30,850 nucleotides of DNA. Origin: a virus. The DNA lies in the IMG/VR virus record IMGVR_UViG_3300043427_000815, positions 1-30,850 of that record; one strand, written 5' to 3'. The notes beneath the pieces were generated by a model. It saw only the letters and a program-made list of their open reading frames with translations. It searched no databases and was not told where the DNA came from. The position numbers were made by a program, and so were the translations under genes. Positions 1-30,850 of this stretch are shown here, one piece after another (the first letter of the stretch is position 1; each line of letters begins with the position of its first letter).

Positions 1-93
1 GATTGCTTCGCCTGCGCTGCTGATCTCCGCTAAAAACTTCCGCTGACCGATGAACTTTGCCAGTGGACCGTAGAGCCTAACTTCCTTTTCCAT
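1..93 (-). CDS. Tail assembly protein I-like (partial, C-terminus outside window)
   Basis: The ATG is at 91-93 and the frame is open to the left edge, giving 31 visible residues starting [16 protein letters not shown]. This matches the beginning of lambda gpI-type tail tip assembly proteins, whose N-terminus is a RLYG-x-L-x-x-F strand with a beta-grasp-like fold. It follows the K-like gene with a 17-base overlap. Lambda has the same order (L, K, I), with I preceding the host-specificity protein J, so the J-type tip protein is expected just left of the window. The function (tail tip initiator assembly) is by family and position. Only the start can be seen. Confidence 0.72.
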
Positions 94-784
94 GGCGCAA
101 GACCCTACCGGTGCATTTTAGGAGCCACTCGCCCAATAAGTCACGGCTGGACAGGCGACCCCGCAAGTGATGCAACACCAATTGGTCACCGATGTAGACC
201 CCGACGTGGTTGAGCTTGCCCGAGTCGATTGCCATCAGCATTGCATCACCCGGCTGCATCTCAGCAATGTCCACCTCGTAAAAGCCCGCTTCCCGCCAGC
301 AGTCATCAAACATCGGGTTCTCATTGAACTGCTCCGGGGTGGTGGGTCGCTCCCAATCTGGGAGGTGCAAACCTTGTTCGGCATACCAGTCCCGTACCAG
401 CGTCCAACAATCACTGACGCCCCAGACCCACGTCCGCCCAATCAGCGGTGCTTTGTAGCCTTCAGGCGACAGCTCGCCCCATTGCTCCGTTTTGGGGTTG
501 ACGATGTACCAGGGCAAGCCGGACTTTTCGCAGGCAACGCGATCTGCCTCACTGGGGATTGGCGGGGTGATTGGGTGGCTATGAACGACGCCCACAACTT
601 CGCCCTTGTCTTCGGCGGCGGCGTAATCCGCTGGGTCGAGGATGAAAAACTCGTTGCCTTCTGCCAAGTTGCGGCAGGGGATGTACCGTTTGCGCCCCTT
701 GATGACCACCAGCAGCCCGCAGGCTTCACGCGGGTCTTCCGTTTTGGCGTGTTCCAGTGCTTCAGCCTTGGTGGTTTTATTCAT
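77..784 (-). CDS. Tail tip assembly protein K-like: JAMM/Mov34 domain plus NlpC/P60 peptidase
   Basis: This 235-residue protein has two domains, as in lambda gpK. The N-terminal JAB/JAMM-type metal-binding domain shows E20, then H68-S-H70, S78 and D81, the complete E...HxH...S..D zinc site. The C-terminal NlpC/P60 cysteine peptidase domain shows C126 in [13 protein letters not shown] and H193 in [10 protein letters not shown]. In lambda the protein takes part in assembling the tail tip, and the NlpC/P60 part is thought to cut peptidoglycan or a tail protein. Start ATG at 784; the L-like gene overlaps by 4 bases (ATGA junction). All catalytic residues are present, so both domains may be active. 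Confidence in the family is high; the substrate is unknown. Confidence 0.93.
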
Positions 785-1521
785 CCGTTGAACGCGCCGA
801 TACCAGGAAAGCCACCGAACGGTAAGGCGTTGGTCGAGCCAAAGCGCACCTGGCAGCTACTCAGGCGTTTGCCGCACTTGTCCGCGCTGCTGCTGGTAAC
901 TGTATTGTCGTTTTCGTCGAAGTAATTGCTGCCGCTATAGCCGCACTCTGAACCCTTGTAAATCCATGGACAAAGGTTGGCGTTGCATTGCCGCTTGGGA
1001 CTACGAACACCAGCTAGGTCAAAACTAGCGCTGAGTTCAAACTCAACAAGGTCACGATTTTCAGAGACTTTTCGGGCGACGTAATAGATCTCGTCGGGCA
1101 GCTTGGCGGTTGCGTCTGGGGTGCCGTAAGGATTGGTGCCGCCTGAGAAGTTAGCGCCGTCGATGTAGCGCACCAATGTACGGATGCGGGTCAGTTTCGC
1201 GCCGGTTAAATCGTTGCCGGGATTGCCTGCATTAACGCCCAGCAAGATTGTGGTGATCGTGCCAAACAGATTGGAAACACGGATCGTGGGACGGGGCAGA
1301 CTGCCGCTTTCGGCGTTGTAATCAAAGCCGTCAACCTCAATCGGAAACTTGCTGTAGGTATTGCTATTCCAAACCAGATCGCCAGTGCCTACGTCGTTGG
1401 TGCCAGCGTGAAAGCGGTACGTTGTGGCTGAGCCATGCAGATTGGCGTAGGTTTCCAGCTCAAACAGCTCAATGATGCTGCTTGGGTTGATCTTCTGGAG
1501 TTCTGAGGTTGGGACTGCCAT
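781..1521 (-). CDS. Minor tail protein L-like (tail tip, cysteine cluster)
   Basis: This 246-residue protein has the length and architecture of lambda gpL, a tail tip complex component. The N-terminal beta-rich part has the family opening ([17 protein letters not shown]). The C-terminal part carries five cysteines: C179, C184, C193, C216 and C223. Lambda gpL is reported to bind an iron-sulfur cluster through four C-terminal cysteines, so the same is likely here; this is inference from the family. It lies between the M-like and K-like genes, overlapping the first by one base and the second by four, which implies co-translation. The extreme C-terminus is Gly/Phe rich. Confidence 0.9.
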
Positions 1522-1871
1522 TAGGGCTCGAAGACCTGGCGGAAGGTGGCGCTGATCGTGGCGCGGTTGTTATATGTGATTGTTTTACTCCATTCAGCAC
1601 AAACCCACTTGTAGGCCGTTGCCTCATCTGGTGGCGTCCAATCAAAGCTTGCGCCGTCTTCTGCCCTTGCGTTCAAAAACGTCTCAATCGTGTCGGCATT
1701 GGCTTCAGTAATGTTCTGCCACGCAAGGCTCCATTCCTTCGGGTTCATGTGCGAAGGGATGCCGTACATCAGCCGCTGTTCGTAGCCATCGCCAAACTGA
1801 ACAGAGCGGACCTTAGGACGGCTGGTCTTTTGAGCGCCGTAACTTGCGGTGATTGCCGGGAAAGTAGCCAT
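1521..1871 (-). CDS. Minor tail protein M-like
   Basis: This 116-residue protein has the signature of phage minor tail protein M: an N-terminal S-x-R-P-K-V-R-S-V-Q-F-G-D-G-Y-E-Q-R segment, then WSLAWQNIT, then an aromatic C-terminal strand region. Lambda gpM joins the tail tip next to the tape measure. The start ATG overlaps the stop of the tape measure gene by one base and its stop overlaps the L-like start, so the order tape measure, M, L, K, I is fully lambda-like. Length fits the family. Confidence 0.9.
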   Translation of the reverse strand: MATFPAITASYGAQKTSRPKVRSVQFGDGYEQRLMYGIPSHMNPKEWSLAWQNITEANADTIETFLNARAEDGASFDWTPPDEATAYKWVCAEWSKTITYNNRATISATFRQVFEP

Positions 1872-4285
1872 TACGAGAGCAAGCCTCCTGGGCGCTTCTG
1901 TTTAATCAGTTCTTGACGGATGGCAACACCAATGGCCTCGCCAAGACGTTTGGAATCATCTGAGTTGCCTTGAACGCTGCTGCCGGTTGCGTCCACATTA
2001 ACCACGATATTTGCACCGCCAATCGAGCCGTTTGGAGCAATGCCGCCGCTACGTCCAGGAGTGAACAGTTCAGGCCCACGCTCGCCAACCATGTAGGACT
2101 GACCAGCCATCACAGAACCACCATTGGCACGTCCAGGCAACATGCCACCAGAAATACCGGGAAGAATGCCGGGTTTAGCAAGGGCACCAAGACCGCTTAA
2201 ACCAGCAGGCACAGCCCCTCCAATGCCAAAACTAAATCCGCCAAGTTGAGGGAACAGGCTTTGAATGATTTGCAGTGATTGCATCTTGATTGCTGCCACA
2301 AGAATTTGAGCAGCCATATCCAAGAAATGATTGGCGACAGAACGGAAGAAATTAGCTAAGGCTTGCTGGGCCGTCATTGTTCCGTCAATTATTCCCTTGA
2401 ACGAATTGCCAAACGCATCGCCAATAGCATTAACAGCTTCAACAATCTGATACGAAGGGTTGAGGAGCTTTCGCATTTCCTCTTGCAGCGTTTTGATTGC
2501 TTCAGGCAGTGTTTGATCGGTAACGCTCTTTGTGAATTCATCAGCGCCGAAATATCCGCCCGGAGCCAGCTTTAAGCGTTCTTCCAGCAGCTTATTGATT
2601 TGTGCGTCAGCTTCTAGTTGATCTTGCGTAATTCCAAGTTCAACACTGCGGCGCTCTTGCTGCAGCAACAACAATTCAGCCGATATAGAACGAACGCCAT
2701 TTTCAAGCGTCGCATATTCGATAGATGTTCTGCTAAGCCTGTTTTGCTTGGCTTTGCCCAGATTGATTAACTCAGTTAGGGTTTCAATCCGAGTATCAAT
2801 TTCAATATATTTACGCTGTTCTTCAAGGCCCTTTTTGACTTCGGCGTTGCCAGCTTTAATAGCCTTATTGATTAGCTCTTGATTTTCGTTCAGCCTTGCC
2901 TGAATAGTAGCGCGAACAATATCCGCATTCTGAGCGCCAATGATTTGCTCAAATGTTTTCTTCCTTGCCTTGGCTTCCTTGTCAGCTTGAGCCGCTGGAT
3001 CGCCAACAGCACCGCCACCACTGGGAAGCTGAAATTTGCCGACATTTGCCAGCATTTTTTGCATTTCAGCAATCGTGCCTTCAAACTCTTCTTTGATCTT
3101 CCCGATGCCCATGACAGCGCCTGCTCCAAGCGCGCCAGCGGCTAACAGGGTCAAGCCTTTTACCTGAGGTGGGCCTGCCATGCCCGCTGCAAACAAGCCG
3201 CCCATCTTTTTGGCACCGGCTGCAATACCACTGGCAGCAAGAGCAGTATTAAACACCGCCAAAGCCGCGACAGCGCCAAGGATCGCCAAACCAATAGACG
3301 TAAATGCCGCCGCAAAGGCCAAAAGATCTGGCGGAGCCTTGGATACCTTTTGGATTAGTGCAGTGATCTTGGGTAAAACTGCTGTTCCAATCACCGCTGC
3401 TACGCCGCCACCAAGCAGACGCAACTGATCCATGGCCTGATTAAATTCGGCCTGTTTACTCAGGTAATCAGTAAAACCGGTCCCATATAGGGCATCTAGC
3501 TTTGCCTTGAGAACATCATTGATCCCAATAAAATCGTTGATCGTTAATTTGCCATCGTCAATCAGTTTGTTGAACTCAGATTGAGTAACACTTCCGCCTT
3601 TATATGCCTGCCGGAATAATTCAAGGGCGCCAGGTAATGCATCGCCAAGCTGTCCGCGCAATTCCTCAGCGCTAACCTTGCCCTTGCTCATCATTTGCTG
3701 AAGGGCATAAACAGCCTTTTCGGCTTGATATGAGCTGCCGCCAAATGCAACAGTCAACATCTGAAGCTGTTCAAATGTCTGCGCTGCCTTAGCACCTTCA
3801 AATGCAGTACCCTTGGCAGCCACCAACAAAGAGGTCATGCGTCGCGCAAGCTCCATGGTGCTTTCACCGGTTAAAGCTTGAACCTTGTAAACGCTGCTCA
3901 AAGACGCCTGAAAAGCGTTCGTATCTCCAACGGTGGCGTTGATTGCCGCCCCTAATCGCTTGAACTGCGTATAACTACTTGCTAGTTGATTTATGCCAGT
4001 AATCGCCGCGCCAAGAGCAAATCCAGCACCAATGCCACGGATGCTGTCAGCCATCTGCTTGGCTTGCTTGCTCGCCTGCTGGGTTTGTTTGCCAAACTCG
4101 TCAAACTTGCGAGCTGCTTGCCCTGCTGCCTGCCCCGCCTTGCCAAATTCTGAACCAACCTTGTTGGCAATATCCTGAACACCCTTTAGGGTTGCGCCCA
4201 GCCGCTTGCTAGCCTCGTCCGCCTTATTCAGCGGATTGATCATCCGCGTGGCGTCAACAATTAGCTGAACAACGGATTGCGCCAC
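1871..4285 (-). CDS. Tail tape measure protein
   Basis: This 804-residue protein has an N-terminal Ala/Gln/Lys-rich coiled-coil part (residues 1-75), then a region typical of the tape measure N-terminal domain (roughly 95-280, including GKVSAEELRGQLGDALPGAL). Hydrophobic Gly/Ala segments follow around 290-400, then long helical heptad-like stretches at 440-600. The C-terminus has the frequently seen VGERGPELFTPG segment. In siphophages the length of this protein sets tail length; at roughly 0.15 nm per residue, 804 residues suggest a tail of about 120 nm (estimate). The start is GTG at 4283-4285 with a weak ribosome site. It directly follows the frameshift chaperone gene, as expected. Confidence 0.95.
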   Translation of the reverse strand: MAQSVVQLIVDATRMINPLNKADEASKRLGATLKGVQDIANKVGSEFGKAGQAAGQAARKFDEFGKQTQQASKQAKQMADSIRGIGAGFALGAAITGINQLASSYTQFKRLGAAINATVGDTNAFQASLSSVYKVQALTGESTMELARRMTSLLVAAKGTAFEGAKAAQTFEQLQMLTVAFGGSSYQAEKAVYALQQMMSKGKVSAEELRGQLGDALPGALELFRQAYKGGSVTQSEFNKLIDDGKLTINDFIGINDVLKAKLDALYGTGFTDYLSKQAEFNQAMDQLRLLGGGVAAVIGTAVLPKITALIQKVSKAPPDLLAFAAAFTSIGLAILGAVAALAVFNTALAASGIAAGAKKMGGLFAAGMAGPPQVKGLTLLAAGALGAGAVMGIGKIKEEFEGTIAEMQKMLANVGKFQLPSGGGAVGDPAAQADKEAKARKKTFEQIIGAQNADIVRATIQARLNENQELINKAIKAGNAEVKKGLEEQRKYIEIDTRIETLTELINLGKAKQNRLSRTSIEYATLENGVRSISAELLLLQQERRSVELGITQDQLEADAQINKLLEERLKLAPGGYFGADEFTKSVTDQTLPEAIKTLQEEMRKLLNPSYQIVEAVNAIGDAFGNSFKGIIDGTMTAQQALANFFRSVANHFLDMAAQILVAAIKMQSLQIIQSLFPQLGGFSFGIGGAVPAGLSGLGALAKPGILPGISGGMLPGRANGGSVMAGQSYMVGERGPELFTPGRSGGIAPNGSIGGANIVVNVDATGSSVQGNSDDSKRLGEAIGVAIRQELIKQKRPGGLLS

Positions 4286-4312
4286 AAATCGACCGCCTCG
4301 CGTATCAGCAGT

Positions 4313-4851
4313 CTATCGCCGTGCCTTTGACTTAGCTTTTTCCATTTCCTCCCGTTCTCGCTTGCCCTTGATTTCGTAGTAGCCAGCAAACATGACAAAT
4401 TCTGCCTCTGTCAACTGGCTCCTCAACTCACTAACCGTTTTGCCTAGTTCTGTTGCTAGGAAGAACTCAAAGTAAAGCCAAGAGTCTTCCTCTAATCGTT
4501 TTTTGCTTCGTCCAGCGTGGTCGGATTAGCAAGGCCAAACAGAAACAGCTCTAGATCGTTCAGGACCGCTTCGGGCAGTTCACGTTGAAGCTTGGCTGCA
4601 TCAGCAGCGGCAAACGCCTTGGAGCCATCCTCTAGCTCCGCCATCTGGCACAGCATCTGTGTGCTGATCTCCAGTGCCTCATCAGACCCGGCAAGGGTGG
4701 TAGCCCGCTTACGGTCAGCACGGGTGATGGGCTTGAAGTACAAAGACAAAACAACAGCGCCATCGGGACCTTTGATGTCAAACCGACGACGCTGATTCAA
4801 GTCAAACGCCCCGGTGAGCAGATCAACAGGGCGCTGATTGTTGGCTGGCAT
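4313..4851 (-). CDS. Tail assembly chaperone, GT-type -1 frameshift product
   Basis: Reading the upstream chaperone frame to codon 118 and slipping back one base at the A_AAA_AAC heptamer (4498-4504) continues into an open -1 frame of 61 codons. That frame begins RLEEDSWLYFEFF and ends at a TAG at 4313-4315. The result is a 179-residue fusion, analogous to lambda gpG-T. The extension has no independent start that would make a full protein and holds a charged, helical C-terminus (KREREEMEKAKSKARR). It lies just upstream of the tape measure gene, as it does across siphophages, where the fusion chaperones the tape measure during tube assembly. The sequence shows the slippery site and open frame; frameshifting itself is inferred. 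Confidence 0.88.
4492..4851 (-). CDS. Tail assembly chaperone, G-type zero-frame product
   Basis: This 119-residue protein has the genome position of lambda gpG: after the tail tube genes and before the tape measure. It resembles the tail assembly chaperone families that carry a conserved FDIKGPDGAVVLSLYFKP-like strand pair followed by helices (QMLCQMAEL, LNDLELFLFGL). The ATG at 4851 overlaps the TAG of the tube gene by one base. The frame ends at TAG 4492-4494, two codons past the slippery heptamer, so most ribosomes would make this short form and a minority the longer fusion. It is expected to bind the tape measure protein in the cytoplasm and to be absent from mature virions. Confidence 0.87.
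   Translation of the reverse strand: MPANNQRPVDLLTGAFDLNQRRRFDIKGPDGAVVLSLYFKPITRADRKRATTLAGSDEALEISTQMLCQMAELEDGSKAFAAADAAKLQRELPEAVLNDLELFLFGLANPTTLDEAKND
4498..4504 (-). promoter_or_regulatory. Programmed -1 ribosomal frameshift site (A AAA AAC)
   Basis: On the minus strand the codons GCA AAA AAC GAT TAG contain the heptamer A_AAA_AAC in the correct phase (X_XXY_YYZ). It is one of the strongest known bacterial -1 slippery sequences. It lies six bases before the zero-frame stop, and the -1 frame beyond it is open for 61 codons. I did not identify a convincing pseudoknot just downstream. The nearby stop codon may help by slowing ribosomes. Confidence 0.88.
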
Positions 4852-5270
4852 TAGATGCTCAGGGTCAGAGTTCCGCTAGAAACGAAATTGATGGTCACAA
4901 TCTCGATCTCGCCAACCGTAGCGGAATACTCGGCGCTTGTCACGACGATGGTTCCCGTCAGCTTTTTGCTGCCAGATTCGTCCAAGTACAGCTCAACGGC
5001 TGCATCGGCTTCGTCCGTGGCTTGGTTGACATCGGTGAGCAGGTCAAGCTTGTCACCAGCACCGGGGGCGTCATACATCACCTCGATGGTGCCCGAACCG
5101 CTGATCAAACCACCGACATTGGCGCGATAGGTGGCGCCGTGGGCAGTGGTGTCATACGACTCTTTCTCCACGGTCATTGACCAGGAGCGCACTGCAGCGA
5201 TCTCAGAAAGACCACCACTACCGGCCTTGTCAAAGAAGACCGTACCTTGTTGGCCGCGATAAAAAGCCAT
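4851..5270 (-). CDS. Major tail tube protein paralogue 2
   Basis: This 139-residue beta-rich protein is clearly homologous over its whole length to the adjacent upstream gene product (138 residues). Both begin MAFYRGQQG and share the blocks TVEKES-x-DTTA, GATYRANVGGLISGSGT and TSAEYSATVGEIE. The pair shows an ancient tandem duplication with substantial divergence in the middle and at the ends. Position (after the tail terminator, before the chaperones) and fold signature fit a siphophage tail tube subunit that polymerises around the tape measure. Which copy is the main tube subunit cannot be told from sequence. The other may form a tip-proximal or neck-proximal ring, or alternate in the tube. 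Confidence 0.85.
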   Translation of the reverse strand: MAFYRGQQGTVFFDKAGSGGLSEIAAVRSWSMTVEKESYDTTAHGATYRANVGGLISGSGTIEVMYDAPGAGDKLDLLTDVNQATDEADAAVELYLDESGSKKLTGTIVVTSAEYSATVGEIEIVTINFVSSGTLTLSI

Positions 5271-5272
5271 GA

Positions 5273-5689
5273 TCAGATGTCCAGGGTGATGGCGCCGTTG
5301 GTCACGAAGTTCAGGGTAATGACTTCGATTTCACCCACGGTTGCGGAGTATTCAGCCGAGGTGATGACACCATCAAAGCTGATCTTCTTGGTGCCGCTGG
5401 TGTCCAGATACAGCTCAAACAGAGCAGCACCCTCATCGTTCGCCGTATTGACGTGTTCGATGAAAACGTTGGTTTCGTCTGCGCTGGAAGCGGTGTAAAG
5501 GATTTCGCAGGTGCCAGAACCGCTGATCAGGCCGCCGACGTTTGCTCGGTAGGTAGCGCCCAGAGCGGTGGTATCCAGCGATTCCTTCTCAACGGTCAAA
5601 GACCAAGAGCGGGTGCTGGTGATAGCTGCAGCAGAAGAACCCGCGTCATCGAATTTGACGGAGCCTTGCTGTCCACGGTAAAAAGCCAT
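5273..5689 (-). CDS. Major tail tube protein paralogue 1
   Basis: This 138-residue protein opens MAFYRGQQGSVKFDDAG and ends NFVTNGAITLDI. It shares long identical blocks with the downstream paralogue, including ATYRANVGGLISGSGT and ITSAEYSATVGEIE. Only two bases separate the two genes. By position after the tail terminator gene this is the usual place of the single tail tube gene in lambda-like phages (gpV). The two copies differ most at residues about 60-110, which in tube proteins usually includes surface loops. The function is assigned by position, length and beta-strand composition. Confidence 0.87.
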   Translation of the reverse strand: MAFYRGQQGSVKFDDAGSSAAAITSTRSWSLTVEKESLDTTALGATYRANVGGLISGSGTCEILYTASSADETNVFIEHVNTANDEGAALFELYLDTSGTKKISFDGVITSAEYSATVGEIEVITLNFVTNGAITLDI

Positions 5690-5691
5690 GG

Positions 5692-6117
5692 TTACAGATC
5701 CTCAAAGGTTTCAAAGGTCAATCTGACCTGTGTTTGGAAGAAACCCTCTGGAGATGGGTTAGCCACCACCTCGGGCCCAGTCGGGGGATCGAAGTGAACC
5801 CCACTTACGACGATTCTATTGTAAAGATCCCGAATCCTCTTTCCAACGGTCAGGTTGGCACCGGGGCCGATTCCCTTGGCGGTAAAGACATTGACGACAA
5901 CAACGCCAACAATGCTGTTGCTGCTGCCTGTTGTGCCTCCCATCGTCAGGAAGGTGTTATTGCCAAAGGAGACCAAGCATTGAACCCAGGTTCCGTTATT
6001 CGGTGGGCTTGAGGCTTGGTTATGGAAAATGACAGGGATGACAGGCGACAAGGCCAGTTCAGTGGCTAGCCGACCTTCAATGGTGGAGCGGATCGTGTTG
6101 AGGTTAGCGGCGGCCAT
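5692..6117 (-). CDS. Tail terminator protein (DUF4128 / lambda U-like)
   Basis: This 141-residue protein has an N-terminal helix (LNTIRSTIEGRLATELA), then FHNQASSPPNNGTWVQCLVSFGNNTF and a C-terminal F-x-T-x-V-R-L-T-F-E-T strand. This is the layout of DUF4128-type tail terminators, which form the hexameric ring that ends tube growth and joins tail to head. It sits between the HK97 gp10-like neck gene and the tube genes, the canonical location. The start overlaps the upstream stop (TGATG). Confidence 0.85.
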   Translation of the reverse strand: MAAANLNTIRSTIEGRLATELALSPVIPVIFHNQASSPPNNGTWVQCLVSFGNNTFLTMGGTTGSSNSIVGVVVVNVFTAKGIGPGANLTVGKRIRDLYNRIVVSGVHFDPPTGPEVVANPSPEGFFQTQVRLTFETFEDL

Positions 6118-6563
6118 CAGAGCTTCTTGAGTTCACTTTCAGCGATTTGCTGAATGCGCTTTTCCATCATTTTGGCAACAAGATCAACCCATCCCGCAGG
6201 CGCTTGAGTCGAATGCCCATTAGCGAGCGGTTCCGCGTAAGGCAAGCTGTTGAACAGGTGATACGAATTGCCTGCCGTTTCTGTTTGAGGCGTGTAGTTA
6301 ATGCCGACCGGTGGGCCAGCGGCGGGCTCTGGCGGCGGGCTTGTTTTGCCTTTGTTGGCCCCTGTCGCTTCTTGTTGAGCCCCGCCGTCATATTGACCAG
6401 CCTGGTTTTGTCCAATCGCCCAGCTCGCACGAAAGCGGCCTGTATCCACTGGGCTACGTGCCTTTAATTCAGCATCGGTTTCTAAAACGGTGGCTTGAAT
6501 AATCGCGTCTGCGCGTTCCTTCAGCAATCCGCCAAGTTGATCTAAGCGGATATTCCTTGCCAT
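6117..6563 (-). CDS. HK97 gp10-like head-tail joining / tail completion protein
   Basis: This 148-residue protein starts with a helix (LGGLLKERADAIIQATVLETDAELK) followed by ARSPVDTGRFRASWAIG. The P-V-D-T-G-x-F/L-x-x-S signature is typical of HK97 gp10-like / lambda Z-like neck proteins. The central Gly/Pro/Gln-rich part looks like a loop, and the C-terminal part (YHLFNSLPYAEPLANGHSTQAPAGWV) is also family-typical. It sits between the head closure gene and the tail terminator and overlaps the latter start by one base. The role is completion of the neck or tail end before head joining. Confidence 0.88.
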   Translation of the reverse strand: MARNIRLDQLGGLLKERADAIIQATVLETDAELKARSPVDTGRFRASWAIGQNQAGQYDGGAQQEATGANKGKTSPPPEPAAGPPVGINYTPQTETAGNSYHLFNSLPYAEPLANGHSTQAPAGWVDLVAKMMEKRIQQIAESELKKL

Positions 6564-6565
6564 CG

Positions 6566-6922
6566 TCAGACCCTCAGGAACAGCTCAACAGCAATAGCCG
6601 TGTTGTCTTGTTCAATGACGTTGATCTTGACGATCTGATGCACGGTGCCGCTAATTACAACGCGGTCAGACAGGCTTGGTGTAATCGTCAGGTCAGATGC
6701 GGCAATAATTAGCTTTTTGTCCTGTTCGTGAATGAGTTCGTTCAGCTCCTGTTTCCGAACCGCATCCAAAACACCCTTGATCGTGGTGTCAGTTTCGGTT
6801 TCGGTGATCGCTCCGGTCGTTGTGTTGTAGGAACCCCCGCTGACCTGCCGATAGGTAATCTCGCCACCAAAGCGGCTGATGACTTTACTGGCAGTTTTAC
6901 GGAGCGAGGTAGCGAGTGCCAT
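6566..6922 (-). CDS. Head-tail joining protein (head closure / stopper type)
   Basis: This 118-residue, mostly beta protein has an N-terminal helix (ALATSLRKTASKVISRFGG) and then short strands around YRQVSGGSYNTTTGAITETETDTTIKG. It ends IVKINVIEQDNTAIAVELFLRV. This resembles SPP1 gp16 / phage head-tail joining proteins, with the polar loop at the tunnel constriction. Its order after the capsid and connector genes and before the gp10-like gene supports a head completion role. The family call rests on layout rather than on a diagnostic motif. Confidence 0.75.
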   Translation of the reverse strand: MALATSLRKTASKVISRFGGEITYRQVSGGSYNTTTGAITETETDTTIKGVLDAVRKQELNELIHEQDKKLIIAASDLTITPSLSDRVVISGTVHQIVKINVIEQDNTAIAVELFLRV

Positions 6923-6931
6923 AGAAATAGA

Positions 6932-7465
6932 TTAGGCCACCTGTACGGCGGTAACAATGATTCCGGGAACAGACGGGTGGGCTGGACCGGATGGAGCAGA
7001 CGGCAGGGATTGGATGCTGGCCGCGACATTTGTTGTTGACCAAATAAGCTCCAAGTAGTCATTGGCCACAAGTTTTAATACGTAATTCACGCAACCAATA
7101 ACGTGACCATCAATGCCGCCATGGCTCGAAATAATACTGAACTTGCTATCCGATGCCGCAACGTCTCCACTGGCGCCGCTATCGTTCTTGCGCAACCAAA
7201 CATTAATATCGTGAATTGCGGTGCTTGTGTTTACGAATTGAATTGAGTAGGTAATGCTGTAAACGCCACCCCTAGAAAATGTGATCCGCGAGCCCGAGGC
7301 AATACTGATCCCACGACTGTCGGGGTCGGTTGAATTGATGCCAATCGAATAATCAGTATTGGCAAGCGTCGCAACCTGTTGAGTCGTATCGTAAAACGAC
7401 CCCCATAGCATTTGATTGCGGACTGTATCAAGCTGACTGGTAAACGGATTGAGCTTGAATGCCAT
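6932..7465 (-). CDS. Putative virion surface protein with C1q/TNF-like jelly-roll
   Basis: This 177-residue protein begins MAFKLNPFTSQLD, a short N-terminal tag often seen as an attachment segment in phage decoration or fibre proteins. The remainder has the spacing of a C1q/TNF-like beta sandwich: ITFSRGGVYSITYSIQFVNTS, then INVWLRKNDSG, and YVLKLVANDYLELIWSTTN. It lies between connector genes, so it is probably an ornament on the capsid or neck, perhaps a trimeric host or glycan binding knob. Fold and role are inferred from strand pattern and context; no catalytic residues are apparent. Confidence 0.6.
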   Translation of the reverse strand: MAFKLNPFTSQLDTVRNQMLWGSFYDTTQQVATLANTDYSIGINSTDPDSRGISIASGSRITFSRGGVYSITYSIQFVNTSTAIHDINVWLRKNDSGASGDVAASDSKFSIISSHGGIDGHVIGCVNYVLKLVANDYLELIWSTTNVAASIQSLPSAPSGPAHPSVPGIIVTAVQVA

Positions 7466-7468
7466 TGC

Positions 7469-7681
7469 TCAACTCCGCGTTACTGTCAAAAGATTATTGT
7501 TGCCGTCATAAGTCATCGTGAGCGTGGCAACAACCTTGCCGCTAGATCCGCCGCGCTTATAAATTGCGGTCAGCAGGTTATTAGCCCCGTCGTAAGTATT
7601 CACGATGTAATCATGCGACGGGATATTAAAACCACCGCCAGACGTGGCATCACCACCACCGGGAACGACGTAATAAGCCAT
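7469..7681 (-). CDS. Small hypothetical structural-region protein with a repeated YDG-N-N-L-L-T motif
   Basis: This 70-residue protein starts MAYYVVPGGGDATSGGG. It contains two copies of the motif Y-D-G-x-N-N-L-L-T (VNTYDGANNLLTAIY and LTMTYDGNNNLLTVTR), the shape of a beta-hairpin repeat. The ATG at 7679-7681 overlaps the upstream stop (TGATG), which argues for translation; a TTG codon just upstream is less likely. The repeat recalls YD-type beta hairpins but is too short to assign to that family. It is probably a minor virion or fibre-associated protein by position; the function is unknown. Confidence 0.6.
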   Translation of the reverse strand: MAYYVVPGGGDATSGGGFNIPSHDYIVNTYDGANNLLTAIYKRGGSSGKVVATLTMTYDGNNNLLTVTRS

Positions 7682-7917
7682 CAAATTTTGTAAGCGATGA
7701 TTTTGCCCGACGCCAAGGTAACGCTAGTAAACACGCCTTCGATCTCATCACCCTTGCCAAGCGGCACAGAGCTAAAGGTATTGCCACTGGCGTTCTGCAC
7801 GGTGGCAGTGCTGATCACAGCGTCAGCCACGGCATACAGCTTCCAAAATCGACCGGTATGAGCAGCGGTGTCGCTGATGTACTCAAAGCCGATGTTGTAG
7901 GCGTCGTTGTCGGCCAT
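7681..7917 (-). CDS. Small hypothetical protein of the head-tail region
   Basis: This 78-residue protein is rich in Ala, Thr, Ser and Val with alternating strand pattern (FWKLYAVADAVISTATVQNASG, IEGVFTSVTLASGKIIAYKI). No signal peptide, membrane segment or catalytic motif is seen. It is one codon-spacing away from the connector gene upstream and is coupled by a one-base overlap to the gene downstream. I recognise this kind of short beta protein only as a companion of phage structural genes and cannot assign a function. Confidence 0.65.
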   Translation of the reverse strand: MADNDAYNIGFEYISDTAAHTGRFWKLYAVADAVISTATVQNASGNTFSSVPLGKGDEIEGVFTSVTLASGKIIAYKI

Positions 7918-7919
7918 GG

Positions 7920-8486
7920 TCAGCTACGGCGAATGGCAAAGTTGCCCGGTCCACTAATTCTAAGCCCAGTCAAATATCTTTCAAAGATCGGGGGCACGCG
8001 GTCGGCGCCGGTAGCCGAGGCACTAGCACCAGCATTGACCACGCTGAGGCTGCCAATGGTGACCGACTTGTAATCCTCCATGCCGCTCAGGCCAAGGCCA
8101 TCCTTGTTGTTGTTCAAGTAAACAGCCAGAACGCACTGAGCCTTTTTGATCTGATCAGGGATTTCAGTCGTCGTGTAATAGTCCGTGGTGATACGGAACG
8201 GGAAGCCAACCGCGTAGGTGTTGATATAGGTGTCAGGCTTACGAACCCCATCACGGGGCCATTGCAACGCTTGAGTATCAGTGGCGCGAGCACCAAGGAA
8301 CCGCTCACGATCAAGGCGCTGGGTAGCGGAATACAAAGCGCGATTTTTTTGATCAGTGGTGGCTGATGCCCAGGCCGTTACGTCGTCGTCCTGAACGAAG
8401 CCTTCAATGATCAGTTCCGCTGCCGCCAGCGTCAGGTAGGAGTTTGCGTTTGCGCCCCCCACTGTTGCGTCGATTGTTATTGCCAT
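7920..8486 (-). CDS. Head-tail connector/adaptor (DnaT-like family)
   Basis: This 188-residue protein opens with the pattern T-x-G-G-x-N-A-N-S-Y-L-T-L-A-A-A-E, then WASATTDQKNRALYSATQRLD. These are signatures of the family labelled putative DnaT-like ssDNA-binding protein, which in phage genomes is the head-tail adaptor following the capsid gene. Sequence around LQWPRDGV and a helix PDQIKKAQCVLAVYLNNN are also typical. Despite the name there is no reason to think it works in replication here. Its start lies inside the preceding small gene (83-base overlap). That overlap is long, but both starts look sound. Confidence 0.82.
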   Translation of the reverse strand: MAITIDATVGGANANSYLTLAAAELIIEGFVQDDDVTAWASATTDQKNRALYSATQRLDRERFLGARATDTQALQWPRDGVRKPDTYINTYAVGFPFRITTDYYTTTEIPDQIKKAQCVLAVYLNNNKDGLGLSGMEDYKSVTIGSLSVVNAGASASATGADRVPPIFERYLTGLRISGPGNFAIRRS

Positions 8487-8610
8487 CGTTTGACAGCGCA
8501 GGGGTTTTCGTTACTTCAAGTTTAGGAGTGGGCTCTGCAATAGGGAAAGAGGCCCCAGCCGTAGCCAGAGCCTCCGATTCACGCAGTCGCCGGAAAGCGA
8601 ACAACCCCAT
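8404..8610 (-). CDS. Small basic hypothetical protein (MGLFAFRRLRE start)
   Basis: This 68-residue protein starts MGLFAFRRLRESEALATAG. It has a Pro/Lys-containing centre and an Asn/Arg/Gly-rich tail, probably disordered. Its ATG forms an ATGA overlap with the stop of the gene upstream (8608-8612), supporting translation. Without it, 123 bases would be empty in an otherwise gapless array. The last 27 codons run over the start of the connector gene in another frame, which explains the odd C-terminal composition. The function is unknown. Confidence 0.55.
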   Translation of the reverse strand: MGLFAFRRLRESEALATAGASFPIAEPTPKLEVTKTPALSNDGNNNRRNSGGRKRKLLPDAGGSGTDH

Positions 8611-8978
8611 CAGGCAGCAGCGGCCTTAATGATGGCGTAGTTGAGCACAAGAGCTTCACTAGCGGTGCTGCCCAGATTGGACAGGGTGACAGTGAAGGAT
8701 CCAGCAGCAACAGCGCTGACGCTGGCCACATAAGTTCCAGTGCTGGCACCAGATTTGACGGCCACAACGGGCACATCAGAAGCAGCAACAAAGCTGTTGG
8801 TGACAACAAAGCTAACTTCAGCAGCACCAGCAAGCTCAGCGTCATCGGTGGTGATGGCGCCACAAACAGCGTTAATGGTCACGCCGGTTGCTTTGCTGGT
8901 TTCTTGAGTCACGGCACTGCCGAGACCGGTGGGATAGCCAATCGCCTTACCGGCGGTAGCTTCAAAAACGGATGCCAT
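8610..8978 (-). CDS. Capsid decoration-like protein
   Basis: This 122-residue, Ala/Val/Thr/Ser-rich protein has alternating strands (EVSFVVTNSFVAASDVPVVAVKSG, TYVASVSAVAAGSFTVTLSNLG). This composition is common in small Ig-like or beta-sandwich capsid ornaments and head-fibre N-terminal domains. It directly follows the major capsid gene and has a strong ribosome site (GGAGGA, about seven bases before the ATG), consistent with high expression. The role as decoration or stabilising protein is inferred from position and composition. Confidence 0.65.
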   Translation of the reverse strand: MASVFEATAGKAIGYPTGLGSAVTQETSKATGVTINAVCGAITTDDAELAGAAEVSFVVTNSFVAASDVPVVAVKSGASTGTYVASVSAVAAGSFTVTLSNLGSTASEALVLNYAIIKAAAA

Positions 8979-8993
8979 TTTCAGTTCCTCCTA

Positions 8994-10016
8994 TCAATCG
9001 AAGTTGGAAGTGATGGTGGCACGCACGATTCCAATGTTCTTGGTTTCGTACACCTTGCTCCAGTTGCCAACAGTGGCGAGCTGAGCGCGGGTGGGGTTCG
9101 TGGTGGTCACGGCCCACTTAGCGCCAACGGGGTGGTACAGGTAGTGCATGTCCAGAGACATTGCATCCGATTTGGCCAGGATGTCCCGGTCAACTTCGGT
9201 GCGCATTGCAGCTTGCTCACCGGAGGCAATGGCGCCAGCAGTGAAGAAGTAACAAGCGTAGTTACCAGCGGAATTGGTGATGTCGTCCGAAACGATCACG
9301 TTGAGCCCCATATATTGAGGCACTCGCACATCGCCGTAGGCAGCAGCCACAGAGCCACCAACAGCGTTGATGGTGCTAGCGCCGGTAGCAGGGGTGGACA
9401 GGCGGGCTTCCGTGTTGGTCACGTAGTCAATCGCCTTGCGCTCCACGAGGTCGTAGTAGCAAGCCGAGTGCATAGCCACAGCGGTCAGCTTGTCGCCTTG
9501 ATCGCCCAGGATTGCGCGAGCCTTAGCCACCTGACGGGGACCGAGGGCAGTGGCGCCGCTGGTGTCAAAACGCAGAGCGTCAAAGGCAGGGGAGTCAGAG
9601 CCGGTCAGGCTACCGAACACACCTTCCAGGCACTTATAGAGGTCAGCCTGCTGCTGGTTAGCAACGTACTCACCAACTTTGGCGCCAATGGCGGCCATGG
9701 GATCAGAACCTGCGGCCAGAGCAGCAAGGTCACGAGCCTCGAAGGCACGACCACGGTGCAGGATCACGCCGATTTGCTTATCAGCAGTGATTTTGCCGGG
9801 GGTCAGGCTGGAAGAATCAGACAGGACTTCCAGATCGCCAGACAGGTTGGCCTTCCAGAAAGGCACGTTGACGAAATCACCACCTTCGGTTGCATTCAGT
9901 TCCGCCATGGGCTGCACAACGCCGCTGGCAAGAAACTGGTTCCGCTGGGTCGATTGCTCGATCACATACGGAGTAAAAACCTCAGGGATGATCACGTCGG
10001 AGCGAAGAGTCGCCAC
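8994..10016 (-). CDS. Major capsid protein (HK97 fold)
   Basis: This 340-residue protein starts VIIPEVFTPYVIEQSTQRNQFL and has PFWKANLSGDLEVL, ADKQIGVILHRGRAFEARDLA and YYDLVERKAIDYVTNTEA. It ends in YFFTAGAIASGEQ and LHYLYHP-type segments near the C-terminus (here MHYLYHPVGAKW). This matches phage coat proteins of the HK97 fold, close to the gp13-like group. The GTG start at 10014-10016 has a TGGAGA ribosome site eight bases upstream. It lies between scaffold and decoration genes. There is no obvious fused protease or delta domain; the separate upstream scaffold gene serves assembly. Confidence 0.92.
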   Translation of the reverse strand: MATLRSDVIIPEVFTPYVIEQSTQRNQFLASGVVQPMAELNATEGGDFVNVPFWKANLSGDLEVLSDSSSLTPGKITADKQIGVILHRGRAFEARDLAALAAGSDPMAAIGAKVGEYVANQQQADLYKCLEGVFGSLTGSDSPAFDALRFDTSGATALGPRQVAKARAILGDQGDKLTAVAMHSACYYDLVERKAIDYVTNTEARLSTPATGASTINAVGGSVAAAYGDVRVPQYMGLNVIVSDDITNSAGNYACYFFTAGAIASGEQAAMRTEVDRDILAKSDAMSLDMHYLYHPVGAKWAVTTTNPTRAQLATVGNWSKVYETKNIGIVRATITSNFD

Positions 10017-10099
10017 GATGAAATCTCCAAAAATGGTTTACAGATGCGGGCGTAACCCAATGACGGACGGCGTAGCCATTCACGTCTAACGGTTACATA

Positions 10100-10795
10100 T
10101 TAAGCATTGTTTGCGGCGGCCTTCAAGCGTTCGTACATATCACGGTCGGTTTTGTAGAGCCGTGATTGCTCCGTCAGGTTGAAATGCTCGCGGGTGAAGG
10201 GGTTCTTCATGCCTGCGGGAACCTCGTTGGACATTGGCTTGATGCCCACAGGAGCGCCAGAACCCTTGACGTTGGGTGCCCTGAACAGATAACCGCGTTC
10301 GGCCTTGAGGCGTTCAACCCATTGATCCATGGGAACCTCGTTGTAGCCATCAACGGCCACAGGGTTGCCGGATTCATCCAGCTTCAACTGATCACGGACA
10401 AGGCGCAATGCATCGTGAGGGTTGTGGGCACCCTGTTCGGCAAGGATGGCAACCACCCGATTGTCCAGTTGATTGACGGTCAGCTTGGATTCAAGTTCAG
10501 CAATCCGTTTTTTGTAACCGTCTTCCCGTTCTTGAAATTGCTGGGCGTATTGCTTCAGGGCCTCGTCGTACTTGCCCTTGGATTCGAGTTCTTCTTGTTC
10601 CTTGCGACGTTTGAACTCAAGCAATTCCTGAATATCAACGCCATCAGGCAATGACGGCGCCTTTTCCTTTTGTTCCTTGAGTTTGCCGATCAACTCAAAG
10701 TTTTTGCGCTCTAGCCCTTCAATGCTGCGCTTAAGCTTTTCAAGTTCATCGTTGCCAGCAGTCTGCGTAGCTTCCTGCAGTTGTTCTTCAGACAT
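10100..10795 (-). CDS. Capsid scaffolding protein
   Basis: This 231-residue, highly charged protein has a long coiled coil (residues about 15-110, rich in Glu/Lys/Gln with heptads such as LEKLKRSIEGLERKNFELIGK). Then come LVRDQLKLDESGNPVAVDG and a C-terminal basic region ending TDRDMYERLKAAANNA. The layout is that of phage scaffold proteins, which form a temporary core that the capsid protein assembles around and then leave. It lies immediately before the major capsid gene. No protease motif is visible, so proteolysis, if any, needs another protein. Confidence 0.85.
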   Translation of the reverse strand: MSEEQLQEATQTAGNDELEKLKRSIEGLERKNFELIGKLKEQKEKAPSLPDGVDIQELLEFKRRKEQEELESKGKYDEALKQYAQQFQEREDGYKKRIAELESKLTVNQLDNRVVAILAEQGAHNPHDALRLVRDQLKLDESGNPVAVDGYNEVPMDQWVERLKAERGYLFRAPNVKGSGAPVGIKPMSNEVPAGMKNPFTREHFNLTEQSRLYKTDRDMYERLKAAANNA

Positions 10796-10852
10796 TGTGA
10801 CCCGTAGGGTTTACCACCAGACTGTATTAGTAAATGATGGTTTTTGCACGCG

Positions 10853-11047
10853 ATGTCACGGCGGGAATGGAATACGCCGGTTCGTGAACCGTGGAATCCT
10901 GTGATCTATTCGCTTCTGAAGGCCATCGACCTGCATACGCAGCAGTATTTGAAGACGGGTGACCGATGGCACGCGGACAATGCCAACGCGCTGCGTAAGT
11001 ACGTGGCGGAGCTAAAGGATCGGATTCACAAGGCGGAAGGTCGGTAG
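10853..11047 (+). CDS. Small antisense-located protein in the structural array
   Basis: This 64-residue protein begins MSRREWNTPVREPWNPVIYSLLKAID. A long charged helix follows (DNANALRKYVAELKDRIHKAEGR). It lies on the plus strand between the scaffold gene and the DUF6321-like gene, both minus. No minus-strand frame explains these 200 bases, and the residue pattern (amphipathic helices, conserved-looking Trp/Pro segment) looks coding. The stop at 11045-11047 is convergent with the next minus-strand stop, one base apart. I saw no good sigma70 promoter upstream. The function is unknown; it could act late or be expressed by read-through from the plus side. Confidence 0.6.
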   Translation: MSRREWNTPVREPWNPVIYSLLKAIDLHTQQYLKTGDRWHADNANALRKYVAELKDRIHKAEGR

Positions 11048-11048
11048 A

Positions 11049-11339
11049 TCACCATTTTTCGTTGGCAGACCACCACGCCGCTGACATTTTGCCTTTGGCG
11101 ATGTTTGCCGCATGGCGTGCCTTGAATGATGCCCTTCTGGCCTTGTCCGCTGCTGATTCTCCTTTTCGCGGTGGTGAGCCTGACACGCCCTGCTGACCGA
11201 AACGAATAAGTTTTACCTTGTCGCCTTCCTTGGCTAGGACCACATGGGATTTGGTCGGATGGTCTGGTGTCCGCTTGGGTTTGTTGTAACCCTCGAATTT
11301 CTCGCCTCGGTATTCAATCATCGTCATCGTCTCCGTCAT
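11049..11339 (-). CDS. Small basic phage protein (DUF6321-like)
   Basis: This 96-residue basic protein has YRGEKFEGYNKPKRTPDHPTKSHVVLAKEGDKVKLIRFGQQGVSGSPP and ends FKARHAANIAKGKMSAAWWSANEKW. I recognise this pattern from a small conserved family found in many tailed phages (I believe DUF6321). The function is unknown; the charge and the RHAANIAKGKMSAAWW end suggest nucleic acid or capsid-interior binding (inference). The first in-frame ATG encodes MTETMTMIEYRG; an internal ATG at residue 7 (MIEYRG) is an equally plausible start. It overlaps the acidic gene upstream by 26 bases. Confidence 0.75.
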   Translation of the reverse strand: MTETMTMIEYRGEKFEGYNKPKRTPDHPTKSHVVLAKEGDKVKLIRFGQQGVSGSPPRKGESAADKARRASFKARHAANIAKGKMSAAWWSANEKW

Positions 11340-11496
11340 CGGTGCAGGTGATCACTTCAACGCCCTCGGCAAGGCGACCCATCAAGGCGCCAAGGATTTC
11401 AGGGCTATTGGGCGTTGGGAAGATGAAGCGACCCTCAATCATGCCGTCAGCACATTTGAGATAGGTGCAACTGCCTTCCCAGATCCTGCCGTTCAT
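11314..11496 (-). CDS. Small protein with acidic tail
   Basis: This 60-residue protein opens MNGRIWEGSCTYLKCADGMIEG and ends with a run of Asp (DDGDDDDD). The ATG at 11494-11496 shares an ATGA with the stop of the Tudor-like gene, so translation is likely coupled. The acidic tail is read over the start of the next gene in another frame. Two cysteines lie seven residues apart in the N-terminal part. I do not recognise a family. Confidence 0.6.
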   Translation of the reverse strand: MNGRIWEGSCTYLKCADGMIEGRFIFPTPNSPEILGALMGRLAEGVEVITCTDDGDDDDD

Positions 11497-11726
11497 GGCT
11501 TCCGCTTCGGAGCTTCTTTTAATTCTGATCGCTTCTTAAGAACTGGGTTACCGGTTGATTCCGATTCAATTCTTAGGACGGGATCTTCATCAGTGCCAAC
11601 ACGGGTGACCTGCCCGCCAGATGGCCCGGTGATGGTGGCACGTTTACCAGCCTTGCCAGTCACCACGCCGTAGGTGGTTGTGCCTTGATAAGTCCAGCTA
11701 ACGCGGGAACCGATGCCGATAGCCAT
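11493..11726 (-). CDS. Hypervirulence-associated TUDOR-like (DUF2945) domain protein
   Basis: This 77-residue protein has GSRVSWTYQGTTTYGVVTGKAGK, EDPVLRIESESTGNPVLKKRSEL. This is the hallmark of the small SH3/Tudor-like domain called DUF2945 or Hva1_TUDOR: G-x-x-V-x-W-x-x-x-x-x-x-x-G-V-V followed by D-P-x-x-x-I-x-S-x-x-S/T-G. The ATG at 11724-11726 overlaps the upstream stop (TGATG); a GTG one codon before is possible. The molecular role of the family is not established. In phages it sits among portal and capsid accessory genes, as here. Confidence 0.75.
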   Translation of the reverse strand: MAIGIGSRVSWTYQGTTTYGVVTGKAGKRATITGPSGGQVTRVGTDEDPVLRIESESTGNPVLKKRSELKEAPKRKP

Positions 11727-11911
11727 CACTTTTTGCCTTTGGGTTTACGGGTTTTGCCAGCTTCCGACAGGGCAATGGCGATGGCCTGCTTACGGCTTTT
11801 TACGGTTGGACCTTTGCCGGGGCCGGGCTTGCCGCTTTTCAACGTACCCGCCTTGTATTCGCTCATTACTTTGCCGATCTTCTTTTCGGCCTTGGTCGGT
11901 TTCTTGGCCAC
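11726..11911 (-). CDS. Small lysine-rich DUF6496-like protein
   Basis: This 61-residue protein begins MAKKPTKAEKKIGKVMSEYKAGTLKSG and ends SRKQAIAIALSEAGKTRKPKGKK. The pattern K-A-E-K-K-I-x-K-V-M-x-E-[FY]-K and R-K-Q-A-I-A-I-A-L-S-E-A-G is that of a widespread small basic family (DUF6496). It is common in phages and bacteria, with unknown function and probable nucleic acid binding. The start is GTG at 11909-11911 without a clear ribosome site. The gene lies inside the 3' part of the next gene in another frame (122-base overlap), so expression could depend on coupling or on frameshifting from it. Confidence 0.72.
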   Translation of the reverse strand: MAKKPTKAEKKIGKVMSEYKAGTLKSGKPGPGKGPTVKSRKQAIAIALSEAGKTRKPKGKK

Positions 11912-12080
11912 GGGGGAAGGGCAAGTAATCCAACTTTAGGCCGGACTTATCAACCCAGCCGATTGTTCCATCATCAAGCTTTTGAAGTCTGGCTTCAATG
12001 ATCGCTTCGCCGCAGGGAACATCAACCCAATCGGATTGAACGCGACCATCTAGGTAACGCCTAATTACCGGCAGATCCAT
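11790..12080 (-). CDS. Small hypothetical protein overlapping the DUF6496-like gene
   Basis: This 96-residue protein has a native-looking first part (MDLPVIRRYLDGRVQSDWV through GWVDKSGLKLDYLPFP, about 56 residues). Its C-terminal 40 residues are Arg/Gln/Lys-rich and are encoded over the DUF6496-like gene in another frame. The ATG at 12078-12080 overlaps the end of the MuF gene by 20 bases. The composition break at residue 56 suggests either that the tail is a by-product of overlap or that ribosomes move to the DUF6496 frame at a CCC-C run there. No family recognised. Confidence 0.55.
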   Translation of the reverse strand: MDLPVIRRYLDGRVQSDWVDVPCGEAIIEARLQKLDDGTIGWVDKSGLKLDYLPFPRGQETDQGRKEDRQSNERIQGGYVEKRQARPRQRSNRKKP

Positions 12081-13374
12081 AGCGTTGCTGAAGCTGCTTC
12101 AGGGTAACTTCGCTGCCATCTTCTCGCACCATGCGGCTAAGGGCATCTTGGGGGCCATATTTATCAGAGAGCTTGGTGAAGTAAGCGGCGCGATTTTTGC
12201 CTAGAACTTCATCTTGATACGCCTTCGGCTGTTGTTTGAGCCATTGCCCATAGGTCAGGCTGCCTTTTACTGGCCCGTCAGCACTGGCGCGAACCGATGG
12301 ACCTGTACCCCAATCCGGCGGTGGGATACCCAAACCTTTGTAATCAATGATTGGGATCGTTGTTGAACGGCAGTTGAAATGAACGGGAGGAACAGGGCCT
12401 TTGCCGTAAACGTATTCCTTGCCGTCAAGGCTGCGGCAGATCGCAGAGGTTCGACTGTCGAGCGTGGCAACGTAGCGGTATTTCTTGGTTATATCGCCGT
12501 TAGCGCGGTAGACCTGTTCACTAGCGGCATTGGCGACTTGTTGGACACTTGTACGTACAACGGTCAACACCTGATGGTCAGCCATGCGGGTTAGTTCACC
12601 ACCAGCTAACGCTTGTTGCCGTGCGGTTTTGGCCAGATCACCAAACTCAAGGTTGCCGACAAGGCGGTTGGCGATTTGCGCGGTGGGTTCGCCCGTCAAG
12701 ATGCCCGTTCTGACGATGGCATTAAATCGCTGAGCCTGGGATTCAGCTAATCCGCGAAACGCCTTTTCGACCACCTCGCCATTGGGAAGGGTGATGGCTG
12801 CACCTTGGCCTGCGGTCAGATTGAACCCACCAGTTCCGGGCAGCGTGAAATTTAAATCAGTGGGGTCGATTGACGCGACACTGGCAGCAAAGTTCGGCGC
12901 AACCTGAACGGTGTTGACCTGGGCTAAGGCATTGACCTGTGAAGGCAGCAGTTCGCGCCCATCAGCAACGCCACCAGTTAGCGCAAGCTTGATTTGATCA
13001 GTGACAAATTCAGTTTGCAGCTCCGCCAAACCCTGCAGTTCAGTGGCGACATATCCTGTACTGCGTCCCGCCCATCCGTCCAAGGATTCCTTGAGCTGGG
13101 CAAGGATTACGCGGAGCCGTTGAGCCTGAACAGATGCAGGGCTAACAATGCCCGCACCTGCTGTTGCCTGACCAAAGTTGATGCGGCGTAGATCATCAAC
13201 CGCACTCAAAACAATGTCGTTGTAATCGCGGACAATTTGACGCGCTACGGCATTGCTGAAACGGTTTAGATCAATGGCATTGCGGTAGATATTGGCAACA
13301 GGATCTTTGCGGTTGATGCGCCGCTTGAATTGCTCAACATTGAGCAGGCGAGGGGTAACGCCTGATTGCGTCAT
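12061..13374 (-). CDS. Phage Mu F-like head morphogenesis protein
   Basis: This 437-residue protein has a C-terminal Mu F-like domain (about residues 285-350): YRYVATLDSRTSAICRSLDGKEY, then PPVHFNCRSTTIPI. This is the paired Cys/His signature R-T-S-x-x-C...P-x-H-x-x-C-R-S. The upstream part is helical and includes NRLVGNLEFGDLAKTARQQA. The start at 13374 overlaps the portal stop by one base; portal followed by MuF is the usual order. MuF proteins (gp7 of SPP1) bind the portal and act in head assembly or early DNA ejection. There is no C-terminal toxin fusion; the protein ends about 90 residues after the motif. Confidence 0.93.
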   Translation of the reverse strand: MTQSGVTPRLLNVEQFKRRINRKDPVANIYRNAIDLNRFSNAVARQIVRDYNDIVLSAVDDLRRINFGQATAGAGIVSPASVQAQRLRVILAQLKESLDGWAGRSTGYVATELQGLAELQTEFVTDQIKLALTGGVADGRELLPSQVNALAQVNTVQVAPNFAASVASIDPTDLNFTLPGTGGFNLTAGQGAAITLPNGEVVEKAFRGLAESQAQRFNAIVRTGILTGEPTAQIANRLVGNLEFGDLAKTARQQALAGGELTRMADHQVLTVVRTSVQQVANAASEQVYRANGDITKKYRYVATLDSRTSAICRSLDGKEYVYGKGPVPPVHFNCRSTTIPIIDYKGLGIPPPDWGTGPSVRASADGPVKGSLTYGQWLKQQPKAYQDEVLGKNRAAYFTKLSDKYGPQDALSRMVREDGSEVTLKQLQQRYGSAGN

Positions 13375-14864
13375 TATTCAGGCAGAACAACGGGGGTTTG
13401 ATCATCTTCCTGAATCATCTCTTCGCCTGTGATGTCTTCACTGCCAAGATTTTCAGGGCCACCCATTTCGATTAACCCGCCCGATTGCGTAGCTTCCAGT
13501 TCCTCCTCAACGTCAAAATCGTCGCCTAGGACTTCGCCTTCGGCAAGTTGATCAAGGAGGGTCTTTTGGCTGATGACACCAGCGGTGTAGGTCTGAAGCA
13601 GTGCAAGGATTTCAGCAGGCTCCATCCGTGCGGCGATGAAGTCACGGTTGACAAAGCTGCTACCTGATTGCGGAAGGCCAAGGTAATCAGCGTGGAACCG
13701 CAGGCAGTTGTCAATCAGATCTTGCACCTGCTGAGCAATCACCATCATGGTGCTGTCACCTTGGCTGCGATCAATACGCTTTGCCTCAGCGGTTTCAGCG
13801 CTTAGCTTCTGGCCCAACACGGCGGACAGGCCAAGTTCGTTGATCTGGGCTGCAAGCTGCTCCAAGCGGCGGAACTGCGCTTCAAAGCTACGGCCACCAG
13901 GCTCGATGTATTCAGCCCGACCCTCAGACGGCAATGCCAGAGCTTCAGATGGCCCGGCGCTGATCTCTTCAGCAGAGCTGGGGAAGCCAAACAACGCCAG
14001 CATCGGCACGGCGCTGATGTGCAGCATGTTGTCCAGATCGCTCTGAATCTGGTAGGTCTTCAGGTTCAGCTCGGCAATATCTTCCAGCGGTGGGCGAGAT
14101 TCAAGAAGGCCAACACGGTTGGAATAGGCGACAGCAAAGGGGATGTAATCAAGGCTGGTGTTGCCATCAGCGATCTTCTCAAAACTGCCCTTCGTGTCGT
14201 CTTGCCTAAAGACTTCATAGGAGCCTGGGCGCAACACGCGAATTTGCTCAACGTATTTTTCGCCAAAGTCACCATCAGGAACAACAACACGCTCCATCAG
14301 GCGCAACATGGTCAGACGTTGAGCGCCATTGGAAACTTCAGACCGCCAGCCCAAAATATCGCGTGGGGTATAGGTCACCCAATAGGGACGAAGATTGGCC
14401 GCGTCAGTAATGTTCTGCAGCTCATCTTCAGAGTCAGAAGGGAAGTCAACAAGAACGCCAGCATGGCCATAGCGGACCATTTTGCGGGCTAATTCATAAA
14501 TAAAGATGTTGAGATCGTTGCCCTGTAGATCTACGTCAAACAGTTGCTCACGCAGAACATCAGGTACGTCATCAAGGCGTACAGGCTTTCTGGTCAACAT
14601 GCCTGCCAGCATCCGTTCAAGGCGCTGGTAGTAAGGCGGGCAAACGGAACGGGCTAGGCGGTTGTCGTAGGACTCGTCTTGTTCACGAGGTTCCTGGGGG
14701 AGGTAACGGCGATGCTTGCGACGCATCCCATAAGTGCCCTCCATCAAATCTTCAATCAGGATCCAATGGGCTTCCTGAGCGGCCCAAGCACTATTCGGAT
14801 CTTGAACCTGCGTGGCTGTACGCGCCAAGTTCCGGTCGTAATGCCTGAAACCGGTGTAAGTCAT
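13374..14864 (-). CDS. Portal protein (DUF4055 family)
   Basis: This 496-residue protein is typical of DUF4055 portals: NRLARSVCPPYYQRLERMLAGMLTRKP near the N-terminus, ARKMVRYGHAGVLVDFP at about 130, and YWVTYTPRDILGWR. The stem/crown-type helices include QSDLDNMLHISAVPMLALFGFP and the region LGLSAVLGQKLSAETAEAKRIDRSQ. The last 60 residues are acidic and likely disordered. Portals form the dodecameric DNA channel at one capsid vertex. It stands between the terminase-proximal small genes and the MuF gene, overlapping the latter by one base. The ATG at 14862-14864 has a GCAGAAG ribosome site. Confidence 0.93.
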   Translation of the reverse strand: MTYTGFRHYDRNLARTATQVQDPNSAWAAQEAHWILIEDLMEGTYGMRRKHRRYLPQEPREQDESYDNRLARSVCPPYYQRLERMLAGMLTRKPVRLDDVPDVLREQLFDVDLQGNDLNIFIYELARKMVRYGHAGVLVDFPSDSEDELQNITDAANLRPYWVTYTPRDILGWRSEVSNGAQRLTMLRLMERVVVPDGDFGEKYVEQIRVLRPGSYEVFRQDDTKGSFEKIADGNTSLDYIPFAVAYSNRVGLLESRPPLEDIAELNLKTYQIQSDLDNMLHISAVPMLALFGFPSSAEEISAGPSEALALPSEGRAEYIEPGGRSFEAQFRRLEQLAAQINELGLSAVLGQKLSAETAEAKRIDRSQGDSTMMVIAQQVQDLIDNCLRFHADYLGLPQSGSSFVNRDFIAARMEPAEILALLQTYTAGVISQKTLLDQLAEGEVLGDDFDVEEELEATQSGGLIEMGGPENLGSEDITGEEMIQEDDQTPVVLPE

Positions 14865-14982
14865 CTTCTGCGCCTAGCCATGCACAAATTCTATGGCTCT
14901 AGGTTAGGGCGGATTGAATGCTGGGCCTCCGATACCGCCACACCACGGCGTTCAGCCTTACGGGTAGAACCGACCCAGCAAA

Positions 14983-15174
14983 TTAAATTTCCTCTTCAGC
15001 GCGGAAGATTTCTTCGTCAAGGGCATCAGCGGCGTCATCAAAGCCTTCCTCATAAAGCCATTGTTGGATGACGGAAAGGATTGCGGCGGCTGATGCGCTG
15101 AAGTTATCAGAATCGTCTACATCATGAGCGGCGTCAAAGGCGGCCTCGATTTCGTGCCAAAGGTAGGTTGCCAT
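14983..15174 (-). CDS. Small acidic hypothetical protein
   Basis: This 63-residue protein reads MATYLWHEIEAAFDAAHDV and ends ALDEEIFRAEEEI. It is strongly acidic and predicted to be mostly helical, with two helices separated by SASAAA. No known motif is seen. It lies between the RlpA-like gene and the portal gene on the same strand. The 118 bases after its stop, up to the portal start, hold no gene or clear signal that I can see. Acidic small proteins here may act as chaperones, inhibitors or DNA mimics, but nothing shows which. Confidence 0.65.
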   Translation of the reverse strand: MATYLWHEIEAAFDAAHDVDDSDNFSASAAAILSVIQQWLYEEGFDDAADALDEEIFRAEEEI

Positions 15175-15207
15175 CGTGTCATTGCTGCGTTTTCACAGTA
15201 GCGGCGA

Positions 15208-15528
15208 TCAGTAGGCAATACGAACTTTGGCGATGCCGTTGAGTGGGACGCCGAGACGGTGAGCGGCTGCTGCTGAAAGGTCGATCGAATTGCAGTCGCA
15301 GCGGTCGGTTATGGGTACGGTCAAGGTGCGGCCTTGATGCGAGACACGAACACGGGTTCCGCATGGAAGCCAAGGATGGGCGGCAGTGATTGCTCCCCAA
15401 TGACGGTAGGTTTGCCCGCAATAGGTTGCACGGCCATCAAACCAAGGGTGATAGACGGTGGCGGTGACTGTGCGAGCAGAGGCGGGGCCGTTGAAGAGAA
15501 GGGCCACGGCGAGCAGAAGTCGCTTCAT
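15208..15528 (-). CDS. Secreted RlpA-like double-psi beta-barrel protein
   Basis: This 106-residue protein has an N-terminal signal peptide (MKRLLLAVALLFNGPASA, cleavage likely after ASA). A compact RlpA-like double-psi beta-barrel follows. Visible family marks are TATVYHPWFDGRATYCGQTY, then AAHPWLPCGTRVRVSHQGR, PITDRC and SIDLSAAAAHRLG. H51 and D75 match the positions that in RlpA lytic transglycosylases form the active centre. The cysteines (C37, C56, C77, C79) may form disulphides, consistent with export. It could cut peptidoglycan from the periplasmic side during lysis or entry. The location beside terL, away from the main lysin, is unusual. Exact activity is unproven. Confidence 0.85.
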   Translation of the reverse strand: MKRLLLAVALLFNGPASARTVTATVYHPWFDGRATYCGQTYRHWGAITAAHPWLPCGTRVRVSHQGRTLTVPITDRCDCNSIDLSAAAAHRLGVPLNGIAKVRIAY

Positions 15529-15556
15529 GGTGTGGGTGGATTGCTAGCGAGGTGAA

Positions 15557-15754
15557 CTAAGGGAGCGGTGGGGAACTATCTGGAGATTCCGGAGAGTTGA
15601 CCAGCCCACAGCGACCCCAATAGCCGCGTTGCGATAGGGGGTTTTCTTGGCGCCTGTTTGATGCGGGATAGCGCGTGTCCGCATTGACCCAGCGGATGTT
15701 GCCGATCTTGCCCGCGTGGCTGGAAATGTAAATAAAGAATGGAAACTCGGTCAT
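15557..15754 (-). CDS. Small hypothetical protein
   Basis: This 65-residue protein begins MTEFPFFIYISSHAGKIGNIRWVNADTRYP and has a Ser/Pro-rich tail (NSPESPDSSPPLP). The ATG at 15752-15754 forms an ATGA overlap with the stop of the cysteine-containing gene upstream, which decides this start over longer in-frame options. The N-terminal half looks like a small beta hairpin domain (FFIYISS...IGNIRWVN). No family recognised. Confidence 0.55.
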   Translation of the reverse strand: MTEFPFFIYISSHAGKIGNIRWVNADTRYPASNRRQENPLSQRGYWGRCGLVNSPESPDSSPPLP

Positions 15755-15921
15755 TGGGGGAGAGAGGTCAAGCAGTTGCTTGGCATAACTGGCACCCACC
15801 ATTTCACGTAGGTGTAATGACCTCCGGTCCGCATCACGCGCTGCTCCCAGACAACGCACAAGCCGGAGCCGTCGTGGTTCATCTTGAAACAGCCAGGCGA
15901 ACAGTTGGCCGCCTCTTCCAT
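15751..15921 (-). CDS. Small cysteine-containing hypothetical protein
   Basis: This 56-residue protein begins MEEAANCSPGCFKMNHDGSG and includes LCVVWEQRVMRTGGHYTYVKWWVPVMP. Its C7, C11 and C22 with H16 could bind a metal. Its TGA overlaps the ATG of the next gene (ATGA at 15751-15754). The frame stays open upstream of the ATG through another CDGAH stretch, so the true start could lie upstream at a non-ATG codon, although a terminator-like hairpin occupies that region. It is short and the function is unknown. Confidence 0.5.
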   Translation of the reverse strand: MEEAANCSPGCFKMNHDGSGLCVVWEQRVMRTGGHYTYVKWWVPVMPSNCLTSLPQ

Positions 15922-15949
15922 GCTGAGTAGGTGAGCGCCATCACAGGAT

Positions 15950-15977
15950 GGAACAAAGAGGGGGGGCTTGCGCCCCC
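15950..15977 (-). terminator. Putative rho-independent terminator (minus strand)
   Basis: On the minus strand a perfect six-base stem GGGGGC / GCCCCC (15972-15977 with 15962-15967) closes a GCAA tetraloop, a GNRA loop of high stability. It is followed by C then CTCTTTGTTC. It begins ten bases after the stop of the gene at 15987-16259. The T-tract is imperfect, so termination may be partial, allowing read-through into the genes to the left. Confidence 0.5.
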
Positions 15978-15986
15978 GTTTGAGAA

Positions 15987-16259
15987 TCAGTTGATGGCAC
16001 GGTTGGCGAGCATGGTGTCGGCGGTAGTGAGGCGTTGCATCAGTTGGGGGAGGATGTGGAAGTGACCCTCACGCTTGGCGGCTTCAATCATGTTCAGGGT
16101 CTCAGCGCGGAACTCTTGCCATTGCTGACGCTGGGAGGGTTTGGCAGGAGAGGTGATGGTGTGATTGATGTGAGCGGAAGGCTTGGCGTTGACCGCGAGG
16201 TTGGCTGCCTTAAAAGCGGCGATCTCGGCTGCGGTGCGGGTGGGGTTGAAGCGGGTCAT
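15987..16259 (-). CDS. Small basic hypothetical protein
   Basis: This 90-residue protein begins MTRFNPTRTAAEIAAFKAANLAV and contains QRQQWQEFRAETLNMIEAAKREGHFHILPQLMQRLTTAD. The C-terminal half looks like a helical hairpin and the N-terminal third is basic. It is the first gene downstream of terL, separated by 93 bases that contain a promoter-like element, and is followed by a hairpin terminator. It may therefore be its own transcription unit, expressed apart from the structural genes. No family recognised. Confidence 0.65.
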   Translation of the reverse strand: MTRFNPTRTAAEIAAFKAANLAVNAKPSAHINHTITSPAKPSQRQQWQEFRAETLNMIEAAKREGHFHILPQLMQRLTTADTMLANRAIN

Positions 16260-16295
16260 TGTCTTGTGTGTGGTGGGGTCGCCCCCTGTCCCTTA

Positions 16296-16325
16296 ATTAT
16301 GGGGTATACCCCTACCGCTTGGCAA
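16296..16325 (-). promoter_or_regulatory. Candidate sigma70 promoter with internal GGGGTATACCCC palindrome (minus strand)
   Basis: On the minus strand TTGCCA (16320-16325) is followed by 18 bases and CATAAT (16296-16301), each one mismatch from consensus. The spacer contains the perfect 12-bp palindrome GGGGTATACCCC (16301-16312). This points toward the small gene at 15987-16259, whose start lies 37 bases downstream. A palindrome in the spacer is a typical repressor or activator site. The same GGGGTATAC core recurs at the early promoter near 22453. Confidence 0.45.
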
Positions 16326-16352
16326 GCACCCAGGTGGACAGCTTGCAGATCG

Positions 16353-17693
16353 TCAGTACAAGCGGATGCCCGTGCTCCGTCCCGCGTTCGCCTGCAATGG
16401 GTTGAACTCACGCCACACCACATACCCCAAGGCATCAACCATGTGATCGTGCCCCGCCTCCTTGTCCGGCTCGCCCTTCTCCGTCCAGCTCTGCAGCTCC
16501 AAGCACTCGATCAACTTCGGGCAGCCCTGGCCCACCGTCAGCCTTACCTGCCCTTTCCCGTTTTCCAACAGAGCTTGAACAGCAGCCACCCGATCACGAA
16601 CGGCAGGATTAGACCGACCGGACTGGTTGCTAAAGCCATAGGACTCAAGGATTTGAATATCTGTTCTTGAGGCGTTTGTGGAGCGATTGCCGCCCGAGGC
16701 GTCAGGATATACATAGATACGGTGATCGGGATAACGGCGCTTGATCTCTTGAGCCAGGGCGTCGGTGTCATGGGCTCCACTGATCTCATCAACGACAGCC
16801 AGCCTGTCGCCACTCCGCACCGTAACCACGGCGGACATGTTGCCCACGTTGAAGTCCACGCCAATTCGCAAAGGTTCACGGGAGAAATCGGCAAGGGTCG
16901 CCACCACATGCTTAGCCCTGTCGAACCTGTCGTAAACCTGTCCCGTATTGAGATTGACCCACTGGCCTTCGAGGTACGACTTGATTAACTGCGGCGGGTA
17001 GTTCGCCATCAGGCTGTCCACAAACCCATCAGGCAAAAATGGGTTATCCATCGTGCGGGCACGGATCAGCGCGGTATCTTCCCCGGCATTACGGTCAAAC
17101 GTGTCAAACGCCCAGCCATAACCCTCAGGCGTCGTAGCGGCGTAAAACTGCTGCACGTTGCCAGCACGAAGACGGGCAAGGGCCATCCGTGTTGCCTGCT
17201 CTGCTACGCGCTTGTTCGCCGTATCCGCCTCATCGAATCCAATGGCGCAAAGGTTCTGACCACGAATCCGGTTCCACGTTTCCATCGTCCTCAGAAGGAT
17301 GGTGTGACTGCCCTCCGCGAAATGGAGCTGATATTCCGGCAACGGGCTGACGCGGAAGTCAAACGGGATTTCCCATTCCTCTAATAGGTCATCCATCGTG
17401 CGCTGCAGGATGTCGCGCAGCATCGGGGCGACCGGCTCAAACAGGGCGGACACGTAGCCGATGTTGAGGGCTGCCATATGAACAGCCTTGGCAACGAGGC
17501 CATGGGTCTTGCCAGCACCGAACCCGCAGACAAGGGCAAGCTTGCGATGATCCGTGTCATCACAGAAGGCGAGCTGATGCGGCAAGAGCGTTTGCCGAAT
17601 GCGAGCTAGGGCTTCGGTAGCGGGCGGGCCAGTGAGCTGAGCAGTTGGCGGTTCAAGGAGATTGCCACCAGGCGCGTTAGCCAACAGGCTCAT
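16353..17693 (-). CDS. terL: Terminase large subunit
   Basis: This 446-residue protein is a complete two-domain terminase. The ATPase domain has a Walker A-like GFGAGKT (57-63), Walker B CAIGFDEAD (149-157, D154/E155) and a coupling motif AATTP (185-189). The RNase H-like nuclease domain has GVDFNVG (D280), YPDASG (D331) and HDHMVDALGY (D420), the acidic triad. It packages DNA through the portal and cuts concatemers. Its ATG overlaps the terS stop by four bases. The length is on the short side of normal but all motifs are intact. The packaging mode (cos or pac) cannot be told from the protein alone. Confidence 0.96.
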   Translation of the reverse strand: MSLLANAPGGNLLEPPTAQLTGPPATEALARIRQTLLPHQLAFCDDTDHRKLALVCGFGAGKTHGLVAKAVHMAALNIGYVSALFEPVAPMLRDILQRTMDDLLEEWEIPFDFRVSPLPEYQLHFAEGSHTILLRTMETWNRIRGQNLCAIGFDEADTANKRVAEQATRMALARLRAGNVQQFYAATTPEGYGWAFDTFDRNAGEDTALIRARTMDNPFLPDGFVDSLMANYPPQLIKSYLEGQWVNLNTGQVYDRFDRAKHVVATLADFSREPLRIGVDFNVGNMSAVVTVRSGDRLAVVDEISGAHDTDALAQEIKRRYPDHRIYVYPDASGGNRSTNASRTDIQILESYGFSNQSGRSNPAVRDRVAAVQALLENGKGQVRLTVGQGCPKLIECLELQSWTEKGEPDKEAGHDHMVDALGYVVWREFNPLQANAGRSTGIRLY

Positions 17694-18007
17694 AAATCAA
17701 AGCCGATGAGCTTGGCTTGAAGTTGAACGGCGTTGACGGCTACTTGCGTTTGGCCGCGTTTATAAGCCGATTGTTCGTAGGTACGAAGTCTGCCGAGGGC
17801 TTCAGCGAGCCAAGCAGGTCGCGCCATATCTGCATCTTGTTCAAGGCGAATACGAGCGCGTTGAATGTATTCATCTGTTTGACGATTTGATAGGCCCCAT
17901 TGGTTAGCGCCGAATTGAACAATTTGGCCACGTGATTGTCCTTCGGTCAAAAGACCGTAAATGGTGTCAACACGGAAGTTGACTTCAGCGGCGGTAGAAC
18001 GCGCCAA
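17690..18007 (-). CDS. terS: Terminase small subunit
   Basis: This 105-residue protein has an N-terminal helix-turn-helix-like segment (FRVDTIYGLLTEGQSRGQIVQFGANQWGLSNRQTDEYIQRAR). A helical oligomerisation region follows (LAEALGRLRTYEQSAYKRGQTQVAVNAVQLQAKLIGFDL). Its place just upstream of terL, with an ATGA overlap, and its size fit a small terminase, which recognises the packaging site and loads the large subunit. The start is TTG at 18005-18007 (LARSTAAE, read as Met); no ATG lies nearby in frame and no clear ribosome site is seen. The 10-bp repeat array lies 144 bases upstream and is a candidate target. Confidence 0.85.
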   Translation of the reverse strand: MARSTAAEVNFRVDTIYGLLTEGQSRGQIVQFGANQWGLSNRQTDEYIQRARIRLEQDADMARPAWLAEALGRLRTYEQSAYKRGQTQVAVNAVQLQAKLIGFDL

Positions 18008-18150
18008 GTTTGCGGGAAAAGCGATGCAAACAGGATAAACCCAAAAGATGCATTCGGTGCGAGTGAGACAGATTTGAGACGCGGAGGAGACCCAAGCTTT
18101 GCCGAAATCGCGTGTTGCAGGGGCTTGCCAGCCAAAAAAATCAGACTAAG

Positions 18151-18240
18151 GTTGACCCGCAGATTTCCGGGATTTGCCGGAGATTGCCGTAATCTTCCGA
18201 GATTTGCCGCAGATTTCCGGAATTTGCCGGACTGTGCCCC
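18151..18240. repeat. Nine helically phased 10-bp repeats in the late/early divergence region
   Basis: The gene-free 266 bases between terS (minus) and the initiator-like gene (plus) contain nine consecutive 10-base units starting at 18151, 18161 and so on to 18231. The loose consensus is RATTTGCCGG. CC occupies positions 7-8 in all nine units and CCG positions 7-9 in eight. Within the array, a 24-bp segment at 18158-18181 recurs at 18208-18231 (50 bp apart) with one mismatch. A seven-base A-tract lies just before (18134-18140). The period equals one helical turn and is not a multiple of three, so it is not a protein repeat. It probably binds several protein copies on one DNA face: origin iterons, a terminase site or an operator. 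Confidence 0.85.
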
Positions 18241-18273
18241 AAACCCATTGCAGCGACTGACTTTTCAAAACCG

Positions 18274-18996
18274 ATGCCTAAACGCCTTGAGCTTCGCTTA
18301 CCCGACGAGGTGATTGAAGATGTGCTTAGACACAAGCCCAGAACCCTGTCCCTGCCTCAGTTTTGCCTGTTTTTGATTGAAATAGGGGTTGACAGGGAGG
18401 CTAAGCTACCCGCGTACCGTGTCGGTGCGGGAAACACAAGTAACCTCTCAACGGAGCAGGTGAAAGTTACGCCTGCATCACCGGAACCTTCAGACGAATC
18501 AGAAGATTCAGGCTTGCAGGCTCTTGGCTGTTCTGCTCCTGAAGATTTTGGTTTTGAACTAACTAATTTCTTGGGGGATGGTGTCGGGAGGGAGTCTGAG
18601 GGAACCCCTAGGAAGGCCCCTTCTTTAGTTGTGCCGCAGGCAAGAAAACCTGTGGAAAAACGCCATCGGACGGAGTACGCCCCTGAGTTTCAAAAATGGT
18701 GGAAGCTGTATCAGTCGTCTCCTTCTAGGGCGTCAAACCAGAGCAAGCCACGAGCGTATGAGGAATGGAAGGTGGCAAAAGGTGGCCATGGCGCCGAGTG
18801 TTTGCTGTCCGCCCTTGAACGGAACATCAACGATCAGAAAGCAAATTTGAAATCAGGCAACTTCTGTTCCCCCTTGCCCGATGCCTTCCGTTGGATCCGT
18901 GACGGGCGTTATGAGGTTTGGCTTGAGGAGCACAAGGTCCAAGCTGCCGGGCGTCAATGGAGCGCTGAGCTGGGCTGCTGGATTGAAAACGACTGA
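18274..18996 (+). CDS. Putative replication initiator / helicase-loader type protein
   Basis: In this 240-residue protein residues 1-45 (PKRLELRLPDEVIEDVLRHKPRTLSLPQF) look like a small DNA-binding or ribbon-helix-helix-type domain. Residues 50-130 are Ser/Pro/Glu-rich and probably disordered. Residues 138-216 carry a signature common at the C-terminus of phage replication proteins of the O/DnaA-like or DnaD-like kind: F-x-x-W-W-x-x-Y, W165, LLSALERN and then a P-x-P..W-I-R-x-G-R-Y-E-V-W ending. It is the first gene of the rightward arm, directly beside the phased repeats, as expected for an initiator with its origin. The exact family is not certain. Confidence 0.6.
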   Translation: MPKRLELRLPDEVIEDVLRHKPRTLSLPQFCLFLIEIGVDREAKLPAYRVGAGNTSNLSTEQVKVTPASPEPSDESEDSGLQALGCSAPEDFGFELTNFLGDGVGRESEGTPRKAPSLVVPQARKPVEKRHRTEYAPEFQKWWKLYQSSPSRASNQSKPRAYEEWKVAKGGHGAECLLSALERNINDQKANLKSGNFCSPLPDAFRWIRDGRYEVWLEEHKVQAAGRQWSAELGCWIEND

Positions 18997-19001
18997 TCGC
19001 C

Positions 19002-19289
19002 ATGAAACTGTATTCACCAGAGGCCAAGGGCAAATACGTGTGGCAGGTGGCTGACTCGAAGACCAAACAGGTCAGCTACAGCGTCACTACGACCCGTACG
19101 GCCCCGCCAGACGCCTGCTATGGGCATCCCATCGGCAAATACGACGACGAGGGCCTGTACCTGACCTTCTGCCCGAACGTGGGCGCAGATGACCCCAAAA
19201 GCCCGCTTGCCGCTCGCTACGTGATCCACCCGCTTGCCAGGGCTGATCAGGAGAGATCCCAACGGGAGAGGCTGTGGAGGGAAATTTGA
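19002..19289 (+). CDS. Small hypothetical early protein
   Basis: This 95-residue protein reads KLYSPEAKGKYVWQVADSKTKQVSYSVTTTRTAPPDACYGHPIGKYDDEGLYLTF. Beta strands come first and a charged helix ends it (ARADQERSQRERLWREI). It lies five bases after the initiator-like gene and is probably co-transcribed. Two cysteines (DACYGH, TFCPN) are too few for a clear metal site. I do not recognise a family. A longer frame overlapping its end is a non-native extension of the next gene. Confidence 0.65.
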   Translation: MKLYSPEAKGKYVWQVADSKTKQVSYSVTTTRTAPPDACYGHPIGKYDDEGLYLTFCPNVGADDPKSPLAARYVIHPLARADQERSQRERLWREI

Positions 19290-19389
19290 GTGCCAATACA
19301 AAAACCGTCATCCGTGCGCTCTTAAGCGTATAGATGGTCTGTACGGTAAGCAGCACGCAGAGACTTCTGCGATCAACGAGCCCACTGCC

Positions 19390-19980
19390 ATGACAATTAC
19401 TCTTCCCAGGCGGGAAAAACCCGCTGCCAAGGTCGGCCCACGTCTTGAAATCTCACCCTTGGAACTCAAGGATTGGCTGAAGCTTGAACACGGCCTTAGC
19501 AAGTTGCTTACCGAAGCAGAATCGTGGGAGCCGTTTGCATGGAAGGGCAACGACCTTTCCGCTCCGCTCCGCGCCCTTTATGTGGCCGAAAGTCGCGGCC
19601 TTCTCTCCCGGCGTGCTGATCGCGCTGTTGAAGTCGCTATTGCTGACATCGCCGCTGACATCAACGGTTACCTCACGTCTTTCGGCAAAATTCCGATCAC
19701 TGAAAACACGGTGCTCAATAATCTGCGCTTAGCTTCGCAGTATGTCTCAGCCGCTGTTGGCGTTTCGATTATTCCCGACCGTGGATCAATGAGTGTTCGT
19801 CTTGTTGATCAATATGAAACCGTTGGAAATATCGAGCGTTATTTCGAGCAGATGAAGCCAAAGCTCAAGAAATTGAGTTCACAGCTTGATCACGCCGTTT
19901 CCTGTGGTTACGACATCAGCCACGTCCTGACAGCCTCTGAAGAAACCACTGGCCTCAAGGTTCTTCGCGCAGCAGCTTGA
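19390..19980 (+). CDS. Hypothetical early protein, mostly helical
   Basis: This 196-residue protein starts at ATG 19390 (MTITLPRREKPAAKVGPRLE). The open frame extends to 19234, but that extra 52 residues are Cys/Arg-rich and overlap the previous gene, so they are probably not translated. The centre (LSAPLRALYVAESRGLLSRRADRAVEVAIADIAADINGYLTSFGKIPITENTVLNNLRLASQYVSAAVGV) is helical with a possible DNA-binding section. No family is recognised. It is followed by a plus-strand terminator and by the DUF3102-like gene. A role in replication or host takeover is only suggested by position. Confidence 0.65.
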   Translation: MTITLPRREKPAAKVGPRLEISPLELKDWLKLEHGLSKLLTEAESWEPFAWKGNDLSAPLRALYVAESRGLLSRRADRAVEVAIADIAADINGYLTSFGKIPITENTVLNNLRLASQYVSAAVGVSIIPDRGSMSVRLVDQYETVGNIERYFEQMKPKLKKLSSQLDHAVSCGYDISHVLTASEETTGLKVLRAAA

Positions 19981-19984
19981 TTTG

Positions 19985-20015
19985 TCCCGGCCCTCTTCAC
20001 GGGGGCTTTTTCTTG
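19985..20015 (+). terminator. Putative rho-independent terminator (plus strand)
   Basis: Directly after the stop at 19980, GCCC (19990-19993) can pair with GGGC (20003-20006), extended by a G-T pair, and is followed by TTTTTCTT. An alternative CCCG/CGGG pairing exists. The stem is short, so it may terminate only part of the transcripts before the next gene at 20024. Confidence 0.5.
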
Positions 20016-20023
20016 TTCCCACC

Positions 20024-21037
20024 ATGACAACTGCAATCATCCCCGAGGTTCTTACTACCTCAACCCAAATCCTTGAAACCTCTCCGATGACTGAATCGGA
20101 AGAGAAGGAATTAGTGATTGTCAAAACGGCAATCCAAACCGCTTACGCCGACAAACTTGAACGCGATTTAGCTATTGGCGCCGGTTTGCTACAGATTTTC
20201 CGCCGCAAGCTCTATCGGGGCGTAAGAGGCGGGCGTAGCTGGAAAGAGTGGCTAACCGAAGAATCTGCCGACCTAACAGCAGGACGCGGCGCGCTTGGTG
20301 AAGACACAGCCCAACGCCTACGAGGCTTTTATCAATTCCGTGTCGAACTGTTACAGGCGTCCGCCCATGGGCGGGCGGGAGTTTCCTTGCCCACAAGCCC
20401 AAGGCAAGTTCGCCCCCTGTTAGGCCAGCTTGATAGCCACCCAGAAGCCGCCATTGAAATGTGGAAGGCTGCCTGTGCCCAAGCTGGCAAGGGTAATGTT
20501 CCTACTTTTGATCAGGTCAATCGGGCCGCTCTTGCGTATAAAGCAAACCAAGACAATCACGCTCGAAGATTAAGCGAAGCTCAGCAAACGGCTCAGCGAA
20601 TGGCGGTTCAAGCATCAATCAATAGCCGTGAAGTCTTGAACGACAAAGAAGAAGAGGTAGAAACTTTTGCGTTTACTCCTCCGCGTCCAACCTCCCCTGC
20701 GCCCTCTATACCGGCCTGGGAGCTTGAAAAAGATGACAGCAGTATTGACGCCGTTACCGAATGCAGGCGCATTACATCAGCGCTAAACGATGCGTTCAAA
20801 TCAATTTCAACGTTGCGCGGCATTCTTTACAGCCAGATCAATCGCCACGGTGATGAATACTTGCAATTCCTGCGTCAGGTTGATGCTGGTGTTTACAGCC
20901 TGAGCAACATCGACGACCAGATCGCCCAGCTAGGCGAAGACGTTGAATTTGTACTTGACCTGCTGCAAACCAGTGTTGGCGTTGGCGAGCTTGCTAAAGC
21001 AACGATTGATGTTAGTTCAATTCCCTCGCGCCAATAA
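20024..21037 (+). CDS. DUF3102-like early protein with coiled coil
   Basis: This 337-residue protein starts at ATG 20024 (MTTAIIPEVLTT). Residues about 35-105 (VKTAIQTAYADKLERDLAIGAGLLQIF, SWKEWLTEE, EDTAQRLRGFYQF) resemble the DUF3102 pattern of plasmid and phage proteins, in which an I-G-x-L...W-x-x-W-L...T-A-Q-R core is followed by helices. That group often has ParB-like or DNA-associated contexts. The middle contains a PPRPTSPAPSIPAWELE linker. The C-terminal 80 residues form helices with little charge bias. The function is unknown. The upstream 14 codons read through terminator sequence and are excluded. Confidence 0.6.
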   Translation: MTTAIIPEVLTTSTQILETSPMTESEEKELVIVKTAIQTAYADKLERDLAIGAGLLQIFRRKLYRGVRGGRSWKEWLTEESADLTAGRGALGEDTAQRLRGFYQFRVELLQASAHGRAGVSLPTSPRQVRPLLGQLDSHPEAAIEMWKAACAQAGKGNVPTFDQVNRAALAYKANQDNHARRLSEAQQTAQRMAVQASINSREVLNDKEEEVETFAFTPPRPTSPAPSIPAWELEKDDSSIDAVTECRRITSALNDAFKSISTLRGILYSQINRHGDEYLQFLRQVDAGVYSLSNIDDQIAQLGEDVEFVLDLLQTSVGVGELAKATIDVSSIPSRQ

Positions 21038-21057
21038 AAAGGGGGCGAAACCGCCCC
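21033..21057 (-). terminator. Hairpin terminator facing the minus strand
   Basis: GGGGCG (21042-21047) and CGCCCC (21052-21057) form a perfect stem with a four-base loop. On the minus strand it is followed by C and TTTTTATTGG, a proper T-tract. On the plus strand the hairpin directly follows the stop of the preceding gene but lacks Ts. It may guard against leftward transcription as well as weakly ending the rightward one. Confidence 0.5.
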
Positions 21058-21068
21058 TCGTCAGAGTT

Positions 21069-21104
21069 CCCACTGCTGACATACCCATTCTGCCCCACTG
21101 CTGA
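21069..21104. repeat. Pair of direct repeats CCCACTGCTGA
   Basis: CCCACTGCTGA occurs at 21069-21079 and again at 21094-21104, exactly 25 bases apart. Both copies lie in the 73-base gap before the GTG start at 21111. They could be operator half-sites or a short duplication. No good promoter was recognised here. Confidence 0.5.
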
Positions 21105-21110
21105 TGTTCT

Positions 21111-21590
21111 GTGAACAACTCAACCAAAACCCGCATACGAAATGCCGTTCTTGACGCTCTCAGCGACGGTGATGACATAGCCGCCCATGAAATTCTTGGT
21201 CTATTGGTGTCGCAGCCACAAAAGGATCAAGGCGCAACAGTAGTACAGCAACTGGCTTTGCCGGGCGCCAAGATTATTGTTGATGGCCCAGCGCGAGACT
21301 ATCACTATTGGATGAGATTCATACGAGAAAAATTTATACCATTTATGCATAGAAATGGACGCGAGCAGTTTACTAGTTATGAAGTGCTTAGTTGGCTCTG
21401 CAACTGTGGCAATCTTCAGCTAACAGCAGGTGATACTGAGGTGCTTGCTAATGGCAAAGAGGTATGGAGGAATCAAGTTTATAGTGCCCTTTCAAACCTT
21501 AAGCAGATGGGAGTATTAGATGCAGAGCGTTTTGCGAAGTCCTATACGATCAAAGGCGTAAAGGGAGTTGAGGATGAAACCAGCGTTTGA
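21111..21590 (+). CDS. Hypothetical protein with winged-helix-like C-terminal half
   Basis: This 159-residue protein has a GTG start at 21111. The first third is a helical region (NSTKTRIRNAVLDALSDGDDIAAHEILGLLV). The middle carries RDYHYWMRFIREKFIPFMHRNGREQFTSYEVLSWL, and the end (EVWRNQVYSALSNLKQMGVLDAERFAKSYTIKG) has the spacing of a winged helix: helix, recognition helix and hairpin. It could be an early regulator or DNA-binding replication protein. No specific family is recognised. It overlaps the next gene by 17 bases. Two 11-bp direct repeats lie just upstream. Confidence 0.65.
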   Translation: MNNSTKTRIRNAVLDALSDGDDIAAHEILGLLVSQPQKDQGATVVQQLALPGAKIIVDGPARDYHYWMRFIREKFIPFMHRNGREQFTSYEVLSWLCNCGNLQLTAGDTEVLANGKEVWRNQVYSALSNLKQMGVLDAERFAKSYTIKGVKGVEDETSV

Positions 21591-22014
21591 GCTGGCAGAG
21601 GTCCGGCGTTTACTTCGTCGTGGGGTAGACGCTGGCCACTGGACCATTCAGGATTTAGACGTGCCATCTCAGGGTTGGCGCATCAGTATGGAAGACGCCA
21701 AGCGCATCCCCGGCTTTACACCCCCTCCCTACCGCAACCTTCTCAGAGATGAGCCCACACCAACAGAGCGCGTCGAAATCGTCAGCCCCCGAGACTTCGC
21801 GGTGGTTGAAGCCCCTCCCAATCACATTCAACGAGGAGGCACACCGCTATCAATGGGAGCCGACCGGGCAATGGTTGAGCCATTCGGTCACGAAGGTCTG
21901 CAAGGGCACGAAGGACCCGTGGGCAATGAAGCGGATCATGGAGACGAAGCACATCTGGGAACCGCGTGGGAAGTCGGTGCATCTGGCGTTGGAGAATTTT
22001 CTGACGACTGGTGA
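21574..22014 (+). CDS. Small hypothetical protein whose 3' half overlaps the exonuclease gene
   Basis: The ATG at 21574 follows a good ribosome site (GGGAGTTGAGG) and encodes MKPAFELAEVRRLLRRGVDAGHWTIQDLDVP. It goes on through PGFTPPPYRNLLRDE, a pattern I associate with small proteins in cyanobacterial phages. After about residue 85 the composition turns Gly/His/Glu-rich and looks non-native, because it is read over the exonuclease gene in another frame (266-base overlap to the stop at 22014). The functional part is probably the first 85 residues; the tail may be a side effect of a lost earlier stop. The function is unknown. Confidence 0.6.
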   Translation: MKPAFELAEVRRLLRRGVDAGHWTIQDLDVPSQGWRISMEDAKRIPGFTPPPYRNLLRDEPTPTERVEIVSPRDFAVVEAPPNHIQRGGTPLSMGADRAMVEPFGHEGLQGHEGPVGNEADHGDEAHLGTAWEVGASGVGEFSDDW

Positions 22015-22429
22015 CCCTGGCGATTGGCCTGCGGAATACAGCGAATGGGTGGAGCCGTTAATTGAGCATTCCGTATGGCAGACCTATGAGGCGGTGGCGT
22101 GTGAGTACAGGCTGGCCGATGTTGAGCGTTCGATTGCCGGGAGCTTTGATTGCCTGCTGAGGCGGAAGGATGATCATCGGCAGTTGGTGCTGGTGGATCT
22201 GAAGACCCAAGGGAAGGCCGATGCCAGCCCGTATGACGTGAGCCCGCAGTTGGGCGGCTACCTGGGGATGCTGAGCCTTCACTGGCCTGATTTGTACGTA
22301 CAGAAAGCGGGTGTGCTGTGGGCTAGGCCGGGGTCAACGACGCTGCAGAAGGTGGATGTGGATGAGGCGGTGATTGAGTGGCAGGGCGCTCGTGATGCGT
22401 TTTTGATGCTGAACGAACCTGAGTTCTAG
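21749..22429 (+). CDS. PD-(D/E)XK exonuclease, RecB/Cas4-like
   Basis: This 226-residue protein has a nuclease core: ITFNEEAHRYQW near residue 25, GKSVHLALENFL (H78), E119, then GSFDCLLRR with D134, LVLVDLKTQ with D150 and K152, and QLGGYL with Q167. This is the H...E...D...D-x-K...Q-x-x-x-Y order of RecB-like / Cas4-like 5' exonucleases used in phage recombination and replication. It is upstream of the RusA and annealing protein genes, making a recombination set. The ATG start at 21749 lies inside the preceding gene. A later TTG at 21806 is possible but would still overlap. Confidence 0.85.
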   Translation: MSPHQQSASKSSAPETSRWLKPLPITFNEEAHRYQWEPTGQWLSHSVTKVCKGTKDPWAMKRIMETKHIWEPRGKSVHLALENFLTTGDPGDWPAEYSEWVEPLIEHSVWQTYEAVACEYRLADVERSIAGSFDCLLRRKDDHRQLVLVDLKTQGKADASPYDVSPQLGGYLGMLSLHWPDLYVQKAGVLWARPGSTTLQKVDVDEAVIEWQGARDAFLMLNEPEF

Positions 22430-22432
22430 GGG

Positions 22433-22462
22433 TTGGCAGCCTTGCCCCTTTAGGGGTATACT
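22433..22462 (+). promoter_or_regulatory. Early promoter copy 1 (TTGGCA-N18-TATACT)
   Basis: TTGGCA (22433-22438), an 18-base spacer and TATACT (22457-22462) make a near-consensus sigma70 promoter. It is preceded by the exonuclease stop and followed 24 bases later by the ATG at 22486. The GGGGTATACTCCATCTGCAGAG context closely matches the promoter near 24258-24286. Confidence 0.72.
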
Positions 22463-22485
22463 CCATCTGCAGAGATGCCCCACGC

Positions 22486-22794
22486 ATGACGAACCCCCAC
22501 CTCCTCCTTGGCGCCATCGCCAGCACCAAAGCCGAAATCAAGCGCCACGAAGACGCCCTTCAAGTCCTGATGGACGACCTTGCCCTGATGTACGCCACGG
22601 GCGAGATGGACGACCTCAAAGACGAAGATGGCAACCTTGTTGGCGAAGCCGTTAAGGTGTCCCGCTGCACCCGCGCAAGTTGGCAATACAGCAATGCCGT
22701 CAAGGAGCTGCAGCAGCTTGAGCAGTTCGAGGGCATAGCGACTAAAAAGGAGACGGAGTATTGGCGGGTGACCCTGCCGAAAGCAGAGTTCTAA
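22486..22794 (+). CDS. Small coiled-coil hypothetical protein
   Basis: This 102-residue protein begins MTNPHLLLGAIASTKAEIKRHEDALQVLMDDLALM. Then come MDDLKDEDGNLVGEAVKVSRCTRASWQYSNAVKELQQLEQFEG and the ending KKETEYWRVTLPKAEF. Two helical segments with heptad spacing flank a small beta part. I have seen this YWRV-containing small protein next to phage exonucleases of cyanobacterial phages, but its function is not known to me. It is the first gene behind the early promoter at 22433. Its stop overlaps the next start (TAATG). Confidence 0.7.
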   Translation: MTNPHLLLGAIASTKAEIKRHEDALQVLMDDLALMYATGEMDDLKDEDGNLVGEAVKVSRCTRASWQYSNAVKELQQLEQFEGIATKKETEYWRVTLPKAEF

Positions 22795-23000
22795 TGTCTG
22801 ACACTCCCGTAGACGACCGCATTGAAGCCATCCTTGGCAAATACGACCTATGGGAGCCAGATCAGTACCGCGACGCCGTTGCTGAGCTTGCTGTTTACCT
22901 GTTGACCCTCACTGAAGAGGAAATTCAGGGCAGCTTGTATCACCAACGGCTCAGGGATAAGTTTCATCTTGAAAATTGTTTGATGCGATCAAATGGCTAA
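22794..23000 (+). CDS. Small acidic hypothetical protein
   Basis: This 68-residue protein starts at ATG 22794, sharing one base with the previous stop. It reads MSDTPVDDRIEAILGKYDLWEPDQYRDAVAELAVYLLTLTEEEIQGSL and ends KFHLENCLMRSNG. It is acidic and probably all-helical. No family recognised. It overlaps the next small gene by eight bases. Confidence 0.65.
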   Translation: MSDTPVDDRIEAILGKYDLWEPDQYRDAVAELAVYLLTLTEEEIQGSLYHQRLRDKFHLENCLMRSNG

Positions 23001-23127
23001 CCCTTACAACCTGAGCTGGCAAACACGGCTGTTGTTTTGGCTGCTGTCAAAGCGCCCTGATGTAGACGGCATTACATTCAGCACACCTGTTGAGCACCTG
23101 ACACGTTGCCTCAGTCATACGCGATGA
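22993..23127 (+). CDS. Very small hypothetical protein bridging to rusA
   Basis: This 44-residue protein reads MANPYNLSWQTRLLFWLLSKRPDVDGITFSTPVEHLTRC and ends SHTR. The ATG at 22993 overlaps the previous stop by eight bases, and its TGA forms an ATGA junction with the RusA start at 23124. This double overlap argues that it is translated. The segment LLFWLLSKRPDV is hydrophobic but short for a membrane span. The function is unknown; it may mainly provide coupling. Confidence 0.5.
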   Translation: MANPYNLSWQTRLLFWLLSKRPDVDGITFSTPVEHLTRCLSHTR

Positions 23128-23534
23128 AGTTTGCCGTTCAAGGCGTTGAGCCAGCACCGCAAGGCAGCAAGCGGCATGTGGGCAATGGCCGAATGGTGGA
23201 ATCATCCAAGAAGGTCAAGCCATGGCGTTTTGCCGTCAGCCAAGCTGCATTTGAAGCCGGGCACGAGATGTTTGAAGGTCCTGTTTACGTGGGCATCACA
23301 TTTCTATTCGCCAGGCCAAAGGCTCACTACAACACCAAGGGGCTAATCAAGCCAAATGCACCGTTTTACAAAATTAGTAAGCCTGACCTTGATAAGTTGT
23401 GCCGCTCAACATTGGATGGCATCACAGGCGTTCTGCTGAAAGATGACTCACAGGTTGCTTCTTTAATGGCAACCAAGCAATACGCCAACGAAGGCGAATA
23501 CATCGGAGCAATCATCACCATCAATCCACTGTGA
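23124..23534 (+). CDS. rusA: RusA-like Holliday junction resolvase
   Basis: This 136-residue protein has an N-terminal PAPQGSKR (the P-x-P-x-x-K/R motif of RusA) and strands around VYVGITFLF. The catalytic section is KPDLDKLCRSTLDGITGVLLKDDSQ, with D88 and D90, the D98-G position and D107/D108. The usual D-x-D-N-L-x-K is here D-L-D-K-L-x-R, a mild variation. RusA dimers cut four-way junctions, resolving recombination intermediates or branches in concatemers before packaging. The ATG at 23124 is chosen over an upstream TTG because of its ATGA overlap with the tiny gene upstream. It is followed by a GTGA overlap with the next gene. Confidence 0.9.
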   Translation: MKFAVQGVEPAPQGSKRHVGNGRMVESSKKVKPWRFAVSQAAFEAGHEMFEGPVYVGITFLFARPKAHYNTKGLIKPNAPFYKISKPDLDKLCRSTLDGITGVLLKDDSQVASLMATKQYANEGEYIGAIITINPL

Positions 23535-24271
23535 AAGGTTCAAAGCATCTCCGCGAATGCGCTGTTTGCAAATCTGTTTTCAAGATCCCAATCCTCAAAG
23601 GCAATCACAAAAGCGATAGGCAAACCTGTAGCCGCGTTTGTCATCTGCGATTTGTTAGTCAGCAGGCGAAACGCTGGACACAAGGCGAAATTGACATCAT
23701 CGAACAGCTCAGCACGTCCATGCCGCCAAAGCGTTTGTATCTGACGTATTGCCGAATGGCTGCTGATCGTGGATTTCCTAAGCGGTCAGAACCGTCATTT
23801 CGCTGCAAGCTCAGGTTGATGGGGATTCCCTTGATGCCTGAATTGGATTGGTACAGGTTGCATCAACTGGCGGAAATCTTCGGTACAAGCAGGCACTTGG
23901 TCTACAAGTTGGTCAAGCGTGGCTTGAAGGCCGAACGGGAATCAAATCATTCAAATCAGCCGTGGTTTGTGAGCCGCGCAGAGCTGAGGCGTTTTGCCCG
24001 TAAGCACCCAGAACTGTTTAGGCATTTTGATCCTGATGGTTTGTTTGTGGCGCTAGAAGATCGCAAGCTTGTTGAGCTGATCCTTGCTCAGCCGAAGATC
24101 AAGGCGCCGAATCGCTATAACCCCACACCAGTGAAATGCGTGGAAACAGGCCAGATATACGAAAGCTATCGCGCTGCTGCCAGGGCTGTTTTTGTTGATG
24201 GTTCCGCTGTCTATGCAGCGGCTAAACGTGGTTATCGGGCGGGGGGCTACCACTGGGTTGCCATGCGCTAA
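23531..24271 (+). CDS. Zinc-ribbon plus helix-turn-helix phage protein
   Basis: This 246-residue protein has a GTG start at 23531, overlapping the rusA stop by four bases. The N-terminus (ECAVCKSVFKIP and CSRVCHLRF) is a four-cysteine zinc ribbon. The middle has WTQGEIDIIEQL, a SANT-like start, and LAEIFGTSRHLVYKLVKRGLKAER, a helix-turn-helix. The C-terminus (VKCVETGQIYESYRAAARAVFVDGSAVYAAAKRGYRAGGYHW) resembles the NUMOD/IENR-type helix-turn-helix repeat found beside homing endonucleases, but no nuclease domain is present. It may be an early transcription regulator or DNA-binding accessory of recombination. Function is inferred. Confidence 0.7.
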   Translation: MKGSKHLRECAVCKSVFKIPILKGNHKSDRQTCSRVCHLRFVSQQAKRWTQGEIDIIEQLSTSMPPKRLYLTYCRMAADRGFPKRSEPSFRCKLRLMGIPLMPELDWYRLHQLAEIFGTSRHLVYKLVKRGLKAERESNHSNQPWFVSRAELRRFARKHPELFRHFDPDGLFVALEDRKLVELILAQPKIKAPNRYNPTPVKCVETGQIYESYRAAARAVFVDGSAVYAAAKRGYRAGGYHWVAMR

Positions 24272-24286
24272 ATACTGGGATATACT
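24258..24286 (+). promoter_or_regulatory. Early promoter copy 2 (TTGCCA-N17-TATACT)
   Basis: TTGCCA (24258-24263), a 17-base spacer and TATACT (24281-24286) make a near-consensus sigma70 promoter. The -35 lies within the last codons of the preceding gene. The downstream CTCCATGCAGAGG closely matches the element at 22433-22462. The ATG of the annealing-protein gene follows at 24333, leaving a leader of about 40 bases. Confidence 0.75.
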
Positions 24287-24332
24287 CCATGCAGAGGCGT
24301 TCCCTCTGTCTCCGACCTACTCGCACTCCTCT

Positions 24333-25031
24333 ATGACCGTCTTCCCCAACCTCGGGGCTGTCATCACCAAGGCCGACGTTGACACCAAAGGCACCGGCTC
24401 CTACGCCGCTGAATACGTCAACTGGTGTCGTGTGGCCCACCTGCTGCATGACAACGCCCCCGGATGGCAGTTCCATCTCGTCCGCAATTCAGACGATCAA
24501 CACGTTTGGAAATCACCTGACGGCACCGCCTACGTCGTCGGTTGTTTCTCAGGCCCCGATGGTCTCCGAACGCCTGACTTCCCTCAGGCAATCATGGACA
24601 ACCGAAACAATGCCATTGCCTTTGAAAAGGTCACTGCGCGTGATCTCACGGACGCTCACAGGCGTTGTCTCTGCACTGCAGCCGCCGCTCAGTTCGGTTT
24701 GGCATGGCAGCTTTGGGCACGTGAACCCGTCGAAAATCCGCACCGCGAAGAGGGCTCCAAACCACCCCTTCAACAGGTTTCTGAAAAGGCTGCGGAGTCA
24801 ACTAAGCCAGCGGCTAAGTCCACCGCCAAGAAAGCCGCCGGAGTGGTTTTTCTGAAAGATGAAGAGTTGGAAGAACTCAAGGATGCGGTCAAAAATTACG
24901 CCAAGCGTGAAGAGTTGATTACTGCCTTTAAAAAGCAGTTCAACATCATGGCGCCGCGTATTGCTGATCGAATCCAGTTCCCTGAACACAAACAATTCAT
25001 CAATCAATACATCGCTGACAACCCTGCATGA
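24333..25031 (+). CDS. Sak/DUF1071-like single-strand annealing protein
   Basis: This 232-residue protein starts at ATG 24333 (MTVFPNLGAVITK). The conserved core has WCRVAHLLHDNAPGWQF, then DGTAYVVGCF, then QAIMDNRNNAIAFEKVTARDLTDAHRRCLCTAAAAQFGLAWQLWARE. M-D-N-R-N-x-A-I...D-x-x-x-A-x-x-R-C-L-x-x-A-x-A-x-F-G-L-x-x-x-x-W-A-x-E is the hallmark of the DUF1071 (Sak-type) annealing proteins. A Lys/Ala/Pro linker and a helical tail follow. The family anneals complementary strands in phage recombination, typically with an exonuclease, which is encoded upstream here. It has its own promoter. Assignment is by motif; a family search would settle it. Confidence 0.75.
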   Translation: MTVFPNLGAVITKADVDTKGTGSYAAEYVNWCRVAHLLHDNAPGWQFHLVRNSDDQHVWKSPDGTAYVVGCFSGPDGLRTPDFPQAIMDNRNNAIAFEKVTARDLTDAHRRCLCTAAAAQFGLAWQLWAREPVENPHREEGSKPPLQQVSEKAAESTKPAAKSTAKKAAGVVFLKDEELEELKDAVKNYAKREELITAFKKQFNIMAPRIADRIQFPEHKQFINQYIADNPA

Positions 25032-25210
25032 CCGCAAGGCGCCCTAAAACTCAGGCGGAGATCAACCGTAAGAAAAACCGTTTCGTTGTAGCGGCAAAGC
25101 TTTCGGCTGATCTTCACAAGCAGTTGCGGGCTTACTGCACCAAGACAGGGCAAAACATCAACGAAGCCCTGAAGCACATCATCACCACTTTTCTGTCCAC
25201 ACATGGCTGA
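25028..25210 (+). CDS. Ribbon-helix-helix-like small protein
   Basis: This 60-residue protein has an ATGA overlap with the previous gene. A basic N-terminus (MTARRPKTQAEINRKKNRFV) is followed by FVVAAKLSADLHKQLRAYCTKTGQNINEALKHIITTFLS. This is the pattern of a ribbon-helix-helix DNA-binding fold: a strand, helix A, a turn at T-G-Q-N-I-N, and helix B. It probably binds DNA as a dimer and may regulate early genes. Family and target are unproven. Confidence 0.75.
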   Translation: MTARRPKTQAEINRKKNRFVVAAKLSADLHKQLRAYCTKTGQNINEALKHIITTFLSTHG

Positions 25211-25499
25211 CACTGCCTTCACCGCGAAATTCCGTATTCAGGAGAATCGCAACCGTAAAAACGACAAATCCCCCGAGGAGAACATCGTCGTTGATTTCAC
25301 CGCTGAACAGGCGATGGCTGCAGCGAATTACCTGATGACCATGGCTGAAAATGCCGAGGCCAATGGCACCAAGATTCGCATTTACACCGGCAAAGATCAG
25401 TACACCGAAGAAACCGGTTTTTCCCTTTGGGGTGGGAAATGGGGCAATAAAGGCCTTTTCTCTCCCATGAAACTCGAAACCCCTTCCGCCTCCTTCTGA
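25203..25499 (+). CDS. Small hypothetical early protein
   Basis: This 98-residue protein reads MADTAFTAKFRIQENRNRKND, then NIVVDFTAEQAMAAANYLMTMAENAEANGTKIRIYTGKDQY, and ends ETGFSLWGGKWGNKGLFSPMKLETPSASF. It is a compact alpha/beta protein with a Gly/Trp-rich C-terminal part. It resembles small conserved proteins found beside recombination genes in phages, but I cannot name the family. It overlaps the ribbon-helix-helix gene by eight bases and ends with a TGATG junction to the next gene, so it belongs to the same operon as the annealing protein. Confidence 0.65.
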   Translation: MADTAFTAKFRIQENRNRKNDKSPEENIVVDFTAEQAMAAANYLMTMAENAEANGTKIRIYTGKDQYTEETGFSLWGGKWGNKGLFSPMKLETPSASF

Positions 25500-25846
25500 T
25501 GTCCACCATGATTATCCTCACTGATTCCCAGATCGTTGAGCTGAACAATCGCATCGGGCAAATTCAACGCCTGATCGAAAGCGCCCAAGTCATTAAGGCT
25601 GGTGGCTCACCTCAGCCCGCTGCCGTTACCGAAGCCAAGCCCGCAGGCATCAAGGCAACTGTTACTCGCCGTCGTCGTCGCGCTTCTTTGAGCGAGGCCA
25701 AGGTGGTTGAAATCAAGCAGCGCCTAGCTAGTGGCACGGAATCGGCTGCAAAAATCGCCAAGTCATTTGGCGTTCACGTCAGCACGGTCAACAACATCAA
25801 GTACGGGAAAAACTGGTCACACATCAAGGTGCCAGCTAATTCCTGA
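25499..25846 (+). CDS. Helix-turn-helix protein with coiled-coil start
   Basis: This 115-residue protein has an N-terminal helix (IVELNNRIGQIQRLIESAQVIK), an Ala/Pro linker and an arginine run (TRRRRRASLSE). The C-terminal helix-turn-helix (SEAKVVEIKQRLASGTESAAKIAKSFGVHVSTVNNIKYGKNWSHIKV) ends in I-K-x-G-x-N-W, a motif shared with the protein at 26945. The coiled coil may dimerise it. It is a probable sequence-specific DNA-binding regulator at the end of the recombination operon. Its stop is convergent with, and overlaps by 11 bases, the end of a minus-strand gene. Confidence 0.75.
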   Translation: MSTMIILTDSQIVELNNRIGQIQRLIESAQVIKAGGSPQPAAVTEAKPAGIKATVTRRRRRASLSEAKVVEIKQRLASGTESAAKIAKSFGVHVSTVNNIKYGKNWSHIKVPANS

Positions 25847-26201
25847 TATCGCGTTGATAGTCCATCAGTTGCACCTCAAGGGCTGCAATTCGATTGGTGG
25901 CCTGTTGTAGCAGTGTTTGCTGCATAGACCAGGCGCGAAAAAGCTGAGCAGCAATGGGGCCTGCGTTTGGGGTGTTCTCCAGACGGCGGGCCTCTTTTTC
26001 AACGCTGAACTCTGCTGTTGCATCGCGTCTTACTTGCAGCCATTCCCAAGCGGCGTCATCCATGGTGTTGGGGTGTACCACATTCACGGTAGGTAGAGCG
26101 TCAAGATCAAGAATCACAACTTGCCGAAATAAGGGGTTTACTCCTTGCAGATTTTGGCTACCATCTGCCCAGCCGGAGCGATCCGGCACGCTACACACCA
26201 C
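25836..26201 (-). CDS. Minus-strand hypothetical helical protein within the early arm
   Basis: This open frame of 121 codons has a native-looking body: QVVILDLDALPTVNVVHPNTMDDAAWEWLQVRRDATAEFSVEKEARRLE and a helical C-terminus AQLFRAWSMQQTLLQQATNRIAALEVQLMDYQRD. The start is unsure. GTG at 26199-26201 is the longest form, GTG at 26115-26117 fits the beginning of the conserved-looking part, and ATG at 26063 is the shortest. A shorter form would leave room for divergent promoters before the gene at 26210. It is antisense to the rightward operons and convergent with the gene ending at 25846. No family recognised. Confidence 0.55.
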   Translation of the reverse strand: MVCSVPDRSGWADGSQNLQGVNPLFRQVVILDLDALPTVNVVHPNTMDDAAWEWLQVRRDATAEFSVEKEARRLENTPNAGPIAAQLFRAWSMQQTLLQQATNRIAALEVQLMDYQRDIRN

Positions 26202-26209
26202 ACAACACC

Positions 26210-26344
26210 ATGAAAAACCTTGTCTCCAACGCCGTTCTCTTCCTGATCCCCATCATCACCTTCGCCGCCATCATCCACGACGGCCTCATCTATCAACCCA
26301 GCTCAAACCGTCCCTCCACTCAACAATCAATCGTCATCAAATGA
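26210..26344 (+). CDS. Tiny single-span membrane protein
   Basis: This 44-residue protein has a short polar start (MKNLVSNA), one hydrophobic segment (VLFLIPIITFAAIIHDGLIY) and a polar Ser/Gln-rich tail. Its TGA forms an ATGA overlap with the next gene at 26341. The segment is of the right length to cross a membrane once, with the tail likely outside by the charge pattern. It could be a holin-like or host-membrane-acting early protein, but its place in the early operon argues against a simple lysis role. The function is unknown. Confidence 0.65.
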   Translation: MKNLVSNAVLFLIPIITFAAIIHDGLIYQPSSNRPSTQQSIVIK

Positions 26345-26640
26345 GCTACGTCATCCTCTCCTCCCAGTGCTGCGGCAAAGTCGCACCCGTCATCAGCCCC
26401 AATCAAAAGACCTACAAGATGTCGCCCAATCGTTTGGGTGTTCGTGCTGATCGTGATCTTTGGCGCTTCTGCCCCGGTATGCCCTGTTACGTCAAGGGCT
26501 GGCTACAGGCTGAATGCACCATCATCAGCAAGCTAGAGGGCTATTCATGGCCCAGCTACTTAGTCGAAAGCCACGACGGTCACAAGTACACCGTCAGCCA
26601 GCTCTACCTATCCCGCAGGCCCATCGAAGGCAAGAAATAG
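26341..26640 (+). CDS. Small hypothetical protein with N-terminal CC
   Basis: This 99-residue protein starts MSYVILSSQCCGKVAPVISPNQKTYKMSPNRLGVRADRDLWRFCPGMPCYVKGW. It ends IISKLEGYSWPSYLVESHDGHKYTVSQLYLSRRPIEGKK. Four cysteines (C10, C11, C44, C49) may bind metal. The second half has an SH3-like strand pattern (SYLVESHDGHKYTVSQLYLSRR). The ATG is chosen from the ATGA overlap with the membrane protein gene; the frame is open much further upstream only because it crosses other genes. No family is recognised. Confidence 0.65.
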   Translation: MSYVILSSQCCGKVAPVISPNQKTYKMSPNRLGVRADRDLWRFCPGMPCYVKGWLQAECTIISKLEGYSWPSYLVESHDGHKYTVSQLYLSRRPIEGKK

Positions 26641-26765
26641 TTGACAGGTGGGTGATCCTCACGCGGTGTCACCCTTACCACTGCCTGTCATCAGCGGACG
26701 TTTCCGTTCCCCTCAAAAAGGTTTACGGACTGACACCTTAAACATCATCCACCGATCCGCAAGCC
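26641..26765 (+). ncRNA. 125-base intergenic region with two hairpins
   Basis: Right after the TAG of the preceding gene, TGACAGG (26642-26648) can pair with CCTGTCA (26684-26690) around an inner GGTGA / TCACC pair (26651-26655 with 26669-26673). A second hairpin AAGGT / ACCTT (26718-26722 with 26735-26739) lies just before the next gene. Neither is followed by a T-tract, so they are not ordinary terminators. TTGACA opens the region but I see no matching -10. This could be a structured leader, a small RNA or a processing site. Confidence 0.35.
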
Positions 26766-26945
26766 ATGAATCAACTTCGCCGCTTCTACTTCACCATCCC
26801 ATCTTCAGGAGCTTATGACTGGGTAGTTGCCAGCAGCTTTGAAGACGCCAAGATCGCAGCCTTCGAAGAATGGGCGCCGCTCTACAACGAAATCGAATGG
26901 ATCACGCCCACCACTCACTCTGAAGTCAAACTCCCCGCGATCTAG
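26766..26945 (+). CDS. Small hypothetical protein
   Basis: This 59-residue protein begins MNQLRRFYFTIPSSGAYDWVVASSFEDAKIAAFEEW and ends THSEVKLPAI. It is a compact beta-alpha-beta-like pattern (FYFTIPSS...WVVASSFEDAKIAAF) seen in many small phage proteins in which a surface-exposed helix follows a strand pair. Its TAG overlaps the GTG of the next gene by one base. The function is unknown. Confidence 0.6.
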   Translation: MNQLRRFYFTIPSSGAYDWVVASSFEDAKIAAFEEWAPLYNEIEWITPTTHSEVKLPAI

Positions 26946-27298
26946 TGGCCGCCTCAAAAAAGGTTCTCACCGAGAGCAACGTGGTTGAAATTCTTCAATC
27001 CGTCGAAACCAACTCACAACTAGCCGCACGCTTTGGCGTCAGCCGTCAGGCCATTTCACAGATCCGTAATGGCACCAACTGGGTCAATGTGGCGCCAGAA
27101 CTTCCACGAATCCCCATCCGTGTCAAAGAATCAGTCCGCAAGGATTACTTGGCCAAGCGACCCAACTGCCAAAACTGCCTCGAATGGAATGGCCATGAAT
27201 GTTCCTACGGGTTCCCGGAGGCCATAGATGAACCATTTTTTGCCGTTGGATGCGACCTCTACAGAGGAAATCAGGGCGGTCCTAGATCAATGCCTTGA
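26945..27298 (+). CDS. Helix-turn-helix protein with a four-cysteine GFPEA module
   Basis: This 117-residue protein starts with GTG at 26945. Residues 7-50 form a helix-turn-helix (LTESNVVEILQSVETNSQLAARFGVSRQAISQIRNGTNW) closely related in spacing to the protein at 25499. Residues 75-106 hold C75-x2-C78, C86-S-x-G-F-P-E-A (86-93) and C103-x-L-Y. This combination also occurs at the end of the protein at 28094. The module looks like a small metal-binding (probably zinc) finger. The fusion suggests a DNA-binding regulator. It overlaps the next gene by 71 bases. Confidence 0.72.
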   Translation: MAASKKVLTESNVVEILQSVETNSQLAARFGVSRQAISQIRNGTNWVNVAPELPRIPIRVKESVRKDYLAKRPNCQNCLEWNGHECSYGFPEAIDEPFFAVGCDLYRGNQGGPRSMP

Positions 27299-27422
27299 CG
27301 CCTACTGGTCAGAGCGTTTCAACGAATTAACCATTGACCACCCGGCACGGATGCACGCTGCATTGCAGCCATTTATCAGCTATCAAGCCGAGAGATGCCC
27401 CGTATCCAATGCCCCCGATTAA
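27228..27422 (+). CDS. Small hypothetical protein
   Basis: This 64-residue protein begins MNHFLPLDATSTEEIRAVLDQCLDAYWSERFNELT and ends SYQAERCPVSNAPD. It is helical with a few cysteines. The ATG at 27228 gives a 71-base overlap with the previous gene; TTG codons at 27240 or 27246 would reduce it only slightly. It is followed by a 14-base overlap with the next gene. No family recognised. Confidence 0.5.
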   Translation: MNHFLPLDATSTEEIRAVLDQCLDAYWSERFNELTIDHPARMHAALQPFISYQAERCPVSNAPD

Positions 27423-27606
27423 GGCAACCCAGGCCCGTTACAACAGCCCAACGCATTTCTGCTACGGCGCCGATTGGACGGGCTACGGTTTGCATTCAGG
27501 TTATGAACCATGGTGCTGGGATGGCTCTGCCGTTTGGTGGGGACCTATCTGCGACACCTACTCAGAAGCCCTCAACCTTGCCAAGGAACATGCTGAACGC
27601 TGTTGA
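27409..27606 (+). CDS. Small Trp/Tyr/Gly-rich hypothetical protein
   Basis: This 65-residue protein reads MPPIKATQARYNSPTHFCYGADWTGYGLHSGYEPWCWDGSAVWWGPICDT and ends YSEALNLAKEHAERC. It is unusually rich in aromatic residues and Gly, with four cysteines, which suggests a compact extracellular-like or metal-binding fold followed by a helix. The ATG at 27409 is chosen because it begins the native-looking part. The upstream in-frame extension is compositionally foreign. It overlaps the next gene by 17 bases. The function is unknown. Confidence 0.6.
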   Translation: MPPIKATQARYNSPTHFCYGADWTGYGLHSGYEPWCWDGSAVWWGPICDTYSEALNLAKEHAERC

Positions 27607-27862
27607 ACTGGACCAACGCCGCGCCGATTTCATGGACACCATCTATGAGGTCAAGGGCCGCAACGACAACCTTTACACCGGGCTATGGATTGAATTTCAG
27701 CAACACCTCGCCAACAAATTTCGTGACCTTGATTATGAGGTTCTGCGTAGCGACATTATTCGTGGCGCTGGTGGCATTGACAACGACGTGGCTAAACGCA
27801 ACGCTGATGTTGCCATTACCGTAATGACCAAGCATCTTATGGAAGGTTGGAGTGATCAATGA
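27590..27862 (+). CDS. Small helical hypothetical protein
   Basis: This 90-residue protein starts at ATG 27590 with ribosome site AAGGAA. It reads MLNAVELDQRRADFMDTIYEVKGRNDNLYTGLWIEFQQHLANKFRDLD. The rest is YEVLRSDIIRGAGGIDNDVAKRNADVAITVMTKHLMEGWSDQ. It is mainly helical and acidic overall. Its stop overlaps the next ATG by four bases. No family recognised. Confidence 0.65.
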   Translation: MLNAVELDQRRADFMDTIYEVKGRNDNLYTGLWIEFQQHLANKFRDLDYEVLRSDIIRGAGGIDNDVAKRNADVAITVMTKHLMEGWSDQ

Positions 27863-28092
27863 AAGTCACCGCCCCATTCCTTAACTGGCTTGAAAATCGC
27901 GCACTGAATTTCCTTGCCAGTAGCCCCCGTGTTGGCACGATTCAAATCAGGATGCGCGGTTCGCTGCTTACCTACATCGTGCGGGATTACAACGATCCTT
28001 TCTGTGAAGGGCGAACAGATGAAGAATTTGTCCCTGATGCGTTCAACCTAGAGCGGATTTTCCATCAACCCTCCTACGGGGAAGAGGAGTGA
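27859..28092 (+). CDS. Small hypothetical protein
   Basis: This 77-residue protein begins MKVTAPFLNWLENRALNFLASSPRVGTIQIRMRGSLLTYIVRDY. It ends CEGRTDEEFVPDAFNLERIFHQPSYGEEE. An amphipathic helix is followed by a strand pair. The ATG forms an ATGA overlap with the previous stop. It is followed after one base by the GTG of the next gene, with a GGGGAAGAGGAG ribosome site in its last codons. The function is unknown. Confidence 0.65.
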   Translation: MKVTAPFLNWLENRALNFLASSPRVGTIQIRMRGSLLTYIVRDYNDPFCEGRTDEEFVPDAFNLERIFHQPSYGEEE

Positions 28093-28093
28093 A

Positions 28094-28474
28094 GTGATCC
28101 ACCTCTTCAACAACAGGCTGATTCTTGAACGGCGCAAGCTGTCGGAGAACTGGCGCTGTCGTATCCGCTTGGGGCCAAACCCTGAGCAGCAAGTAGAGGT
28201 GGACCTTTTTACGCCTGATCTGCGCACTGCATTTATCAGGTCAAACAACATTTACCAGGCCTTCCGCAGGGGTCAGCGTTTAGAACCCTTAGAAGAACCT
28301 GAACATACCGGCAAGCGTTGTTGGGATTGCAATCAGTGGGTGCCAACCTTGACCCACAATGGAGGTAACGGCTGCTCCCTTGGTTTCCCCGAGGCCAAGA
28401 GCTACATGAATGGCCGTTTCGCCAACCTCTGCAGCTTATACAGCGATGGAACCGAAAGTCTTGAGCCGGACTGA
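28094..28474 (+). CDS. Small protein with a C-terminal four-cysteine GFPEA module
   Basis: This 126-residue protein starts with GTG at 28094. The N-terminal part (IHLFNNRLILERRKLSENWRCRIRLGPNPEQQVEVDLFTPD) is beta-rich, and a short helix region (TAFIRSNNIYQAFRRGQ) follows. Residues 76-116 carry C76-x2-C79, C94-S-x-G-F-P-E-A (94-101) and C113-x-L-Y. This is the same arrangement as in the protein at 26945, with a longer second loop. The module is probably a zinc-binding fold. No family name known to me. It overlaps the next gene by 29 bases. Confidence 0.68.
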   Translation: MIHLFNNRLILERRKLSENWRCRIRLGPNPEQQVEVDLFTPDLRTAFIRSNNIYQAFRRGQRLEPLEEPEHTGKRCWDCNQWVPTLTHNGGNGCSLGFPEAKSYMNGRFANLCSLYSDGTESLEPD

Positions 28475-28619
28475 TTTCGAGGCCGGAAGTTATATCGAAG
28501 TTCTAGAACCTGCCGACGGCGGCGAGATGTATTACCGCACTTGCTACAAAGGTGTTTGTAGATATTCAAGCGATCTTTGGCAGGCCCAGGTTTACGAGCA
28601 TCAGATGACTTCACCGTAA
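28446..28619 (+). CDS. Small hypothetical protein, last gene of the rightward operon
   Basis: This 57-residue protein starts at ATG 28446 (MEPKVLSRTDFEAGSYIEVLEPADGGEMYYRTCYKGVCRYSSDLWQAQVYEHQ). It is a beta-rich, Tyr-rich protein with two cysteines five residues apart in YYRTCYKGVCRYS. Its stop is convergent with the HNH gene and overlaps it by 19 bases. The function is unknown. Confidence 0.6.
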   Translation: MEPKVLSRTDFEAGSYIEVLEPADGGEMYYRTCYKGVCRYSSDLWQAQVYEHQMTSP

Positions 28620-28933
28620 TCAATATCTTGATTGATCCAATCCATTATTCGAGCTTCACCAATCTCTGACCAAAAAGGCAAACTTCTATACCAAACCCGC
28701 CAATCTTTATGGCCCTTCGACATATTGCAGCCGAAGCAACATGCCACGAGGTTGGTTAATTCACTGTTGCCGCCTTTGGCCTTGGGGACAACATGATCAA
28801 GTGTTGGCGATCTACCTAACGGCTCAAAACAATATGCACAGTGATGGTTAAAGTGACTCAGAACAGCATCACGGAAACGCCGTTTTGCCTCGTGTTTCGG
28901 GATTAACTCCGAACCGTCAATGTGTTCAACCAC
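28601..28933 (-). CDS. Free-standing HNH endonuclease
   Basis: This 110-residue protein has HCAYC (C32, C35), TLDHVVPKAKGG with D46-H47, NLVACCFGCNMSKG with N61, C66, C69 and N70. The HNH fold has two zinc-binding CxxC pairs around a D-H catalytic strand and an N. It is read on the minus strand against the upstream operon and overlaps the last rightward gene by 19 bases. It starts with GTG at 28931-28933. HNH proteins in phages are homing endonucleases or packaging helpers. Its isolated, opposite orientation and lack of a partner suggest a mobile homing-type insertion, but no intron or inserted copy was seen. Confidence 0.88.
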   Translation of the reverse strand: MVEHIDGSELIPKHEAKRRFRDAVLSHFNHHCAYCFEPLGRSPTLDHVVPKAKGGNSELTNLVACCFGCNMSKGHKDWRVWYRSLPFWSEIGEARIMDWINQDIDYGEVI

Positions 28934-28976
28934 AAGCCGCCGCTTGATTCCCTAAACGGTAGCGAACGAAACCCAA

Positions 28977-29147
28977 ATGGCCTATTACCTTAAGCTTCCA
29001 GACGGAACACGAGTAGGACCGTTCTCAACCATCGTTGAGGCTCACGATTGGGCAGAGCTACGCAAGATCACAGGTCATGCGTTCCACCTTCTGCAGAGCC
29101 CTGATATCCCCTGCAACCGCAGACATGAACAAGGGCCAGATCACTAG
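28977..29147 (+). CDS. Small hypothetical protein
   Basis: This 56-residue protein begins MAYYLKLPDGTRVGPFSTIVEAHDWAELRKITGHAFHLLQ and ends CNRRHEQGPDH. The first two thirds form a strand-turn-helix pattern. It lies alone between the HNH gene (minus) and the terminator before the deaminase gene. The start is the first ATG after the 43-base divergent gap. No ribosome site is obvious. The function is unknown. Confidence 0.5.
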   Translation: MAYYLKLPDGTRVGPFSTIVEAHDWAELRKITGHAFHLLQSPDIPCNRRHEQGPDH

Positions 29148-29150
29148 CCA

Positions 29151-29177
29151 ATAAAAAGCCGCCCCCTCCAGAGCGGC
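29151..29177 (-). terminator. Rho-independent terminator after the deaminase gene
   Basis: On the minus strand, GCCGC pairs with GCGGC (29173-29177 and 29158-29162 on the plus strand) around a ten-base loop, followed by TTTTTATTGG. It lies 25 bases after the stop of the dCTP deaminase gene and ends the lysin-deaminase transcript. The tail TTTTTATTGG is identical to that of the hairpin at 21033-21057. Confidence 0.7.
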
Positions 29178-29202
29178 CCGTCCCCTTATCTCCGGTTGAA
29201 TC

Positions 29203-29748
29203 TTAGGTCGAAACGCCAGGTCTCGCCTTAAATGTTTCCCAAGAAGGCATTACGGTTCTGTTGTTGTTGTAATGGCCCTTGGCGGAATAGCTGTGTTCCA
29301 CCGTTTCGGACATCATGAACACGACGATCTGACCGATTAGCATTCCAGGCCAAATCGGAAGCCTGTGTTTTTGCCGAACATTTTTGATCTCAAGGGTCAA
29401 CACGGAGCCATTGAATCCAGGGTCAATCCAACCCGCGAGCATATGCTGATAGCCCTGCCTTGCCCGGCTTGACTTCAATACAAATTGACCAGCAACGTCA
29501 TCGGTGAAATTAAATATCTCCTGAGTCTCAGCAAGAATAAATTCGCCAGGAGAAAGCCAATACGGATCAGCTTGAGTGTGAGTGGCGATGCTATGCCTAA
29601 TAAACTCAGGAGTTTCAGCCACTTCAATCATGATGTTGTCGCCCAGTGCCACGTCGTAGCTAGCAGGGTTCAAACGCTCAGGATCAAACGGATGAATCAG
29701 TGCATGGCTTTGGCACAAGGCGCGAATCTCGTGATCAGACAGCAGCAT
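29203..29748 (-). CDS. dcd: dCTP deaminase / dUTPase family protein
   Basis: This 181-residue protein has LNPASYDVALGD, then LAETQEIF, LKSSRARQGY, GWIDPGFNGSVLTLEIKN and GMLIGQIVVF. These are the conserved blocks of the dCTP deaminase (Dcd)/dUTPase trimer fold, with E120 in T-L-E-I-K-N as the probable catalytic Glu. The enzyme would convert dCTP to dUTP or dUTP to dUMP, feeding dTTP synthesis during phage replication. It lies six bases after the lysin gene on the same strand and before a terminator. The subgroup (deaminase or dUTPase) cannot be told from these motifs alone. Confidence 0.88.
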   Translation of the reverse strand: MLLSDHEIRALCQSHALIHPFDPERLNPASYDVALGDNIMIEVAETPEFIRHSIATHTQADPYWLSPGEFILAETQEIFNFTDDVAGQFVLKSSRARQGYQHMLAGWIDPGFNGSVLTLEIKNVRQKHRLPIWPGMLIGQIVVFMMSETVEHSYSAKGHYNNNRTVMPSWETFKARPGVST

Positions 29749-29754
29749 CGAAGC

Positions 29755-30804
29755 TCAATAATTCCAGACCACGGTAGGTCGTCCAGGTCTGATTCCGCTA
29801 TGGATGAAACCTTTTGGCGCACCCTTGCCAGTGCTGTAAGACCAGTTGGCTAAGCACCAATTCTGAAGCGTGTAAATGTCAACGCCTTCGATGTACCAAT
29901 CAACGGCACCCGTATCCGGCGCATCGTATAAATGCTCAGATCGCGCCGATCCTCCAATAGCAGCATTGACCTTAGGCGGACGATAACCGCTCGTAATTAC
30001 AACAGGCTTATTACCAAATGCCTTACGCGCACGTTCAAGGAATTGACACAACACCATTGCCGTGTCGCATTGATATTGATGCTTAAATTTGCGCTCCTCA
30101 AGGTTTAACGCCAGCTCGCCATATTTAATGTTTGGCGTCACATTGAAACTAAACGGTTTATCAGGCGTAAAGGTCACATCCTTAGTGACAGGTTTACTGC
30201 CAGCCAAAAACAGATCGAGTTCATCACGGCGGCGACGAATCAAGCCCTCAAGAATCTCACCGCCGCCCTTGTTCCACCTAGGCAGCTCCTCCATCGCCAC
30301 CTTCTGAGGATTTTCCCCATTGTTCAGCCGCTTACGCAACGTGCTATCAAGCAGCGCACCAACGCCAACATTGAAGGCAAAACTGATCAACGCGCAACGC
30401 TGGTTATTCGTCAGCGGCACCCTGATTTGATTGTCAACAGCTTTGGCAAAGCGTTCAACATCAGATGCCAGCAACGCATCAGCATCGGCTTGGGTAATCT
30501 TCATCCCTACCGATACATTCGGCCCTGTATGGCCATAGCCCACGGTCGGCACACCAGCAGGGCACACATAACCCTCAAGCCGTAACCCCTCCCACTTCTT
30601 GATGATGTCCAGAGCAGGTTTCAAATCGTTTTCAGCCTGTTTGCCCGATTGACTCCAGACCTTGAACCATTCTTGGTCACGATCCAGCACGGAATCATCT
30701 GCAGCACAAATCGCCGCCTCAAGTAAATGCAACGCCGCCATCTGATGCGGAAGCTGCTTGTAATACTTGAAAAGATCAATCAGGCGAACTGGCGCTTTCG
30801 TCAT
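29755..30804 (-). CDS. Two-domain endolysin: GH24 lysozyme plus M15 peptidase
   Basis: In this 349-residue protein residues 1-58 form a helical lead (LIDLFKYYKQLPHQMAALHLLEAAI). Residues 60-200 are a T4-like (GH24) lysozyme: KKWEGLRLEGY with catalytic E72, PTVGYGHTG (87-94), TNNQRCALISFAFNVGVGAL. Residues 205-349 are an M15-type peptidase: SGYRPPKVNAAIGG, SEH (H291), GAVDW (D302) and GFIH (H335), the three zinc ligands. The enzyme would cut both sugar backbone and peptide links. There is no signal peptide or SAR segment, so it needs a holin or leaky membrane. The helical lead is known from other phage lysins of this layout, and its role is unclear. Confidence 0.92.
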   Translation of the reverse strand: MTKAPVRLIDLFKYYKQLPHQMAALHLLEAAICAADDSVLDRDQEWFKVWSQSGKQAENDLKPALDIIKKWEGLRLEGYVCPAGVPTVGYGHTGPNVSVGMKITQADADALLASDVERFAKAVDNQIRVPLTNNQRCALISFAFNVGVGALLDSTLRKRLNNGENPQKVAMEELPRWNKGGGEILEGLIRRRRDELDLFLAGSKPVTKDVTFTPDKPFSFNVTPNIKYGELALNLEERKFKHQYQCDTAMVLCQFLERARKAFGNKPVVITSGYRPPKVNAAIGGSARSEHLYDAPDTGAVDWYIEGVDIYTLQNWCLANWSYSTGKGAPKGFIHSGIRPGRPTVVWNY

Positions 30805-30850
30805 CGGTCCAAGGTGCCCGGATGTGAAGATTCTCTAGATCAATAATTGG
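30776..30850 (-). CDS. Partial small protein upstream of the lysin
   Basis: The last 24 residues of a minus-strand frame (PIIDLENLHIRAPWTDDESASSPD) end at TGA 30776-30778. They overlap the lysin start by 29 bases. The segment LENLHIRAPWTDDE resembles the beginning of small proteins encoded upstream of lysins, but here the frame stops soon after. The start lies beyond the right edge. The function is unknown. Confidence 0.45.
   Translation of the reverse strand, partial: PIIDLENLHIRAPWTDDESASSPD

Follow-up and report, generated by a model that had tools for sequence, protein, structure and literature searches.

A 10-bp repeat array in a cyanophage-like virus as a probable tandem site for a replication initiator with a predicted ribbon-helix-helix domain

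Nine tandem 10-bp repeats in a virus record of 30,850 bases (the window hereafter, that is, the whole stretch of DNA analysed) probably constitute a row of sites for the phage's own initiator, encoded at 18274–18996, which would read them through a predicted N-terminal ribbon-helix-helix (RHH) domain. The best reading of their role is that of an origin-recognition and/or autoregulatory site placed before the initiator's own gene. We infer the binding from covariation of the repeat unit with this domain among related phages, and the origin function from homology. A preliminary description of the same DNA had proposed that the array consists of iterons for the adjacent initiator-like protein, is a packaging site bound by TerS, or acts as a switch operator; its interpretation is partly supported by our results, with the covariation speaking for the iterons.

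Results

The array sits between a TerS-like/TerL gene pair and the divergent gene 18274–18996. To its left, on the minus strand, are the TerS-like gene (17690–18007; 105 aa, TTG start, phrog_34910, a family without functional annotation), assigned by position and size only and directly upstream of TerL, the gene for the terminase large subunit, TerL (16353–17693), and portal and head-morphogenesis genes. The plus-strand early arm, to the right of the array, starts with the 240-aa gene 18274–18996 and continues with ORFs without matches, an exonuclease-like gene, a RusA-like resolvase, and a Sak-like annealing protein. Because TerL is closest, among named phages, to that of Synechococcus phages S-H1 and KBS-S-2A and of Prochlorococcus phages (57%–58% identity), the window appears to be a fragment of a cyanophage-like siphovirus. 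The region 17400–19200 showed no DNA similarity to named phages, even distant, and a search of bacterial genomes for the pattern gave 47 matches, none confirmed. Among the ORFs scanned in the window, none matched a polymerase or helicase, which fits a phage that would recruit the host replisome, and none resembled ParM, the type II partition ATPase. Two early-arm ORFs (25499–25846 and 26945–27298) have short matches to HNH endonuclease families (E 7.7e-7 and 1.3e-5, respectively) and are possible homing-endonuclease relatives. At the far end (29203–30804, minus strand), a dCTP-deaminase-like gene and a lysozyme/peptidase M15 fusion lie on the strand opposite to the early arm.

The array itself (18151–18240, plus strand) comprises nine units of the approximate form (A/G)(G/A)ATTTGCCG, and the features first noticed in it are confirmed: CC occupies unit positions 7–8 in all nine units and CCG is found in eight (the last unit has CCC), a 24-bp block at 18157–18180 recurs with one mismatch at 18207–18230 on the same strand, and a seven-A tract (18134–18140, plus strand) stands beside the array, within the spacer of a promoter-like block. 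When 90-bp stretches were scored, the top lag-10 score of the entire window fell at 18152, and the lag-10 self-match of the array, 0.55, was reached by none of 2000 dinucleotide shuffles (mean 0.249, sd 0.052). Against a profile of the unit, a run of four consecutive units scored 44 at the array; elsewhere in the window, on either strand, no such run exceeded 12.3. The array also carries a 30-bp super-period (self-match 0.65 at lag 30; TRF period 30). A protein repeat as the source of the array is ruled out, as had been stated, since a 10-bp step is no multiple of three. The accompanying suggestion that the period equals one DNA turn, so that bound proteins would line up on one face, is sound over a few adjacent units, or where the DNA is wrapped or distorted. 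On straight DNA, with one B-DNA turn per about 10.5 bp, nine steps of exactly 10 bp accumulate an offset of nearly half a turn. As tandem direct repeats adjoining an initiator gene, the units have the arrangement of iterons, and we propose them as candidate tandem RHH-dimer sites (initiator iterons or operator).

The initiator gene (18274–18996, plus strand; 240 aa) encodes an N-terminal RHH-like domain, a variable linker, and a C-terminal replication-initiation domain. Residues 61–230 (18454–18963, plus strand) match phrog_270, "replication initiation protein" (E 4.3e-7), and the same match was obtained for all seven proteins scanned, namely that of the window and six from relatives found through TerS (E 4.3e-7 to 3.9e-12); by annotation, the C-terminal domain would be that of known phage initiation proteins. 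The linker (approximately 18450–18650 in the window) is highly variable among relatives in both length and sequence, and is serine-rich in some.

The N-terminus is predicted to be an RHH domain, with weak profile matches. Residues 1–41 (18274–18396, plus strand) contain the predicted base-contacting strand KRLELRLP, of which we take the alternate residues R4, E6, and R8 to be the contact positions, by analogy with Arc. AlphaFold2 modelled residues 1–47 (pLDDT 80.7) as an extended N-terminus with alternating residues and helices at 11–20 and 27–41, and DSSP assigned no strand in this monomer. Pfam RHH_5 was matched in 12 of 22 members (best E 0.0082; window E 0.15), in every case below the curated cut-off. 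A Foldseek search with the domain model gave no match at E < 3, and a PDB sequence search gave no credible match; AmrZ (3qoq) reached a TMq of 0.66 but a Foldseek E of 9.4 (rank 7 of 7), and was the best fold match at a second look (VIA Z 4.7, rmsd 4.3, 46 aligned). The full-length AlphaFold2 model of the initiator has a mean pLDDT of 59.5. The homologue in Prochlorococcus phage MED4-184 (L171:1855–2622, CPAG_00031), which one of its records calls a "replication initiation protein", carries an HTH_36 N-terminus in place of the RHH-like domain, so that the DNA-binding domain of the initiator appears to differ between lineages. In one relative (L121:1634–1807, minus strand), a 58-residue frame resembling a small RHH protein (MAIQLTAKASSSKTVMLQIDVDLYNRIK...), divergent from the initiator, lies upstream of the array.

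Absence of the repeat from related genomes had been named as grounds for dropping the proposed roles; the repeat was found to be present there, with its letters changed. A search with the 105-aa TerS-like protein yielded 80 loci that were kept (the TerS-side set), of which L009, L027, L032, and L054 (no initiator start) and L076 (no recognised start) were left out; the other 75 gave 49 distinct entries, 45 of these with at least 150 aa, and 36 relatives after dereplication at 95%. Across these 36, the position of the array is kept and so is the 10-bp step, less strictly in one class, while the letters of the unit vary. Four classes were distinguished, with the units CCG..ATTT (class A, 4 loci, lag-10 z 11.4), CCGCACATTT (class B, 6 loci, z 13.1), CCCGGgAATT (class C, 8 loci, z 13.4), and GC(A/T)AGC (class D, 18 loci, z 4.9), the last being the least regular, with lag 14 (z 5.3) as strong as lag 10. 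The TerS-like protein is 78%–99% identical to that of the window across the 80 loci; its variation is concentrated, by eye, in a short stretch at residues ~32–45 (..QW.....RQ..) that may be an HTH turn.

The unit covaries with the RHH domain and not with TerS. In Mantel tests on the 36 relatives (2000 permutations; array segments cut at class-specific distances and compared by 4-mer composition), array and RHH distances were correlated at r = 0.744, which no permutation reached, and at 0.743 given TerS. The correlation with the C-terminal domain (r = 0.192; 1 of 2000 permutations) vanished given the RHH domain (0.027), and that with TerS was 0.047 (266 of 2000). These values bear on the proposed packaging (pac) site bound by TerS rings. 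The array does adjoin a TerS-like gene, and its phasing would be in keeping with the wrapped-ring ("nucleosome") model that PMC9611059 discusses for TerS; against this, the array–TerS correlation given the RHH domain is 0.036, phages with 99%–100% identical TerS carry different arrays, and all 14 second-neighbourhood loci, in whose examined DNA no TerS was matched, carry class-type units (see below). The array thus neither follows TerS nor occurs only beside it, and a pac site, which these data contradict, is barely credible.

Exchanges between near-identical flanks point the same way. The pairs L026–L028 (identity of TerS/C-terminal domain/RHH domain 100/100/59), L006–L008 (100/99/57), L003–L006 (99/99/46), and L012–L014 (100/98/54) each have arrays of different class. 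Along the exchange pairs, identity drops at about −140 to −95 before the ATG and is at least 90% again by about +90 to +135, the end of the RHH domain; in the pair L051–L063, the divergent stretch is broader, starting near −165. Differences between the genomes of a pair are not confined to the cassette, since the linker (near +190 to +280) also diverges in four of the five pairs and further divergent stretches occur in the loci. Array and RHH domain seem to form a matched cassette exchanged between related phages.

Searches with the initiator led to a second neighbourhood, in which an annealing-protein gene, its product 45%–51% identical to the window's Sak-like protein, stands where the other loci have TerS. 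One such search, with 80 of 109 relatives kept and 18 loci read, added three loci to the statistics, and further searches gave 20 loci, of which 11 were used; set aside were L172, L175, L176, L178, L179, L181, and L185 (repeats of, or close to, loci already used) and L188 and L189 (N-terminus unresolved). All 14 loci used, a set that was not dereplicated and holds the near-copies L182/L183 (98 of 100 bases) and L186/L187 (97 of 100), have the annealing-protein gene, no TerS match in the locus DNA examined, and class-type units. In 10 of the 14, the strand V-K-T occurs with GGTNAC-type motifs; the other four (L182, L183, L184, and L190), which count as about three arrays because L182 and L183 are near-copies, have the strand x-[FY]-R, as in class D, with GCAAGC-type motifs. 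The TerS-side arrays nearest to these four share their strand type at a distance of 0.22–0.25, whereas the V-K-T arrays within the second neighbourhood are 0.60–0.66 away. Several second-neighbourhood loci have a weak 10-bp step or none at all, with lag-10 z of 2.6 to 4.5 in nine (L121, L123, L173, L174, L182, L183, L186, L187, and L191), 2.1 in L180, 1.9 in L170, 1.7 in L190, 1.6 in L177, and −0.1 in L184, yet the unit type still tracks the predicted DNA-reading strand.

With the 50 loci pooled, the array correlated with the strand triplet at r = 0.79 (0.693 given the helices) and with the helices at r = 0.541 (0.153 given the strand). All 50 loci carry the unit type that matches their strand class, in a table whose motifs were picked after looking, in which one CCG motif serves two classes and five of the ten V-K-T rows rest on a single occurrence. 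When loci more than 75% identical in the helices were removed, the nearest array agreed in strand class at only 34 of 50 loci, the misses being all eight R-E-Q, five of ten V-K-T, and three of ten R-[DE]-R loci.

The chief reservation about binding is that neighbouring stretches of DNA are inherited together. The array borders directly on the RHH-coding sequence, so that co-inheritance would by itself produce much of the covariation; both this covariation and the advantage of the strand over the helices may partly reflect linkage, the strand being encoded nearer to the array than the helices are. In the extreme, array and RHH segment would recombine as one block while some other factor reads the array. 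Their adjacency (0 to ~35 bp) means that a recombination tract tends to carry both, and the exchange pairs do differ elsewhere. However, linkage fails to explain why the units of an array all take on new letters at once and keep their step, which calls for a class-specific reader, or why TerS remains unchanged; moreover, the x-[FY]-R loci of the second neighbourhood share the TerS-side unit type although helix identity to the matching loci is only 0.32–0.43. We consider linkage without binding to be quite improbable.

Directly before the array lies a weak promoter-like block, TTGCCA-16-TAAGGT (18125–18152, plus strand), which fell below threshold in a consensus promoter/terminator scan of 17950–18350 that found nothing. 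The pattern TTGnnn-16/17/18-TAnnnT was our script's best site before the array in 31 of the 36 relatives, a count made with no shuffle control; L004, L028, L056, L063, and L078 were counted as missed, the best site being elsewhere or shifted, with a similar block visible by eye. The idea of a switch operator is compatible with an array located between this block and the initiator start codon, although the block itself does not pass the consensus scan. In its strictest form, the RHH domain would repress its own operon through the array, as an operator only, and replication would start elsewhere. Such a role is in keeping with the position of the array between promoter-like block and ATG in the 31 relatives and with known RHH repressors, which occupy arrays of repeats or bind cooperatively (omega and ParR, PMC5016525; CopG, PMC5703833). 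The weakness of the block argues against it, as does the fusion of the RHH-like domain to a replication-initiation C-terminus that a pure repressor would not need, and we judge it unlikely, if a serious contender.

Upstream of the promoter-like block, a phased GAGAC motif (18065–18091, plus strand) has copies at 18065, 18076, and 18087, in 11-bp steps; motifs of this type also occur in L123, L182, L190, and others, ~70–125 bp before the initiator start. The motif was at first favoured as a TerS site, its region correlating with TerS at r = 0.226 (1 of 2000 permutations) and with the TerS HTH at 0.08 (183 of 2000). This candidate was weakened by the presence of GAGAC/GTCTC upstream at 14 of 14 loci without a TerS match, because of which the motif may belong to the early promoter instead.

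The leader was also considered as an RNA element of the early transcript. That of the window folds better than its shuffles (z −2.50), as does that of L016, of the same class (z −2.64), whereas the other four leaders folded gave z of −1.46, −0.27, +0.50, and −1.57, and the property that the arrays have in common is a step near one DNA turn. With leader folding not kept across classes, we rejected an RNA element as highly improbable. GC skew, which had been suggested as a check, showed no sharp switch at the array in the window and is uninformative as evidence for an origin.

Discussion

The reading that we prefer, of tandem sites for the phage's own initiator, suggests a mechanism in which the N-terminal strands of two initiator subunits would come together as a ribbon, each ribbon reading a single 10-bp unit. 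Adjacent RHH dimers would then join laterally in one nucleoprotein assembly, from which the linker-tethered C-terminal domains would stay free to recruit the host replisome, a role like that of lambda O. Given the location of the array, after the promoter-like block and before the start codon, this assembly should repress the initiator gene as well, which would tie initiation to autoregulation; if the block is the early promoter, the array would be part of its leader and binding would repress the gene from there. Between related phages, the array and the RHH domain would be swapped as a matched cassette.

A further, rather doubtful possibility is that array and RHH strand form a plug-in specificity cassette that is under diversifying selection and swapped among co-circulating relatives, such that each initiator fires its own origin only. 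Were this the case, cross-use by co-infecting relatives or parasites would be avoided, and RHH recognition would become readable as a code in the series of strands and units (CCG..ATTT for R-[DE]-R, CCCG for R-E-Q, GC(A/T)AGC for x-[FY]-R, and GGTNAC for V-K-T). If our preferred reading holds, the RHH fold would join the DNA-reading modules of phage replication initiators, a candidate origin could be named for a group of cyanophage-related environmental phages, and RHH sequence recognition could be learned from a naturally occurring set of protein strands with their matching DNA units. It would also mean that initiator specificity is swapped on short recombination tracts, leaving most of the gene unchanged.

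Repeats near their own gene are likewise bound by lambda O and plasmid iteron initiators, another part of which recruits the replisome. These proteins use winged-helix domains and iterons of ~18–22 bp, in place of which we find an RHH-like domain and 10-bp units. The initiator homologue of MED4-184 and P-HS2 (CPAG_00031) resembles that of the window in its C-terminal part (29.8% identity over residues 135–227, E 2e-4), but differs in its HTH_36 N-terminus (E 1.4e-8) and in its neighbouring genes.

In the open-licence literature searched, as far as the relevant passages go, we found no description of an RHH-domain phage initiator or of an array/initiator cassette exchange, and those of PMC6669507, PMC6807378, and PMC5703833 describe no RHH initiator. 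RHH proteins on 10-bp repeats are already known from plasmid ParR/parC: according to PMC5016525, ParR dimers of pSK41 and R1 bind tandem 10-bp repeats upstream of the par operon and also repress its promoter. The array of the window is alike in presenting tandem 10-bp repeats to what would be RHH dimers; it differs in belonging to a phage and in that the RHH-like domain here precedes a replication-initiation domain in the same protein. For omega/ParB of pSM19035, RHH dimers on contiguous 7-bp heptads have been described (PMC9499535), the heptads overlapping promoters (PMC5016525), and the ParR and omega arrays overlap or flank promoters, with assemblies that wrap (PMC5016525, PMC9499535). CopG places four cooperative dimers on its own promoter (PMC5703833). 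The likeness to omega lies in RHH dimers on contiguous short repeats, and the difference in its 7-bp unit and its function, partition. To our knowledge, omega/ParB of pSM19035 has no replication domain. A further comparison is with the Bacillus phage-plasmid vB_BtS_B83, whose ORF31 has a predicted N-terminal RHH fold and adjoins iterons; its authors, in the passages concerned, read ORF31 as a ParG-like partition adaptor next to ParM, with a separate RepA-like gene as the initiator (PMC6669507). The phage described here shares with vB_BtS_B83 a gene with a predicted N-terminal RHH domain beside iteron-like repeats, and differs in that the RHH-like domain and the initiator are one protein. A probable RHH protein on helically stepped repeats, a kind already known, would here apparently serve as a phage replication initiator with exchangeable specificity.

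Follow-up and report, generated by a model that had tools for sequence, protein, structure and literature searches.

Two small proteins encoded in a 30,850-base IMG/VR virus record (the whole stretch of DNA analysed here, hereafter the window) end in the same four-cysteine module, which is conserved in relatives and reused behind several different nucleic-acid-binding domains. Although Cys4 metal-binding modules are in general familiar on phage DNA-binding proteins, this particular domain is undescribed. On balance, we favour the view that it is a Cys4 metal-binding (probably zinc-binding) domain with an effector role at the C-terminus of small DNA-binding regulators of phages.

A Cys4 module common to two phage proteins

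Among the proteins encoded on the minus strand of the window are a terminase large subunit, a portal protein and a major head protein, and among those on the plus strand are a RusA resolvase as well as a Sak-like annealing protein. The head gene is similar to its counterpart in Synechococcus phage S-H1, so the window phage is, by sequence resemblance, likely to be a cyanosiphovirus. The synteny of a block running from position 26766 to approximately 28933 is kept among divergent relatives, and this block contains the plus-strand genes for protein A (family A, 26945-27298; 117 aa, GTG start) and protein B (family B, 28094-28474; 126 aa, GTG start). It also includes a 59-aa small gene (phrog_22131; 26766-26945, plus strand) that abuts the start codon of the family A gene, while a 77-aa small gene (27859-28092, plus strand) lies directly 5' of the family B gene and is kept with it in the compared relatives.

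The original prediction held that the two proteins have a C-x2-C...C-S-x-GFPEA...C-x-L-Y module in common, preceded by a helix-turn-helix (HTH) in one and by a beta-rich domain in the other, and both parts of this description were borne out by translation and by AlphaFold2 models. The translation of protein A contains NCQNCLEWNGHECSYGFPEAIDEPFFAVGCDLYRGN, which reads C75-x2-C78-x7-C86-S-Y-GFPEA-x9-C103-D-L-Y106 (27167-27262, plus strand), and that of protein B contains RCWDCNQWVPTLTHNGGNGCSLGFPEAKSYMNGRFANLCSLY, which reads C76-x2-C79-x14-C94-S-L-GFPEA-x11-C113-S-L-Y116 (28319-28441, plus strand). Structure prediction, proposed as a check of the module, yielded no confident AlphaFold2 model of it in either protein (pLDDT ~33-55).

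An IMG/VR search with each protein returned 15 relatives for protein B and one for protein A. The two genes recur together approximately 1 kb apart in relatives, with all four Cys residues kept, and only the family B gene was seen on one short contig (L004). Pairwise dN/dS values were ~0.10-0.20 for the whole genes and 0.04-0.08 for the module of protein B; both genes are therefore under purifying selection, which is stronger on the module than on the rest of protein B. Single-sequence BLASTP between proteins A and B gave E = 1e-4, while hhalign of the family B profile (alignment A4, 32 sequences) with the family A profile (alignment A6, 32 sequences, with the S-LBS1 row left out) aligned the two families over the module with a probability of 98% and E = 2.2e-13. 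A chance motif is ruled out by this profile match, the recurrence of the genes with four Cys residues and the low dN/dS values. No DNA repeat common to both module copies was found, which rules out a recent DNA duplication of one module, and any duplication must therefore be old.

Upstream of the module, protein A features a tri-helical HTH (residues ~10-42; 26972-27070, plus strand) that was modelled by AlphaFold2 with a pLDDT of ~80 and helices at residues 10-18, 23-30 and 34-42. It is of the phage HNH/homing endonuclease type, as residues 21-52 align with positions 247-278 of the 423 positions of phrog_59, an alignment that covers the HTH only. Its match to the Pfam HTH_3 model (E = 4.5e-4) falls just under the cut-off, and the Foldseek rows were mostly HTH proteins, all of them weak and none below E = 0.1. 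An HTH of the same type occurs without the module in another plus-strand gene product of the window (25499-25846), which matches protein A by BLASTP (35% over 46 aa, E = 5e-7).

The N-terminal domain of protein B (residues 1-60; 28094-28273, plus strand) adopts a bbbb-alpha arrangement in the AlphaFold2 model (pLDDT ~80) and tentatively has a DNA-binding, integrase-arm-type or AP2-like fold. Such a fold was expected from a W-x-A-x-I-R...D-L-x-T...A pattern ahead of the structural search, in which Foldseek returned nothing significant (best PDB E = 2.1). With VIA, two of the top three rows were an AP2 domain (6sy0; Z 4.0, 3.2 A, 59 residues) and the arm domain of a P4-like integrase (3rmp; Z 3.8, 2.2 A, 52 residues), with Z scores hardly above those of unrelated rows, and several integrases ranked near the top in BFVD. 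Alignment of the domain with the integrase arm profile of a related phage scored 20.65, compared with at most 16.8 in 60 shuffles, with a probability of only 16%. Protein B matched neither the Pfam AP2 model nor, at E 10, Arm-DNA-bind_3, a model that does detect the integrases of two related phages. Membership of either family by Pfam was therefore rejected and the fold is kept as a weak lead; the domain may bind DNA. Protein B also differs from tyrosine integrases in that it has no catalytic integrase domain. In two family B records (L150 and L151, from G016 and G021), integrases with Arm-DNA-bind domains are encoded within approximately 2-3 kb of the family B gene, which suggests a probably temperate lifestyle for some of these phages.

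Signature, spread and domain partners

A scan with the module alignment identified 80 viral loci. The pattern search proposed with the original prediction was carried out on IMG/VR using two degenerate DNA patterns that fixed only C-x2-C-x2-W-x3/4-C-[ST]-x2-F-P-[ED]. These returned 114 and 36 matching stretches (~150 in all), compared with a chance expectation of about one match per scan, as estimated from base frequencies for a collection assumed to hold ~4e10 bases. A fourth Cys followed by two residues and a hydrophobic or aromatic residue is present in 127 of the 150 frames, though it was absent from the scan pattern; most of the other frames have a Cys at the C4 position with somewhat altered surroundings, and two (L280 and L282) are apparently spurious. 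As Trp was fixed by the DNA pattern, its frequency in this set is no independent evidence.

Across 117 distinct proteins, the module is 35-45 residues long and follows the signature C-x2-C-x2-[WFY]-x(3-11)-C-[ST]-x2-F-P-[ED]-[AP]-x(n)-[FY]-A-x2-C-x2-[YF], with 6, 7, 9 or 14 residues between C2 and C3 and 14-18 between C3 and C4. The full pattern, including an Ala three residues before C4, fits 114 of these proteins. C3 is mostly followed by Ser or Thr, F-P by Glu or Asp, F/Y-A stands two residues ahead of C4, and the residue at C4+3 is mostly Tyr or Phe. The GFPEA core of the original prediction was over-specified: the positions that persist are the four Cys residues, F-P, the aromatic residue at C2+3 and the Ala before C4, while the Gly and Ala of GFPEA vary across members, as in CEFEFPEA, CSLDFPEP, CSMGFPDP and CSFSFPEP.

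In nearly all cases the module forms the C-terminal part and is preceded by a nucleic-acid-binding domain. Its N-terminal partners are an HTH alone, an NrdR-type zinc ribbon with an HTH, zinc ribbon(s) alone or the beta4-alpha domain of protein B. Among 59 diverse members that were classified, an HTH of the protein A type precedes the module in 40, and 12 of these 40 also feature a two-CxxC ribbon; a ribbon without an HTH is found in a further 13 members with two CxxC motifs and in one with four (two ribbons). Pfam analysis (E <= 0.01) identified an NrdR-type zinc ribbon in 22 of 60 members, with a best E value of 2e-13. In one protein (L131), for example, a linker joins an NrdR-type ribbon (PF22811; 32.8 bits against a cut-off of 27.2) to the module and no HTH is matched. 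The product of gene 39 of Synechococcus phage S-LBS1 has both a zinc ribbon and an HTH ahead of the module. Conversely, an NrdR-like ribbon occurs in phage S-CRES1, where no module was found anywhere in the record. These parts are thus separable and recombined, as both the HTH and the ribbon occur without the module and the module follows varied domains. The proposal that the module is a mobile building block is therefore strongly supported, with at least five different N-terminal arrangements observed. Two adjacent genes of different architectures that both encode a terminal module (L171:9964-10543, minus strand) provide a second paired case besides that in the window.

S-LBS1, a named isolate, was the only carrier found in 50,697 phage records, a search from which short divergent copies may escape by tblastn. 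A match in Vibrio phage PvVp04_M (E = 0.05) is antisense to an annotated gene and was taken as chance. No match was found in the plasmids searched, and two scans of bacterial and archaeal genomes with narrow peptide patterns identified no relative; these scans give no indication of a cellular origin, although patterns of this narrowness leave absence from bacteria unproven.

Relationship to known families

The view that the module belongs to no named family held within the libraries searched (Pfam, NCBIfam, PADLOC and PDB): no Pfam or NCBIfam model matched it above cut-off, and there was no PADLOC model or PDB sequence match. A profile assignment of both proteins to a named zinc finger was looked for and not found; the best partial Pfam/NCBIfam matches were Zn_clus (17.3 bits against a cut-off of 21) and zf-CCCH_4 (17.8 against 24.6). 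Pfam analysis of 60 members detected only ribbon and HTH families or families matched by a single member, and PADLOC gave weak HTH-region matches for protein A and none for protein B. PHROG matches cover the ribbon or the HTH in the alignments seen, with the C-terminus of phrog_36879 as a possible exception. No description of the motif was found in the literature searched.

About a third of the scanned module proteins start with the ribbon of the NrdR-like zinc ribbon proteins (PF22811), one of the closest known systems; in NrdR this ribbon is a DNA-binding part. It is followed by an HTH and/or the Cys4 module, with no other Pfam domain detected; PF22811 does not match the module, and proteins A and B have no ribbon. 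The product of S-LBS1 gene 39 (ATS93211.1, a hypothetical protein) aligns with a protein A relative over the HTH and the module (E = 1e-9), but has an additional N-terminal zinc ribbon in comparison with protein A. In the S-LBS1 paper (PMC6157547), a search turned up no mention of zinc or gene 39.

Proposed role, alternatives and gene context

As the module nearly always follows a nucleic-acid-binding domain, and these domains differ, a common effector or docking domain with one metal site is the simplest reading. In the proposed mechanism, the N-terminal domain (an HTH, an NrdR-type ribbon, both, or the arm/AP2-like beta4-alpha domain) would select the DNA site, while the module, held together by a metal (most likely one structural zinc) and a conserved core of aromatic, F-P and F-A residues, would offer a common surface to a common partner, either an RNA polymerase (of the host or the phage) or a second module. 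Regulators of different DNA specificity could thereby feed into one control step; in the window, this role would fall to proteins A and B, whose genes lie together in a conserved plus-strand block. Zinc binding is plausible from the four invariant Cys residues in CxxC...C...C order on chains that often bear ribbons, and zinc is favoured over other metals because zinc ribbons occur on many of these chains. We infer the metal, its identity and a regulatory role through a common partner from these features.

A more specific version of this model is conceivable, if doubtful: the module may be a virus-specific effector that docks varied phage DNA-binding proteins on one partner, for example a sigma factor or the RNA polymerase of cyanobacteria, and redox gating by the metal or an Fe-S centre is possible. 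It would then be the common plug of a large, almost wholly uncultured family of phage regulators. In S-LBS1, an RpoD-like sigma factor (L098:13414-14367) is encoded approximately 1.5 kb from the module gene, an observation relevant to a role in transcription. The gene context is also compatible with a function as a nuclease accessory or against the host, and the module may serve in either way.

It is unlikely, but worth considering, that the module holds an iron-sulfur cluster of the HiPIP-like or WhiB-like type and that this makes the regulators responsive to oxygen or redox state, or to light-driven metabolism in a photosynthetic host. The four invariant Cys residues, with aromatic residues at C2+3 and C4+3, would suit a cluster, and the module and HiPIP (PF01355) have the layout C-x2-C...C-x-x-F-P...C-x2-aromatic in common, where the C-x3-F-P stretch superficially resembles the HiPIP CxLFPG. 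In addition, the sole weak PDB sequence match of protein B is a HiPIP (1isu, E = 0.98), and the sole named carrier, S-LBS1, infects Synechococcus. However, there is no profile match in either direction, as PF01355 found nothing in the window at E 10 and the module profile found no HiPIP chain in the PDB, so membership of HiPIP was rejected on profile evidence; moreover, the same chains carry zinc ribbons and HTHs.

We also regard as improbable an explanation in which the module acts as a further finger that contacts DNA or RNA, with protein A and its relatives descended from HNH homing endonucleases in which the nuclease was lost and the HTH retained. Phage HNH homing endonucleases (phrog_59 and phrog_6156) have the type of HTH seen in protein A and in the 40 classified module proteins, T7-type HNH proteins were matched through the HTH by tblastn, and an HNH gene adjoins the family B gene in relatives. 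Module proteins nevertheless differ from these endonucleases by the C-terminal Cys4 module and by having no HNH nuclease domain, for which Pfam analysis gave no match in protein A or protein B. Furthermore, the kept synteny and purifying selection point to a retained function, and basic residues are not what is conserved in the core of the module. A third alternative, in which unrelated domains converged on a simple Cys4 zinc knuckle, might be suggested by so short a motif (35-45 residues) with two loops that vary over 6-14 and 14-18 residues, but is very improbable given that the non-Cys positions are common too (F-P, E/D, A/P, F/Y-A, S/T after C3 and Y/F after C4), that the full pattern fits 114 of 117 proteins and that the families align by hhalign at E = 2e-13.

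The module is an easily recognised new domain in a large set of uncultured aquatic phages whose small proteins otherwise have hypothetical annotations, and it marks its carriers as likely DNA-binding regulators. Its partner would reveal how such phages, including relatives of Synechococcus phages, take over or time transcription. The presence of the module in the S-LBS1 isolate makes it testable.

Several other genes were observed around the two module genes. A small HNH endonuclease gene (28601-28933, minus strand) lies just past them on the opposite strand and occupies the same position in relatives, down to ~47% identity. A 121-aa open reading frame on the minus strand within the plus-strand block (25836-26201) is kept in divergent relatives (47-82%) and is probably a real gene. 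Upstream, a 246-aa protein with a Cys-rich N-terminus (23531-24271, plus strand) has no PHROG match and is 28% similar to the product of S-LBS1 gene 46. Further downstream, the endolysin gene (29755-30804, minus strand) encodes a phage lysozyme domain and an M15 peptidase domain fused in one protein, and the adjoining gene (29203-29748, minus strand), which keeps this position in relatives, encodes a dCTP deaminase-like protein.
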